Shown piece after piece: positions 1 to 64,000 of a stretch of DNA of 64,000 nucleotides; within the stretch, counting starts at the first letter, position 1, and each line of letters opens with the position of its first letter. The notes beneath the pieces are model-generated. The model was given only the letters and a program-made list of their open reading frames with translations. It did no database searches and had not been told where the DNA came from. This DNA is from Mermis nigrescens (Eukaryota > Nematoda > Enoplea > Mermithida > Mermithidae): assembly GCA_036768485.1 (NCBI GenBank), contig JAVLUZ010000772.1:139000-202999 (forward strand), written 5' to 3'. A program made the position numbers and the translations under genes.

Positions 1-1349
1 AAATGCATCCCATTAAGTTTTAATTTTTAGTAAATTCTGGAGCTTTAAAGCCTTCTTTATTTTGTTAGTTTTAATTATTGCGTATTTATTGGTTTTTTAA
101 TTTTTCATTGTTTTCATTCATTTTATTGTCAATTGATGGATTTTTTCGAAGTCGGAGTGCTTCACGGACCTCCTATTCGTTTGAATTTTGCATTTTTTAG
201 ATCTCTTTTATTATATTTTTTTCTAATCTTTCTTTTTCAGTTGTGTCGTTCCAATAAGTCAAACTCGATTTTAAGCCTACCAACATTAGGTAAAGGAGGT
301 TGATAATGATAACAAAGTTTTTATCCATCTACACGACCAACACGTCGACAGAAGCTGTGCAAAGGACTGGTATCGCAAATTTTAAAGCTACGAGCATCAT
401 TTCTTACACATTCCTGTACGTAATCTCGGAAGATTTTTTGAAAATTATTTTTACATTTTATTTTATTTTTGTTTCTGTTTCAATTCATTATTTATTTTAC
501 ATCATTTTACACATATATTTTATTTATTTTTGCTGCGATTTCTGTTAATTTTGTTTTGACATCCTTTTAACCTCATTCACGTTATCAACTAAATGCATAG
601 TGATCGGTCCAGTAGAGACACCTAAAGGCATAGGTTTAGCCAGTGGGGGCATTGGTGTACATACCTCCTGAAATTTATCAGAAAACACGTTGTTGATTTT
701 TCCGTTGCAAATAACAAAGAACTAGAAAACTGGAGTTAAAAAAAGACAAAAACGTCAAAAATTTCCGTGCGCTCCGCGCCGAATCAAGCATTATTTATTG
801 CATTGATCTACATAGAGCCAGATGATTAAAAGATTGAATCAGCTAAAATAACCAGCACTTCACATCACATTAGTTATTTAATGCACTATTTGTTCGTTGA
901 GATGAAATGCTGCATGCTTGTTGAGCGTAATAGTAAAAGTAGCAAAAATGATTGTGAACCAGCTTGTTCTATTCTTTCCTTTTTGTTTGTCTTTCTTTCC
1001 ATGGCACATAATCCTATTTTAAATGGAAGGATGGCCAAATTTTTCTTGGTGTTTTTGCGCATTTCCTGTTTTCTGGGAACCGAATCTTGGCTAGAAGACC
1101 ACAAATGGGCCTGAAAACGATAAGAAAAATTTTTTTATTTATACATCTTTCTATATCGTATTGGACGGCCCCGTTGCATGTTGAGCATGTGCTAATAGGC
1201 AGTAGTCGAAAACGCATTTCAGCTCAGGAGTGCCAGGAGCAATGTGGGGTTCATCAATCCTATAGTGTTTTTTGGCTCAGAAGCGCTGCCACTCCCAGAC
1301 GCCCTGCAGCATACCTGGACATAGGGAGGTTTGGAGGTATGCTGTTCCC
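1..1349. other. AT-rich stretch, no gene recognised
   Basis: The stretch is AT-rich with many short homopolymer runs. The few open frames are under 85 codons and look like chance. The only recurrent element is a fragment near 760-785 resembling the GC-rich motif (ggcgcttcgcgcc type) seen in repeat families C and D further on. Confidence 0.5.
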
Positions 1350-1610
1350 CTCCCCTGAGAAAACCGCCACCCCCCCCCCCCCTCCAAGAAACCAAAAATG
1401 ATTTCCCCCCCCGAATTCAATTTTGGATTTTTTTTTGTTTTTTTTCGCAATCTTTTTGATGCCAATGGATAGTGCTCGATGAGAAACGTTGGGAAATTGT
1501 GTTTTTCGCCATACCACCATTTTACAGGTCAGTTTTCAAAAAAAAAAACCTTTGAAAAATTCATGGCACCCCCAGAACTTGTAAGCCCACTGGCGCCCAC
1601 CACACCCCGC
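1350..1610 (+). repeat. Dispersed repeat family A, copy 1
   Basis: The copy contains, in order, a C-rich run with 'ccaagaaaccaaaa', 'gaattcaattttgg', a T-rich run with 'cgcaat', 'gatgccaatggatagtgctc', 'gatgagaaacgtt', 'ccataccaccattt', 'cctttgaaaaat' and 'cacccccagaa'. The same ordered blocks recur at about 10780-11300, 12360-12870, 13870-14000, 14735-14990, 48725-48950 and 53100-53335 in both orientations. It has no coding potential. The C-rich ends are complementary to the other side in part, suggesting a nonautonomous DNA element, but I cannot fix its termini. Confidence 0.7.
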
Positions 1611-4552
1611 AGCCGTAATATCGTCGTACAAAAGTGCAACGAGGGAGGAGCGAGCCAAGTTTGCAGGTAAAAGAACTAGGAATTTCTAAAAATTTCCGGC
1701 GTTTCGCGCAGGCATGAATTTTTCTGTCATGTAAGATTTGGGCAGCATGAATTGAGCGTTAAAGTGCAGAAGCGTACGAGAGTTTTCAGAGCCGTTGCTC
1801 AGCATCAGCGTTCGAAAGCCTGAATCGCCCAAAACATCTTCAGACAAAGTTAATAACTCACAGTTTTCTTGCTAGAAGCTTGAACTGTCAAAATAGGCTT
1901 TGTACAAATTTGATAATTTTTCTGCTCTGATCAGGCTATTAGTATTCACAGAGCTACGCAATGTATGACGGGCGTTAAAAAATGACAAAATTTCTTGGCA
2001 CTTTGCGCCTACTCTGTACTTTCCGACCTGTTTGTTCAAGAGGAAAGGCCGTAAATTCTAGCACAGAAAACGGTAGAAATTCTGAACATTCGTCGTCGCC
2101 CAGCGCCGCGAGTCAGCTTTTAGCATTTTTGAACGTCAGAAACCCATAAATGAAGCTGGGCTACGACTACTAAACAGCACGAAAAACTCAGTTTTGCTAC
2201 ATAACGTTATACTGGCATTCAATGCAAAAGTAGTCTTAAGAAAATTCTTTTGTTAAATGCTCCTCCTCGAACCAGAATCCCGTGCATGCCTAGTACTTGA
2301 AGGGAGCTTTTGATGCCGAATGGTTCTAATGGCATAAAGCAGTGTAAATAACACATTGAAAACGCAGGGTGTATGCCGATAAAATTTCAAGCACTTTTGT
2401 GGGAAAAAATATCGAAATTTTGTTCAACTCATCTGAAATTGTTTCTTACATTGACGTACGTTTCATTAGTAGTATGGACATACCTCGATATAAACCACAG
2501 AATATTACAAGACACGACATTAAAGCACTTTGATGACTATTCAAAAACACAAGGATTAATGATAGAGGAGTATGCATAGTCTGTTTCTGCAAAATTCTTG
2601 TGACTTTTTATTACTGTAAGGTGATTCAAAAGCAGTAAAGATAAGCCAATTGAAGCGTAAGGAAGGAGCTTTTTCATCCGAAGCTAGTTATCAGTTCATG
2701 TGCACGTCATATGGCTTTAAAACCAGCTTGTGCTGCGCTCTGAGTCAGTTTTGCTTTCTAGGAGGCAGAGTTAGAGCCGACGCCGGAGCAGCCTCGCGCA
2801 GGAAAAATACCCAAGAGAACGCACCAAGTAGAACCCCGTGATTATCGCTGTAGTGAGTGGGACTGCTAGACTGCTCTAGGGAAGCTGGCGGCTGAAGAAA
2901 CTGCCCTTTAGCTGACTGTGCGGACAGATGTTGTCAGTACTTTTGGATCAAACCAGTAACTGAAAAAAAGTTTCTGCGGACTTTCGGAACGGGCTTCATA
3001 GCGCGCATGGCATGCATGAAAATATCACTGCCGGGGTGACATATTGTGCCCTTCAAACGGTAAGTGGACTGATAAACGAAAAATGCTTAACTCACGAATT
3101 CGTGTAAAATGATCAATTTATATACTCGAAGTTTCTTTTGTGCTGCCAGGTATGACAGAAAACAAATTCCCCTTCTTAACAGTTTCTTGAGTTTTTTGGG
3201 AAGTTTTTACACCTACGCTTAACCACTGAATAGCAGTTTTTGAGGGGGCCCGTGGCAGTTTTTTGGGCTGAAGGGATAATAGTTTTTCTCAAGAATTGGA
3301 ACGGTTTTTAAAATTTTGACCTGACAACACAACATTACAACACAACATTGATTGAGTATTGACATAAATCAAGCAAGCGGGCAGTGTTGCCAACTTCAGG
3401 GTTTTTAGGCTCCGAAGTTTTTTGCTTCTATGCTTAACTGGAGGAATAAAGAACAGAATTGAACTTGAACTTGAACTATAACTTCTAGCGCGCTTAACAC
3501 GTTTTTCTGACTAAACTTAAAAGATTGAACCTTTCGGAATTTCTTAAAGGGGGCGTGGGGTGAAGAGCAGTTCTTCCGGTTGCCTTTAGCGTTTACTCCT
3601 GCTTCGTCATAACTTAATTTGTTTTGGTCTCTTCGTGTATTTTCATTTTTGTTCATTCGTTTATCCATGTATGTTATTATTTTCTTTCGATTTATTAATA
3701 ACTTGTTGTTGTTGTTACAAAGGCGGCATATACTGTGGGTTTTTGGAAAGCCTGTGTTTTTTTTATCGACACTAGTTACCTATACTTACTTTGTAATAGG
3801 AATGTTTTTTTTGTTGACGTTTTATAGACTATTTACCATTCCATGTTGGAAACAAAAAATCGATTCAGATTTGCTTGTTTTCGTTTCGTATTGCTGAGAT
3901 CTTCACTTCTGCTGACTTACTTGTTTTTCTTATCACTTTGCATGCTGTCGAAACTATGACCACATTTAATTATTTTGCACGTCAGCAACACTGCAACAGA
4001 GCGAAGTACGAAGAAGGAATGAAGGAAAACATCTTTGCCATATTTCATCTCGAGGACGTTCTCCTATTCCCCCGGTCTTGGGTCGAATATGACATGATCA
4101 TTTTTTATGTACATGCAATATGTGGATGGGGATCTTTCCGTTTAAGGCCGGTTGTCGTTCATTTTCAGCGACAGAAAATTGACTCGCCGTATTTTTGGAG
4201 AAATTTGATTTTTTAAATGTTTTAGTTTGTCACAAGAAATCCAAAATTATGTTGGTTTATTTCGCCTCTAAAATGGAGAAAATTCTACAGAAAATTATGA
4301 GTCGTTGTTATGTAAGCAGGCCCGCATTCAGTTAGGGATGGGGGGACACGTGTCTTCTCCTTCAAAACGGAAGAGGCGATTTTTCCTGTACTCCTTCACA
4401 TGTTTTTGAGCCAAAATCGAATGACACGTCTATTTGGGGTCCTATACGCAGTTTAAACGCACCATTTTAGTCTGCATACAAGCCAAAGTGTATTTGGTCA
4501 TGTTGCCATTTTGTGGATCATGGTCCTAATTGCTGTCACAGCTTATCTATAC
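1611..4552. other. Unassigned AT-rich DNA
   Basis: No gene is recognised. Around 1985-2150 there are short matches to repeat family D ('ggcactttgcgcc', 'cgtcagaaaccca'). An open frame at 2373-2579 has one hydrophobic segment but no recognisable homology or clear splice context. A short run of 'gaactt' units lies near 3457-3475. Confidence 0.4.
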
Positions 4553-4574
4553 GTGTGTGTGTGTGTGTGTGTGT
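4553..4574. repeat. (GT)n microsatellite
   Basis: Eleven consecutive GT dinucleotides are visible. Confidence 0.95.
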
Positions 4575-6761
4575 CATTTATTACATTGTGCTTACCACAT
4601 GTGTCAGTGCACGCAGTTTTTTGCATTCGGGCAAAGATTTTTCACTGATGGGCTAAAGATTTTTCACAACCGTCTGGTACATGCATATAAATAAAAAAGA
4701 TTTTTAGATAATAAAGTGCATAGTAGAAATGGTAAAATTCCTGAAATTATAAGATAATTGTTTGTTTGTATATATGTAACAGGTATAATTTGTATTTAGG
4801 ATAGAAAATGCTTGAGTTTTCGAGCTTTTGCACGTTCCTAGTGACAATTTTTTATGAATTTTTGGCGTCAGAAACCCAGAGAAAGAAGTAGCAAGCAATT
4901 AAAGGTCGAAAAACCTTATTTTACTAATGAAGATCTATCAAATGACATAGCAATAAAATAAAAATCTCGTAATAAATAAAATGCGAAACATGTTTGAATT
5001 TATCTTTAGAAGCAGAAGAATCATGATTCCAGGTAACACACTGATGTGCTGGGCTATATTATTCTTATCACGGTTCTTTCTTATTAGCAGAATAATGCTT
5101 TTGTTTGTTTGTTTTGTTTGTTTTGCATATATTTTATGCAGAAATAAGATTTGTTCAAGTGAGTGTCCGTTTGAATCGCATCCTTGTTTAAGGCATCTGG
5201 TAGCAAAATTCATACAAAGTGTGACAATGGTGGCCGTAAAATTTTTTAACTATTCTAACTCCTCTTTAGAAGTAAAAGACTTGGGGTCCTCACCTCTGGT
5301 TTGATTGTTTTCTGAGAACGAGCGAAAATATTCGTGTTATTGCTCATTTGGGTGATAAATTCCTTGTTCTGATTTGTAAGAATTTGGAGAATTGTGAAGA
5401 TTTTAGAGGAGCTGGATTATTAAGTATTGAAGAGAATGGAAACTAACAATCATTCAGCATGTACAACATCTAAAATTGTTTAAATCAATTTCCTTTTAAA
5501 TTTTGAATACTGCGAATAATAAATTAATAAATAATTTGCGCATATATCACACTAAAACATCATCAGATCATGTGAATCCTTTTTCGAAAAAGGGGCAATT
5601 TAGAAAATTTGGGTATCCTTTACTTAAAATTATGAATAATATGTTTATTCGAAGCATCGCCGAATATTATATTAAAAATCATTGGCATGGGGGGGAAAAA
5701 TTTTCATTCTAAATTGTGGTTAGATAAATACTTGAGGTCGCGCGATGTATCAATTTTTTCTCGCACGTTTTTTTCAATGTAGAATTATTGACTGCATATG
5801 TAAAGGGTAGATTGCATGTAAACTAATTGTTAATGCTACAACAAGCGAATAGAGAATCCATAAATTTGAACGAGAGAAGTATAGTTAAATGTCAAAAGGC
5901 GTCCAAAACACGTTGCTCATTACTGATTAAATCTCACTTGTTCAGATTACCGGAGCGCATTCACATCGATAGATAATTGATCAGTCAATACGGAAGACTG
6001 TTCAGGTGCAACTGTCTGATAAGCATACGTGCGCCTATTTAATTATTATGCCAATTTTCTGTTCGTAAAGATCACGTCGCAAATTGGGGCCAAAATGGGG
6101 TGAGAGAAATAGATTTACTTAAATAAAATATCACGTAGGCATCTATTTATAATAAAGTAAATTTTTATCAAAAATAGTGGCTTATGTCTTGAAGAAATAC
6201 ATGAATAGAAATATTGATACAGGCTTGGTTCATCCAATTTCCCAGGAAAGGGGAGGTTGGGTGGATCCAAGATAAATTATTTTGACCAGAAGTTTTTACT
6301 GGGATAAAACTATATAAGTAACTATAATATAACGGTGATGTTCATACACAATTCCTTTCCTTTCAAACTTTTTTCGGTTAAGCGGAGGGCGAATACCGCC
6401 ATTCTGCCTCTATCTTAGTACTTGTGCCCTCGTCCATAAGAATTCGAGGATTATGATGATACGAGTAGAGAGAGAAAAGATGATAAAAAACTCCATCCTC
6501 AGCGTCCAGAATTTTAACTTGGACTAGTTTTATCCACTTTCCCTTTAGTTGCCGTGGAAAAGTTCGATTCAACGGTGTTGTTTTGCCTTTATTGCAATTG
6601 TTTGGATTTTTTGACGCTTTAAAGTTTTGGATTGATCTTGGCCGGATATCGTGGCGAGATCTTTTTTGTAGGATTTCCTTAAAAACTTTTTTCTTATAGA
6701 TTTTAATTTATTTTCATTTAGCGATAGCCACTGATATACACAATTTTTCTGAGGCTTGAGC
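4575..6761. other. Unassigned AT-rich DNA with a family D fragment
   Basis: No gene is recognised. Between about 4630 and 4920 there are degraded matches to family D: 'aaagatttttcacaaccgtc', 'gtacatgcatat', 'gtcagaaacccaga' and 'ggtcgaaaaacctt'. The rest is AT-rich and featureless. Confidence 0.4.
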
Positions 6762-7306
6762 GTACCCCAACTTTTCCAAACAAACAGTCAAAATAGGACC
6801 AAAAATTTGAGTCATTCGCTTTGCCAAATACTATTTTTTCGGCGTTTTGAGCCATTCTTAACTTCTGTTTATAAAAAATCACTTTGGATGCTTATTATTT
6901 TAAAAAATTTTAGCTTTTGATAATTTGTGGGAAAAAATTATCAACTCTCTATGACATCAGCGAAGAATAGTTGGTAGAATGCTTAGAAACTTCGATTTAA
7001 TGTCTAATTTCTCGGCCTATGCCGCGGGACGTCTAAAATCCTCAAAAGATGTGCTTGGAAATATGATAAAATCTATATTGATAGACATTGCTGTTTCATG
7101 CTGTTAAAAACGTAACAAAACCTATTTTATCACACAAAAAAATTGTCGAGAGCTTCGGGCAAAATGTTTTTAAAAAATATAGCATTTGTGAGTGATTTTA
7201 AAGAAGAGTAAATAATGTAAAACGCTGAAAATCGTAGTATTTCGCAGCGCAATGTCAAATTCTGGGCATATCTGGCTGTTTTTGGAAAAGTTGGTATGCC
7301 CTCTAC
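6762..7306. mobile_element. Foldback element with long diverged inverted arms
   Basis: The left end reads 'gtaccccaacttttccaaac'. The right end, reverse complemented, reads 'cataccaactttt' followed by 'ccaaaaacagc'. The match continues inward for about 200 bp with substitutions: 'atttgagtcattcgctttgc' pairs with 'atttgacattgcgctgcg', then 'aaatacta', 'cgttttgagccatt', 'aaaatcact' and 'tttttaaaa'. There is no coding capacity. It looks like an old nonautonomous TIR/foldback element. I did not find a convincing target duplication. Confidence 0.6.
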
Positions 7307-8012
7307 TCAAAGACAATTAGACATGGTCACCATAGGGATTCATGCGGATGAATCCAAAAAACTTTAAAACGTCAAAAAAGTTTCAAACAATTGCAACGTA
7401 GGCAAACAACACTGTTGTTGTTCAAACTTTTTTCACCAGTGCTAGTGGAAAAAAAGTGATAAAATTCAAAAATTTGAGGCTGAGGAGGGAGATCCCTGGA
7501 GTTTACCTCATCATTCTCTCTCTTCATATCATATCCTTGAATTCTTGCGGACAGGGCTATTCTAAGATGGGGCAGAGAGGTATTCAAATTTTCCTTGTGC
7601 TTCGGTATAGAACAGTTTTGAACGGCGGTAATGAAGAGAAGATGTGTAAAATGCACCTTTTTGGTTGCAAAGCCAACATATCCATTGCTTTATTTCTGCC
7701 AAGTGTTTATGGACCAATGAGAGGGTGGGCGGCGTACCTCTCCGCCCCGGTGAACCCTAGATTTTCGGTTCTGCTTATGTGCCTCTTCCTTTAGTTCTCA
7801 TTTAAAATTGTCAGATTTTCAGGATAATTTATTTCTGTAGGACAGCGTTGAAAACTTCCTCAACCACGTTGGGTAAATTTTCATGAACCGCCCGGCCTTG
7901 CAATGTGTTTGCATTTCAAGTTTGTGTTGCATACGGCTGTTGGGGAAGAAGGTAATTTTGTGATGTACTGGAAATTGATAAATACAACATTCATGTTCTG
8001 TGTTTGCGTTAT

Positions 8013-8018
<6 letters not shown>
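7307..8018. other. Unassigned DNA
   Basis: The open frame at 7456-7794 (112 codons) has no recognised domain, and an opposite-strand frame covers half of it. I see no splice structure that would make it a gene. Confidence 0.4.

Positions 8019-8078
<60 letters not shown>
8019..8078. repeat. (AT)n microsatellite
   Basis: The tract is an uninterrupted alternating A/T array of about 55 bp. It creates an artefactual Tyr/Ile-repeat open frame. Confidence 0.95.
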
Positions 8079-8799
8079 TATATATTACGTTGTTATCATT
8101 GCTCCATGAATGTATGTACAGATTTCTTCAGGTCTTATATATCTTGATTTGATCTATGTTACCCTTTCGGTCGCCATCGGGCAGGTAATCAACCTCATTC
8201 GTTAATATAATAGTGATGTTGAAACTTACAGTTTAACACGTTCACAGAAGTGGATCCGCTTTGATCGATTAAACTCATAAATTTTCCACTTGTGCGCTGC
8301 TTTTTAACTCGAATGATTCCAGATTAACGGCAATACGAAGGAAAGGATCATCTTATTATCCGCTTTGTAGTTTTAGATTTTTTGACTTCAGATAGCGCAA
8401 TTTTCAGCAATTGCAACGCATATATTATATTATTTTCATAATACTGTAATTTGTATTTTAGCTCTGCACCGAAAAGACTAAAAAATAAATTTTAGACGGA
8501 AACTGTTTACACATTTAAAGGAAATGGACAAACTTGAGGTTTAAGAGCATAACACGAGGCCTGAAGACTGGACGGCGGGGAGTTTAGGTTGGATCTACGC
8601 TGATTCAGCAGACTCCACAAGGAATCAGTTTGACCCCAGGGTTCCGCTTTAAAATTTTTGTTTCCTCAATTGACGTCAGCTGTGATAGATTCTATTGAGT
8701 AAACCCAAGTGCTAAGTGAAACCCCGTCCATCAGTTTCCCCTAGTCTTTCGACTGTCGAAATTCTTCGTCACCTGGAGAATCAATGGGCCCTTCTAGTC
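8079..8799. other. Unassigned DNA
   Basis: This AT-rich DNA holds no open frame above 60 codons that resembles a protein. I recognise no repeat family in it. Confidence 0.4.
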
Positions 8800-9270
8800 T
8801 ACATACATGTAACAGCGGGGATCGAGCTTCCCCCGCAGGATGGTCGTCCCCATCCCCCTCAGAGCCTGAGAAAATTTTCGAAACCCCCACTCCCTGATTT
8901 TTGAAAAAAATTGTGTCCTCAGCCCACTTTAGTAGTGTTTTTGCCGTTTTTAGCCAAAGAAATGCGTGGTCATCTCCCCCATCCAAGAATCAAATTCCGC
9001 AGAACCTTACCCACAATTTCGACTCCGTTATATGTGAATGTTAAGCGTTTTGTCGTCTGTCCAAGGCTCTGCGCATATTCTACACATGTTATGTATATGA
9101 AATTTGGGTGCAGTTCCCCTGGCTAATTTTCAGAGGGGTAGAAGATCTCAAACTTTTAGCCAAAACTGCTAAAAACACGTAAAAACGGGGAAAATGGGTA
9201 AAGTTTCCCGAAAGTCAGTCAGATTTTCTGACTTTGTGAAGGGAAGTCTGCGTAAATATGTGTTCCTTTA
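8800..9270. repeat. Dispersed repeat family E, inverted pair
   Basis: Blocks at about 8815-9005 (plus) and 9100-9260 (minus) match each other in reverse complement. Shared pieces are 'ctgatttttg', 'gtttttgccgtttttagcca' and 'ggtcatctcccccatcc'. More copies lie at about 9850-10030, 50820-51030 (plus) and 57950-58200 (minus). There is no coding potential. The pair may be one element with long inverted arms. Confidence 0.55.
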
Positions 9271-10769
9271 GGTAAGAGGGGAGATGACAATTCCGCCCAC
9301 CCGATGTCAGTCTTCACCGGTCCACATTTGGGCATGGTGGGTTAGTCTAGACTTTACAAGGATCTAAAATTGCCTCGCGGATTTATGGTGGACCCCAGGA
9401 ATTCGATTTTTGCATGTTTTTTGCCCCTTTTCTTCCGGTTGCTAGTCACTTTCCACACCTCAAGAATTCGGCCGCTTTCCTGCCACGACATGCCCCGGTT
9501 AGCATGGGAGTCTAGGAGGTCAGCCTCGAAAATTTTTAAAAAGTGCCTTTTTCTTCGAAGCTCGGGATACCATATTATGCGTCCAAATAAAATGCCTATA
9601 TACTGCTTTTTCGACGTTTTAGACGAAGTCTTCGTTCTTTTTTACGAACAAAATAACGAAGAAAATTGAAAGAAAACTCGAGAGTAAATTGAACAAAATA
9701 TAGTCGAAAAAGTCAGCATATGGCGCAAAAAGAAGCGCCGAAAAATCTTATTCGGAACATCGACCAATGAGGGTACAACATTCATTGTGGGGTACAGTAG
9801 CCATTCGGCTGGGTTGAACCTGACCCTTCCCGAGAATCACGTGCAGGAGCCCCATCCCTCAATGGTTGATTTCTGACTTTTTAGGTAAAAGCCCGCCTTT
9901 TGTAAGGTCAATTCTATGCGCTTTTTTGCCATTTTCGGCAAAGATAAAAGGGCCACGCAACTGCTGGCTGCAACTTTGTATAATGGCCGGCACACCCAAC
10001 CTCACCCCTGCGCTCTCTAAATTTTTGAGCGAATGTACAGAACGCTTATATCCCTTACTTGATCTTTTTTAATTGAGCTCTGGCTGCATGGGCAATAGTA
10101 TTGATCGTTTTAGGGTCCATAGTCGCTCTTTTCGTCATTCTTGCTTGTGCGTACATGATATTTAGGTTTACGCGCAAAAAACCGTACGAGGATATCAGGC
10201 CGAGGTAAAGGTAGTGATCTTGCAGCATAATTCATGTGAAACTTTTTATCAAATTCATATTATAAATTATTTATTAACTTGTAAATTTATCAAATTCTAT
10301 GTAGGTATTGTAATTCACTGCAATTGCGCAGCATGTACTAAATCTAGTGCATATTTATTTCTTAAAACTGCCATCCCGACTTCGAACAAAGTTTATAGAT
10401 AACAAAAATTTTCCGTCAAAACATTTGCTCAGCCGATCTAATATATTCCCTATATGAAAATTTCCGACTTCTCAAATTTTGAAGGGCCTTCCTGGTCCTG
10501 CTAAATCGATTCAAACCATTCGACTAGGTAAGATGAGCGGGTCAAACCCGCTTTTAGTGGAATCGAATAACAATAATTTTTATAATAAGAAGAATTGATA
10601 ACAATAATCACCTATTAACCATACAATCATAATGATAATAAATCTGCAAGACCATATGCCGAAAATTCAATTCTGGCAAAGCAAAGTATACTATAATCTG
10701 CGGCATTTTTTGGAGTCGGAGAGTCCCGACTCTAACCCCACTACACGTGAGGATTGGGTAATTGTGCAC
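9271..10769. other. Unassigned DNA with a weak family E copy
   Basis: About 9850-10030 contains 'gatttctgactttttaggt', 'cgcttttttgccattttcgg' and 'ctggctgcaac', a degraded family E copy. The remainder has no recognised feature. An open frame at 9370-9669 has no domain I know. Confidence 0.4.
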
Positions 10770-11320
10770 CTCCAGAATGATGCCTACCACCCCAGAAACC
10801 AAAGTACTCCCCCTGAATTCAGTTTTTGGACAAATTTTTGTTTTTGTTTTTTTTTCGCAATTTGATTGATCATCGGATGGTGCTCGATGATAATAACGTT
10901 GATTTCGCCATACCAACTGCAGGTCTGGGAGGGGTTTGGAGAGCAACCCCCAGAAACCAGTAAAATACCCCCTCCTTTCCCCACAGAAACCAAAATATCC
11001 CCAGAATTCAATTTTATAAATTTTTTCTGCTATTTTTTGAGCGCGTTGGACAGTGCTGGATGAGAAACGTCGAAAAAATTGTGTTTTTTCACCATACCAC
11101 CATTTTTAAGGTCACTTTTTTGACCTATCAAAAAAATCTGCACCCCCCAGAATTTTGTTGCCCCCACCTATGAGTACGACTACCATCATTTTGGAGACCA
11201 TTTTTTGACCTTTGAGAAATGAATTCGGGTTTAGTCCCTTGAATTCTGGCGACCAGCCAGACCTCCCATAGACCCCAACTTCCCATGTGTGATATCTATA
11301 CTGTTTTTTAGCGCCCCCGC
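10770..11320 (+). repeat. Family A, two partly overlapping copies
   Basis: One copy runs from 'caccccagaaaccaaagtac' to 'ccataccaactgcagg'. The second runs from 'cccacagaaaccaaaat' through 'ttggacagtgctggatgaga', 'ccataccaccatttt' and 'gcaccccccagaattttg'. They are arranged head to tail. Confidence 0.7.
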
Positions 11321-12339
11321 TAAATGTAAAATCCGTCCGCGCGCTTAATGACAAATTTTAAACCATTAGCGCAGCGCGCTTAATGCAAAAATTGCATATT
11401 TTCAACATAAAATGAGTAAAAAAATTAGAGTTGAAACGCTGAAGCAGGAGAGAGTTAAGTAAAAACATTGGGCGAAGGAGGTTCACTTCTGAAGTCTTTT
11501 ATCACGTTCCTATTATGTGACGGAGAAGTATAAAATAGTACAGGTAAGCTATATTTAGCCATTCTAGACTCGTTGTGTACACACATCACACAAAGCGACA
11601 TCCGATCTATCATTGCGTTAGCTGAGGATTCTCACAGCTGCTACTGCTTCAGAGACATCGTTATGCGCTCTGCTCATGGGGTGGCGCTCAAGCACACTGG
11701 TGATATCTGGATCATACGTATACTGCAAACCAAACAAACTTTGCTCAAGATTTTATCGTGCATTTGTCAGCCAAAAATAAAAGTAGCTTGGTTGTGAAAT
11801 TTTAAAATTTCAACAAAATTTGCGCAGTTAATGAATGCGCTTAGTAATTGATCCGTATCAAACAGATTTCGCATACTATAATCTCTATCCAGTTGCATTT
11901 GTCGGCTTACTTCGCTTTAGCCTCTTACTTTCTATTTTTTGTCATTTTTGTCTTCTTTTGAATTTATGTATTTATTTTATTTATTTATTTTTTATTTTTC
12001 ATCTATTTTTGTGCAAATTTATATTACTTTTTCCTTCTTGCCCGTCTTCCTTTCCTGTTTTATATCTTCTACTGTCATGCGCCATCAGTTTACTGGTGGC
12101 AAGATCTTTGAAAATCCGTCAGCTGGAGGATCCGGGTCGGGTCCGGCTTATAATGCAATCGGCTGAAATATTCTATATTTCTTTTCAACAAATAAAGTCT
12201 GTGACGAATCGCCTATCATTTCGCGCATATTTTTTGAGATTCGATTATAAAACACGGTCTTTAATTCGTATTATGTACTTTTTCATCCAGTGGCATTGTA
12301 CTTGCGTAAAGATACATGTAACGGCTCGAAACTCAGGCT
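11321..12339. other. Unassigned AT-rich DNA
   Basis: The open frame at 11835-12341 (168 codons) is Leu/Phe/Ile-rich because it crosses T-rich DNA. I see no protein domain and no start or splice context to support it. No repeat is recognised. Confidence 0.4.
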
Positions 12340-12870
12340 GAGGGTCCCCGGCACACGTGGGCGTGGGAGGGGGGTATGCACCCCCAGAGGACCGAATACC
12401 TCCTTGCGAAGCCAGAATACGCCCCCCGTCAGATTCACTGTCTCAGTTTTAAATTTTTGGTTTTTTTCGCAATTTTTGATGCCCATAGATCATAAGTGAC
12501 GGCGATCAAAGTCTCCGGAGGTGCAAGACTTCTTCAAAAAGTAGATTCAAAAAGTAGTCGTAAAGGGCGAAAAAACACCGTTTTCCAACGTTTCTCATCG
12601 AGCACTCTCAATTGGCATCGAAAAACTGCGAAAAACGAAAAATTTTAAAAAATTGGGAGTTCAGGGGGGCACACGTTTTTGGCTAGAGGGGCATTTTGTT
12701 TCTTTGTGTGAGCATCTACCCTCCAACCCTACTTGGGCACGCCCCAGGCATGAGAAAAACATTAAAAAAATTGTGTTTTTTCAAAGCCCTGCCATTTTTT
12801 AAAACTGTTTTTGACCTTTGAAAAATCTCGCAAACCTCTATACGAGTTTTGATGCCCGCCTTTGGTCCCC
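12340..12870. repeat. Family A cluster in mixed orientation
   Basis: A plus copy lies at about 12360-12500 and a minus copy at about 12520-12690 ('aacgtttctcatcgagcact', 'aattggcatcg'). A plus fragment at about 12760-12850 includes 'tgacctttgaaaaatct'. The order suggests repeated insertion of one element into another. Confidence 0.6.
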
Positions 12871-13559
12871 GGTCGTTCGTAGTGGGAAAGTGTTGTTTGC
12901 GTGGAGGACCTGCAGATTTTTGCCAAAGGCCAAAAAGCGCAAATTTTTTCCAAGGAAATCGGGGGTCAAAAAGTTTCTAACATTGGGGAGGATAGGAGAC
13001 GCTCCGGATTTGGGCTGGGTCCTCGGGCGCCCCTCTTACACGTGTTCTTGCATTGCCATTGCCAATCACGCTGCGTAGACGGCTTGCATTTCATTGCTGA
13101 GAATCGATTTTTCTGCATTTATGGCGATTTTTAACGTACGTCTATTCCCGCCGGACTGACGCCGTGTGCCCCTTCGTGCCGGCGATGAACTTGGACTTTT
13201 GACAATTTCGCGACTTTAAGTTCGAGGTAATTTTGAATAATATGCGAATGGCACAAATTTTTGACAATTCATATAGCTTATTCATTTAACGAAAAATGTA
13301 TTCGTGCGCGATCAGCTACGAGAATGTGAAAGCAACAAAAAAATCGCTTTACACTGCTAACTGCCCGTCTTAAATTATGAAATAAAAAATCGGTTGGAAC
13401 GCGATCAAATTATCATTATTCATGTCTATATTTCACGATTTGTATCGTATAGGCAACTATGCAAAATGTGATTTTGCTCTATAACTACGTTAGTTTACAA
13501 TGATTTATTGACCAGAGTGATTGATATAATACAGTAAATACTCCCATGTCACAGCTGAA
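12871..13559. other. Unassigned DNA
   Basis: No gene or recognised repeat is visible. Two overlapping short frames (12818-13134) have no known domain. Confidence 0.4.
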
Positions 13560-13800
13560 GCTTGAATCGACGACGAGACGATCGGCACAAAGGTGGATCG
13601 TCTTTTTTGTCTTCGTTCTGGTCTTTGCGGGACTAAGGCGGCTGCAGTTTTAAGACGGTTGTCCTAATCGTCTTCGTGGAGCAATGCGAAGTTCATAGTC
13701 TACGAGGACGGGGACGACGCGTATTACTAGTCAATCTTCGTCCGATCGTCGAGCGAGACGATGATGAGCTAATCGTCAACGAAGACTCGTCATCATAGGT
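13560..13800. other. GACG/CGTC-rich tract
   Basis: Within about 240 bp the tetranucleotides GACG, ACGA, CGTC and TCGT recur far more than in the flanks, in both orientations (for example 'cgacgacgagacgatcgg', 'ggacggggacgacgcg', 'gatcgtcgagcgagacgatg'). There is no open frame of note. It is probably a degenerate simple-sequence tract or the arms of a small inverted repeat. Confidence 0.5.
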
Positions 13801-13859
13801 GGGCGGCCAAAGTTCTGAGGGTGCATGATATGGACTGCAAGGTCAAAGAAAGGTGCTTA

Positions 13860-14010
13860 AAACATACTTGGTATGATGAAAAAACACCATTTTTCGGATT
13901 GCTTCCCATCGGCACTATCCATTGGTAGTTGGCACTCAAAATGGCAAAAAAAAACAGATAAAATTTCAAAAATTGAATTCTGGGGTTATGTTGGTTTCTG
14001 GTGCACGCCC
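13860..14010 (-). repeat. Family A, minus copy
   Basis: The reversed family blocks are 'atgatgaaaaaacaccattt', 'gcactatccattgg', 'aaaattgaattctgggg' and 'ttggtttctgg'. Confidence 0.65.
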
Positions 14011-14729
14011 CAAACTTCTACGCTCAGGTGTGCTCGCCGTGTTTTCCTTGGGACGTCGCCAGACGTTAAGCTTGCTCTTTTGTCCAAAAGACATGAAAAA
14101 ATTCAGAGGAGAGAGACAAAAAATGCTTCTAAAGTGACGTCTTTTTGGGCTTAGAAACGATGGTGTATGCGTCAAGAGGCTAGCTTTTTATGCGTTTTTT
14201 GAAGCGTCGCTTTTTTCTTTAAGAGATTAAAATGCTAAAGAATTCTTTAAAAAACCTGGCGAAATTGAATCAGTCACGGTTTGAAAAATTAGTAAATTGG
14301 CGCCAAGCATCAAAATTTTCGCAGCTCTTTTTGGTTAAGATACGCCAAAAAGGTTGATGTCTCCGTTTTTTTCTGAAAATGACCAATTTTAGAGAAAACC
14401 CTCTACAGTTTCAATGTCGTAGTTTTCAGTGCAGACGAAAAAATTTCGCGGGCCCTAAAAATTTTGGAAGCTACCATGATTGCTGCAATAGATCCTGTCC
14501 ATGGTTGTAGCCCTACAGCATGGCAGATCTGGCGGTGTGGTCTGAATGAGCTTGATGTTGGCGGGATTGTCAAAGTTCGAGTTTTCTGAGGCTGCAGGTA
14601 ATGGGTGTTGCTACCACCATTTAGCGTTGAAACTTACGTTATGGCCATCGGTGTCGATCAATTTCAAGCGATTTTGAAGGAAGTTAAATTTAATTAAATT
14701 CGAAGTAGACGGTATAACCATCACCTCGG
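14011..14729. other. Unassigned DNA
   Basis: I see no gene and no recognised repeat here. Confidence 0.4.
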
Positions 14730-14990
14730 GCCTGCGGATTGCATACCCCCCCGAGAAATCAAAATACTCTCCCCAGAAACCGAAAAATACCTCCAGAAAT
14801 CAATTTTTTGACATTCTCTTTTATTGTTCTTTTCGCAATTTTTTGTTGCCAATGGATAGGCCTGATGAGAGACATTGAAAAATGGAGTGTTCGCTCCTAC
14901 CAAACTTCATTTTAAAGGCAATTTTTTTGACCTTTGAAAAGTCTTGCACCCCCCAGAATTTTCTTTGCTGCCCACGTATGGCGATGGTAA
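14730..14990 (+). repeat. Family A, plus copy
   Basis: The blocks in order are 'ccccccgagaaatcaaaata', 'ccccagaaaccgaaaa', 'tgccaatggatagg', 'cctgatgagagacattg', 'tttttgacctttgaaaagtc' and 'ttgcaccccccagaatttt'. The copy ends near 'gcccacgtatgg'. Confidence 0.7.
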
Positions 14991-15139
14991 CTACTAATTT
15001 TTTCAAAAAGGTTCAAAAATTTTGTCATTCGTGCACTTGGCTTCAACGTTCTTTCGCATTTTGTGTGGATCCATATTTAAAATTGCCTTTGGTGCAACAT
15101 TTTGTCGATAAATTCCTAGATTTTTCGACAGTTTAACCA

Positions 15140-15706
15140 TAGTCTGTTTCATTTATTCATGAGAGCTTTATAGTGAATTTTTTTCCAGGGGTACAGGTTA
15201 AGCGAAAAGACGATTTGCTATAACTGGACAAATCAGCTCGAGTAGGGCAGTGAGCAGGAATTCTTCCGTTTTTTTATGCTCGAATCCGTCCATATAAATT
15301 GTATTTAGGCAGTTGAATCAATGCTGGGACATACTGCAGGGGCGCTGCCAATAAAATAGCTATCGGCTGGAATCGAACCAGGAGTTGCTTCGACTCAAGC
15401 AGATGTCTCACGCTGAGCTATGCATACACGTGAGTTCCCGTTGACGTCTCTTAACATCTTTAGTCCATCGAAGCTGTAAAGTGATAAGTTAGTATAAGCT
15501 GAATGCACGATTTTATCTGTAAGTTGATTGATCTGCAGGAAGACGAGAATGAATTATGCCACAAAAAATATAATTGAAAAACCCTTCTTTGCTACGTAGC
15601 TAAAGTGAAATCTAGCGACCTATGTACAGTGCAATAAGAAAGAAGGGGTTACTTGTAGCCTCGAATACATACTGAAAAAGCTCTCGGATAAATTAAACAG
15701 ACTATA
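15140..15706 (-). mobile_element. TIR element with a tRNA-like core, copy 1
   Basis: The ends are 'tagtctgtttcatttat' and, in reverse complement, 'tagtctgtttaatttatc', flanked by TA. Reverse complemented, the whole body aligns with 43594-44168, including 'tccgagagctttttcag', 'aaccccttctt', 'ggtcgctaga', 'ggcataatt', 'attctcgtcttcc', the tRNA-like core and 'ggaagaattc'. The TA duplication and short TIR resemble Tc1/mariner-like nonautonomous elements. An internal tRNA-derived promoter is more typical of a SINE, so this looks like a composite. Confidence 0.75.
15361..15432 (-). other. tRNA-like sequence inside the TIR element
   Basis: On the minus strand an A-box-like 'tagctcagcgtgaga' is followed by a 5-bp anticodon-like stem (tgctt/aagca) and a B-box 'ggttcgattcc' in a well-formed T arm (ctgg/ccag around ttcgatt). 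The acceptor stem is poor, so it is probably a tRNA-derived Pol III promoter and not a working tRNA. Confidence 0.55.
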
Positions 15707-15710
15707 TAAT

Positions 15711-16812
15711 TGCAATCTGCGAGAGTTACACGATAGGCGAACCTGCCTTAGCAGGTCGCAATAGCCATATCATAGCCAATACTAGTAGCTATCTATGATA
15801 GTGCTGTGGGCTTGCTGCTTCGGTCTTCCCATTAATTCCCCATTTTTCAATAATAAAAAACATTTAGATACTTAGTCCAGTAGCATAGAGTTAAGTGTAC
15901 AGAATAGTAATCGTTTCATGGCATACTGCTTGTGCAATCGATAACACTTTGATCTGAGAGAAAAGCTTATCAGTATTACGTTAATTTGATCTTTGTTTAA
16001 TTTACTGTAATGGCCCTTGAGGCCAGTGATGTACGTAACGTTGTAGTCGAATCGGCTTTGAGTTTTTGTTGGCCGTTGTTCGTTGGCAGCAATCTGTACA
16101 TTGTCGTTTTCTTTTGCGTATTTTTGTTGTCCGGAAATAGCGCCGTGAGTTTCTCCATCGGAATTGTAAAATTAGAGAAACCTCACCCAGGTTTCTGGTT
16201 ACACCGAGGGTTAGTATGCCATGGCACCTCGTCGAGATCTTCCACCTAACTAGTGGACTGATAGGTAAATTTCGTAAGTGATAAATCTCGCTTTATTTGG
16301 AGATCCTTAACGTATTTCTCAACCCGAAAATTGATCAAAAAAGAAGATATTTAATCTTTAGGGATGATTGATCAGCATAGAAGCCTTCCGTTGTTGTTAG
16401 TTTTCATTGTTCAGCGTAAGCTACACAAATTAGGAACCAAAACATTTCTGATCAGGTACCGGTATGAAAATAAGTTAGACAGCAACAATCTGAGCTTGAG
16501 ATAGGTCAACTGACCTCCGCAAGGGCAAATACCGTAGACCAGGTGGGGTAGGTAGCCTTAGGTCCCAGGGCGCAGCTGCTGAGACCAACCCGAACAAGAA
16601 GAGCAGCCAGCAATATTAGGGCTGAGGGGATTGAAGCCGTAAGGTCTGTAAGGCTTCAAAGATCGAAGTACCCTCAGAGCAGCATGCAGCGTGATCGGGG
16701 CCAGCACTAAGCGTAGACTTAGGCACCTGGCGTACCTGTGGTAAATCTCAAGGTGATCTTCCAGGTCAGTCTGAAGTCGCTCTGGGATGGACGCAGGCGA
16801 CTGGCAATTACA
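15711..16812 (+). repeat. 5' LTR of the 27-kb Gypsy-type element
   Basis: The LTR starts tgcaatctgcgagagttac and ends caattaca. It aligns over its full length with 42057-43118: both carry 'aggcgaacctgccttagcag', 'gccaatactagtagctatct', 'caataataaaaaacatttag', 'ttgatctttg', 'aggatgattgatcagcata' and 'gataggtcaactgacctccg'. Many small insertions and deletions separate the two, so the insertion is not recent. The base run taat precedes it and also follows the 3' LTR, which fits a 4-bp target duplication. Confidence 0.85.
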
Positions 16813-17420
16813 TTGACGTTCCCTCCTTTGAGGCCGTTAGCTACAGCCGAGCTGATCAATCATCGTAAAATTATTTTTTCGATCCAAAAATTTATCATAC
16901 GGCGGCCATTCTAAGAATGTGTAACATACTCATTCCACCTTTGTTGTTGTATCGAACCGCGACCGTGGGCAGTGCGCAAGAATTTTGGAGTAAGCGTCTC
17001 GTGGTAAAGATTTTTGTGTATCGTGGGTAAAGTCGGTCATTATTTTTCTATTTCCGCCGAACTTTTATCGATCGTAAGGCAGCTCTCACGCTCGCATTTT
17101 TCTATAAATGTCAACCCGCAGTGCGACGATTCATCTATCATTTTCTCTCTTGACGACAGTCACGGCCTTACTTTAGGTTTTTACCTACCTGTTTCTCTAA
17201 CCATGTACACGTTTTTGGCGCTTTAGGCTTAGTCCCAACTGTTTCTCGATCATTTCAGCGTCAGTGTATATCTTGCCTTCAACGCGAAGGAAGTACTATT
17301 TACGCGGAAAAACCTGTTTTTTCTGTGATCGACAGAGACCAAATTCGAAACATTTCCATTATAGGAAAATTTCGACGTGATTGAAATCTATTTTACCCAA
17401 GGTCACATTTTTCGGCATTT
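16813..17420 (+). other. Leader region after the 5' LTR
   Basis: The region lies between the LTR end and the first gag-like coding. The bases right after the LTR (ttgacgttccctcc) do not match a primer-binding site I recognise. There is no convincing open frame. Confidence 0.4.
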
Positions 17421-18460
17421 TTGATACCTAAAAATGGCAGGAAAAAAAGGTTTCTGCGGACACCGCCCGCTAAAATTGAAAAAACCTCTACGCCACCTAC
17501 CTCAGCTCGCCAATTAGCCTACTGCGCTCAAGCTGACTCTAACAGCGCGAGTAATTCTCGCGTAGTAACTGACACAATTAAGGAGAGACGTAATCCATCA
17601 CAAGGCGAATAATGATAAATTACCCACGCTCACTACATGCCACGAGTAAGACACAGTCTGAAGATGAATCCATCTTTGAGTGCCATGCGTATCTCGCATT
17701 AATCAAAACTTCGTTAACTAGATCGGACCCCAATATTGACATTTCATCAAACTACATACAACGATTGATAATACGACTACCATTAGCACGGCAAACAACC
17801 CTGAAACCAGTTCGAGCGCAAAAATCCTGATTCTGAGACGTAGAAAGTAATCATAGTATAGCATGACTGCCGACAGAGAGCTTACCCAATGTTAATGTGA
17901 CTAGTTGATCATATCAGTAAAGTGCTGCGCTATTCACAGTGCCATTTTTGGATCTTTCACGCTACAAGTTGATCAAGATAAAAAGGAGAAATGCGGATGA
18001 ACATGCGTAAACTGCGTATGGAGCTAAGCACGGTGTTGCAAACCCCAACCAGTTCTGAACCGCACAGAAAATAATGTATCTGATGCGTTAACCACTCAAC
18101 CGATAGTGCAAATTTTTCCTGAAATCTGTCATAAAGTGACATGACTTCGAGCCAAAGTACGCATAGGGCATCTTCATTGTTGTCCATCAGGGGCAACAGT
18201 GCGCATCAAATTCGCTCGCCTACTGGAAACTGATCCCGAAAATATTATTCAAAAATCGTACACAACCGCGCGCCTCGAGATTTTTAATTTGTCACAGAAT
18301 CCTGTGAACACGGGCTTTGCAATCAGTGCAAAACTCGGGTTTTCGGAGAATAGTACATGCGATTTTGCAGCCGTCGTGTATCGATTTGGAACGGCGTCAC
18401 GATCTCGGCCTTACGCTGTCGAAATCGTAATAGCACCTTCTTCGTACCTAATCCTTCTAT
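17421..18460 (+). pseudogene. Degraded 5' coding region of the Gypsy element
   Basis: Coding-like, GC-richer DNA with short overlapping frames lies here: 63 codons at 17421, 72 at 17612 and 88 at 18199. Each ends after a short run, as expected from a reading frame broken by indels and stops. The position between leader and capsid suggests the N-terminal part of gag or a short upstream ORF. I recognise no domain. Confidence 0.4.
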
Positions 18461-20122
18461 TATGAACTCGCAGCAGCAACTGAATCCACCACCGCTGCAG
18501 TATTTTCCACCTCAAGGCGAAATCTTACCGAATAATTATGTACCTAATCCTATAAATGTGAAATACCACCCAATAATCCTATTTTGCATTCTTCTAATAT
18601 CGACATGCAACCTGTTGAGATAAACCTATCTGGCATTAATAATGAATCTGCGCATCTGCAAAACGAATCTGCTCCTTATCTGAATTGTCCATAGGGAAAA
18701 CATGTCAAATTCTCTGACAACAGCTCATCTAGTAGCTATGATCGCCCGCACTTAATGTTGCTTTCGCGTCGCCAAAAGTCGATTGGTAGGCGACGTCACG
18801 CCGTAGTCTCAGGTTCTTCATCTGAAGCTCATATTGGTGACTCACGTCTCGCTGATTCGTGAGTCGCGGACCATTTTTGCAACAGATGCAATTTGCAATT
18901 GCGATCAAAAATTTTTGACGGGCGATAAATCGGATATAAAAGCATATTTTGCAGAATTTGAATCAGCTTGCCAATACCTATGATATTGACAAGGCTGATC
19001 GTTTAAAATTCGCAACTGGGTTTCTTGACCCTTATGTTTTACGTTTATACCATTCTGTTACCTGCTGACATACAACAATCTTATTCGAAAATGAAGCAAG
19101 CATTAATAACCGAATTTGTCCGATGGACACCGATGCTCTCTTCAACCGTTTTTGTCACACAAACAGATGCCTAATGAATCGGTTAGAAGCTTATTATCTC
19201 TCGCTTCGCGAAAAGAGTTAATTAAATCGGATCCTATCTTGAAGTTGACTCGCCACATTTTAATAATTTAGTGCGACATCAACTAAAACAAGGTTTATTA
19301 CCGCACATTTTGAAAGAGGCATATCATAAAAAACCTAGAGCATCGTTAGCTGAATTTTTGGACAATGCGCTTAGCGCTGAATTTGCTAATAAAGAATTTG
19401 AGGATAAAAGGCAGTAACGCCTTACGTATCGGTAACAGCTGCTCCCGTAGGCAGCGTAGTACCTAAAGATACTCCTCGCGCATCTAACCAAAATGATTCA
19501 AATCGTTCACGTCATGGAACGTTTCATCGCTCATCGCGTGCTGAGAAACCAGAAAATTCTTCTCGTAAATATTGTACCTTTTGCAAGCGCATAGGTCACC
19601 TTTATGAGGAATGTTTCACGCGTCAAAGGCAAGAAACGTCTAATAATGCTAATTATAATAATCAAGCTGATCGGAATACTAATTCTATGGCTGCTCAATC
19701 GCAGCCAATTGTGTTCTTTTTAGCGACGAAATCGTTTGCCATCGCGTTCGAATTCGCAAAATAGGCATCAATCTCAATCACGATATCGTAACTCTAGTCA
19801 ACATCGTTCATCTAACTATGCGAATAATGATAATCGCTTTGAATCAAAGCAATCACGATCGAATTTTCGGCAAAATCGTAATGATTATTACCAAAATTTG
19901 CGTGCTAATTATCAAAATTCGCATTACGATAATCGTTATAATAATCAACCGCGCCAAAATACACCTTTTGTGCAATTTCCAAATGAACAGCGTGGAACAT
20001 ACTATAACTCGAACTATCGCAACGACAATAATTTTAATCGCCCGTATGTCACATATACTGCTGATGACCAACCCGCCACGAATGTGCCCCCACCGCAGCC
20101 TAACCCTTACATCTCCTCATGA
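18461..20122 (+). pseudogene. gag: gag (capsid and nucleocapsid), broken
   Basis: Frames restarting at 18461 and later read as a proline/asparagine-rich N-terminal part. This is followed by a capsid-like segment (about 18950-19420) with several stops and frame changes. A nucleocapsid zinc knuckle of the form CX2CX4HX4C lies at 19573-19614. The tail (19736-20122) is Asn/Arg/Ser/Gln-rich and basic, ending at a stop at 20120-20122. The next frame, carrying protease, is open across that stop and sits one base forward, so gag-pol expression may once have used a frameshift. Ty3/Gypsy gag normally binds genomic RNA and forms the particle. This copy could not do so as read. Confidence 0.75.
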
Positions 20123-21130
20123 TGTGAACACGGTTACTGCAAAAGGGCCAGAATCTAGCGCGCGTCCTAATTTATTCGCGTCGCAAGAATTTCTTGAAGA
20201 GTACAAACGTCTACAACGTCGTCTTGCAACTTATGAGAAAATTAATCTACCTCCGTCTAAGACCTTAGATCCTACTATTCCTATCGTAAGCCATGCTGGG
20301 ACAAATTTACCCACCATTCTCGTTAAAGTTCATGGCGTTGACGTACCTGCTCTCATAGATACGGGTTCACAGGTCACCATGATGACCACGTCTGCATTCT
20401 TACGTCTTGGTTTTAATTTACCACCTAAACAGGTTTCACAAGTCGTACATGGTGTAGGCAAAATAACCGCAGTCGTTCGCTATAAAGTAAATATGACTTT
20501 AACAATTGCGGAACAATCTATCTCTACTTCAGTAGATATAATTGATCATTTGCCGGAAGACATGCTCTTAGGATATGATTTTTGCGAATCCGCGCCTCAT
20601 GTGGGTTAATCCTATTGAGCGTTGTGCTTTTATAAATGGCATAAAGGTCAATTTACTTTCATCTCACGAAAAATTGTAATTTCGCGCGAAACCCAACGCA
20701 ACCACCTCTGGTGTTGTGTGTGTGCATGTTTCGCTACCTGAGCCTGTTATTATACAACCTAGGCATGAATTAATTACACCTGGCTATATAAGTCACGGTT
20801 CTTGCAATTTTGACGTCGCATTATTCGAACCAAATCCTGATTTTATGGAAAAAACTTCACTTTTTGTTGCTCCGTCTATAGTCGATGCTTCACAACCTTT
20901 AATACCTGTTCGCGTTTGTAACATCTCTAAAGCGCCAATTCGCATTGACTCTGGTGAAATAATAGGTTCTTTAACCACTGATGCCGAAGTCGTGTCACAT
21001 GTTTCATCTTTGGATGATAGGACACCAGTACTTTTTGCATCAATAAATAAAGCTCTAAACGGCTCCGCCGTTAATTCTAGACAGCAGCAACAAATTCGTG
21101 AACTTTGTCATAAAATACGACTCAATTTTT
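20123..21130 (+). pseudogene. pol: pol: aspartic protease and linker to RT
   Basis: The frame ending at 20609 carries a retropepsin-like segment. It has the active-site DTGSQ motif (Asp codon at 20358-20360), then a hydrophobic strand ending in 'LLGYDF', which matches the flap-to-C-terminal part of Gypsy proteases. A stop and a frame change follow. The frame from 20716 reads as the typical spacer before RT and ends in 'RELCHKIRLNF' where foreign DNA interrupts it near 21131. The cut lies inside the motif preceding RT, and the continuation (TDLKHIKIALL) appears at about 24571. Confidence 0.75.
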
Positions 21131-24100
21131 GCATTAACCTTTTAGGTACAACGTTCCCAATCGGGAACATATTTCGAAATTTTGTTGCAAAAACAACTAC
21201 TCATCTAATTTAAATAAGACTTGTTTTAGATGAGAAACAAGATGTTTGCTCATCCCGTGAGAGCAATTTCAAAACTTAATTATGTGTATGTGCTATGCTA
21301 TACTGTCTTAGTTAAACAAAATAGCGAAAGTTTGTCATGTTTAGAAATTTGCATATTGTCAATCGACATACAAAATTTTTGAGCCAAATGTCATGTAGTC
21401 ATGTTTGCAGAGGTTTTCTGATCATTTTGGTATGTTATTTATTCTTTGGTTTAGTTGTTCATCAAAAGTTATGGCTGAATTTATATTGATGTTCTGCTTG
21501 GGAACGCGGTCTCGTGGAGTGCAAAAATATTTATTTCCTGGAAAGAAACAAAATCTATGGGGCAGCATATGTAACCTCGGCTATGCTCTTTAGTGACCTC
21601 TCATGCATTCCTTCAATTTTCTAGAGCTCCACAAGCATTCTGGTATGACTCCAATGCACATATTCAAAATATTAAATGCAGGTTTATGGGATTCTTTACT
21701 TGATTCTATGTGTGTACGATTACACAACAATGTAGCTCTTAATTTCTTGAGGTTTTAGGCAAAAATTCAAGTGTTTCTGCAAATAATTTTAGGTACTTTT
21801 GCAGAAATTACCTGCTCTAACCTTAATTTTGCTTTATTTTTTTACTATAACTTACAGAGCCATGAATCTTTAGAGGCTTAGAGACAAATTTTCTTGAATT
21901 CATGCTCAATATCACGTGTTTTTGATCTGTAGAACTTGCACTGTACTTTATCAAAGTTTATATAACTACTGATTTCTAACATTTTTTAATAGCTCAGAAG
22001 CATGCTAGCAACATAACTAAACTTTGAGTGTAAGTTTATTGGACCATCGATAACAACTTGCGGGTAGGTAAAAGTCCGAATGAGTAAACGCATGATATTA
22101 TGACTCACTTTTATTCACTGTAAAATTTTGATTATTGGAAATTAAATGAAATTGCCAAATTGACTATATTACACCCTGACTTCCTGTTATTTCCCCGAAT
22201 CTTGATTCATTGTTTTAATTTTTAGTATACCGGAATACGTCGGTGCAGTGTAAATAGCTCTGAGATTACTGGCATTAGTTCAACAACGTAGAAATGAGAA
22301 AAGCAATAAATTTTGAAAAATCCAGAAAAAACGAAAATACAGATTATAGCTCAATAATAGTTTTTTACTCATCTTAGCTAGATATTATTTAATGTTATGT
22401 AGAAAGCATAGCAATCTAACAAAAACAAATATAAAGTTAGTGGTTCACTGAAAGTTTCTTGGTTTTCTGAAGTTTTTTGGTTCTATAAGGTTTCAAAAAC
22501 TCAAAACCACACCTTGTAGGCTCTCATTTGACAATTTGAAAGTTGATTACTTGAAGTATCAATGTTTGTAGCAGATCCTTAATCTACTGATATGTTTTGC
22601 AAAACATAACAGAACATGAAATTTGGCAAAAATGTTCCCCAAGAGCCAACGCTGTCCGATTCATTTCCACTTGGAAATCCAAGTACCAAGTTCCAAGTTT
22701 CCAAGACTTGGAATTTCCAAGTTTCCAAGTGTCAGTTCATTTGTTCAAATAAAATTCCAAGTCATTAGCATTTTCGACTTGGAAAAATGTCGTTTTTGCT
22801 CTCAAGTCTCAAAGTAAATTTTCCAAGTTTCCAAGTGTCTGTCTTTTTTGCTTTTTCCAAGCACTTGGAATTTCCAAGTCGGGCTCGTTTAAAAATTTCC
22901 AAGTCTAATTAACATGTAATACTTCATATAAATTGCACGCGCTACGCGTGAGGTAGGTACGATAAAAGCAATGAGGAGTGTCACACGCGCATCTCTGATG
23001 AAAAGGCTGTTTTTGGTGGAATGTCATTGTGTTTGCAAACACTGCGATAAAAATGGCTCTGAAAACCACTAAACGATAAAACGCGCGAAAAAATAGCGTT
23101 TTTAAAGGCAATCGAGGAAGAAGAGACGTAATTTTTGGAGCATTTTCTGCAAAATTAACGAATAAAGACAAAGAAGCTGACGTGGAAAGAAGTGCAAAGA
23201 GAAACGCTATCGCAAGAATTTACGAAATATTCAGAAAACAAACTGAATGCCAATATTTTTCAACTTGCAAATTTGCTGCACAATGATATGACAATCAATA
23301 GCCGTTTCAGGGAATATCACAACGTCGTGAAATAAATGTCTGACATCGACAATTTGGTGAAAAACGGTGCAAACGGTTGCTTTAGAAATACCTATGTAAA
23401 TATACTTGTCTATTCCTCAATTTCTGCTTCTATGAAGATTAATTGTTGGCTGGCAAGCCCGTCTCCTGATTTGGCTAGGGAGCCTAACTTAAATTGGTCT
23501 ATATCTCGAAATTTCGTCGGGATAGCCTGCAAAACCCGCATTTTTCGACGTTTTCCAACATGCTCTACCCATTACGATAATAAAATTCAAACATTCTTTT
23601 GCTCATCCATTATTGATAATAAAATTCAAACATTTTTTTAATTAGCTTTTGTCTCGCTCAAAAAAGCTACAAAAAGTGCCATTTTTTGGTCGCGTTTAGC
23701 CAAAATTCTAATAAATACTTCACATCCGGCGTGGAGCGCCAAAAATTTGAAGAGTTTGCGACAAGGACATGCGAGTTTTCCGGTCTTTATATGCATTATG
23801 TCACCCTTCAATGATTTTTCCAAGCAAAAAGGATGGGCGGCCGCCTCCCCCTCGTCGCCCTTAAATACGGCCCTGTTGGCTGGTAGCAGATGAAGTTGGG
23901 ATATTAAAGGTGTTGTACTTTTTTCTGTAGTTGAGATGAGTAGCTTTATTATAAACTTTAATACCGAAATTTGAACGGATTAACGTGTTTTCAAAACGTT
24001 TTGAGAATAAGTATCCGAAAACTATTGTAATTTTTTGCATACCGATTTGCTCATCGTCAGATGAATCATCTATTTAGAAGATCCCGATAAACTTACGACG

Positions 24101-24570
24101 CCAAATAATATATATAACATCGAACTAAACGCGCTTGGAAAAATTTTTCCAACTGAAAATTGACTGGGAAAAAATAATGCTATTTTCCAAGTAAATTTTC
24201 CAAGACTTGGAATCCAAGTCAAAAAATTCAGAAGCAAATGAACCGACCCTTGGAAAATGCACTTTTACTTGGGAAAAACACTCTGGAAATTCCAAGTCTT
24301 GGAACTTGGAAAACCGAGCTGCAAAATAAATCACAATTTGGAAAAAAGCCGGTCTTCCAAGACTTGGAACTTGGAACTTGGAATTTCAAGGACTTGGAAA
24401 ATGACGGAGCAAAATAAACTGAGACTTGGAAAATTTCGCGTTTTTCCAAGACTTGGAACTTGGGACTTGGAATTCCAAGTGGAAATGAATTGGCCCCGAA
24501 TGGGAACATATGAACAACATGATAGAGAGGAGAGCTTTTGTTCTGGCTTTTTGCATACAGTCTTAAATTT
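21131..24570. mobile_element. 3.4-kb insertion splitting pol between protease and RT
   Basis: The left junction is at 'gactcaatttt' and the right at 'gtcttaaatttt'. These similar sequences may be an imperfect 10-bp target duplication. The interior is AT-rich and non-coding, and it contains a foldback element built of ttccaag modules (22655-24490). Position 21139-22650 shows no recognised feature apart from AT-rich DNA. I cannot assign the outer element to a family. Confidence 0.6.
22655..24490. mobile_element. Foldback element with arms of ttccaag/cttggaa modules
   Basis: The left arm (22655-22910) begins 'attcatttccacttgg' and the right arm (24125-24490) ends 'ccaagtggaaatgaat', exact inverted repeats. 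Both arms are packed with ttccaag and cttggaa 7-mers at irregular spacing, often as palindromic pairs. The central 1.2 kb (22911-24124) has no recognised gene. It includes a copy of the short repeat 'gataataaaattcaaacatt' near 23575-23636. Confidence 0.7.
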
Positions 24571-25600
24571 TACAGATTTGAAACATATTAAGATTGCATT
24601 GCTGTAGCACATCTGCATCATAGAGCAGACTCTAAAAGGTTAAAAGACGAACCTCTCGGTCGTAATCCCTTGATGAAACATCATATTGACACAGGGGATA
24701 ATCCACCCGTTGTTGGAAAAACTTATCGTGCGTTGAGCATTCTAGAAGAGAATCTATGCAGAAAATTATAAATGAAATGCTTGCGGATAAAATTATTCGA
24801 CCTACTACTAGCCCATGGGCAAGTCCATTATTTCTCATTGGAAAAAAGGACGGTTCCCTTAGGCCAGTCGCTGATTATCGACGGTTAAATGGCATTACTA
24901 AAACGCAAGTTTATCCTCTTCCACAATTAGACGATTATTTTGACACCTTAGGCAATGCCGCATAATTTAGCACACTCGATTTAAAATCCGGATACTGGCA
25001 AATTCCACCGATAATAAATCTCGCGAAAAAACAGCATTTATATGTCCTGTTGGTCATTATGAATTTGAAGTTTTACCTTTTGGCTTAAAAAATGCACCCG
25101 CAGATTTTCAAAGGCTAACGGAGCTTGTGCTCGCAGGTCTAAATTGGAAATCTTGTCTTGTTTACATCGATGACATAATTATTTTTTCACGTACTTTTGA
25201 AGAACATTTACTTGAAAACGTCTTTATTGCTCTTAAAAAGGCAAACTTACATGTAAAGCCTGATAAATGTCATCTTGCGCATGCAGAGGTAAAATTTCTT
25301 GGCCACAGCATACAGTGCAATGGGCATCGCTCCTGACATGTCCAAAGTCGCAGACTTAATCTCGCTTTCCGATGCACAAAACCGTTAAATCCTTGCAGAA
25401 ATTCCTTGGCTTAGTCCAATGGTTTAAGAAATTCGTTAAGGATCTTGCTAAAATCGCTAAACCATTATTCCATCTTCTTCGTAAAGATGTCGAATTTTGC
25501 TGGAAGGCTGAACACCAAACCACATTTGAGCTTCTGAAGAAAGCATTTACATCCCCACCTATTTTGCAATTACCAAAATTCGATGATGAGCACCAATTTA
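24571..25600 (+). pseudogene. pol: pol: reverse transcriptase, broken
   Basis: Recognisable Ty3/Gypsy RT blocks appear in order across several frames: the entry motif 'HHIDTGDNPPV', the fingers motif 'SPWASPLFLIGKKDGSLRP' (about 24810-24870), 'DYRRLNGIT', 'STLDLKSGYWQI' (about 24970), 'PFGLKNAP', the catalytic YIDD at 25163-25174, and 'VKFLGH' in the thumb. A stop near 24963 and frame changes near 25010 and 25340 break it. The RT would copy genomic RNA in the particle. This copy is inactive as read. Confidence 0.9.
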
Positions 25601-26160
25601 TTTTTAACAACTGACGCAAGTAACTATGCGTTAGGTGCTATTCTGACGCAAAAACATTTACCATCCAAAATCGTTTTATTCTTAGCTACGCTAGTCGCAT
25701 GCTAAATTCTGCTGAATGTAATTATGCTACTTCAGAAAAAGAAGCGTTAACGGTAAAGTGGGCCATCAAGCATTATTGACATTATCTTTACGGTAAAAAA
25801 TTCATAGTCGAGAACTGATCATCAAGCGTCAACCTGGTTAGTAAACGTCAAAGACCCATCGAGTCGTTGCCATCATTGGGGTCTCAAATTACAGGAATAC
25901 GAATATGATATCGTGTCATGTTCCTGGTGCATATAACTGCGCAGCTGATCTTCTTTCACCACACCTAAATTATGATCATGCAGAACGAATATAAAGTAGA
26001 GCGCAAAAATATCGTTAATATCGGCAAATTTAGAATCCGAAGATTCTGAGTCAGATGATGATGAATCGGTTCCACCTGACCGATCGTGCGACTAACGCGC
26101 CTACTGCACCAATTAATCATCCAAATGCGCCAAAATAACAATCCTACTGCGCAAAACTGA
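25601..26160 (+). pseudogene. pol: pol: RNase H region, broken
   Basis: 'LTTDASNYALGAIL' begins near 25604 and gives the first catalytic Asp of Ty3/Gypsy RNase H. It is followed by 'NYATSEKEAL' near 25727, carrying the second acidic site. Stops and small indels follow. Confidence 0.8.
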
Positions 26161-27740
26161 TCCTTTACCAATTTGAAACCACCTACATTTCGCGAACGTT
26201 TATTACTTATACTTCCATGCTCGAAAAAGCTGAAATGCTAACACTCTGCGCATTTACTCGGCTTGAGCAACGTGCAGATGATGAATTGCATAAAATTCGC
26301 ATCGCATTGAATGACTTAACAATGAAAAAATACCAGACGAATTTTTCTCGTAAATCCATCGTACTCTTTCGTCGTTTTCAACCTAAGTGTTCACCAACTG
26401 TCGTTCATCAAATAGTCATGTCCCGAGTCCGCTGCGTCGTTTCATATTAACGGGAGATTTCATGACTCTATTTTTGGAGCTCATTTTTCATCGCGCAAAA
26501 TTTCAAGGTTCCCCCGCCATACAACAAGCGTTGGCTAGGTGGCCGCGCATGGAAAATGATGTGATCAGCGTGGTGTCGGAATTGTGATGTGTGCTCACAA
26601 TCCGCAAGGTCGCATTAAATTCCAACTGATCACGTTCCGTTGCAACCAATCGGGCGGATCCGCGCCCTTTGAACTCATTGCGTGCGATTGTCTGCATTAC
26701 ATGATCCCCCTCCGGAAATGACCAAATTGTAGCTCTTCATGGATTACTTTACAAAATACGCGGAAGCTTTTGCTGCTTCTTGTACATAAAAGCAAAAACA
26801 ACAATTGCAAATTTATTGCTAAGAGAAATCATACCACGTTGCGGAGTTCCCAAAAATTCTTTTGACAGATCAAGGGTCAAATTTTACATCTACCCTCATT
26901 TCGGAAGTTTGCATGTACCTGCTAAAACGTTCAAAATATGTTACAACCCCATATCACCCCCAGTGTGGATGGGTTGGCGGAACGTTATAATCGTACTTTG
27001 ATTGATTGCTTGTCTAAGCTGAGTGCGCGTCCCCAGTATGATTGGGAGCAATTTCTACCTTTTGCATTATTGTGCAATGCCAAGCTGACTCCACAAACAG
27101 ACGGACTACTGATATCTCCTTTTTGAAATGCTTTATGGTCCGTGAACCAGCATTTCCTCTTGACACTATACTTTTATAAATGACTTCACAATAAATCCAG
27201 ACTTTACCTAATCTCGTTGTGGAAAAATATGTCATTTGATTAAAGCTGACTTTACAAGATTTACATGGAATCGCATCCCGTCAGGAAACTTAAACGCAAG
27301 CGCGCGTAAAAGGTAAAAATCGTAATATGACAAGTCCGGCACTGTGTACACAAATTTTAACTCTCTCGGATATAGTCTATCTTAATAATACTTCAGTCAT
27401 TCAACCTGAAATCGGTAAAAACTATCACTCCAAGCGTGTTGGGCCATACCGAGGTATTGACTTACCTATGCCTGAAACTGCAAAAATCGCAAAAGGTCTA
27501 TAATCCTCTCATCATTCATCACGTGCAATCGTGAATAGACTTCTACCTGAACCTAAACTACCTTACTCTGATTTAATTGCTGTGGAAAAACACGCGATAT
27601 GTCCCTGGCGATTTTGTGTTGGTTAAATTACCACATCGCCCTCTTGCCCCGGCAGTTGTCATAAGTTTTGAGGATTTACCGGGCAGGGAACAGAAAGCTA
27701 AGGACTGCGCGCCTGTACGTTTATTAAATGGTTCCTAAAA
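26161..27740 (+). pseudogene. pol: pol: integrase, broken
   Basis: Pieces of the HHCC zinc domain are visible around 26460-26620 ('FGAHF', 'WPRMENDV', 'CDVC'). The first catalytic Asp sits in 'LFMDYFTKYAEAF' near 26742, and the segment 'LAERYNRTL' around 26973-27000 carries the catalytic Glu. A C-terminal part around 27600-27740 reads 'VKLPHRPLAPAVV'. Several stops and frame changes interrupt it. I see no clear chromodomain. Domain order PR-RT-RNaseH-IN places the element in Ty3/Gypsy. Confidence 0.85.
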
Positions 27741-30700
27741 CAGCACATGCTGTACCATTATCCTAATCGTTTTTTTCTTTTTAGCAGACCCATGGCTGCA
27801 CAAGAGTGGCCCCCTAAGCAAGGAGGCATTGTTGGAAGCAGCTGGTTGCCGATGCAAATTTGAGGGGCGTGATCCCGCGTCCCTAGGATGAGTTTTGGTT
27901 TGGCATTTGACCAGTATGGCTTTGGAGCGGGCCTTGGTCGTGTCCAGACCAAGCACCCCAAAGCGATAATGAAGTTGTGTTGGCCGGTCTAGAATCATTT
28001 ACCGCAAAATGGATAAAGCATAAAGCATCACATAAAATTGTAAATCATAAAAAGCGGCTCTTCTAAAACTGACCCAGCAACTCTGGTGGGCGAATCGGTT
28101 TGGTAGGATTTCCTTTGGTAACCCCTCGCGTACCAAAGAGCGGACTTCTACCCACCGCCATAATCTCCCATGACCAGAGGGCTGTTTGCCGCCATTTGGC
28201 GTATAATTCAGCCATCGAACATGACAAATGGCACTTTATTTCTAGGGCTATGATTCAGGAATTTGTAGAAAGACAGAAAAGGCAGGCATTATAAGACCTG
28301 GGACTTGCAAGCTATCAGCAACTAAGTCCCACTTACCAGGACCTCCATGCGCCCATCGGTACGCTTACTGGCCCAGTTGTGAGCGCAAACGGCCATGTGT
28401 TCTGTTGGGATCTGAAGCGAAGTTCCCGCAACCTCCGTTCGGGCTTCACCAGTTGCTTGGAAAACGTAGCGTTTGCTTAATGGCTAGTACATGGTTTGTT
28501 ATGACCCAACGCAAGATTGACTTGCGTATTTCCGCTGTCTATGGGCCAACTTTCGCGGAAGTTGTGTGACAAGACGCAGAAGTTCGCAGTAAACTGCACT
28601 GGAAAGATCGCATTCATTGCAAATTTCATTGATATTCCAGCTTCATTGGTGAGAACGCTTACACGCCGCTTGCCGCATGACAGCTTTGCAGTCACACTCA
28701 TTAAAGCGCTTGGCCGAATTCTTTTTTGACATGTAGCATGTGGATCCGAACACGCCTGATAACTTCGGACAGGCGTGGGCACCCCTCCCTTGACTCGGGA
28801 CATGCAGCATTATCTGAAGCGATGGACGCCCTGCGTAACTATCGATGTGTTTATGTTGATTAGAAGGGTTGCTACGCAAGATAATCATGGCATTGTCCGA
28901 CAATTGAAAACCCATGTTGGGTTTTGTTTACAGAGGCGATGAACTGCATATTAGGGCTAAGCGGTCCTAAAGATAAAGTGCGCGATACCGCTGTTTCGAC
29001 TAGTAAACCACCTCAGGGACAGTCGACCGGTTCAGCTGCGGTCGCAGAAGTTGATTCAAATGGCGAAGAGCCGCTAATCTTAGCTGAGGACTTTTGCGCC
29101 CAGCTCCGCAACCGCCAGTGGCCATGGCTGCGGCCACTACCATCGCTTCTGTAACGGATGCGATGGCTCGCGTTAATGTTTCGCGAATCCAATGTTCTAT
29201 ACTCAGGAATTGCAGACCGAAGGCCGACCAAGTTTTGGGCCCGGTCAATGCGCCCGCATCAACTGTTGAACCCAAGCTCAAAACCAACTAGTTTGAGTCG
29301 CCAGGCTTCTGTGTTTTTCGTCACAAACCGATATTCCCATACGATTCACCTATGGTTGATGTAGGACCATTGATTTCCACCTGAGGATGACGATTTATCT
29401 CCCAAACGTTTAGTGATGGCGTCTATCTGACGCCGAGGCGGACAGATCAAGCTTGACGTGTCGCCACCGCATGTAACACGCTGCGGTAATGGGCTCAAAG
29501 AGGATTGTTACCGCTTTCGCAACCGATTGTCTCTGCAATCGCTTGCGGCGGACCAACAAGCGCCCTTGGGCATCAGTTCGCTCGCACCTTGCCTACGACT
29601 TCGCAGCCGGGCTGGGTAGAGCGTGATTCTGAGCCCGACGGATCTATCAGAGCTGAAATTATTGGTTTTCCGCCGCAACCACAACGTATATTAGCTGCAA
29701 TAATAAAGTACCACAAGTAGCATTATACACGCAAGTCACATCTCAGCCCGTGCCATCAGGTACGCTGGCACCGATACTGTTTTATGGCTTTATGGCCATG
29801 ACGGGTGTGTCTAATACCGTGGCAAATATTCAATCACAGGCTACACAAAGCCAATCATCAAGTATGCAAGTCAGCACTTCCTAAGCGCGACCGCTCAAGC
29901 TTATTCACGAACGTATGGGCCGCGAACTGAAGCGCCAGAATACAAAGCTGTCTCAGCGCTTATGGCCGCAGCACTTCTTCACCATGATGGAAAATACGAT
30001 GCGCGACCACCGTGCACTATTGCGCCAGTCCTTTGCACGACTTTTACATTCCTCTTATTTGGGTGAGGTCGCGGGATCGCGTTTATACAATCAGTTGGTC
30101 GAAGCTGCTCAAGTTGTACTTCGATTGAGTGATACCCATAATCCATTTGCAGCGCGGACGACGACGCCAACTGACTCGCCCTCGTCGTCCTTTAGTGTGG
30201 CCTACAATCGCACAGCCTGTGGCTGGCGTTGATCATGAGCCCGCACCTCGGTTTATTAGCGAAATGAGCGTGTTTAACCGATTATTTTATCCCTGACCAA
30301 TACTTTGTGTGCATACGGTTTTTTATCACAACCGGTATGATGTTGTATGAGGTTCTGCTTTGAGCATTTGGTCATACATCCACACCTTGACCTCATCGAA
30401 GCGAGGGTGATCGACGGCGCTACACATCAGATTTCTGTCCGGGATTTGCCTATCGCACAGAATGTCACCAGCGCCGGATCACCTAGCGCTCCATTTTAAT
30501 ATCGACACGTCAGATGGTCGATATTTTTGATACACTTCTCCGAGAATTTCAGTCCTCATATGATTCGGAGTATCGACACATGACGATCTTTTCTTCAATA
30601 GACGCCACAGCGCGCTCAGCGTATTGAGCGCGAATTCTTAGATAGGAAATTCCACTTCTTCGCGGTACGCCTACCGCAATGCCGGAATAGGTTGGCGCAT

Positions 30701-31051
30701 GGTGGAACAGTTGCGCCGCATGTTGCACGTAGCGTTCCTTGGCAAATCTTACACACCATCGCCACGTGAGGCTTTTCCGGAATTCCCGGACTTAACAGCA
30801 CGAATTGAAAGTCCTCATGTTCTGCATAACATGATTAGGCAAATTCGGTTAGCTACCGACCCGCCACTGCAAAGTTCCAGTTCACTCGATCGTTTCAGAG
30901 GTCAGCAGAAATCTGTATTTTACCTCAAACATCAAATCCAAAGGCGAATTAGGAAAAACCCGTCGAGAAAGGCAACAGGCATCCTCGCAGGGGCCGAGGC
31001 GGATCACGCGGCGCAGCCTTGATATGCCAGAAGTCGAGTCTTTCCTTGGAG
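27741..31051 (+). pseudogene. Extra coding-like region downstream of integrase, unrecognised
   Basis: About 3.3 kb of GC-richer DNA carries many frame segments of 60-107 codons that end abruptly and restart in another frame. Examples are 28100-28294, 28517-28729, 28924-29154, 29505-29720, 29915-30232 and 30699-31022. Composition resembles gag and pol here and not the AT-rich surroundings. In most Ty3/Gypsy elements the LTR follows integrase closely, so this is extra cargo: an env-like gene, a captured gene, or remains of another element. I see no signal peptide, furin site or fusion-type transmembrane segment, so I do not call it env. Its last segment becomes strongly basic just before the PLE insertion. 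Confidence 0.45.
31040..31051. repeat. Target duplication, left copy
   Basis: The 12 bases ctttccttggag lie immediately left of the outward-facing PLE 3' end. They recur at 40211-40222 on the far side of the block. Confidence 0.75.
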
Positions 31052-32622
31052 AAAGTGTATTTTTGGCCTATTGGCAGTCACAATAAAAAATAACACAATG
31101 CTTTATTCAAAACCCGTAGGTACAATACAATGTTAAGAATAATACGCTAATGTTTCGACAGTTAACCTGCCATCGTCTGTCCAGGCTCTTACAGAATATA
31201 AGAAGAAGTTGTGGGCACCAGGAATTGAACCTTGCAGCTAAGTATCATTTATTTCTAGAGTCTGTGGTTTTACCAACTGAGCTTCACTGGGCCAGCCGTA
31301 TAGTATTATTTGTTCCTTTTAAAGCAACATAATAATATTTTTAGTCTGGGGCCAGGGCCTACCACATGGTGTATTCTCTCTCACCAGGGCTCTATTCCAT
31401 ATACGACTGATCTCAATACTTTGAACCTGACATTCTGCCCACTAGCCCTCTCCATCTCCCAGGAGTCTCCCGCATTTTTCCTACGGTACCCATTGGCTTT
31501 CTTCATGCGAGTGCTGATGTATGCTCGAAATCTGGTCTACACCCACATGCTATGCAGTGTTCAGCAGCCCCACTCCGCTCCTCTTTCAGATTCACTTAGT
31601 GCACCCCTTATGTTCCCCCAAGTCTTTTCTTAAGACTTCTACCAGTTTCCCCAATGTACTCCTTCCCACATTGTAGTGGTACTTTATATACTATACCCTG
31701 CCGTAGATCTAAGGGTTCCCTCTTTGGAGGCAACACTTTGTAGTCTTTTTCTGATGGTGTCTTCACTCTTCGCCACAAGGCACTCCATATGTGCTTTGCG
31801 CACTCTGCTTAAGCTTCATGGTTAATGCCCCACTAAATGGTACTACTAAGCTGTTGCAATGTAGTTAGCTGCATCACCCCTTGAGGGTGCAAGTTGTAGG
31901 GCTCTCTGTATTAATGTCGGCCAGGGTATCCATTAGCTTGAAAACTCCGTAAGTATTTTCTGATGTTCACCTTCTTTACTGTGATTTGTTTGGCATATGC
32001 TCCTTACATCTCATGGCCATTCCTCGACCATATACCTGCCTTTGTGCATTTCTGATGGTTCGACTGGTAGTTTAGGTGTTGACCAGAAGTGGGTTGGCTT
32101 ACGGTACACTGATGTCTCTAGATGGTCATGGGATCTCTCTAACTGGTACATCCAGGAAAGGCAGTGTGCCTTCCACCTCCTTCTCCATGGTAAACTGAAT
32201 GGCAAGATTTTGGACTATTCATGTGGCCAGGAGGAAAGCTTCTAACTCCCAATCTCTCCATGATCCCACAAGATGAATGTCATCAACGTATCTGAGCCAC
32301 ATTTAGAAGTTTATGGTGCTGTTTGCAGTGCCTGTTTTCAAATCATTCATGAACAGGTTGCATTGTACTTTGGTGACAATGGTGAACCCATTGACATCCC
32401 CCATCTACTTGCTGGTAATAATATTCCCTGCTTAGAGTGAAAATTCTGACACAATATTCCACCATTAGCTTTATAATGACCTCAGCACTCATAGTTGTTC
32501 CTTGTGCTAGGTAATATTCGTCTAAGCAGATTCACAAGACATTCTATGTAGCCAACTGAGCTGGGACACTTAGAAGAGGCTCACATCGTCTAGGCTGTTC
32601 AGTCGTGTATTTCTTCCTGTAC
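31052..32622 (-). pseudogene. 5'-truncated inverted Penelope-like element
   Basis: The stretch is the reverse complement of about 38635-40170. It begins with the pseudo-LTR 3' end (aaagtgtatttttggcc) and continues through the poly-adenylation-like tail, the hammerhead-like core (altered) and the tRNA-like sequence. It then covers the GIY-YIG domain and most of the RT, ending within the RT near 'caggaagaaatacacgactg'. Frame-breaking changes are present throughout, so it is older or less constrained than the plus-strand copy. It lacks the first third of ORF2. Confidence 0.85.
31215..31300 (-). other. tRNA-like sequence in the inverted PLE
   Basis: On the minus strand 'aagctcagttggtaaaacca' (A-box-like) and 'ggttcaattcc' (B-box) are spaced as in a tRNA. 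It is the same sequence as 39943-40022. Confidence 0.55.
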
Positions 32623-33391
32623 TAGCAAAGAAAAAATGCTCCGATGGAACAAAAAAAGATGAATATACTTGGAATTGTGGATTATTATGGATGTAAAAGG
32701 AGGGGACTAGGAAAAATCTACCTAAAGTCGGAAAATCTGCTAAAAATCACACTTTCTCTAAGCAACGCAAAAAATCGATGTATATTCTGCGGCCAACAGA
32801 TTAAAATAAATATTCAACCATAACAATGATTGAAACAGCAGCACGTTAGCTATGCAGTAGCTATGGGAAATGATATTAAGTAAACTAACAGTCTTCCAAG
32901 CCAATTGAATGAAATAGCAAACATCGAAGACAATTGAAGACATGGTTGGTTAAAAACAGTAGGAAACACGTAAGTTGACTTGAAACAGACTTAATGTAGA
33001 TACACTAGCATGCCCGAAACGATTGTGTGCACTAATCAATCGGCTCCTGCTTTGCTTGCTATAATGCTCATAAAACAAAACAACTTTAAATACAATACCT
33101 CTTAGTTTTCTATCAATCAGGTGCCAGCAATTTAAAAAAGTAACCTTGATAGATTTCGTTTATACACTCTTATCTGAAACTTCGAACATTATTTAAAAAA
33201 GACACTTTTTTAGAGGCCGCAGAATATACATCGATTTTTTGCGTTGCTTAGAGAAAGTGTGATTTTTAGCAGATTTTCCGACTTTAGGTAGATTTTTCCT
33301 AGTCCCCTCCTTTTACATCCATAATAATCCACAATTCCAAGTATATTCATCTTTTTTGTTCCATCGGAGCATTTTTCTTTGCTAGTACACT
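32616..33391. mobile_element. TIR element with about 170-bp inverted ends
   Basis: The left arm, about 32618-32795, starts gtactagcaaagaaaaaatg. It is nearly perfectly inverted at about 33217-33390, which ends in tttctttgctagtac. The arms contain 'gctccgatggaac', 'gtggattattatggatg', 'aaaggaggggactagg' and 'ttgcgttgcttagagaaag'. The central 420 bp have no coding potential. It is nonautonomous and well preserved, so probably younger than its surroundings. It marks the break of the inverted PLE. Confidence 0.85.
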
Positions 33392-33889
33392 ACTTTTAAT
33401 TAGCGTGATTTCAGTACATCAGTCAGTAAACACAATCAGTAACATGCCACAATAATGACAACAGTCCAAGAACGCGGAAAACAATATTGTTCTTAACATC
33501 AGCATTATCCTTTTTAAACAAGACAACCTTATTGACACCATCCATTTTCAAATTAAAACTGCATTAAGTTATTTCTTCTTAATGTGCAGTTCACTTATAA
33601 TCAAGCACAAAATTTAACCAACGAATTCACATTGCAAATCCTCACTCAATCAATACACAAGCACAATGTGTTGTGACTTTTGAAATTGAAAACACCCAAT
33701 TTTCAATTTTCAAATTGAAAATTGATCAATTTTCAAATTGAAAATTGGGTCAATTTTCAAATTGAAAATTGGGTGTTTGAATTTGCGATGAAGAAAATAA
33801 TCAAAAGATAGTCACTTGGTTTATTTAAGCCGAGTAATAAAATAACGACCGTCCACCAATTCCAAACTAAACGCAACTAATCTGATCAC
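33392..33889. repeat. AT-rich DNA with an aattgaaaattg palindromic tract
   Basis: At about 33675-33778 the units 'caattttcaaattgaaaatt' repeat four times or so and are self-complementary, forming a small foldback tract. The flanks are featureless. Confidence 0.7.
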
Positions 33890-36390
33890 TATGAAAAAGT
33901 TTTGAAAAATGAGCTTGCTAAGCGAGAGTTGTAAACCAAGAGAAACTTAAAGTTAAAACCTACCATTAAATTATGAGAGAATTATAAAAGATTTTAAACT
34001 TCAAGAAAATGGAAAAGGCGGGATGTTGGTAAATTAGAAGGCAAAGATTTTCGGCAAAAATTCAAAAACTTCACGCAAATATCAAATGTAAGGAACACTA
34101 ACGCTTTGATTTGGTAGTAAAATAAATTTGTAGTATAGACTACATATTAACAACAAATGAATAGTGCAAACTTTACACAACTACTAGGTGTAGAGAATAC
34201 TAACAGTTTACGGCTTATTAATGTACATGATTACAATAAAGCTGTATATCTTTGTCGACTTCTGTGCACAGTAGTGTGATTGCTGGTTCATTTTAAACCA
34301 CTTTTGCAGGCAATTTACATCAATTAAACGATAGCTCTCCATGTGCAAGATTTTGTGAAACATATTATAAACACGGCTAAGAAAGATTTAACTTTAATGC
34401 AACCCATTTAAGACAAAATTACATCTCTTCAATGATCTAAGGACACTTGAACATAATTTTTAAATCACTTTAGATTACTTTTGAGGGTAAACAAACTCAC
34501 TTAATTGATGTCTCACATATGAATCCTTGAAAATTTCTTGACTTCAGTTACAAAGTCTCTGCAAGTCTATCGAATTAGGTTAACACGTAACGTAAACTTT
34601 ACACAAACACATAGCGTAAAGAATATTTTAGTCGGATTCGTAATTTTGATATTGCTCCGATATTTCTTTCAACATTTATGGAAAAATGAGTCTCCATAAT
34701 GTTTTAAAGACAATAAACATTAGGTTTAAACCACTTTGCAATACTGCTGAGTGTAAGCAAGCGCGCCCAATTGACGTATATATTTCATTCCCTGTAAATT
34801 TTTATATCTCAGGAAAAAATTTCGATTTTTGCAATGCTCTAGAACAAAGGCTAACATGCAGTGTAAAAAATTACTCGGATATTATGATCAACATTCATGA
34901 AAAAATTATGTCTCTACAATGGTCTGAGGACATATAAACAATGAATGTAAACTACTTTACATCACTGTTGGATGTAAACAAACGCGCCTACGTGACGTCT
35001 CACATTTGATCCTTTGAAAACTTCTAGGCTCCAAGAAAAATTAGGTTTCAGGAATGCTCAAAAACGAAGATAAATATATATGTAGTGTAAACTTCATGTA
35101 AACACCTAGTGTAAAGAAGATTTTAGTCAGATTCGTAATTTTGATATTGTTCCGATATTACGATTAATATTTATGAAAAAATTAAGTCTACATAATGTTC
35201 TATGGGCAAACTAACAATTGGTGTAAACTACTTTACAACACCGTAGAGTGTAAACATATGCGCCAGACTGGCATATCAAATTTGATTCCTGGTCCATTTC
35301 TAGACTTGATAAACGTGTCCCTGACTCGTAACCGGAGAAGCAGGCAGAAAAAACAAGACAGAAACGCATTTAAAACTCCAAATTTTTGACTTTACACTCG
35401 CTAAATATTAATGTATAGACAATTTGCTTTGACATGCACCCGATATAAAGCACTTTATTTTTATTCTATTAGACTTATCCCGACTTCTGGACGGAGAAAG
35501 TGGCGAACAAAAAACGCAACAAAAAACGTATTTTCCATCATTTAGAACACTGTAAACTTTAAAATTCCGTACCGAACTCCCCATTGAGTTTAAAGAAATT
35601 CGGTTTGGTACAATTTGTAGCTTTTAAATCGTAGTACATTCCTGTGTGCCAAAATTCTGTTGCAAAAATTATTTGGCATGATTTATCAATCAAACTTCGA
35701 AAAAAACGTGTTTTTTAGCCCATTTTTTACCTCCTGATTTCGAACTTTACACCCCCATAAATAACTCAATATTGCGTTTTTTAAATGCGGTTTGCTGCGA
35801 TGTTTAGCCCCTGTGAGGCACTTTATTAATGCTGTCTTTGATTTGCACTGACTCATAAGCGGAAAAATTTGGCATAGAAATCTTAGTTAAAATCCGTTTT
35901 TTTACACCATCCACTAGAGTGTAAACTTTAAACCCCAGGATCTAACTCACCATAGAGCATAGAAGACTTTGCTTATATGCAGAATGTAGCCCTTGATCCG
36001 CTCTACATTTCTGTCAGAAAACATTTTAAGAACCTCATAACCGGAGTTAGTATCGGACATAGGAAGGTTGAAAACTCGACCAAAAAGTGCTTTTTCACCC
36101 CCAGATTTTCGCACTCTTTACACTGCCGTTCGATAAATAATGCGAATTTCAAAAAACAAAAAAAGTGTCATCTGTAGAATTCATCCCTCTATTATCCTAT
36201 TCTGTTCAATCCTTCGAGTCATCAATACTCAGTTGTCCACATGCCGCAGTAAAAAGGTCCCAAAATTTGTCCTATGTTATAACGTTACACAAAAAACTTT
36301 ACACCTTTTTTACACAGTCAATTTTGAGTTTCAAGAAAAACAAAAAAACACGGGCAGCGAATTTTTTTATTATCTTTCTTTTAAAAAAAC
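33890..36390. repeat. Diverged tandem repeat tract (gtaaac-rich)
   Basis: Units of about 220-275 bp recur near 34415, 34680, 34900 and 35175. They share 'aaaaattatgtctctacaat', 'ctttaca..acc..tgagtgtaaac', 'aacgcgcc', 'gtctcacattt' and 'cctttgaaaa'. A 70-bp block ('attcgtaattttgatattg' and flanks) is repeated about 510 bp apart at 34635 and 35130. Toward 36390 the units fade, but 'gtaaacttta' and 'tttacac' keep recurring. There is no coding potential. Confidence 0.65.
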
Positions 36391-37173
36391 CGCACCTTCC
36401 AGAAGTGTCCCGTTATAGCTGTAGGGGGTGCCCAGGTGTTGGGGGTACCCAAGTATATTATAGGTACGCGCTAACGCGCTACCTATGACATTGCTCTATG
36501 GCTTGCTCACAGTCACGGCACGCCCTGCTGCGCGGGTAACCGCATTATTTGACAGATAGCCAGCCTGGCCGCCCGACACCGGTTCCAGGAATTTCGGCAA
36601 ACCATATGAGAGGAAGTGCTTTGATTTTTACCTTCTTTGGGGCCCGTTGCTGGTGTTTACCGGCCATCATCTGCCGTATTATTTGCCGTGTTTACTTGTT
36701 CACCACGCACCGCCGGCAGAATATGGTGCCCATTCGCTTTAAAGGAGCGCCTAAGCTCGCCATCTTAGCTTTGTCGACCGAAAAGCACCCTCTCGTTTCG
36801 TGGCAGGAGCGGCTGCACACACGCTGTTATGATGTGTTTTTAATCGGATGCGTTGGTGCAAGCAAGTTTAAGTTTGCAAGTCAGTTCTATTACCTTAGTC
36901 TGTGTTACGTTCCCGCCCATCCGTTTTGCCTCGTGTCAGCTGCCTATGCGCTACCTAGTTTACCGAGCCTTATTCTAACTACCAAATATATATTCTCCTA
37001 GGTCTTCTTCCGCAAATTTTTGGCGACCGCCCACTCATATACGTTTCGATCATTTCTTCCCGCCGTGTCTCTTTGGCGCACTGACATTGCATCTATAAAC
37101 TGATGCTTGAGCAGCCAAGCACCTGTGGAGATTGAGTAAACAAATATACAGCACTCGACTCTAAATGTTTGAA
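36391..37173. other. Unassigned GC-richer piece with a 150-codon open frame
   Basis: The composition changes sharply from the preceding AT-rich tract. The open frame 36549-37001 encodes a hydrophobic, Cys-rich sequence with several possible membrane segments but no domain I recognise. The block could be another retroelement fragment. Most of the frame may be chance, since its codon use is not distinctive. Confidence 0.3.
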
Positions 37174-37530
37174 ACACTGGCCCAGTGTATTTTTGGCCAT
37201 TGGCATCACATAAAAATAATAATAATGTTTTTATTCAAACTCGTAGGGTATGCAATGTTAAGAATAATATAGACGCATTGTTAACTACCGCCAGCTGGCC
37301 AGGCTCTACAGAATATAAGGTTCAATTCCTGGTGCCCACAACTTCTTATATTCTGTAAGAGCCTGACGACGACGGTAGGTTAACTGTCAAAACGTTGCGT
37401 ATTATTCTTAACATTGTATTGTACCTACGGGTTTGAATAAAGCATTATTATTATTTTATGTGACTGCCAATAGGCCAAAAATACACTTTCTTTAGATATG
37501 AACCAGTCACAAACATTTAGAAGTCAGTTA
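37174..37530 (+). repeat. 5' pseudo-LTR of the PLE, with an inverted partial copy
   Basis: 37180-37320 is the reverse complement of the PLE 3' end (gtgtatttttggcc, tattcaaactcgtaggg, gcaatgttaagaataat). It is followed directly by a plus-oriented copy (37321-37530) that matches 40013-40210 closely, ending in 'gaaccagtcacaaacattta'. Inverted partial copies next to a direct pseudo-LTR are a known PLE arrangement. The plus copy has the hammerhead-like core with its GAAA changed to AAAA (37390). Confidence 0.8.
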
Positions 37531-37574
37531 TTACGCAGCAGTATGGTCCTGACTTAATTAGAGATCTCCGCAGG

Positions 37575-37832
37575 TTGGATGGCATTGGGGAGAAACTAGC
37601 TCAAGCATCATCAAGTTTAACCCTCCTGATGCAATGTCAGGACCTAGGTATCATACCTACAGGTTTAAACCTTAGAGACCCTATTAACAGCAGGGGTTCA
37701 CAGAGGATACTACAGAGGGCAGGAAGAGCCCTGGTCAGAGAACGAATTAAGCATATGAGGTGGAGGAAGTCTAGTCTACAGGATGCCAAGAAGGCACTGG
37801 AAGGAAGACCTAGAGAGGAATATGACCTATGA
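37575..37832 (+). CDS. PLE ORF1 (85 aa)
   Basis: A small open frame of 85 codons runs just ahead of the RT ORF. It is rich in Arg, Leu and Gln, with a charged helical C-terminal half ('RALVRERIKHMRW'). Its stop tga overlaps the start of ORF2 as ATGA (37829-37832), an arrangement that can allow re-initiation by terminating ribosomes. It may be the N-terminal part of one original ORF separated by a frameshift, since the RT N-terminus of PLEs is usually in the same frame. The frame is open upstream of this ATG to about 37530, so a non-ATG or earlier start is possible. I know no domain for it. Confidence 0.5.
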   Translation: MDGIGEKLAQASSSLTLLMQCQDLGIIPTGLNLRDPINSRGSQRILQRAGRALVRERIKHMRWRKSSLQDAKKALEGRPREEYDL

Positions 37833-39892
37833 CTCATTGGATAAGGATAAAGGGCTCAGTAGATAGATTGTACATAAGACAGCTTGAAATGGTAACACAG
37901 AGACAGAAGGCAAAATTGGATAGACTCATGCCAAGGCAGGGGCAACGGAACCTCAACCTGGATAAGGTGGTAATAAATCAGAGCCATAGACCACTGACTA
38001 ATCATGAGCAGGCTGCCCTGGCAAAAGGCTTAAACTTTGCTATAGCACCAAGTCAACATCCGATTAAGAACATCATAACAGCTATTGAGTGTGCAGCCCA
38101 TTTCCTGCCACAGGAACGGAAGGATGACTTTCGGTTAAAGATTAGACAAGCTATTGACAGGGTTGATAAGCCTAAGGCAAATATCAGCAAGGCAGAGCTT
38201 AGAGCTATTAAAACGCTTAAAGCAGATGACACCATAGTCATTCTGCCAGCAGATAAAGGTCGTGCAGCAGTGGTGATGGACAGAATAGAGTACAACAATA
38301 AGCTGCAGCAGATCATTGATGATCCCTCAAAGTTCAAGGCCATTGGTAAACGCACACCAGTTACCAGGGTAGAGCAAGCATTAAAGAAACTGCTCAAGGA
38401 AGAAGGTCTGGACAAAGAGGTAAAAATCAAAGAAGGCTGCAAAGCACCACATATATATGGTTTGCCGAAGATACACAAACCAGGAGTACCACTTAGACCG
38501 ATTGTCAGTTGCATTGGGACAACTATACATCCTCTGTCAAAATATCTGGTTAAGATACTTAACCCACTACAGCAGAACATTGCCAGCTCACTGAAGAATA
38601 GCAACGACTTTGTGGCTAAGATAGAACCAATGGTAATACAGGAAAATACACGACTAGTCAGCCTAGACGTTGTGAGCCTCTTCACAAGTGTCCCAACTCA
38701 GTTGGCTATAGAATGTGTATTGAATCTGCTTAGACAGGATATTACCCTAGCACAAAGAACAACTATGAGTGCTGAGGTCATTGCCAAACTGGTGGAATAT
38801 TGTGTCAGGAGTACTTACTTTCAGCTTGGGGAATATTATTACCAGCAAGTAGATGGGATGTCAATGGGTTCACCATTGTCACCAGTACTGTGCAACCTGT
38901 TCATGAATGATTTAGAAAAACAGGCACTGCAAACAGCACCATATAAACCTACAATGTGGCTCAGGTACGTTGATGACACATTCATCTTGTGGGATCATGG
39001 AGATCGGGAGTTAGAAGCTTTCCTCCAGCACATGAATAGTCAAAATCTTGCTATTCAGTTTACCATGGAGAAGGAGGTGGAAGGCACACTGCCTTTCCTG
39101 GATGTACTAGTTAAGAGATCCCATGACCATCTAGAGACATCAGTGTACCGTAAGCCAACCCATACAGGTCAATACCTAAACTACCAGTCGAACCATCAGA
39201 AATGCACAAAGGCAGGTATAGTTAGAGGAATGGCCATGAGATGTAGGAGCATATGCCAAACAAATCACAGTAAAGAAGGTGAACATCAGAAAATACTTAA
39301 GGAGTTTCAAGCTAATGGATACCCTGGCCCATTAATACAGAGAGCCCTACAACTTGCACCCTCAAGGGGTGATGCAACTAACTACATTGCAACAGCAGTA
39401 GTACCATTTAGTGGGGCATTAACCATGAAGCTTAAGCGAGTGTGCAAAGCATATGGAGTGCGCCTTGTGGCAAAGAGTGAAGACACCATCAGAAAAAGAC
39501 TACAAAGTGTTGCCCCAAAGAGACCCTTAGATCTACGGCAGGGTATAGTATATAAAGTACCACTACAATGTGGGAAGGAGTACATTGGGGAAACTGGTAG
39601 AAGTCTTAAGAAAAGACTTGGGGAACATAGGAGTGCACTAAGGAATTTGAAAGAGGAACGGAGTGGGGTTGCTGAACACTGCATAGCATGTGGGTGTAGA
39701 CCAGATTTCGAGCATACATCAATACTCGCAGAAGAAAGCAATGGGTACCGTAGGAAAATACGGGAGACCCTGGAGATGGAGAGGGCTAGTGGGCAGAATG
39801 TCGGTTCAAGAAGTATTGAGATCAGTCGTATATGGAATAGAGCCCTATTGAGGAGAATACACCATGTGGAGAGGCCCCTGGCCCCAGACTAA
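37829..39892 (+). CDS. Penelope-like reverse transcriptase with GIY-YIG endonuclease (687 aa)
   Basis: One uninterrupted ORF. The N-terminal PLE region has the 'LTNHEQAALAKGLNFA' type motif (about residues 56-71). 'TIVILPADKGRAAVVMD' sits at about 135-151, followed by 'GLPKIHKPGVPLRPIVS' (211-227). The RT catalytic core follows: first Asp in 'LVSLDVVSLF' (residue 280), 'GMSMGSPLSPVLCNLF' (343-358) and YVDD at 380-383. 'LPFLDVLV' (421-428) matches the PLE thumb. The C-terminal GIY-YIG nuclease spans about 572-670 with 'VYKV' and 'EYIGET' (584-589), then 'RSLKKRLGEH' containing the catalytic-type Arg. Cys and His residues in 'HCIACGC' may bind zinc. The protein would nick chromosomal DNA and prime reverse transcription of its own RNA. 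The lack of stops marks it as much younger than the Gypsy copy around it. Confidence 0.93.
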   Translation: MTHWIRIKGSVDRLYIRQLEMVTQRQKAKLDRLMPRQGQRNLNLDKVVINQSHRPLTNHEQAALAKGLNFAIAPSQHPIKNIITAIECAAHFLPQERKDDFRLKIRQAIDRVDKPKANISKAELRAIKTLKADDTIVILPADKGRAAVVMDRIEYNNKLQQIIDDPSKFKAIGKRTPVTRVEQALKKLLKEEGLDKEVKIKEGCKAPHIYGLPKIHKPGVPLRPIVSCIGTTIHPLSKYLVKILNPLQQNIASSLKNSNDFVAKIEPMVIQENTRLVSLDVVSLFTSVPTQLAIECVLNLLRQDITLAQRTTMSAEVIAKLVEYCVRSTYFQLGEYYYQQVDGMSMGSPLSPVLCNLFMNDLEKQALQTAPYKPTMWLRYVDDTFILWDHGDRELEAFLQHMNSQNLAIQFTMEKEVEGTLPFLDVLVKRSHDHLETSVYRKPTHTGQYLNYQSNHQKCTKAGIVRGMAMRCRSICQTNHSKEGEHQKILKEFQANGYPGPLIQRALQLAPSRGDATNYIATAVVPFSGALTMKLKRVCKAYGVRLVAKSEDTIRKRLQSVAPKRPLDLRQGIVYKVPLQCGKEYIGETGRSLKKRLGEHRSALRNLKEERSGVAEHCIACGCRPDFEHTSILAEESNGYRRKIRETLEMERASGQNVGSRSIEISRIWNRALLRRIHHVERPLAPD

Positions 39893-39942
39893 AAATATTA
39901 TTATGTTACTTTAAAAGGAACAAATAATATTATACAACTGGC

Positions 39943-40022
39943 CCAGTGAAGCTCAGTTGGTAAAACCACAGACTCTAGAAATAAATGATACTTAGCTGTA
40001 AGGTTCAATTCCTGGTGCCCAC
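39943..40022 (+). other. tRNA-like sequence in the PLE 3' pseudo-LTR
   Basis: 'aagctcagttggta' resembles a Pol III A box and 'ggttcaattcc' a B box. The segment ends 'tggtgcccaca', and the start 'ggcccagtg' can only pair with it imperfectly. The same segment sits in the inverted copy at 31215-31300, and its 3' half is in the 5' pseudo-LTR. It could be an internal promoter, a tRNA-derived structural piece, or a chance resemblance. Confidence 0.45.
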
Positions 40023-40045
40023 AACTTCTTATATTCTGTAAGAGC

Positions 40046-40082
40046 CTGACGACGACGGTAGGTTAACTGTCGAAACGTTGCG
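40046..40082 (+). ncRNA. Hammerhead-ribozyme-like core
   Basis: ctgacga (40046-40052) is followed, after one extra base, by a 6-bp stem (gacggt/actgtc, 40054-40071) closing a 6-base loop, then gaaa (40072-40075) and 'acgttgcgta', which can form a minimal helix III. PLEs are known to carry short hammerhead ribozymes in pseudo-LTRs. The extra base after ctgacga and an unclear helix I make function uncertain. Confidence 0.35.
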
Positions 40083-40180
40083 TATTATTCTTAACATTGT
40101 ATTGTACCTACGGGTTTGAATAAAGCATTATTATTATTTTATGTGACTGCCAATAGGCCAAAAATACACTTTCTTTAGAT

Positions 40181-41251
40181 ATGAACCAGTCACAAACATT
40201 TAGAAGTCAGCTTTCCTTGGAGGCACAAATTGAAATGCGTAGAACACGCATGACGATCGAGAAACGCGATCGTGAGAATTTGGCAACGGAAATGCCACGG
40301 CGTGCGACGAAGTTACGCGCCGCCGGTTCTCTTGCTGAGTCTTCAGAAGTTCGTCACATGTCAGAAGACGAACACAAGGCCAAATTGAATCGTTTTTACG
40401 ATACTAAATCCGAGCACACTTTGCGTCGGTTAAAGAATTTGGAGAAACAACGAGTTAGAAGGCTCGTCCAAGCTGAAGTTGCAGCTAAGTTAAAAGCGCG
40501 TTTAGGCCAAAGAGGATCGAGGCGGCAAGACCCGCAGTCATCCCGGCAACGCTACGCACAAACGCATCACCGTTCACAATCGCAAGCACAACCGCAGACA
40601 CAAGTAAAACCACATGTACAGCAATACACAAGACCGCAGACCCAACCGCGGCAACAGCAGCAATTTACGGAATTGCGTGAGCGTTCCGAGGCGTATTCTC
40701 AGGCCGATGCTGGTCATCTGTCGCGCTCGCAACAGCAGCAGCCTTATGAATACCGCCGTCCGCCACAGTCGAACCGCGGAACTCATCGGGGCCGGTCACA
40801 ATCCCGTCAACGACAACAATGGGACCAGTCGTATCGCTCACCGTTGGAACAAAGTCAACCAGCCACCGGGGGCTATCAGCCACAACCTCGACCCGGTCCA
40901 CTTTTGCCAAAACCGTGGCCTGTTACGCAACAACAACAGCGTCCACGCGAACCTTCACGTGATCAATCTTACGGTTTTACGCCGGAGCAATTATTTACTC
41001 CGCCGCCACCTATACCGCGTCGTTACGCGGACGACTACGAGGACGACGACGATTTTGAGGACGACGATCGACCAGTCGATCCACATCGACGCTTACGCCA
41101 ACACATGTACGGGCGTAGGCAATCGCCATATCAGTATCGTGAGCGTTCGAATACGCGTCGCGAACCGGAATCGGATCAGGAATATTTTCAACGTCAAAGA
41201 CGTCGCGGAAAACCGCATGGCTCGAAGGCCAATTATCAGGATCGTTATTAA
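40181..41251 (+). CDS. Gln/Arg-rich open frame of the Gypsy element, 357 codons
   Basis: The ORF starts in PLE sequence, and the Gypsy-derived part runs from 40211. It encodes a charged N-terminal half (about residues 10-110) with many Glu, Arg and Lys and probable coiled-coil or helix character. A long disordered middle follows, dominated by Gln, Arg, Pro and Ser (110-285). Next come an acidic patch of Asp and Glu (about 285-300) and a basic Arg/Tyr-rich tail ending 'KANYQDRY'. I recognise no family. It sits between the extra post-integrase region and the 3' LTR, where an accessory gene would lie. It stays open although gag and pol nearby are badly broken. Its composition recalls RNA-binding nucleocapsid tails. 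Its true start lay left of the PLE insertion (before 31051). Confidence 0.5.
   Translation: MNQSQTFRSQLSLEAQIEMRRTRMTIEKRDRENLATEMPRRATKLRAAGSLAESSEVRHMSEDEHKAKLNRFYDTKSEHTLRRLKNLEKQRVRRLVQAEVAAKLKARLGQRGSRRQDPQSSRQRYAQTHHRSQSQAQPQTQVKPHVQQYTRPQTQPRQQQQFTELRERSEAYSQADAGHLSRSQQQQPYEYRRPPQSNRGTHRGRSQSRQRQQWDQSYRSPLEQSQPATGGYQPQPRPGPLLPKPWPVTQQQQRPREPSRDQSYGFTPEQLFTPPPPIPRRYADDYEDDDDFEDDDRPVDPHRRLRQHMYGRRQSPYQYRERSNTRREPESDQEYFQRQRRRGKPHGSKANYQDRY
40211..40222. repeat. Target duplication, right copy
   Basis: It reads ctttccttggag, identical to 31040-31051. The two copies bracket the whole 9.2-kb PLE block. Confidence 0.75.
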
Positions 41252-42056
41252 TTATCAAGTTCGACGTACTGAACTTTTTGGAACTCTGCGACGGCGTCGA
41301 ATTTGACCAGCAGCTTTTCGTCAATTTTTTTCGTTTTTCGTCCTGATGTGGATTCCAGGACTTCGTGTATCGTTTATTTCCTGTGTATTTTTTTCTCTTG
41401 TCATTTTTTTCTTGCTGTAAAAATTTTTCTTTGACGGTGCTCGTATTTTTCCTCGTTATCTCGCATAATTGCCATTTTTCTCGTTTTTATCGTTACCTCG
41501 TATTTTAACTCGTCAGTGTCTTTAATTTTTTGCTCAGCATAATCTTGCCTTATCATTCCGTATTTTAATTTGTCTATTGCTCAATTAGCGGTGTTACTAT
41601 TATGGTACCTTAACTCGTTAACGGACAAGGGGTTAATTTATACCCAATCTACAAATTTTTTCAATTCAAAATTTTTCTCATTACCCGGGGACTGAAGGAG
41701 GCTACTTGGGCAGCGAGATCGAATATTATGCTATGCTGTCCAAGACTGGAGTTCATCATTACTCGGGCAACAATATAGTTATCCCTAGCGCCATTGTCAG
41801 TGTTGCTCGAGAGTTCTCCTGAGTGCGAACGAGGTCATGCGTTGACCGTTACCGGTTATCGATATTTGTTATTTTTTCGTTCTTTTTATTTTCGTTTTAC
41901 ACGTTTGCTCAGGATGAGGCGTTGCGGACGCCAGAGTTGAGGCGTTGCGAACGCCAGAGAGCCGAGTTGTAGAGCGTCGCCGACGCTAGTGTTTATGGTG
42001 TACCTCCGAAAAAATTTTCCACTTCGTTTCAAATTTTTTTTCTATACGTGGGGGAG
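41252..42056 (+). other. Non-coding 3' region and polypurine tract of the Gypsy element
   Basis: This is T-rich DNA with no long frame. Two near-copies of 'gaggcgttgcggacgccaga' lie at 41919-41960. The purine run 'gtgggggag' (42048-42056) directly precedes the 3' LTR and is the likely polypurine tract that primes plus-strand synthesis. Confidence 0.6.
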
Positions 42057-43118
42057 TGTAACTACGAGAGTTACACGTATAGGCGAACCTGCCTTAGCAG
42101 TTCGCGATAGCCATAACATAGCCAATACTAGTAGCTATCTATGATAGTGCACTGTGGGCTATGCCTTCGGTCTTCCCATTATTTCCCCAAATTTTCAATA
42201 ATAAAAAACATTTAGATACTTGTCCGGTAGCATAGAGTTAAGTGTATGATAATAGTAATCGTTTCATGCATACCGCTTGTGCAATCGAGAATATTCGATC
42301 TGAGATAAAGGCTTATCAGTATTACGTTAATTTGATCTTTATTTGTTTTACTGTAATGGCACTTGAGGCCAGTTTACGTAACGTTGTAGTTTAGAGTCTG
42401 GCTTTTTTTGGTTTTTTCGTTGGCCGGTTATTCGACTGTATAGTCTGTACATTATCGTTTTTCTTTGCTGTATTTTGTTGTCCGGCTATAGGCCGTGATT
42501 TCTTCGTCGAATTAAAATTAGAGAAAACCTACCCAGTGGTTTTTGGTTATACCGAGGGTTAGGTCGGCCATTATCCCTACGTCGAGGACTTCCACCCAAC
42601 TAGTGGACTGATAGGTAAATTTCGTATGATAGTCTATTTTATTCGGAAATCATAATTTATTTCTCAAGCCAAAAATTGATCAAAAATATTATTTAATTTT
42701 TAAGGATGATTGATCAGCATAGAGCTCGTTGTTGTTGTTTTCATTGTTCAGCGTGCTACACATATTAGGAACCAAAAACATTTCTGATCAGGCACTGATT
42801 GAAAATAAGTTAAATAAACAACTTGAGCTTGAGATAGGTCAACTGACCTCCGCGGCAAATTCCGAGACTAGGTAGGTAGCCTTAGGTCTTAGGGCGTAGC
42901 TGCTGAGATCACCCGACAAGAAGCAGCCAGCAATATTAGGGCTGAGGGGATCGAAGCCGTAAGGTCTGTAAGGGTCCAAAGATCGAAAGCCATTCAGAGC
43001 CGCGCGATCGGGGCCAGCACTAAGCGTAGACTTAAGTACCTACGTACCTAGGTAAATCTCGAAGGTAATGTTAGGTCAGTCTGTGTCGCTCTTGTAGACG
43101 CAGGCGACTACATTTACA
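42057..43118 (+). repeat. 3' LTR of the 27-kb Gypsy-type element
   Basis: The LTR starts tgtaactacgagagttac and ends catttaca, matching the 5' LTR over about 1.1 kb. It is followed by taat, the same four bases found before the 5' LTR. Confidence 0.85.
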
Positions 43119-43593
43119 TAATCTGTTTCATTTAACTTTGAGGTTATGGAAAAAACTTAAGAGTCAATTTCTTTAACGTTCACCCCGGCGGCGGACAGTC
43201 AAAAAATAACCTATCCTCATTTTAACGTATGTTGAACAGTTTTTAATTTAAGCAACATGGTGCAAAGCGTTTTGTACAAAAACCATTTTCCACTTGGAAC
43301 ATCAACCTCATAGTTTGAAAAATCGACACTTTTTGTCAAAAAGAGTAGATTTACTTTTATGACTATAATTTCTCTACAGCGCAAGATATCAGGGTCAAAT
43401 TTTTTTAAATGAAAGAGCGAGATTTTCTCTATGAGTCGCTGCTTTGATAAGACCACAAAATTGACGGGTTCAGGAATTATGTAAGACTAAATATGAAAAA
43501 GTTTGACTTTGTGCACTAAAAATTTCACATTTTGTACTATAACTCCTATACTAGATGCGGGTGATTCTCAAAATTTTGATATAATGTGGCATT

Positions 43594-44168
43594 TATAGTC
43601 TGTTTCATTTATCCGAGAGCTTTTTCAGCAAATGTTTTCGGAGCTTACAGTAACCCCTTCTTCCTTATTTACTGTAGGTCGCTAGATCTCACTATAGCTA
43701 TGTAGTATAGACGGGTTTTTCAACAACATTTTTGCGGCATAATTTATTCTCGTCTTCCAGCAGATCAACAAATCTTACTGATAAAAATCGCGCATTCATC
43801 ATATCCTGAGTCGACATTTTAAACAGAATCGACTCAAGATGCTAAGAAACGCCGCGAACTCCCCGCGATAGCTCAGTGGTAAAACCTCTTGCTTGTAGTC
43901 GAAGCAAATCTCCGGTCTCGATTCTTAGCCGACAGCTTTTTGGTTAGCGCACTTACTGTAGTATGTCCCGGAAGCACCGATTAAATGCCTAAATCAAAAT
44001 TTATTTTGGGCACATTAGTGCATTAAAAATGGAAGAATTCTAAACCACTCCGCCCTCGCTGAGCCGGATTCTGTTGGAGTACAGTAATTCGGGTCTTGTT
44101 TTTAGCAATGCTCGTAGCCCTTGGAAAGAATTGACTCGAAGCCTCCTCGAATAAATGAAACAGGCTAT
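43594..44168 (+). mobile_element. TIR element with a tRNA-like core, copy 2
   Basis: It starts tagtctgtttcatttatccg and ends 'aataaatgaaacaggcta'. It is inserted inside the left arm of the 4.1-kb element. Removing it with one TA restores the match to the right arm ('atgtggcatttagatg' against 'atgtggcacttagatg'), so both the insertion and the TA duplication are visible. Confidence 0.85.
43864..43933 (+). other. tRNA-like sequence in TIR element copy 2
   Basis: 'atagctcagtggtaaaacc' matches a Pol III A box and 'ggtctcgattc' a B box. A stem ttgctt/aagcaa encloses a 7-base loop with AGT at the anticodon position. The T and acceptor stems have mismatches, so it is unlikely to work as a tRNA. Confidence 0.55.
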
Positions 44169-47100
44169 AGATGCAACATGTATTTATAAGTGCAAATAAA
44201 AAAATTAAAGGACGCAAGTCCATTTATAATCCGCCATGAATGAAATTGCTTCTGTAAACCTGCATATCAATATAAAACAGTGGGATTTCAGCGATCCAAT
44301 AACAGTCAGGAAAAAGGCGATTGCGACAGAATGGCTGGTGCAGTAAAGCGACAAGTGAAGCTTTATATTGATGAGAATCACAAATGTCTCTCACTCCAGC
44401 TGGATTTGTCCACTGTAATCTCTGCCTATGCATGGTATAAAAGGAACGTCAGTCTTATATGGATCACTAGCAAAATCTATAAGCCAAATTTGGCACAGAT
44501 ACAGAGCATTAACTTTCTAAATAATTCCAAATTTGAGGATGGTTTCAAATCATAGCTCTGAAGGCATGATGGCTACTGCCTCAGAATGCTAATTCCTGAA
44601 AATTCCTGGAAAAGGCAAGCATGTGAAAATGCAACATTTGCCCCAATTTTTACTTTTCCACCAGGGCAGGATTGCAGAGTCAGATTTCATTGTCCAATCT
44701 GTGTGATACCTATACAAGACAAGAGAGAAGCCAGGAACTTCCCCCCCCCCCCTCTTTTCATTCAAGAGCCAATAGTACTTCTTGACAATGCCCATGATAC
44801 AGGTGCGAATCTTTTCTTGCAGCTCCTGTAAGCGGATGCTTGAAGTCTTATCCAAGCTTGCAAGAACTGGATGACCATCTAGAACTAGGACTCCATCAAT
44901 ATCAACCCGAGAGCGCAAACTTTACGTGATGCAGCAGTAACAACATATGTCAATACAATAGAGCAACGGCACTTGATCATCTAGGCTAGCTAGCTTAAAT
45001 GAAGTTTTGCAGTAACTCAATGGCAAACATATTCCACCGACAACAATATTGATCATTTAGGAAGCGGGTGCCTTACGGTGCTGCAAGCAGAATATGCAAA
45101 GCTTTTTCTGAAAAGCAGCGCCGATTCCTTATCCAGAAATTTTGACTATGGTGTGCAGAATCGCCAGAAATATGACCCGCAAGATGTGGCGAAAGAAATG
45201 CGTAGCTTGCCACAGTTTAGCTCATCAGAATACATCTTACATGGCAACAAATAGCAAAATTTTTGGTCGCGTGAAGCCAGAAAACGAGAATCAGGAGGGA
45301 AGCAAGAGCAAGATGTGACTTCGATGAATGCTCAGAGGATGAACTTATGGCTGACCCAAACCTTAGAATACAGAGTCTGAAGAAATTGATGATGTTCTGC
45401 TGCACAGTGACTGTTTTGATATTTGAATTTGTTGTAACAATTTGTCGCATGATATTAAGTCCTCATAGTCCATTCCTGGATCCCAACTCAACTTTTTATG
45501 GAATAGCTTTGAATGATAGCATCTATGTCCCAGTAATCCAAAGCAAGATTATGGAGTATGCACATTTGTCACTGTTTGAGTAATCTTTCATATGAGTCCA
45601 TAAGCTTTGAGTTCTCTACAGCCAAGCTTGCGTCTTTTTTGCACTCCTCAATACAAAGTAGATATTGCTTCAAAAATGATTACTTAGCTAGTATGGCCCT
45701 TCTAAAAGCTTGAACTTAATCAACTTGCTATATCTTCCTTTGCTATGAAAAATTTTATTTTTAATTCTTCTGGTGCAAAGAAACTGACATTAGCACATGC
45801 TTTCATCTCACAACAAATTGTATCCATACCTACATGGTGAGTAGGCAAACTACAGATGCAATTGGGGCTAAAGTGAAATCCCCATCAGAATTCACTATCT
45901 TCAGATATACAACTGAGCAAGCTAAAAAATAAGACACTTCTTTGATAGTCATGCTTCGAGAAATTGGGTGTTGTTCTTTTATTATGCGCTGAATATGGTG
46001 AGGTGCAGCAAAATTGTGTTAATTTCCTATAATGAACGATCCCCTAGGACATACGAAAGGTTTTTGAGTGTATCCAGATGTGTCATAGTAGTATTTACTT
46101 TAATGATCCGTTGCTCAAGAAGTGGTTTAGCAATATTTTTACTTTTACCAATGGCACAAAACGGCTTACATTAACAATGTGTTAAAATTTAAATAATCTC
46201 CCATGTCTAATGCAGTGAGTTATAATTGGAAAAAGAAGAATTTCGTGTGCTGATAATCAGCCATTCTCTACCTGACTTTGCACTTACGATAAGGGCCACT
46301 GTTCAATCAGAAATTTGATAACTTTCATTATTCTTTGCCGATAACATCATAAGAATAAATTATTTAACCAAAATTTTGAGAGTTGGTCTTACCTTTACTT
46401 GCGATATATAACGTGTCTAAAAGAAAAGTTTTGGGCAAGAACAAATGTGTAACTCACAATAAATGGTCTGCGTGAAGACTCATTGTTCAAAAAAGTGGTC
46501 TTTTTAATTTTTTTTATTTTTTGCCAGATATATGTCACATCTAAGTGCCACATCATACTAAAAATTTTGGGAATCACCCGCATCTAGTATAGGAGTTATA
46601 GGACAAAAATGTGAAAAATTTTCTAGTGCACATAGTCAAACTTTTTCATATTCAGTCCTACATAATTCTCTCAACCCGTCAAACTTGTGGACTTATCAAA
46701 GTGGATAATTCAAAGCCCGAATCTTGCTCTTTCATTTAAAAAATATTGACTCTAATATCTTGCGTTGTTAAGAAGTTATAGTCATAAAAGTAAATCTACT
46801 CTTTTTTGACAAAAAAGTGTCGATTTTTCAAACTTTGAGGTTGATGTTCTCAAAGCGAAAAATGGCTTTTGTACAAAACGCTTTACAACAATGTTGCTCA
46901 GAATAAGAAAAACTGTACAACGTACGTCTAAAATGAGAGGATAGGATATTTTTTAACCGTCCGCCCTTACTACATCGCTGGGTTGATTCTTACAGAAATT
47001 GACTCTTAAAGTGGCTACAAAAGCGTTTCAAACTAATACGGTAAATATGATATTCTGCAGTATATCGAGTTATATGGAAACTTATACTACTGCAAAATCG

Positions 47101-47192
47101 GCTTGCTACATCAGCATTTTAAGCCACTTTTGTAGCCCAATTCTTGCAAGAAAATTCAAACGAAAACCGCAAAGTCAAATGATACAGACTAT

Positions 47193-47539
47193 AAATACTT
47201 TCGAACCACTATACTGTGGAAAGAGTAATAAGAATTTTGAAACAGATTATAGCAGATTAACTGCTCGCTCATTTAGATTTTTTGGAGGAAACAGAAATTT
47301 CACGCACGTAGCAGAAGGCGAATGGTAAAGTATATTGTAAACTAGAGCGTTGATTTGAAAAAAGTATGCAGAAGTTATTACAGTTAATAAAACAAGTTAT
47401 TGTTTTAGTTTTGTCAGCTTACTGTAGTCATTCATTTAAGTCACTAAGACAAACATGGATAGAGCGCCTGCTTAAAGTGTAGCCGCGATAGTTGTCCATT
47501 TTCTCGAACTTCTTCACTTTTGTTAGGCTTAGGCTTAGA
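47193..47539. other. Unassigned DNA with three ttaggc-like units
   Basis: No gene is visible. 'ttaggcttaggcttag' lies around 47524-47540, directly before the 60-bp repeat array. Confidence 0.4.
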
Positions 47540-47810
47540 TTAACGGGGCAGTAATTATTTGCAGTCAACTGCAGGTAATATAGCACACAATGTAAAATCA
47601 TATGCAGTCAAAAAACCAGCGGCCTAGACTGCAGGTAATCTAGCACACAACGTAAAATTATATGCAGTCAAAAATCAGCGGCCTATACTGCAGTTAATAT
47701 AGCACACAACGTAAAATTATATGCAGTCAAAAACCAGCGGACTAGACCGCAGGTGATATAGCACACAATGTAAAATTATGTAAAGTCAAAAACCAGCGAT
47801 ATTTGTACAA
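47540..47810. repeat. Tandem array of about 60-bp units
   Basis: Four units share 'ctgcaggtaatatagcacac', 'aacgtaaaattatatgcagt' and 'caaaaaccagcggcctaga'. The same unit builds the arms of the foldback element at 58653-59577. Confidence 0.9.
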
Positions 47811-48431
47811 CTTTGTACACAAGTATAGGCAGTTTTTGGCCGGTTTCTCATTGTACAAAAAATCGCGAACAAAAAAAATTGTAGCAAAATTTACAAAGTG
47901 TGCAGCTGTACAGGTCTTGATTCATTGTTGGCCTTCAATGGGTTTAAAAAAATGTTGATCATGCCTTCCCCCGGAACGAAATCCTGATTACTGGCCGGTT
48001 TGTACTAGAAAAATTAATTGAGCAAAGAAGCTAATTTCATTCCTAAATAATAAAAGACTGTATTACCTACTTAAGTTGCCAAACACGATCTCATATTTCG
48101 CGTAAAACCTGTAAGAAATAGAACAAATAAGAAGCTAAATATGCAATTTGCTGTATAAACAATTAAATATGGATTAAACCGTGCGCTTTATTTAGGCTCA
48201 ATAGATTGCAATTAAGCACTGATTATGATATATAAATTCTGGTGTTTTTTGCTAAAATACTAAATGCGAGTAGAGGCATAACCGTTTTCAGTTTCATTCA
48301 GGATTGGGGAACGTGCCCCGCCCCTATCCCATTGAATAATGATCCGGTAAAAACGTTTTTATTTTACTGTAATTCAACAGGGTATATACATATCGGCACC
48401 TAAATAATTTTATTTCATTTGACTGTTTCAG
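47811..48431. other. AT-rich DNA upstream of the RBBP6-like exon
   Basis: This stretch is intron or upstream DNA ending in a pyrimidine-rich acceptor 'gactgtttcag' (AG at 48430-48431). No other feature is recognised. Confidence 0.5.
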
Positions 48432-48704
48432 TAATTAATAAATGTCGGCCATTCATTACAAATTTCGGAGCGCACTAGAATACAAGACGCTTACGTTCGA
48501 AGGCCTGCAGCTAACAGTGGCCGAACTCAAGCGGCTAATTTACGAAAATGAAAAAATTAACCGGTCGGCCGATTTCGATTTGCAAATTACGAATGCTCAG
48601 ACGAAAATGTCCTACGATGACGACAACACGATGGTGCCCCGAAACGCCAGCGTTGTTATTGCCCGAATACCCGCCTCAAATCCGCAAAAACTGCCGAAAG
48701 TTTG
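48432..48704 (+). CDS. RBBP6: RBBP6/SNAMA-like gene, exon with DWNN domain
   Basis: Translation from the ATG at 48442 gives 87 residues plus two bases. It reads through as the DWNN ubiquitin-like domain: 'IHYKFRSALEYKTLTFEGL' at 4-22, then 'DFDLQITNAQTK' (about 44-55), 'DDDNTMVPRNASVVIARIP' and an 'NPQKLPKVW' end. These match the start of animal RBBP6 proteins, RING ubiquitin ligases that act in pre-mRNA 3' end processing and p53/Rb control. The acceptor AG lies 10 bases before the ATG, so the upstream piece is either a leader exon or a trans-splice site. The donor gtgaga at 48705 leaves phase 2, which fits the exon at 60103. Confidence 0.9.
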
Positions 48705-48724
48705 GTGAGATCACCAGACCATAC

Positions 48725-48955
48725 GTGGGCAGCACTAAAATTCTGGGGGTGGGGGTGCAAGATTTTTCAAAGGTAAAAAAATGGCCTTAAAAATGGTGGT
48801 ATGGGAAAAAACCATTTTTCAACGTTTCTCATCGAGCACTATCCATTGGCATCAAAGAATTGCGAAAATATTTTAAAAATTGAATTCTGGGGGTGTTTTT
48901 GGTTTCTGGGGGTATCTTGGTTTCTGGGGGTATCTTGGTTTCTCGGGAGGGGTAC
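48725..48955 (-). repeat. Family A, minus copy with a local triplication
   Basis: It carries reversed family blocks including 'aacgtttctcatcgagcact' and 'attggcatcaaagaattgcg'. Its end has three consecutive 18-base units 'ggggtatcttggtttct' and variants. Confidence 0.75.
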
Positions 48956-49174
48956 ATACTCCGAACCCCTCCTCTCGCCAGATGTGCACCAGACATACAT
49001 CTTCTTAGGCATACACGGGCATAGGGAGGGGTTAGAGGGGGTATGACCCCCAAGAGGTTTAAAAAACTGATAGCTGTATAGCTATTTTGGCCGTAAAAAG
49101 CAGCTATATGTTATAGCCTTTTAGCGCCGAGAAAACTGGCCTTTTAGCCTTCTTGGATTCAAAAAATTACCATG

Positions 49175-49202
49175 TGTGTGTGTGTGTGTGCGTGTGTGTG
49201 TG
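49175..49202. repeat. (TG)n microsatellite
   Basis: The tract is TG repeated about fourteen times with one interruption (gcg). Confidence 0.9.
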
Positions 49203-49479
49203 GATACAGAATTGCTGCATAGTTGTCTTTCCTGAGTCGTAAAACGATTTAAAGCTATTTTCTTGACTTTAAAAGGGCTAGCCAGCTATTTTTAGACCCA
49301 AAAGCCTATATAGATGTCTTTGTTAGTTCAAAAAGGCAACATGTTTATCAGAAATGCTCGAATACGACGGTTTTGATTCGACAGTATCGTTTTTGCGCTG
49401 TAGAACTTTTTACAAAGCACTTAGCTAAGATTTTGATTTTCACCCCTCCCTGAAAGTTTGACCTTGCTCACCTATGGGG

Positions 49480-49925
49480 TTGGGGGTTTAACCTTCCCAG
49501 AAAAATTTTCATCCTTCTGCAAAACTTTTCCACCCACCCCCGAAATGGCGATTTTTACGAAGTTCCCAAAATTTTCTAAAAATTTGTAGAAAAGATGCTT
49601 TTTTGAGCAGCGTTTTTAGCCATCCATATTTGCGCAAAAGTGCCAAATTTAAGGCGCTTCGCGCCACTGTACTCATGTTTTGACTAGATTTTGATCAATT
49701 TGTTCGACTTTTTTGATTTTTTCTCGAAATTTTTTTAAATGTTTTTATGTTGTAGAAAGAAAGAGGATCGTCAGAAACGCTGGAAAACAATGTTTTTGAC
49801 ATGTATCTACCGTTTTCGGACCTAAAAAAGGCACTTCATAATCTCCCCTCTTCCTCCCTCCCACCCGCTACGAAATTCCCATACTGTGCATGTATGCTAG
49901 ACATGCACAGTATATGGGGATTCGG
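49480..49925 (+). repeat. Dispersed repeat family C, copy
   Basis: Blocks in order: 'gaaaaattttcatcc', 'cccccgaaatggcgattttt', 'agttcccaaaattttc', 'agaaaagatgc', 'ggcgcttcgcgcc', 'ttttgactagattttgatca', 'tttgatttttt', 'cgtcagaaacgctggaaaac' and 'gcatgtatgctagacatgca'. Other copies are at about 54655-55480, 55930-56345, 58290-58555 and 60320-60490. Confidence 0.7.
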
Positions 49926-50819
49926 GGGGGGGGGCAAAGGAGCGGTGAAACAAAAGTTTCTAAAGTGCCTTCTTTGGACTCGAAAAATGGTGGATGTATG
50001 CGTTAAAACATATTTTCGGCGTTTCCTGAGGGTGCTCTGTATTTATGGAACGTTAAAACAAAAAGTTTGTAAAATATAAAAGATTCTAATAAACTGAAGA
50101 AAATATATTCAAAAAAGAGAAAATACATATTTGACGTGAAGCACCTAAATCTCGACACTTTTGAGCAAAGACAGCTAAAAACTAAAAAAAACATATTCTT
50201 TTGATTTTATTTTTTAAAAAATCAATAATTTTAGGAATGGAAAAATTTTTTTAGGATGGGATGAAGAATTCGGAACTCCGAAAAACCCAAGATCAAGTTT
50301 AAAGGCTATTGTATCTTCTATGAATGAGACTGGCGCTTCTGATTCAATAGATTTTCTTTAAATTTTCGTACGTGATTTGCCTTACTTTCCCCTTTTTGAT
50401 ACGTTTTCAAATAGTTTTGTATTCATTTCCGAACAACTTAGAAAAATCTTCCTATTAGGTATACAATTCATGCCTACTTGTAACTATTGTTTCGAAAAGT
50501 AGTAGATAAGCCTATTACCACTTTTTTCCTTAAAATTCTTGTTGCAAGAGAATTAATCTAAATGGAGGTATTATAATAGGAATCTTGGTAAATTCTATAA
50601 AAAAGATTTGAATTTGATCGATTTTTATAATTTTCAATTATTGCTTAAATATAATGCTTATAAAGGAGACTTAAGGACAAAAAAGATTAATATATTGGAT
50701 GTTGAAGCAGTGGGAAAATCTCATTTTTCCAGTTTTTTTGCCAAGATTGCTCATAGGCGATGGAATTTTTTTTCAAATCGAGGTCTTCGTGATTTAGACC
50801 CCATGCTCACACGTGTAAC
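49926..50819. other. Intronic AT-rich DNA, no feature
   Basis: Only short chance frames are visible. No repeat is recognised. Confidence 0.4.
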
Positions 50820-51030
50820 AGGGTATGGAGAGATCCCCCACCCAAAGTCGAACGCCCTCACTCCCCCTAAAGCCAGAAAATTTTTGACCCCCCGATTTTC
50901 GGTAAAAAAACGAATTTTTGGCGGTTTGTAGGCGTTTCTTGTCCGTTTTTCACCAAAAACTGGTGGTCATTTACCCCCCCCCCTAAACATGGCCTATACC
51001 CTTACCCCCAATTTCGAGCCTTTATTTGTA
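50820..51030 (+). repeat. Family E, plus copy
   Basis: The copy contains 'gccagaaaatttttgacccc', 'cgatttttggta'-like blocks, a long C run and 'ggtggtcatttacccccccc'. It matches 57950-58200 in reverse. Confidence 0.55.
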
Positions 51031-52239
51031 TGCTCATGCTTATTGATGTTTCTCTTCTCCGTACAATAAACTTCAGTTTTCACGTGGTAAAACTTAGAAT
51101 ATAATTTATACAATAAAATTCTTCAAATTATTTAATTTCTTATAAATTGTCGCTCAAATTTTTTATTTTTTTTAGGGATAAAAGCACCGAAGGAGTTGTT
51201 CAAAGAAATCGACCGGTACATTTATTAACGATTGTGATCTTTTTTACATATTTTATTGTTATCGTGGCTTTCATAGGTATAAAAGGTCAAACGGGGGGGG
51301 ATGAAATCCCCAAAAATCCAAAACAATTAATTTATCGTTCGCGATTTTTTTGCTGTTTAAACGATCAATATGGTAAAAATAGCCTATAAAAGGTTTTCTG
51401 TGTTAATATCGCATTTTAAAAGCATTTTTAGTCCATTTTTACTGCATTATATTACTCCTAACACTGAAAAATGCAAAAATTTACCAATTTTGGGTGCTTT
51501 TTGAGTAAAAAGTACTTAACAGTACTAATCCGGCGCGGAGCGCCGGTAAAATTTTGACGTTTTTACTGCTTTTGACCTCAAAAATGCTGCAAGAATGTTC
51601 TGCAAAAATGCTTAAAATCGCCGGACAGTACCTGTCCGGCTGACCCTTTCAGGGGGTGGATAATACCCCCTCCTCCTATGTGCATGTGTGGCGGGTTTAG
51701 CGCCCATTTAATTGGCTTGCTTTTTTATTTAAATACATTATTGTTCAATTTTTGCTTATATGTATGCAGACAGTTAGTTAGACATGTTTCTAGTTTAGTA
51801 TGTACCATATATTTGTTTATTATTTGTCTTATACGTGCAAGGCTGAAAATTTTTGATGGTTAAGTAGGTTATTACAATTTAGAAGGTAAATGAAATATTT
51901 TTAGCAGAAAATGAAAAAATCATCTAAACCTGGTTTTAAAAGGGAATTATTTTCAGAAATCCGGATGGGAGGGGGTAAAATTTTTTAGTCTTCGTAGATG
52001 GGCGACGACTTGCTGCTTTAATTTGCGGATCGTTCACGTAATTGTTATAATATGCAATGCAATTCAATGTAAATTTCTCAAATCACTTAGTATCTTTCAG
52101 CTCACCCATTCCTAAGAATTTTAGATATAAATGTTCAAGGATTGAAAAAATAAATTTTTCTCAATTTTTGAAATAAAAAATTAATTACGGTCGAACTCGG
52201 ATAAGCAGGTACGTAGCTGGCCGTCCTGTTTTGGGGGAC
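51031..52239. other. Intronic DNA with a family C/D fragment
   Basis: At 51530-51640 the motif 'cggcgcggagcgccgg' and 'aaaattttgacgtttttac' occur, as in family D and at 57090-57260. The rest is unassigned. Confidence 0.4.
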
Positions 52240-52800
52240 CAACACCAATTTTGGGGGGACCAAGCCCCAAAAAGGCTAAAAATGGTCCAAAATCACGTTT
52301 AAACAGTCATATTTTTCCGACTTTTTTGGATTTTTTGGGCGTCCAAACAAGTTTTTTATTGTACTCGGCAAAGATTTCTCCCGATGTACAAAGACTTTTC
52401 GAGACCGTCTTCGTACATGTACAAAGATTTTTGGGAAGACAAAACTGTAAGAAGGTGTAAAATTCTCAAAATATTTCGGCGCTTCGCGCTGAAATGAGTA
52501 ATTGTTTGTCCTATATATCTTTAAAATGGCAGAATTTGCTTTTAGAATGGAAGAATGTCAAATTTTTCGGCGCTTCGCGCCCGTTTTGTGAAAATTTTCA
52601 GTAATTTTTGGCGCCAGAAACCCAGAAATTAGCTAAAATACACTATACCAAAGATCGGAAACCCTGTTTTACCGTACTGAAATCGCTACTGTACTATATT
52701 GTAATACACAAAAATTTACATGCAGAAAATGTACAAAGACTTTTGGAGACCATCTTTGTACCCCCCATTCCCCCAGAGATACGTGCCTCGCTGATAATGC
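52240..52800 (+). repeat. Dispersed repeat family D, copy
   Basis: The blocks are 'gatgtacaaagacttttcg', 'accgtcttcgtacatgtaca', 'gaagacaaaactgtaaga', two 'cggcgcttcgcgc' motifs, 'gccagaaacccagaaattag', 'accctgttttaccgtactga' and 'aaaatgtacaaagacttttg'. Other copies lie at about 54850-55260 and 60650-61170, with a degraded one near 4630-4920. Confidence 0.75.
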
Positions 52801-52885
52801 ACATTCCTTAGGGACCAAGGTCAACGGTGCGCATTATCCGAGTGTGTGCATTAACCGGATTGTGCAATAATCTTATAATTTCCAC

Positions 52886-53693
52886 TAGAGCTGTGCCGGG
52901 GCCGCCTTTTATGCCGGGGCCGGGCCGGGGCCGGGGCCGGGGCCTGGCCGGGGCCAATAATAGCGTGCTTTACCATACTCACAGTACGACCCTGCCCTAC
53001 CCCTTATATGTACCTATGCATATATTCTTGCTTGTAGATATGCACGTCAAGCGTTAATATTTGCTCGGATTACAAGATATAACAGAACATGGGCATCGGG
53101 GGATCCAGACCCCCAGAATTCTCATTCTCCCCCCCAAAAAAATCCGCTAGACCCCCCAGAAATTGATTTTCAGAATTTTTTGTTTTTCTGCGGTTTTTTG
53201 ATGCTAATCGATAGCTCATTGAGAGACGCGAGAAAATGGTGTTTTTTTCGCTCTACCATATATTATCAGGCACTTTTTGACTTTGAAAAATGTTGGACCC
53301 CCTAGAATTTTTGAGCTGCCCATGTATGGATTTAACTCCTCTGACTTGGATGCGTTTTTCAATGTGCTTTACTTTGCACTTTTTTTAGGCTTTTTGTTCT
53401 GATAGACGTAGCTGTCTGCTACCAAGCAAGCTGGAAATGCTCGTCTATATGAATTGCAATTTAAAATATGTCAATTTTGATTATTAACTAGAAATTTGCA
53501 CCAATCTGACATAGTGAAATAAAGATTTGAATTAGCAAGATCTGTGGTTTGCTTGAAATTGAGTTTGAAGGTAAATCTGCCCAAAACATTATCAATTTTC
53601 TACATCATAATCAACTCTAAGCATTGGCCCCGGCCCCGGTGCCGGGGCCAGGCTGGCCCCGGCACCGGGGCCGGGGCGCCCGGCACAGCTCTA
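52886..53693. mobile_element. hAT-like nonautonomous element
   Basis: The ends are 'tagagctgtgccggggc' and, reversed, 'tagagctgtgccgggcg'. They are flanked by a perfect 8-bp duplication atttccac (52878-52885 and 53694-53701). Terminal tagagctgtgc and an 8-bp duplication are typical of the hAT superfamily. Subterminal regions are runs of ggggccgg and cccc-ggcc units in inverted orientation. The interior carries a family A copy (53100-53335), itself nested. There is no transposase. Confidence 0.93.
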
Positions 53694-53701
53694 ATTTCCA
53701 C

Positions 53702-54640
53702 TTTAATCAAAAAATAAACCTATTATTGCTTTGATTCTATGGCAAGAGAAATACAAAGAGGGTGGATATTGTATTTCTGCCTGCTGTTGATGTAGAATAA
53801 GGTTGTATAAAGTGTAGTAGTAACAATTCATACTTTGTTTCGCGTAAGGTAACATGGTGTGCAGTAAATATCAGTAATGCACATGTGCGTATTGTCCGAG
53901 GTGTGCATTAAGCATGTGCACTTACTCACTGATTTATAGGCTGCAATCCTGTCAGCCGTGCGCATTACGCATTATCCGAGTTTGCATTGAGCGAGGTACC
54001 TGTCTTACTATGTTAATACCCCGCTTTTTGCCTGGACCGTGTGTGCTTGTGTGCATTAATCCGGAAAAGTGCATTATCCGGGGCTCGCGTTATCCGAGTT
54101 CGGCTGTATTCTATTTTCCCCTTTTTATGATCTTATTTTTAATTTTGTACTGGCACGATGATGTTCGATCTTTAAGGATTATGTAGATAGATTGAGATTT
54201 ATCCGCTTGGGGTCTTGTTCAATGGTTATACGATTAATCTGACGTGGAATTTGAATAGTTATTTAATATCTAATTTTGAAGCGACGAATTTCTCTTTGTT
54301 TCCGCTGTTGCGTCTTCCGTATTTCCCTTGATTATGAGTTTTTAAAATTATATACATTTTGTCTTTTTTTATTGTTACATTTTATTATTTGATTTATGTT
54401 TATCAAGTATGAAAATCCTTGCTTGGTACCATACATGATCTTGGGGGTTTGGGGGAGACGAGCGTCTAAAGACTGCATCATTTTTTTTGTTTTTTGGTAT
54501 GTTTCTTCCCAATAGTGATCCTTCGAAGTGCTAAATCCTTAATTCTTGCTTAGGCTTAGTAAGTTCGAAAAGAGAAGCCAGCAACGAATACCTATTTACT
54601 ATGTTTTGTACAACACCGGGTGCAGTCTTGAGACACTCGT
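53702..54640. other. Intronic DNA with repeated 'gcattatccgag' words
   Basis: The words 'cgcattatccgag', 'gtgcattaatccgg' and 'gtgcattatccgggg' recur between 53880 and 54100, and again upstream at 52830-52865 ('gcgcattatccgag', 'gtgcattaaccgg'). They bracket the hAT-like element, so one older repeat was probably split by it. No gene is visible. Confidence 0.5.
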
Positions 54641-55490
54641 TTGGGGAGGGGGTTTCAACCTCCCCCTAAAAAAATTTTCACCTCCCCCCCGCAAAAATTT
54701 TTTTCACCCCCCCAGAATTGGCGATTTTTTGAAAGTTCCCAAGATTTTTCGGAAAATTTTTAGAAAAGATGCCTTCTGAAGCGTTTTTAGCTATCTATTT
54801 CTTCATAATAGCCAAATTTTTGGCGCTTCGCGCTACGGTTTTTTCTGTAGTGGGCAAAGATTTTCCTTGATGTACAAAGACTTTTCAGGACCGTCTCCGT
54901 ACATGTACAAATTTTGGAAAGTCAAAAACTGTAAAAAAGGTGTAAAATTCATAAAAAAATGAATAATTGTTTGTCTTATATATCTTTAAGATGGCAGAAT
55001 TTGCATTTAGAATGGAAAAATGTCGAGTTTTTCTGCGCTTCGCGCCTTTGACACAAGTTTTAGTAATTTTTGGCATCATAAACCCAAAAATTAGCTGAAA
55101 TGCACTACCAAAAGTCGAAAAACCTTGTTTCACCATACTAAAATCGCGAGTGTACCATATTATAGTATACAAAAATTTGCATGCACAAAATGTACAAAGA
55201 CTTTTGGGGACCATCTTTGCACATGTACAAACGGCCCTTATACAAAAAACAAACCTGCTTCGCGCCATTATACTCAGATTTTGACTATATATTGTTCAAT
55301 TTGTTCTGACTTTTTTGATTTTTCATCGAAATTTTATTATGTTTATATGCTTAAGAAAGATTGAGCATCGTCAGAAACGCTGAAAGACGATGTTTTTGAT
55401 GCGTACCTACCATTTTGGACCAAAAAGGCACTTTACACTTTCAACTCCCTCTAGAATTCCCATGCTGTGCATGTATGCTTGGTACTCGTA
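54641..55490 (+). repeat. Families C and D, joined copies
   Basis: A family C start ('cacccccccagaattggcga') runs into family D at 54850 ('gatgtacaaagacttttcag', 'tccgtacatgtaca'). It returns to family C at 55255 ('cttcgcgccattatactcag' to 'gctgtgcatgtatgcttgg'). D therefore appears inserted into C, or the two are parts of one larger element. Confidence 0.7.
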
Positions 55491-55929
55491 CCTACTCCAG
55501 TTTTTGATCTTGTTTAAAGTTCCCTAAAGGCCTCAGAGGCTACGTCTTGACAGATAATAAGGCTTATCAGCGTAGGAGACGAATAGATGGAGGCTATGCA
55601 AAATATTTCAAAGAAAATTTATAGGAGAGCCTTCCAAGCTTGTTAGATAGGAATACGTTATGAGGCTCATTTTTGACATTAGAATATCGGGCATAATTTT
55701 TATCTAAAAAAGTTATTTTATAATTCAAAGTGCATTCAAGCTTAAGCCGAAAGGAATCCGGCTGGAAATATTGAATGAATGACCCTGCTGAGCATACAAA
55801 TAAGGGGGGTGTGGATCCCTGACGTTTTTCTAGACGCGTGTTCATCGTCTTTGGCCCCAATTAGGTTCTCTAGAAAACAATCTTTGGTTTACCCCGCCTC
55901 CAGCATTCCCGTGCTTTGAATGCATATTG
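55491..55929. other. Intronic DNA, no feature
   Basis: I recognise no gene or repeat here. Confidence 0.4.
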
Positions 55930-56345
55930 GTAGCCTGGGGGGTGGTTTAACCCACCACGCCCAGTAAATCCTTTTCCCAAAAATTTTTCTCTCATTCCTT
56001 CACCCCTGGAATTCGCGATTTTCAAAGGTTTCCAAGAAATTCTTAGAAAAGGTGCCGTTTTGAGCGTTTTCAGCTATATACATATTTATTCTCTCAAAAG
56101 TGTCAAATTTTCGGCGCTTAGCGCTAAATATTTATTTTTTGACTATATTTTGCTCAATTTATTTGAATTTTCTGATATTTTTTAATTTTTTCAAACGTTT
56201 TTTATGCTCTGGAAGGATAGCGCATCGTCAGAATCGCCGAAAAACGATGTTTTCGACGCGTATCCGCCTTTTTCATGCCAAAAAATGCACTTAAAAATTT
56301 CAGCCCCCCCAGATTTCCCACACCGTGCATGTCTGGTATTAGCTG
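55930..56345 (+). repeat. Family C, copy
   Basis: The blocks are 'cccctggaattcgcgatttt', 'ggcgcttagcgct', 'ttttgactatattttgctca', 'atcgtcagaatcgccgaaaa' and 'accgtgcatgtctgg'. Confidence 0.7.
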
Positions 56346-57949
56346 TACTTGATTTATAACTATTTAACTATGTAAATGGCCGAAATTTTATTTGTTTACA
56401 CACTGTATTACAATGACAGCCCAGGAGAGAAATATTAAAACTTTAAAAGTCGAATTTTCCCTATTTCTCTATTGAAAATGGCAAAGAAAAGCACTATGTA
56501 CGATTGAGTTTTTTCGAAAAGAATTATCGCATGGGCTCGAATTGTATTACATGCGCAACTTTTTGGCCTTCTTGATTACTGTGCTGTATTTTTAATCTCT
56601 GTTTCTCCAACTTTACCCTTTTTTTCTAAATTTTTCATATTGCAGAATTAATCAATTAATAGGAGCAGTAGTTTAAGTGCTGTGCATGATTTTTATCTAT
56701 AAAATGAGTTACACAGCTGTTCAATAGGTCTTGTTTTACTTGAACTTTTAATTTTATGCTGTATTATAGTATTATTATAAGCAGGCTCGTATACAGGATT
56801 TTATTTTGTTTCGAGGGAGGGGGTGGGTCGAAAATCTTGAAATCAGATATCCCGTGAAGCATTGGAAGGTGAGCAAAAACAAAGGCATCTTTGAGCGCAT
56901 CTCGACTAACTCTCTGCAATGGTAAAGAAAAATTTAGGAAATTTTCACTTTATTTCTACATTACGCAAATTTATAGTTTAAATATTCTAAACAAGTGATT
57001 TCTCATCATTCAGTCGACGAATAATTTCATAGTTTCTTTCTTGGTATTTATTCTATGTGATTCAGAAAGAAAAATCATACAGAAAATGAATAATTCGGCG
57101 CGGAGCGCCGGAAAATTTCGACATGTCCTACATGCCTAACCCGAATTTCAGCGGTTTTGGACGGGCTAGAAGGCAAAAACTAAATAGATAAACAATAAAT
57201 CCGGCGCTAAACGCTGGAAAATTTTGGCTTTGCTAGCTCAAAAGTACGCTAAAAAGCTGTTTTAGACCTAATTCGAGAATTTTTTATTTTTCCCTTTGGG
57301 GGCCCTTGTGTGTTTCAAAATTCATTTTTCATTTCGGGGAGGGGGCGACCCCATCCTGCCCCCTGAATATGGGCCAGATTATAAGTATATTCTTTACGAC
57401 AACTCGCCATGCCGCAATATTTTTTGTTGTCATTTTCCGTTATTTTACGTCCTATTTGGTTTTCTTATGTCGTGTAATGTTGCAGGGCGACAAAATCAGG
57501 TCATTTGGCTCGTCGAATGCGCTTTATGAAAGGGTAAAGATTGTTTTAGAGCAATAAATGACAGGAACAAATAAGAAAGTTTCAAATAAAAAGTGGTTTT
57601 CAATTACATAGGTCCTAAGAGGTATATATGTGTATCGCCGTTTAAACGGTAGCTGGTTATTTGAGGCGGTGCGGAAGTTATATAAACGGCCTAAGAACGC
57701 TGGTTTTTGCCAAAAATGGGGGTTGAAGTAGATATCTTTGTCTTTGAAAGGACGGGATTCGTCTATACTTGGCCAGCCAGAAAATTCTAAGGGGTCTGGT
57801 GAGGGCGAAATCGCCAAAAATATCACTAAAAATAGAATTCTGGAGTATAAAGTAATCGGCGCGGATCACCTGTGAGGGTTGAGACCACGCCTCCGCCCCA
57901 AACCCCCTTTCCCCACGCCCACGTGTGGTCCTGTCCGTTTTGCATACAT
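56346..57949. other. Intronic DNA with short repeat fragments
   Basis: Near 57090 ('cggcgcggagcgccgg') and 57203 ('ccggcgctaaacgctgg') lie two fragments of the same motif family. 56790-56870 ('caggattttattttg', 'atcagatatcccgtgaagca') recurs at 58560-58630. No gene is visible. Confidence 0.4.
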
Positions 57950-58200
57950 GTGACGGCTCGAAAATTTGGGTGGGAGGGAGTTTCATGGCCATTTTCAGGG
58001 GTGGGTAAATGACCTCCAATTTCTGGCTAAGAATGGCAAAAAACACCTAAAAACGGCTTAAAAAATTGATTTTTTTACCAAAAATCTAGAAGGGGGAGAG
58101 GTTCAAAAATTTTCTGGCTTTGTGAGATGGGTGGGACAACAAACTTTGGGTGGCGGATTTCCCTGTTCCCCTGTAACACGTATGGGTGCTTGACCCCCAG
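57950..58200 (-). repeat. Family E, minus copy
   Basis: It is the reverse of 50820-51030: 'gggtgggtaaatgacctcca', 'aaaacacctaaaaacggc', 'gaagggggagaggttcaaaa', 'attttctggctttgtgagat'. Confidence 0.6.
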
Positions 58201-58279
58201 AATGACAACTGAACTGCCGTCCGCAAAATGTCTGCGACCCTTTTCAGAATAGTAGATTTTCCGGGAAAAATAATAGAGT

Positions 58280-58555
58280 ACAAGCTTCTTAAGCGTTTTA
58301 GCTAAATTTGACTCAAAAGTGCTAAATTTTCAGCCCTTCGAGCCATACACTCATTTTTGTTATACTTTGTTCAGTTTACTCGAATTGCTTTCGGTTTTTC
58401 CGAAATTTTTTGTGCTTATGTTTTAGAGTAAACGAGCATCGTCCGAAACGTGAAAAACAGTGTTTTTGACATTCACGTATCGTTTTAAGCCCAAAAAGGC
58501 GCTTTTAAAAATTTTTTTGTAACTGATCCTCCAGAATTCCTATGATTTGCATGCA
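58280..58555 (+). repeat. Family C, copy
   Basis: The blocks are 'agcgttttagcta', 'aaaagtgctaaattttcag', 'cttcgagccatacactcat', 'gcatcgtccgaaacgtgaaa' and 'cagaattcctatgatttgca'. Confidence 0.7.
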
Positions 58556-58652
58556 GACCCGTATCCAGGATTTTATTTGTTGGGGGAGCAAAATTTTGAG
58601 GTCGGATATCTCGAGAACCATTTAAAGATGGGCAAAAAAGGCAGGTTTGAAT

Positions 58653-59577
58653 GTACAGTTCTGGCCAGGAAATTGCGAAATTTGAACAATAAAGAATCGA
58701 TTGAGTTTATTCGGGAACGCTTTTTCACGACCTAATACCGGAGCTTAAAGAGTATCTTGGCATGCTTTATTTCAAGAAAAGCGACCAAAACGCTTAGGTC
58801 GGACCAGACAGTAATTTTTTGCAGTGAAGTGCAAATAAATTTAGCACACAATGTAATATTATTTGAGTCAAAAACCAGCGGCCTAGACTGCAAATAAGAT
58901 TGGACACAGTGCAATATTATTTGCAATCAAAACCAGCAATCTTGACTGTAAATAATATAACACAATGTACTAAATTATTTGCATTTGTTTTTGATTGCAA
59001 ATAATATTGAACTGAGTCCAATTTTATTTGCAGTTTAGGCCGCTGGTTTTGACTGCAAATCATATTACACCGTATCCGATCTTATTTGCAGTCTAGGCCG
59101 CTGGTTTTTTGACTGCAAATAATATTACACCGTATCCGATCTTACATATTTGCAGTCTAGGCCGCTGGTTTTTGACTGCAAATAATATTACATTGTGTGC
59201 TACATTATTTGCAGTTGACTACAAATAATTACTGCCGTCGGACCATTTACATACAACTCAGCGCGCGTCCTTAAATGGATGCTTGATGATAGCGCGCGTG
59301 TGCGCATTATGTACGCAATACCATATGCGTATGAATTGCACGAGCTTAATCAATATTACTATGCTCAACGCGCCCTGTGTCGTGCTTGTTCGACCTAAGC
59401 GTTTAGGTCGCGTTTTCTTTAAATCTAACCAGCGCTTCGCGCTGTTCAGGTCCCGCTTTCTTAATGTAAAGCATATCAGGATACTCGTTTGGTCTGCGGC
59501 GATTAGGTCGTGAAAAAGCGCTCCTAAATAAACTCAATCGGTTTTTTATTGTTCAAATTTCGTGGCGAGCACTGTAC
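58653..59577. mobile_element. Foldback element with 60-bp-unit arms
   Basis: The outer arms start gtacagt and read inward 'cgaaatttgaacaataaa', 'cgattgagtttatt', 'cgctttttcacgacctaat' and 'aacgcttaggtcg'. The right side matches in reverse complement. The inner arms (58800-59240) are inverted arrays of the unit also found at 47540-47810 ('ccagcggcctaga' left, 'tctaggccgctgg' right), meeting near 58980. The right arm has an extra 150 bp (59245-59395) absent from the left. There is no coding potential and no clear target duplication. Confidence 0.8.
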
Positions 59578-59908
59578 CTCGATGAGGTGTATGCAATGGT
59601 GAATAAAAATTTGAAGGAACAATTTTTAGAAATTTCAATTTTATTTCATGCTCCTATGGAACAGATCTATCCTTTAAACTATCAGGCCGGAATATTTTCA
59701 GTTTACTAGTTCAAAAGTGCGACCTAAAAACCTGTTTTGACGTTGTTTTATACGCACTTGCAAAATTTTCCATTTCTTACTTGATGGGATTCCACCCTTG
59801 GCAAAACAGAAATTTTTTTCGTTTTGGGAGGGAGGAAGGCTGTGGGCGGCCTTCCTGAATAAGGGGCCTTTTTACATGCATTATCCGTCCCGATTTACAT
59901 ATTTTGTA

Positions 59909-59910
<2 letters not shown>

Positions 59911-59990
<80 letters not shown>
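59911..59990. repeat. (AT)n microsatellite
   Basis: An alternating A/T array of about 78 bp ends 110 bp before the second RBBP6-like exon. Confidence 0.95.
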
Positions 59991-59992
<2 letters not shown>

Positions 59993-60102
59993 ACTGTATT
60001 TAGGCATTTATTTATTTTATTTTATTTATTTTATTTCATATTTTATTTATTTGTTTATTTTTACTCCTGTCCTGTGTATATGCTTTTTGCTTTTTATGAA
60101 AG

Positions 60103-60192
60103 GGTTGACCTGACGAAAAAAACGGATTTGACTGAAGAAGAAAAGTTGAAGGAAATGGAGCGACTCTCTACTCGTGATTACGACCCCTCAAC
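60103..60192 (+). CDS. RBBP6: RBBP6/SNAMA-like gene, linker exon
   Basis: The 90-bp exon lies between acceptor 'tatgaaag' and donor gtgaga (60193). Its first base completes the Trp codon left by the DWNN exon. The reading 'VDLTKKTDLTEEEKLKEM' continues to 'DYDPS', matching the acidic helix and the DYDP motif that lie between DWNN and the zinc knuckle in animal RBBP6 proteins. It ends in phase 2, which the next exon completes as Thr. The in-frame fit on both sides is the main evidence. The segment has no catalytic role by itself and probably acts as a linker. Confidence 0.88.
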
Positions 60193-61331
60193 GTGAGATT
60201 CTAAAATTTCATATACTTTATTTGATTTGGCGCCGTAGGTTTACAACATTTTAAATAATTCTATTTTATAACCTTGCCTTCGAATGTTTGATTCCTTGAA
60301 AAAACTTCAAAAAATTTGCTTTCTAAAGAGTTTTTTGGCGATATTTTTGACCCTGAAAGTGTCAAATTTTTGGATTTTATGGACTCATTTTTTGATATTC
60401 CTGTTCAATTTACTCGATTTTTTGATATTTTCTCGAAATTTTATATTTTTATGTCTAGGAAAAAAGAGCATACCCAAAATCGCAAAAAATTGTATTTGTT
60501 ACGCAAACCCATAGTCTTTGAGCCCAAAAATTCGTATTAGAAAAAGTTTTGGCAAAACGCGCCTATAATTACCAATGTTTTATTTCAAATTCTTGAATTT
60601 CGGATTCCCAAAGTCTAAATACCCAAAAAAAATTTGCCTTCACCCCACGTTTTTTTGTATTCGGCAAATTTCCCGATGTGCAAAGACTTTTCCGGACCGT
60701 CTTTGTACGTGTACAACGATTTTCGGGAAGGCAAAAACTGTAAAAAGTTCGAAATTCCCAAAAATTTTCGGCGCTTTGCCAAATTTTTTGATGCTTCGCG
60801 CCGTTTTTAGACAATTTATAGTATTTTTTCTCGTCAGAGGCCCTGAATTAGTTAAACTACTCAATGAAGGTCGAAAAACCTTGTTTTACCGCACTAAAAG
60901 CGCTAATGTATCATGTTTTAGCAGGCACGTAGCTCTGGGGGAATGGAGATGGAGGTGGGTTCGGACCCCCAAAATTCAGAAAAATCGGAAAAATAGGACT
61001 TTTAAACGTTATTTTGTGCTATTTTTGCCTTTTCGGGCTTAGTCCCCAAAATTGGTGTTGTCCCCTCAAAATAGGACGGCCAGTTACGTGCCTGTATTTT
61101 AGTACACAAAAATTAGGATGTACAAAATATACAAAGATTCTTGGGACCATCCCTGTAATATATTACAAAGGGTACTTTTACAAAAAAAACACTGTTCACC
61201 CATATGGATGGCCAAAAACATTTTCGAATCTATAATTCTTAGATTCCCATATTGTGTATACTTTTTTACCTGGTTTATCTAATTGCAATTTAATTTATAT
61301 GATATAATTAATTAATTAATTATTTTCTAAG
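60193..61331 (+). other. Second intron of the RBBP6-like gene, with families C and D
   Basis: The intron runs from gtgaga to 'tattttctaag'. It holds a family C copy (about 60320-60490) and a family D copy (about 60650-61170: 'gatgtgcaaagacttttccg', 'accgtctttgtacgtgtaca', 'tagttaaactactca'). Confidence 0.75.
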
Positions 61332-61440
61332 GTTTGTGCGACGAAGAGCCGTCATGTCGGGCCCTGCTCCGCTTCACTATATTTGCAGCAGGTGCAATCA
61401 AAGTGGCCATTGGATCTCTGATTGTCCTTTGCTAATGATG
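61332..61440 (+). CDS. RBBP6: RBBP6/SNAMA-like gene, zinc-knuckle exon (3' end uncertain)
   Basis: Starting with g, which completes Thr, it reads 'FVRRRAVMSGPAPLHYIC'. The knuckle CX2CX4HX4C is Cys at 61384 and 61393, His at 61408 and Cys at 61423, with 'SGHWISDCP' as in insect and human RBBP6. The RING finger should follow in later exons outside this window. The 3' boundary is unclear: no GT donor lies where the family has one ('cctttgctaatgatgg'), and the frame would run to a stop at 61477. A related sequence 320 bp on (61735-61790) has 'actttggtaataatgaca' with a proper GT at the same place. Confidence 0.85.
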
Positions 61441-62225
61441 GCATTTTATTCTTTTCTAAAAAATAAATATTTGATTTGAAAATTTGAAAATCGATAATTG
61501 AAAATTAGAAGATTAAAAGTTAAAATTATTGATTTAAAATTGTTTTTTATTACTTAGTTTTGAGCTAATTTTAGTCATTTTTTAAGGTTTATAATTTAAA
61601 CGGCTTTACACGTCTCTAATTAACATAGTTTTTCCTGTTTTTTCACCGATATTGATGGATTTGAGCACTGACTATTTTTATTGGCACTGAGTCGAGCTAA
61701 AAATGTCATTATTATTGCCAAAAGGTAAATAACTGATTCGGTCTGTGATTGTACTTTGGTAATAATGACATTTTATTTTTCTATAAGCTTATTGTTTGGG
61801 TTTGAGCTAATTTTTAAGAATTTAAAAAAATATCCTACAAAGCAAACGTAGCATGCTCCTAATAAATTAACAGAACAAATGTGGGATTTAGTTTTTTTTG
61901 GAGAGTAAACTTTTTCTCATTAGCTCAGCGAGTTAATTGTATAATAAAGTTTTTTTATGCTAGTTTTTCTACTAATTTTATTAATTTAATTTTGTACGCC
62001 TGCATCTGTATTAAAAAATTTTAAACAATATTTCTACATCTTTTAATTATTCGACTCTTGTTTCATATTTTTTTGGAATAAAAAATAAACTACCATTGAA
62101 GTAGCATTTTTAACAGTAAAACGACGAGCTTCCTGAAATTAACAATTTTTTTATTCTCCATACTTTTTCCTTAATTTTTTCATAAATCTTTGTAATAATT
62201 GACGGATTTGATTTAAAATTGAACT
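61441..62225 (+). other. Intron-like AT-rich DNA with a partial duplication of the exon end
   Basis: 61727-61785 resembles 61405-61460 ('tctgattgt.ctttg.taat', 'gatgacattttattttt'). Both are followed by 'gagctaattttta'. This suggests a tandem duplication that spans the exon end. Confidence 0.5.
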
Positions 62226-62232
62226 AAGTACA
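62226..62232. repeat. Candidate target duplication, left (aagtaca)
   Basis: It reads aagtaca, repeated at 63896-63902 just outside the other end of the foldback element. With one mismatch the match extends to 9 bp. Confidence 0.6.
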
Positions 62233-63895
62233 CGTGTGCGGAAAATTGCTCGCTAACAATTGCTCGAGAACAATTGCTCGCCAACAATTGCTCGCTCCAG
62301 CAATAGCTCGCCCAGCAATTGCTCGCCCAGCTATTGCTCGCCCAGCAATTGCTCGCCCAGCATCGTCACCAGTAATGCCTCGCCTAGCAATTGCTCGCCC
62401 AGCAATTGCTCGCCCAGCAATTGCTCGCCCAGCAATTGCTCGCCCAGCAATTGCTCGCCCAGCAATTGCTCGCCCAGCAATTGCTCGCCCAACAATTGCT
62501 CGCCCAGCAATTGCTCGCCCAGCAATCTGCTCGCCCAGCAATTTCTCGCCCAGCAATTTCTCGCTCAGCAATTGCTCGCCCAGCAATTGCTCGTCCAGCA
62601 ATTGCTCGCCCAGCAATTGCTCGCCCAACAATTGCTCGCTCAGCAATTGCTCGCCAACTATTGTTCGCCAACTATTGCTCGCCTAGCAATTGCTCGCCAA
62701 ATGATTGCTCGACGAACAATTGCTCGCTTAACGATTGCTCGCCAATCACCAACAATTGGTAGCCGAACGATAACTTGCTGAGCTATTGCTCGCCAGTGAA
62801 TTGATCACATGGGAATCGCTCCCTAAGCATTGTTGCTTCTCATTTCTTCGAATCAGCAATTGTCATTCTACTATATTGGAATCATATACGCTATAAAGAT
62901 GGAAGTGCGTTCCTTCCAAAATTCGACCGTTCCCGGATCTTGTAATGATCCGGTCTGAACAAAATATGTGTAATTAAGTACAATTTAGTTCTGCTGTGAT
63001 CGGGAAAATTTCCGACTTGAATTACGTTGCTTCAATGATCAGCTTGTAACTGATCGAACGAATTGATAAAACTTAAATGCATTCTCGACTAATCACAGGT
63101 GATTGGCGAACAATCGCCTGGCGGTGGCGAGCACCTGTCGACTTTATTGAGTGCATTAAAACTGAAAATTAAGATTGAACGAATTAAAATTCATTTTAGT
63201 ACACTAAAAATGAATACTTTCAAACTGAAACTACTGCTTCTTCTCTCTTTCCTACCAAAAACGAAACAATCTGTACATAGAAAAATGTATGAGCGCAAAT
63301 GTATGCAACATCACAGCAGAACTGAATTGTACTTAATTATACCATTTTGTTCACACCGGATGATTACAAGATCCGGGGCGGTCGATTTTTGGAGTTAACA
63401 CACCTTCCATTTTTATAGCGTGATTTCGATATAGAATGACAATTGCTGATTCAAATAAACGAGAAGCAATAATGCCCTGGGAGCGGTCCCCATGTGATCA
63501 ATTCACTGGCGAGCAATTGCTCAGCAAGTAATCGTATGGCTACAATTGCTGGTGATTGGCGAGCAATTGTTTGGCGAGCAATATGCTGGGCGAGCAATTG
63601 CTGGGCGAGCAATTGCTGGGCGAGCAATTGCTGGGCGAGCAATTGCTGGGCGAGCAATTGCTGGGCGAGCAATTGCTGGGCGAGCAATTGCTGGGCGAGC
63701 AATTGCTGGGCGAGCAATTGCTGGGCGAGCAATTGCTGGGCGAGCAATTGCTGGGCGAGCAATTGCTGGGCGAGCAATTGCTGGGCGAGCAATTGCTCGG
63801 CGAGCAATTGCTGGGTGAGCAATTGCTAGGCGCAGCAATTGTTGGCGAGCAATTGTTCTCGAGCAATTGTTGGCGAGCAATTTTCCGGTAATCCC
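62233..63895. mobile_element. Foldback element with 15-bp tandem-repeat arms
   Basis: The left arm (62240-62765) is an array of the 15-mer gctcgcccagcaatt with variants at the outer end. The right arm (63520-63887) is the exact inverse, gctgggcgagcaatt. Inside the arrays the inversion continues through unique DNA. 'ccagtgaattgatcacatgg', 'gaatcagcaattgtcattct', 'ccggatcttgtaat' and 'taattaagtacaatt' on the left all reappear reversed on the right, ending near 63000 and 63310. A central unshared 310 bp remains. Both outer ends read 'ggaaaattgctcgc'. Since 15 is a multiple of 3, the arrays are open in several frames and produce artefactual repeat proteins. Confidence 0.93.
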
Positions 63896-63902
63896 AAGTA
63901 CA

Positions 63903-64000
63903 TAAGATTCCAACTCCGAATAAATGAATACAATAAATAATTTTGTTATTTATTATTATTACATACCACGCATGCACAACATCGGAATTTGGGGGGGGAC
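63903..64000. other. Flanking DNA, no feature
   Basis: This is AT-rich DNA ending in a G run at the window edge. Confidence 0.4.

Follow-up and report, generated by a model that had tools for sequence, protein, structure and literature searches.

A foldback element with 15-bp array arms in Mermis nigrescens, probably a non-autonomous Phantom-type Mutator transposon

We analyzed a 64,000-nucleotide stretch of the Mermis nigrescens genome (contig JAVLUZ010000772.1, positions 139,000 to 202,999; hereafter the window), in which an element of 1661 bp occupies positions 62233-63893. The element has the structure of a foldback, with long inverted arms whose outer domain is internally repeated, mirrored around a 309-bp middle, and its parts are as follows.

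62224-62232, + strand: left target site duplication (TSD), CTAAGTACA, 9 bp; across the family, 9-bp duplications with at most one mismatch lie at 28 of 30 distinct sites
62233-62239, + strand: left tip A1, CGTGTGC, 7 bp, non-inverted, followed by GGA at 62240-62242; the commonest base has a share of 0.87-1.0 per position across 30 sites
62244-62743, + strand: outer domain of the left arm, three 14-bp units and then a 15-bp array of AATTGCTCGCCCAGC, 33.7 copies in all (Tandem Repeats Finder)
62744-63000, + strand: inner, non-repeated domain of the left arm, an 85% inverted match to 63310-63557
63001-63309, no strand assigned: middle domain, no evident coding, hairpin predicted
63310-63557, - strand: inner domain of the right arm, an 85% inverted match to 62744-63000
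63558-63882, - strand: outer domain of the right arm, a 15-bp array whose tip units are 14 bp, together 21.7 copies (Tandem Repeats Finder)
63887-63893, - strand: right tip A2, GATTACC, 7 bp, non-inverted, adjoining GGA at 63884-63886 on the same strand
63894-63902, + strand: right target site duplication, CCAAGTACA, 9 bp, one mismatch against the left

Both arrays have a period of 15, the right-hand unit being the reverse complement of the left-hand one in another phase, and the inner arms match in inverted orientation over 258 columns, which bears out the original prediction of a foldback with 15-bp array arms and about 230 bp of unique inverted DNA inside them. The right array had been credited with at least sixteen near-identical units, a fair estimate (strict consensus units number 14 there and 12 on the left), and the element had been drawn to 63895, which is wrong, the true end being 63893. 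Reading of the sequence revealed a perfect 10-bp palindrome, AGCAATTGCT, within the 15-bp unit. Each unit was originally suggested as a possible protein-binding or hairpin site. At each extreme tip the first three units measure 14 bp and follow in identical order on both sides; the inverted repeat begins at about GGA, and the letters outside GGA are unmatched between the ends. The middle domain has no evident coding capacity, the longest stop-to-stop segment of the 716-bp core consensus being 63 amino acids. When 63060-63170 was folded as DNA, none of 200 shuffles folded as well, and an imperfect hairpin was predicted at 63076-63157, which includes a unit-like stretch, GGCGAACAATCGCC. A protein search with the open frame of the array gave no match at E <= 0.001 among 1733 candidates, the unit patterns, exact and gapped, had no hit in viral_contigs or genome_contigs, and tRNA and Rfam searches of the window came back empty, including the Rfam gathering search, whose scope would take in a histone hairpin provided the library has that family.

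The window holds other repeats. A second foldback-like element spans 58676-59562, with inverted arms at 58676-58779/59562-59457 and, inside it, arrays of 58-bp units in opposite orientation (58830-58955 and 58987-59192); related 59-bp arrays occur at 47568-47798 and at L056 690-1226. At 37316-40210 lies what we read as a Penelope-type retroelement with a 688-aa open frame and direct repeats (37316-37527 and 39999-40210) that are 99.5% identical, and a second, inverted stretch, 91.5% alike, lies at 31050-32627. The window also encodes a retrotransposon-type protease; this protease and a reverse transcriptase that we read as Penelope-type mark its content as eukaryotic. Inverted arms of 177 bp at 32618-33389 are 98.9% alike, 143 bp of them perfectly so, and stand 420 bp apart, with a 24-bp array (33703-33774) about 300 bp beyond.

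Applying the tip rule of the nematode family Tm1, compared below, we read the left junction as CTAAGTACA-CGTGTGC-GGA and the right one, on the other strand, as TGTACTTGG-GATTACC-GGA. The duplication stands apart from the inverted repeat, since a 7-bp tip that is not inverted precedes GGA at each end. The target duplication originally proposed, given as 7 bp or as 9 bp with one mismatch, is real and measures 9 bp with one mismatch; a separate 7-bp duplication at unequal distances from the repeat was rejected, as the 7-bp match lies within the 9-bp one at equal distance on both sides. Among random window pairs, a 9-bp duplication with one mismatch arises with a probability of 2.4e-4 at the preset register and of 3.2% when any offset of 0-14 is permitted on each side. 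On its own the window duplication is therefore weak evidence, and the question is settled by the other copies.

To place the element in its genomic context we searched the whole assembly (523,963,438 bases, 860 contigs). The left 20-mer end occurs at 188 places and the right one at 181 with at most one mismatch, with no hits for the backwards control of the left end or the control of the right. The left and right end consensuses are identical at all positions 7-64 and differ at five of the six preceding letters, and the outermost 34 positions are the most uniform across sites. The agreement at 7-64 is what a recognition site common to both ends would give, with exchange among units as a possible further contribution.

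A first look gave 345 candidate copies, of which 40 were scored (all with E printed as 0) and fetched, the window copy (L048) among them; these 40 rank by likeness to the window copy and hence are no random sample. Both tips, with at most two mismatches per 20-mer, are present in 34 of the 40, so the common end points expected of a transposon family were directly observed and the outcome named as refuting it is absent; set aside in this count were L011, L023, L031, L032, L039 and L045. After removal of four repeats of other sites (L017, L027, L030 and L042), 30 distinct sites were left, 28 of which carry their own 9-bp duplication with at most one mismatch: 19 are exact and nine have one mismatch, while L020 has three and L036 seven. 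L024 (C665:185018-185120) has a pair of A1 ends separated by 83 bp, with an inverted A1 end in between, and an exact duplication when measured from the second; an element here adjoins a fragment of another element's end.

Empty sites were sought by joining the flanks of the 34 copies with one copy of the duplication and comparing them with the available DNA. The joined flanks of L021 aligned unbroken to a pair of dispersed repeats that lie in the window inside 52452-52761 and 54956-55249 (88% and 87%), and the joined flanks of L026 aligned likewise with a repeat located in L083 (86%). These are paralogous empty sites, demonstrating clean insertion. Several further spanning matches had 66-83% identity, alongside self-matches in repeated flanks, and no empty site was found in the genome for the window copy or for L016.

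The 716-bp core has a mean pairwise identity of 94.5% in 31 of the 34 copies (repeats of the same site counted, and L043, L046 and L047 removed by a filter on anchors and length). Within one copy the left and right inner arms are 84.3% alike, whereas between copies the left arms are 94.4% and the right arms 94.7% alike, indicating that the arms are not corrected against each other. Given the core identity and inner arms about 84% alike, the family is not very young. Counted by fifths of the array from outer to inner, strict consensus units number 72, 211, 183, 97 and 10, and this interior crowding fits the pattern that slippage or unequal exchange would leave. The suggestion that the array is young or homogenized was accordingly half right: perfect units do crowd the array interiors, and great youth is not upheld. 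Array lengths at the 28 of 30 sites where they could be measured run from 128 to 642 bp on the left and from 188 to 652 bp on the right, with a left-right correlation of -0.48 from which, the copies having been chosen by likeness to the window copy, we draw no inference. L026 and L027 share the same duplication and have flanks that are 98.2% alike; their left arrays differ by 15 bp and their right arrays by 17 bp.

The original proposal also called for an autonomous relative with the same ends, and a transposase-coding relative with these ends, damaged in the copy read, was found. The PF10551 (MULE) profile matched at 60 of 80 scored genome places. Pairing A1 and A2 in correct orientation within 12 kb, from the first 100 places listed for each end, yielded at least 61 pairs of 610-10115 bp, two ends being used twice among the places listed. 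Two of the 61 listed pairs enclose a PF10551 place, namely C457 810081-819279 (9199 bp) and C192 6294154-6300319 (6166 bp, linked to the transposase by position only), where about 0.015 enclosed PF10551 places would be expected by chance, the pairs covering 131,889 bp. A target duplication of about 9 bp and a MULE transposase domain within the same ends, the marks of a MULE, are therefore both present in the family.

On closer inspection both 20-letter ends of C457 are perfect, its arrays comprise 28.7 and 28.5 copies, and its target duplication matches at 7 of 9 positions. Its MULE pieces score 30.3 bits (L089:4776-5453), above the cut-off of 27.6, and 26.3 bits, below it, and lie on the minus strand, reading toward the A1 end. 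Near the A2 end, four stretches are 88.9-93.7% like the middle and arms of the window element; near A1, one inverted stretch is 77% like it; and the interior holds an A1-like fragment of about 78 bp. Given this fragment and the 7-of-9 duplication, C457 may be rearranged. Its transposase is broken, with open pieces lying apart and a stop inside a stretch that looks FLYWCH-like by eye; Pfam FLYWCH had no match in the three C457 pieces scanned. Among 125 stretches matching a 226-aa piece of this transposase, five loci have at least 74% identity (C457, C192, C245, C73 and C149): C245 has an A2 end 1.4 kb off in the same orientation as C457, C73 has one 3.2 kb off in the orientation opposite to C457, and C149 has no end among the first 100 places listed per pattern. 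The protein database holds 37 relatives of the piece, those named to species being from insects, a mite and a glass sponge; the top-scoring one is 44% identical over 85% of it, and others reach up to 63% over 42%.

Array ends also accompany other MULE loci of this genome. In a paired-array test of 40 such loci (L049-L088, flanks of about 1.5-2.5 kb), inverted 14-16-bp arrays with letters unlike those of the window element flank both sides of eight, L055, L057, L059, L062, L079, L083, L085 and L086, with a unit identity at best rotation of 0.87-1.00; the remainder have an array on one side only, or none. An exact 9-bp repeat lies just outside the arrays, with unlike tips, at four of the six loci inspected (L055, L057, L059 and L062, the register of L062 being unsure by a base), and Pfam FLYWCH was found in 7 of 10 MULE proteins scanned from the genome. 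In a tree of 27 transposase pieces, from 35 matching loci less eight with fewer than 85 columns, the array families F2, F4 and F5 each group as a single clade, as does F3 once two loci where no array was seen are included with it. The transposases of L049, L052 and L087 are among the nearest to the C457 partner (about 50%), and the available flanks of these loci contain no inverted 14-16-bp array; on this showing array ends may have been lost or gained.

The families' units resemble one another more than shuffled units do: with one unit per family at its best rotation, mean similarity on the inward strand is 5.93, above all 100 shuffle means (largest 4.14), and on the opposite strand it is 4.36, likewise above all 100. 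The F1 and F2 units are more alike on the opposite strand (9.0 versus 6.0 inward). Transposase identity and unit similarity are uncorrelated across F1-F6 (rho 0.12, reached by 283 of 720 label orders); with F7 added, rho is 0.54 (350 of 5040 label orders). A loose inward outline (AATT, a C-rich stretch, A..C) stands out most in F3, F4 and F6, appears in part in F1 and F5 and weakly in F2, and is absent from F7; this outline hints, tentatively, at a common origin.

Foldback elements of comparable design occur in other animals. The TU elements of sea urchins have an outer arm of tandem repeats of about 15 bp, an inner unique domain, a variable middle and an 8-bp duplication, the last differing from the 9 bp of the window element. 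The same design is seen in the Mutator/Foldback family Tm1, described from root-knot nematodes by Gross and Williamson (2011, PMC3169594), which has a 9-bp duplication, a non-inverted 7-bp tip, GGA and units of 13-15 bp. The window family shares with it the 9-bp duplications, the asymmetric 7-bp tips outside the inverted repeat, the GGA that follows, the short tandem units, mostly 14 bp in Tm1, and non-autonomous copies alongside a transposase-coding element, of Phantom type in Tm1 and most likely so here (PMC3169594). The two differ in their letters, Tm1 having tips CGGTTAA and CCTACCC and unit CGATTCAGTATCCGC as against CGTGTGC, GATTACC and AATTGCTCGCCCAGC, and in number, Tm1 having 1-9 consecutive units per arm as against about 34 and 22 (PMC3169594). 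The window element thus has the Tm1 architecture of 7-bp tips, GGA and 13-15-bp units and lacks the Tm1 letters of A1, A2, C and D; the GA-rich motif D is absent from it at up to three mismatches.

Phantom MULEs have a MULE domain, often with FLYWCH, and a TSD of 8-10 bp (PMC6446971, PMC3688188, PMC3169594), and aphid members carry a minisatellite after the transposase ORF (PMC6446971). The window family agrees in having a MULE domain within the same ends and a 9-bp TSD, and differs in being new, its 226-aa piece being 44% identical to the top-scoring database protein. Galileo, a P-superfamily element of Drosophila, likewise has tandem repeats inside its long arms, and certain of these repeats have been demonstrated to bind the THAP domain of its transposase; its long terminal inverted repeats (TIRs) hold extra transposase-binding sites in these repeats, and it differs in its P-type transposase (PMC3688188). 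Tetris, a foldback of Drosophila virilis, has arm tandem repeats and 8-10 bp duplications, was assigned by its authors to Mutator, and differs in its TIR-220 repeats; its authors report having found no transposase-coding copy (PMC4079207).

Since a MULE domain lies inside two elements that have these tips, the most likely reading is that the window element derives from a Phantom-type Mutator element and is non-autonomous, and we consider it highly probable that it is a Mutator-superfamily DNA transposon of Phantom type (FLYWCH plus MULE transposase) that moves by cut and paste and has foldback anatomy. The kind is already known; the family and its letters are new. A larger relative sharing the tips would supply a transposase able to bind both the tips and the 14-15-bp repeats and to pair the two ends, and the element would be excised and then inserted at a staggered cut, giving the 9-bp duplication. 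Most likely the element is or was mobilized in trans by a Phantom-type enzyme from the C457 lineage, for as long as that lineage had a functional copy. By analogy with the Galileo arms, the arrays would most likely serve as many weak binding sites that help the enzyme to recognize the true ends, and their length would change by slippage or unequal exchange. Sequence shared in the subterminal and middle regions suggests a probable origin of the family in a larger element that was stripped of its transposase gene, followed by amplification of what was left. Intrastrand foldback pairing of the arms is possible and would not be required.

Several other explanations were weighed against this one. 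That the structure is a satellite, or an inverted duplication made by recombination or assembly with no transposon involved, gains something from arrays that are tandem repeats with perfect units crowding their interior, and is countered by the common ends, the duplications at separate loci and the paralogous empty sites, which refute the satellite reading, rule out an assembly artefact and leave the whole idea with practically no probability. Galileo, with arms that are also long and internally repeated (PMC3688188), makes a P-superfamily element conceivable in place of a MULE. Against this stand the 9-bp duplications and the MULE domain inside the shared tips, where the transposase pieces match MULE with no P-type domain reported among them, and we rejected this identity as very improbable.

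A more serious challenge concerns the arrays themselves, which may have no role in transposition if only the outer 30-60 bp are recognized and the rest are tolerated slippage by-products of palindromic repeats. Array lengths that vary widely, the uniformity of the outermost 34 positions, and three loci (L049, L052 and L087) that stand near the partner yet lack an inverted array in their available flanks all favor such an account, whereas the recurrence of inverted 14-16-bp arrays in several MULE families (eight of 40 loci) and the same design in Tm1 (PMC3169594) speak against it; we regard it as the less probable view, with a substantial chance of being right.

These results place an isolated, unusual inverted repeat in a transposon family with defined ends and a likely type of transposase, and show that foldback-like array ends accompany several related MULE families in the M. 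nigrescens genome. A broader and rather unlikely interpretation, which we offer tentatively, is a clan of Phantom-type MULEs with array ends in which the period is kept at 14-16 bp and the letters vary by family, each array being a putative stack of transposase sites whose spacing would be set by protein packing and whose letters would drift with the FLYWCH reader. Against it, unit similarity does not track transposase identity across F1-F6, and the opposite strand also lies above the shuffles; if true, it would amount to a lock-and-key series inside one genome. One source calls transposase binding by the tandem repeats of Foldback and Phantom arms untested (PMC3688188), and for the question whether these arm repeats bind transposase the M. 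nigrescens families provide a natural series, with the same enzyme clan, a similar period and different letters.
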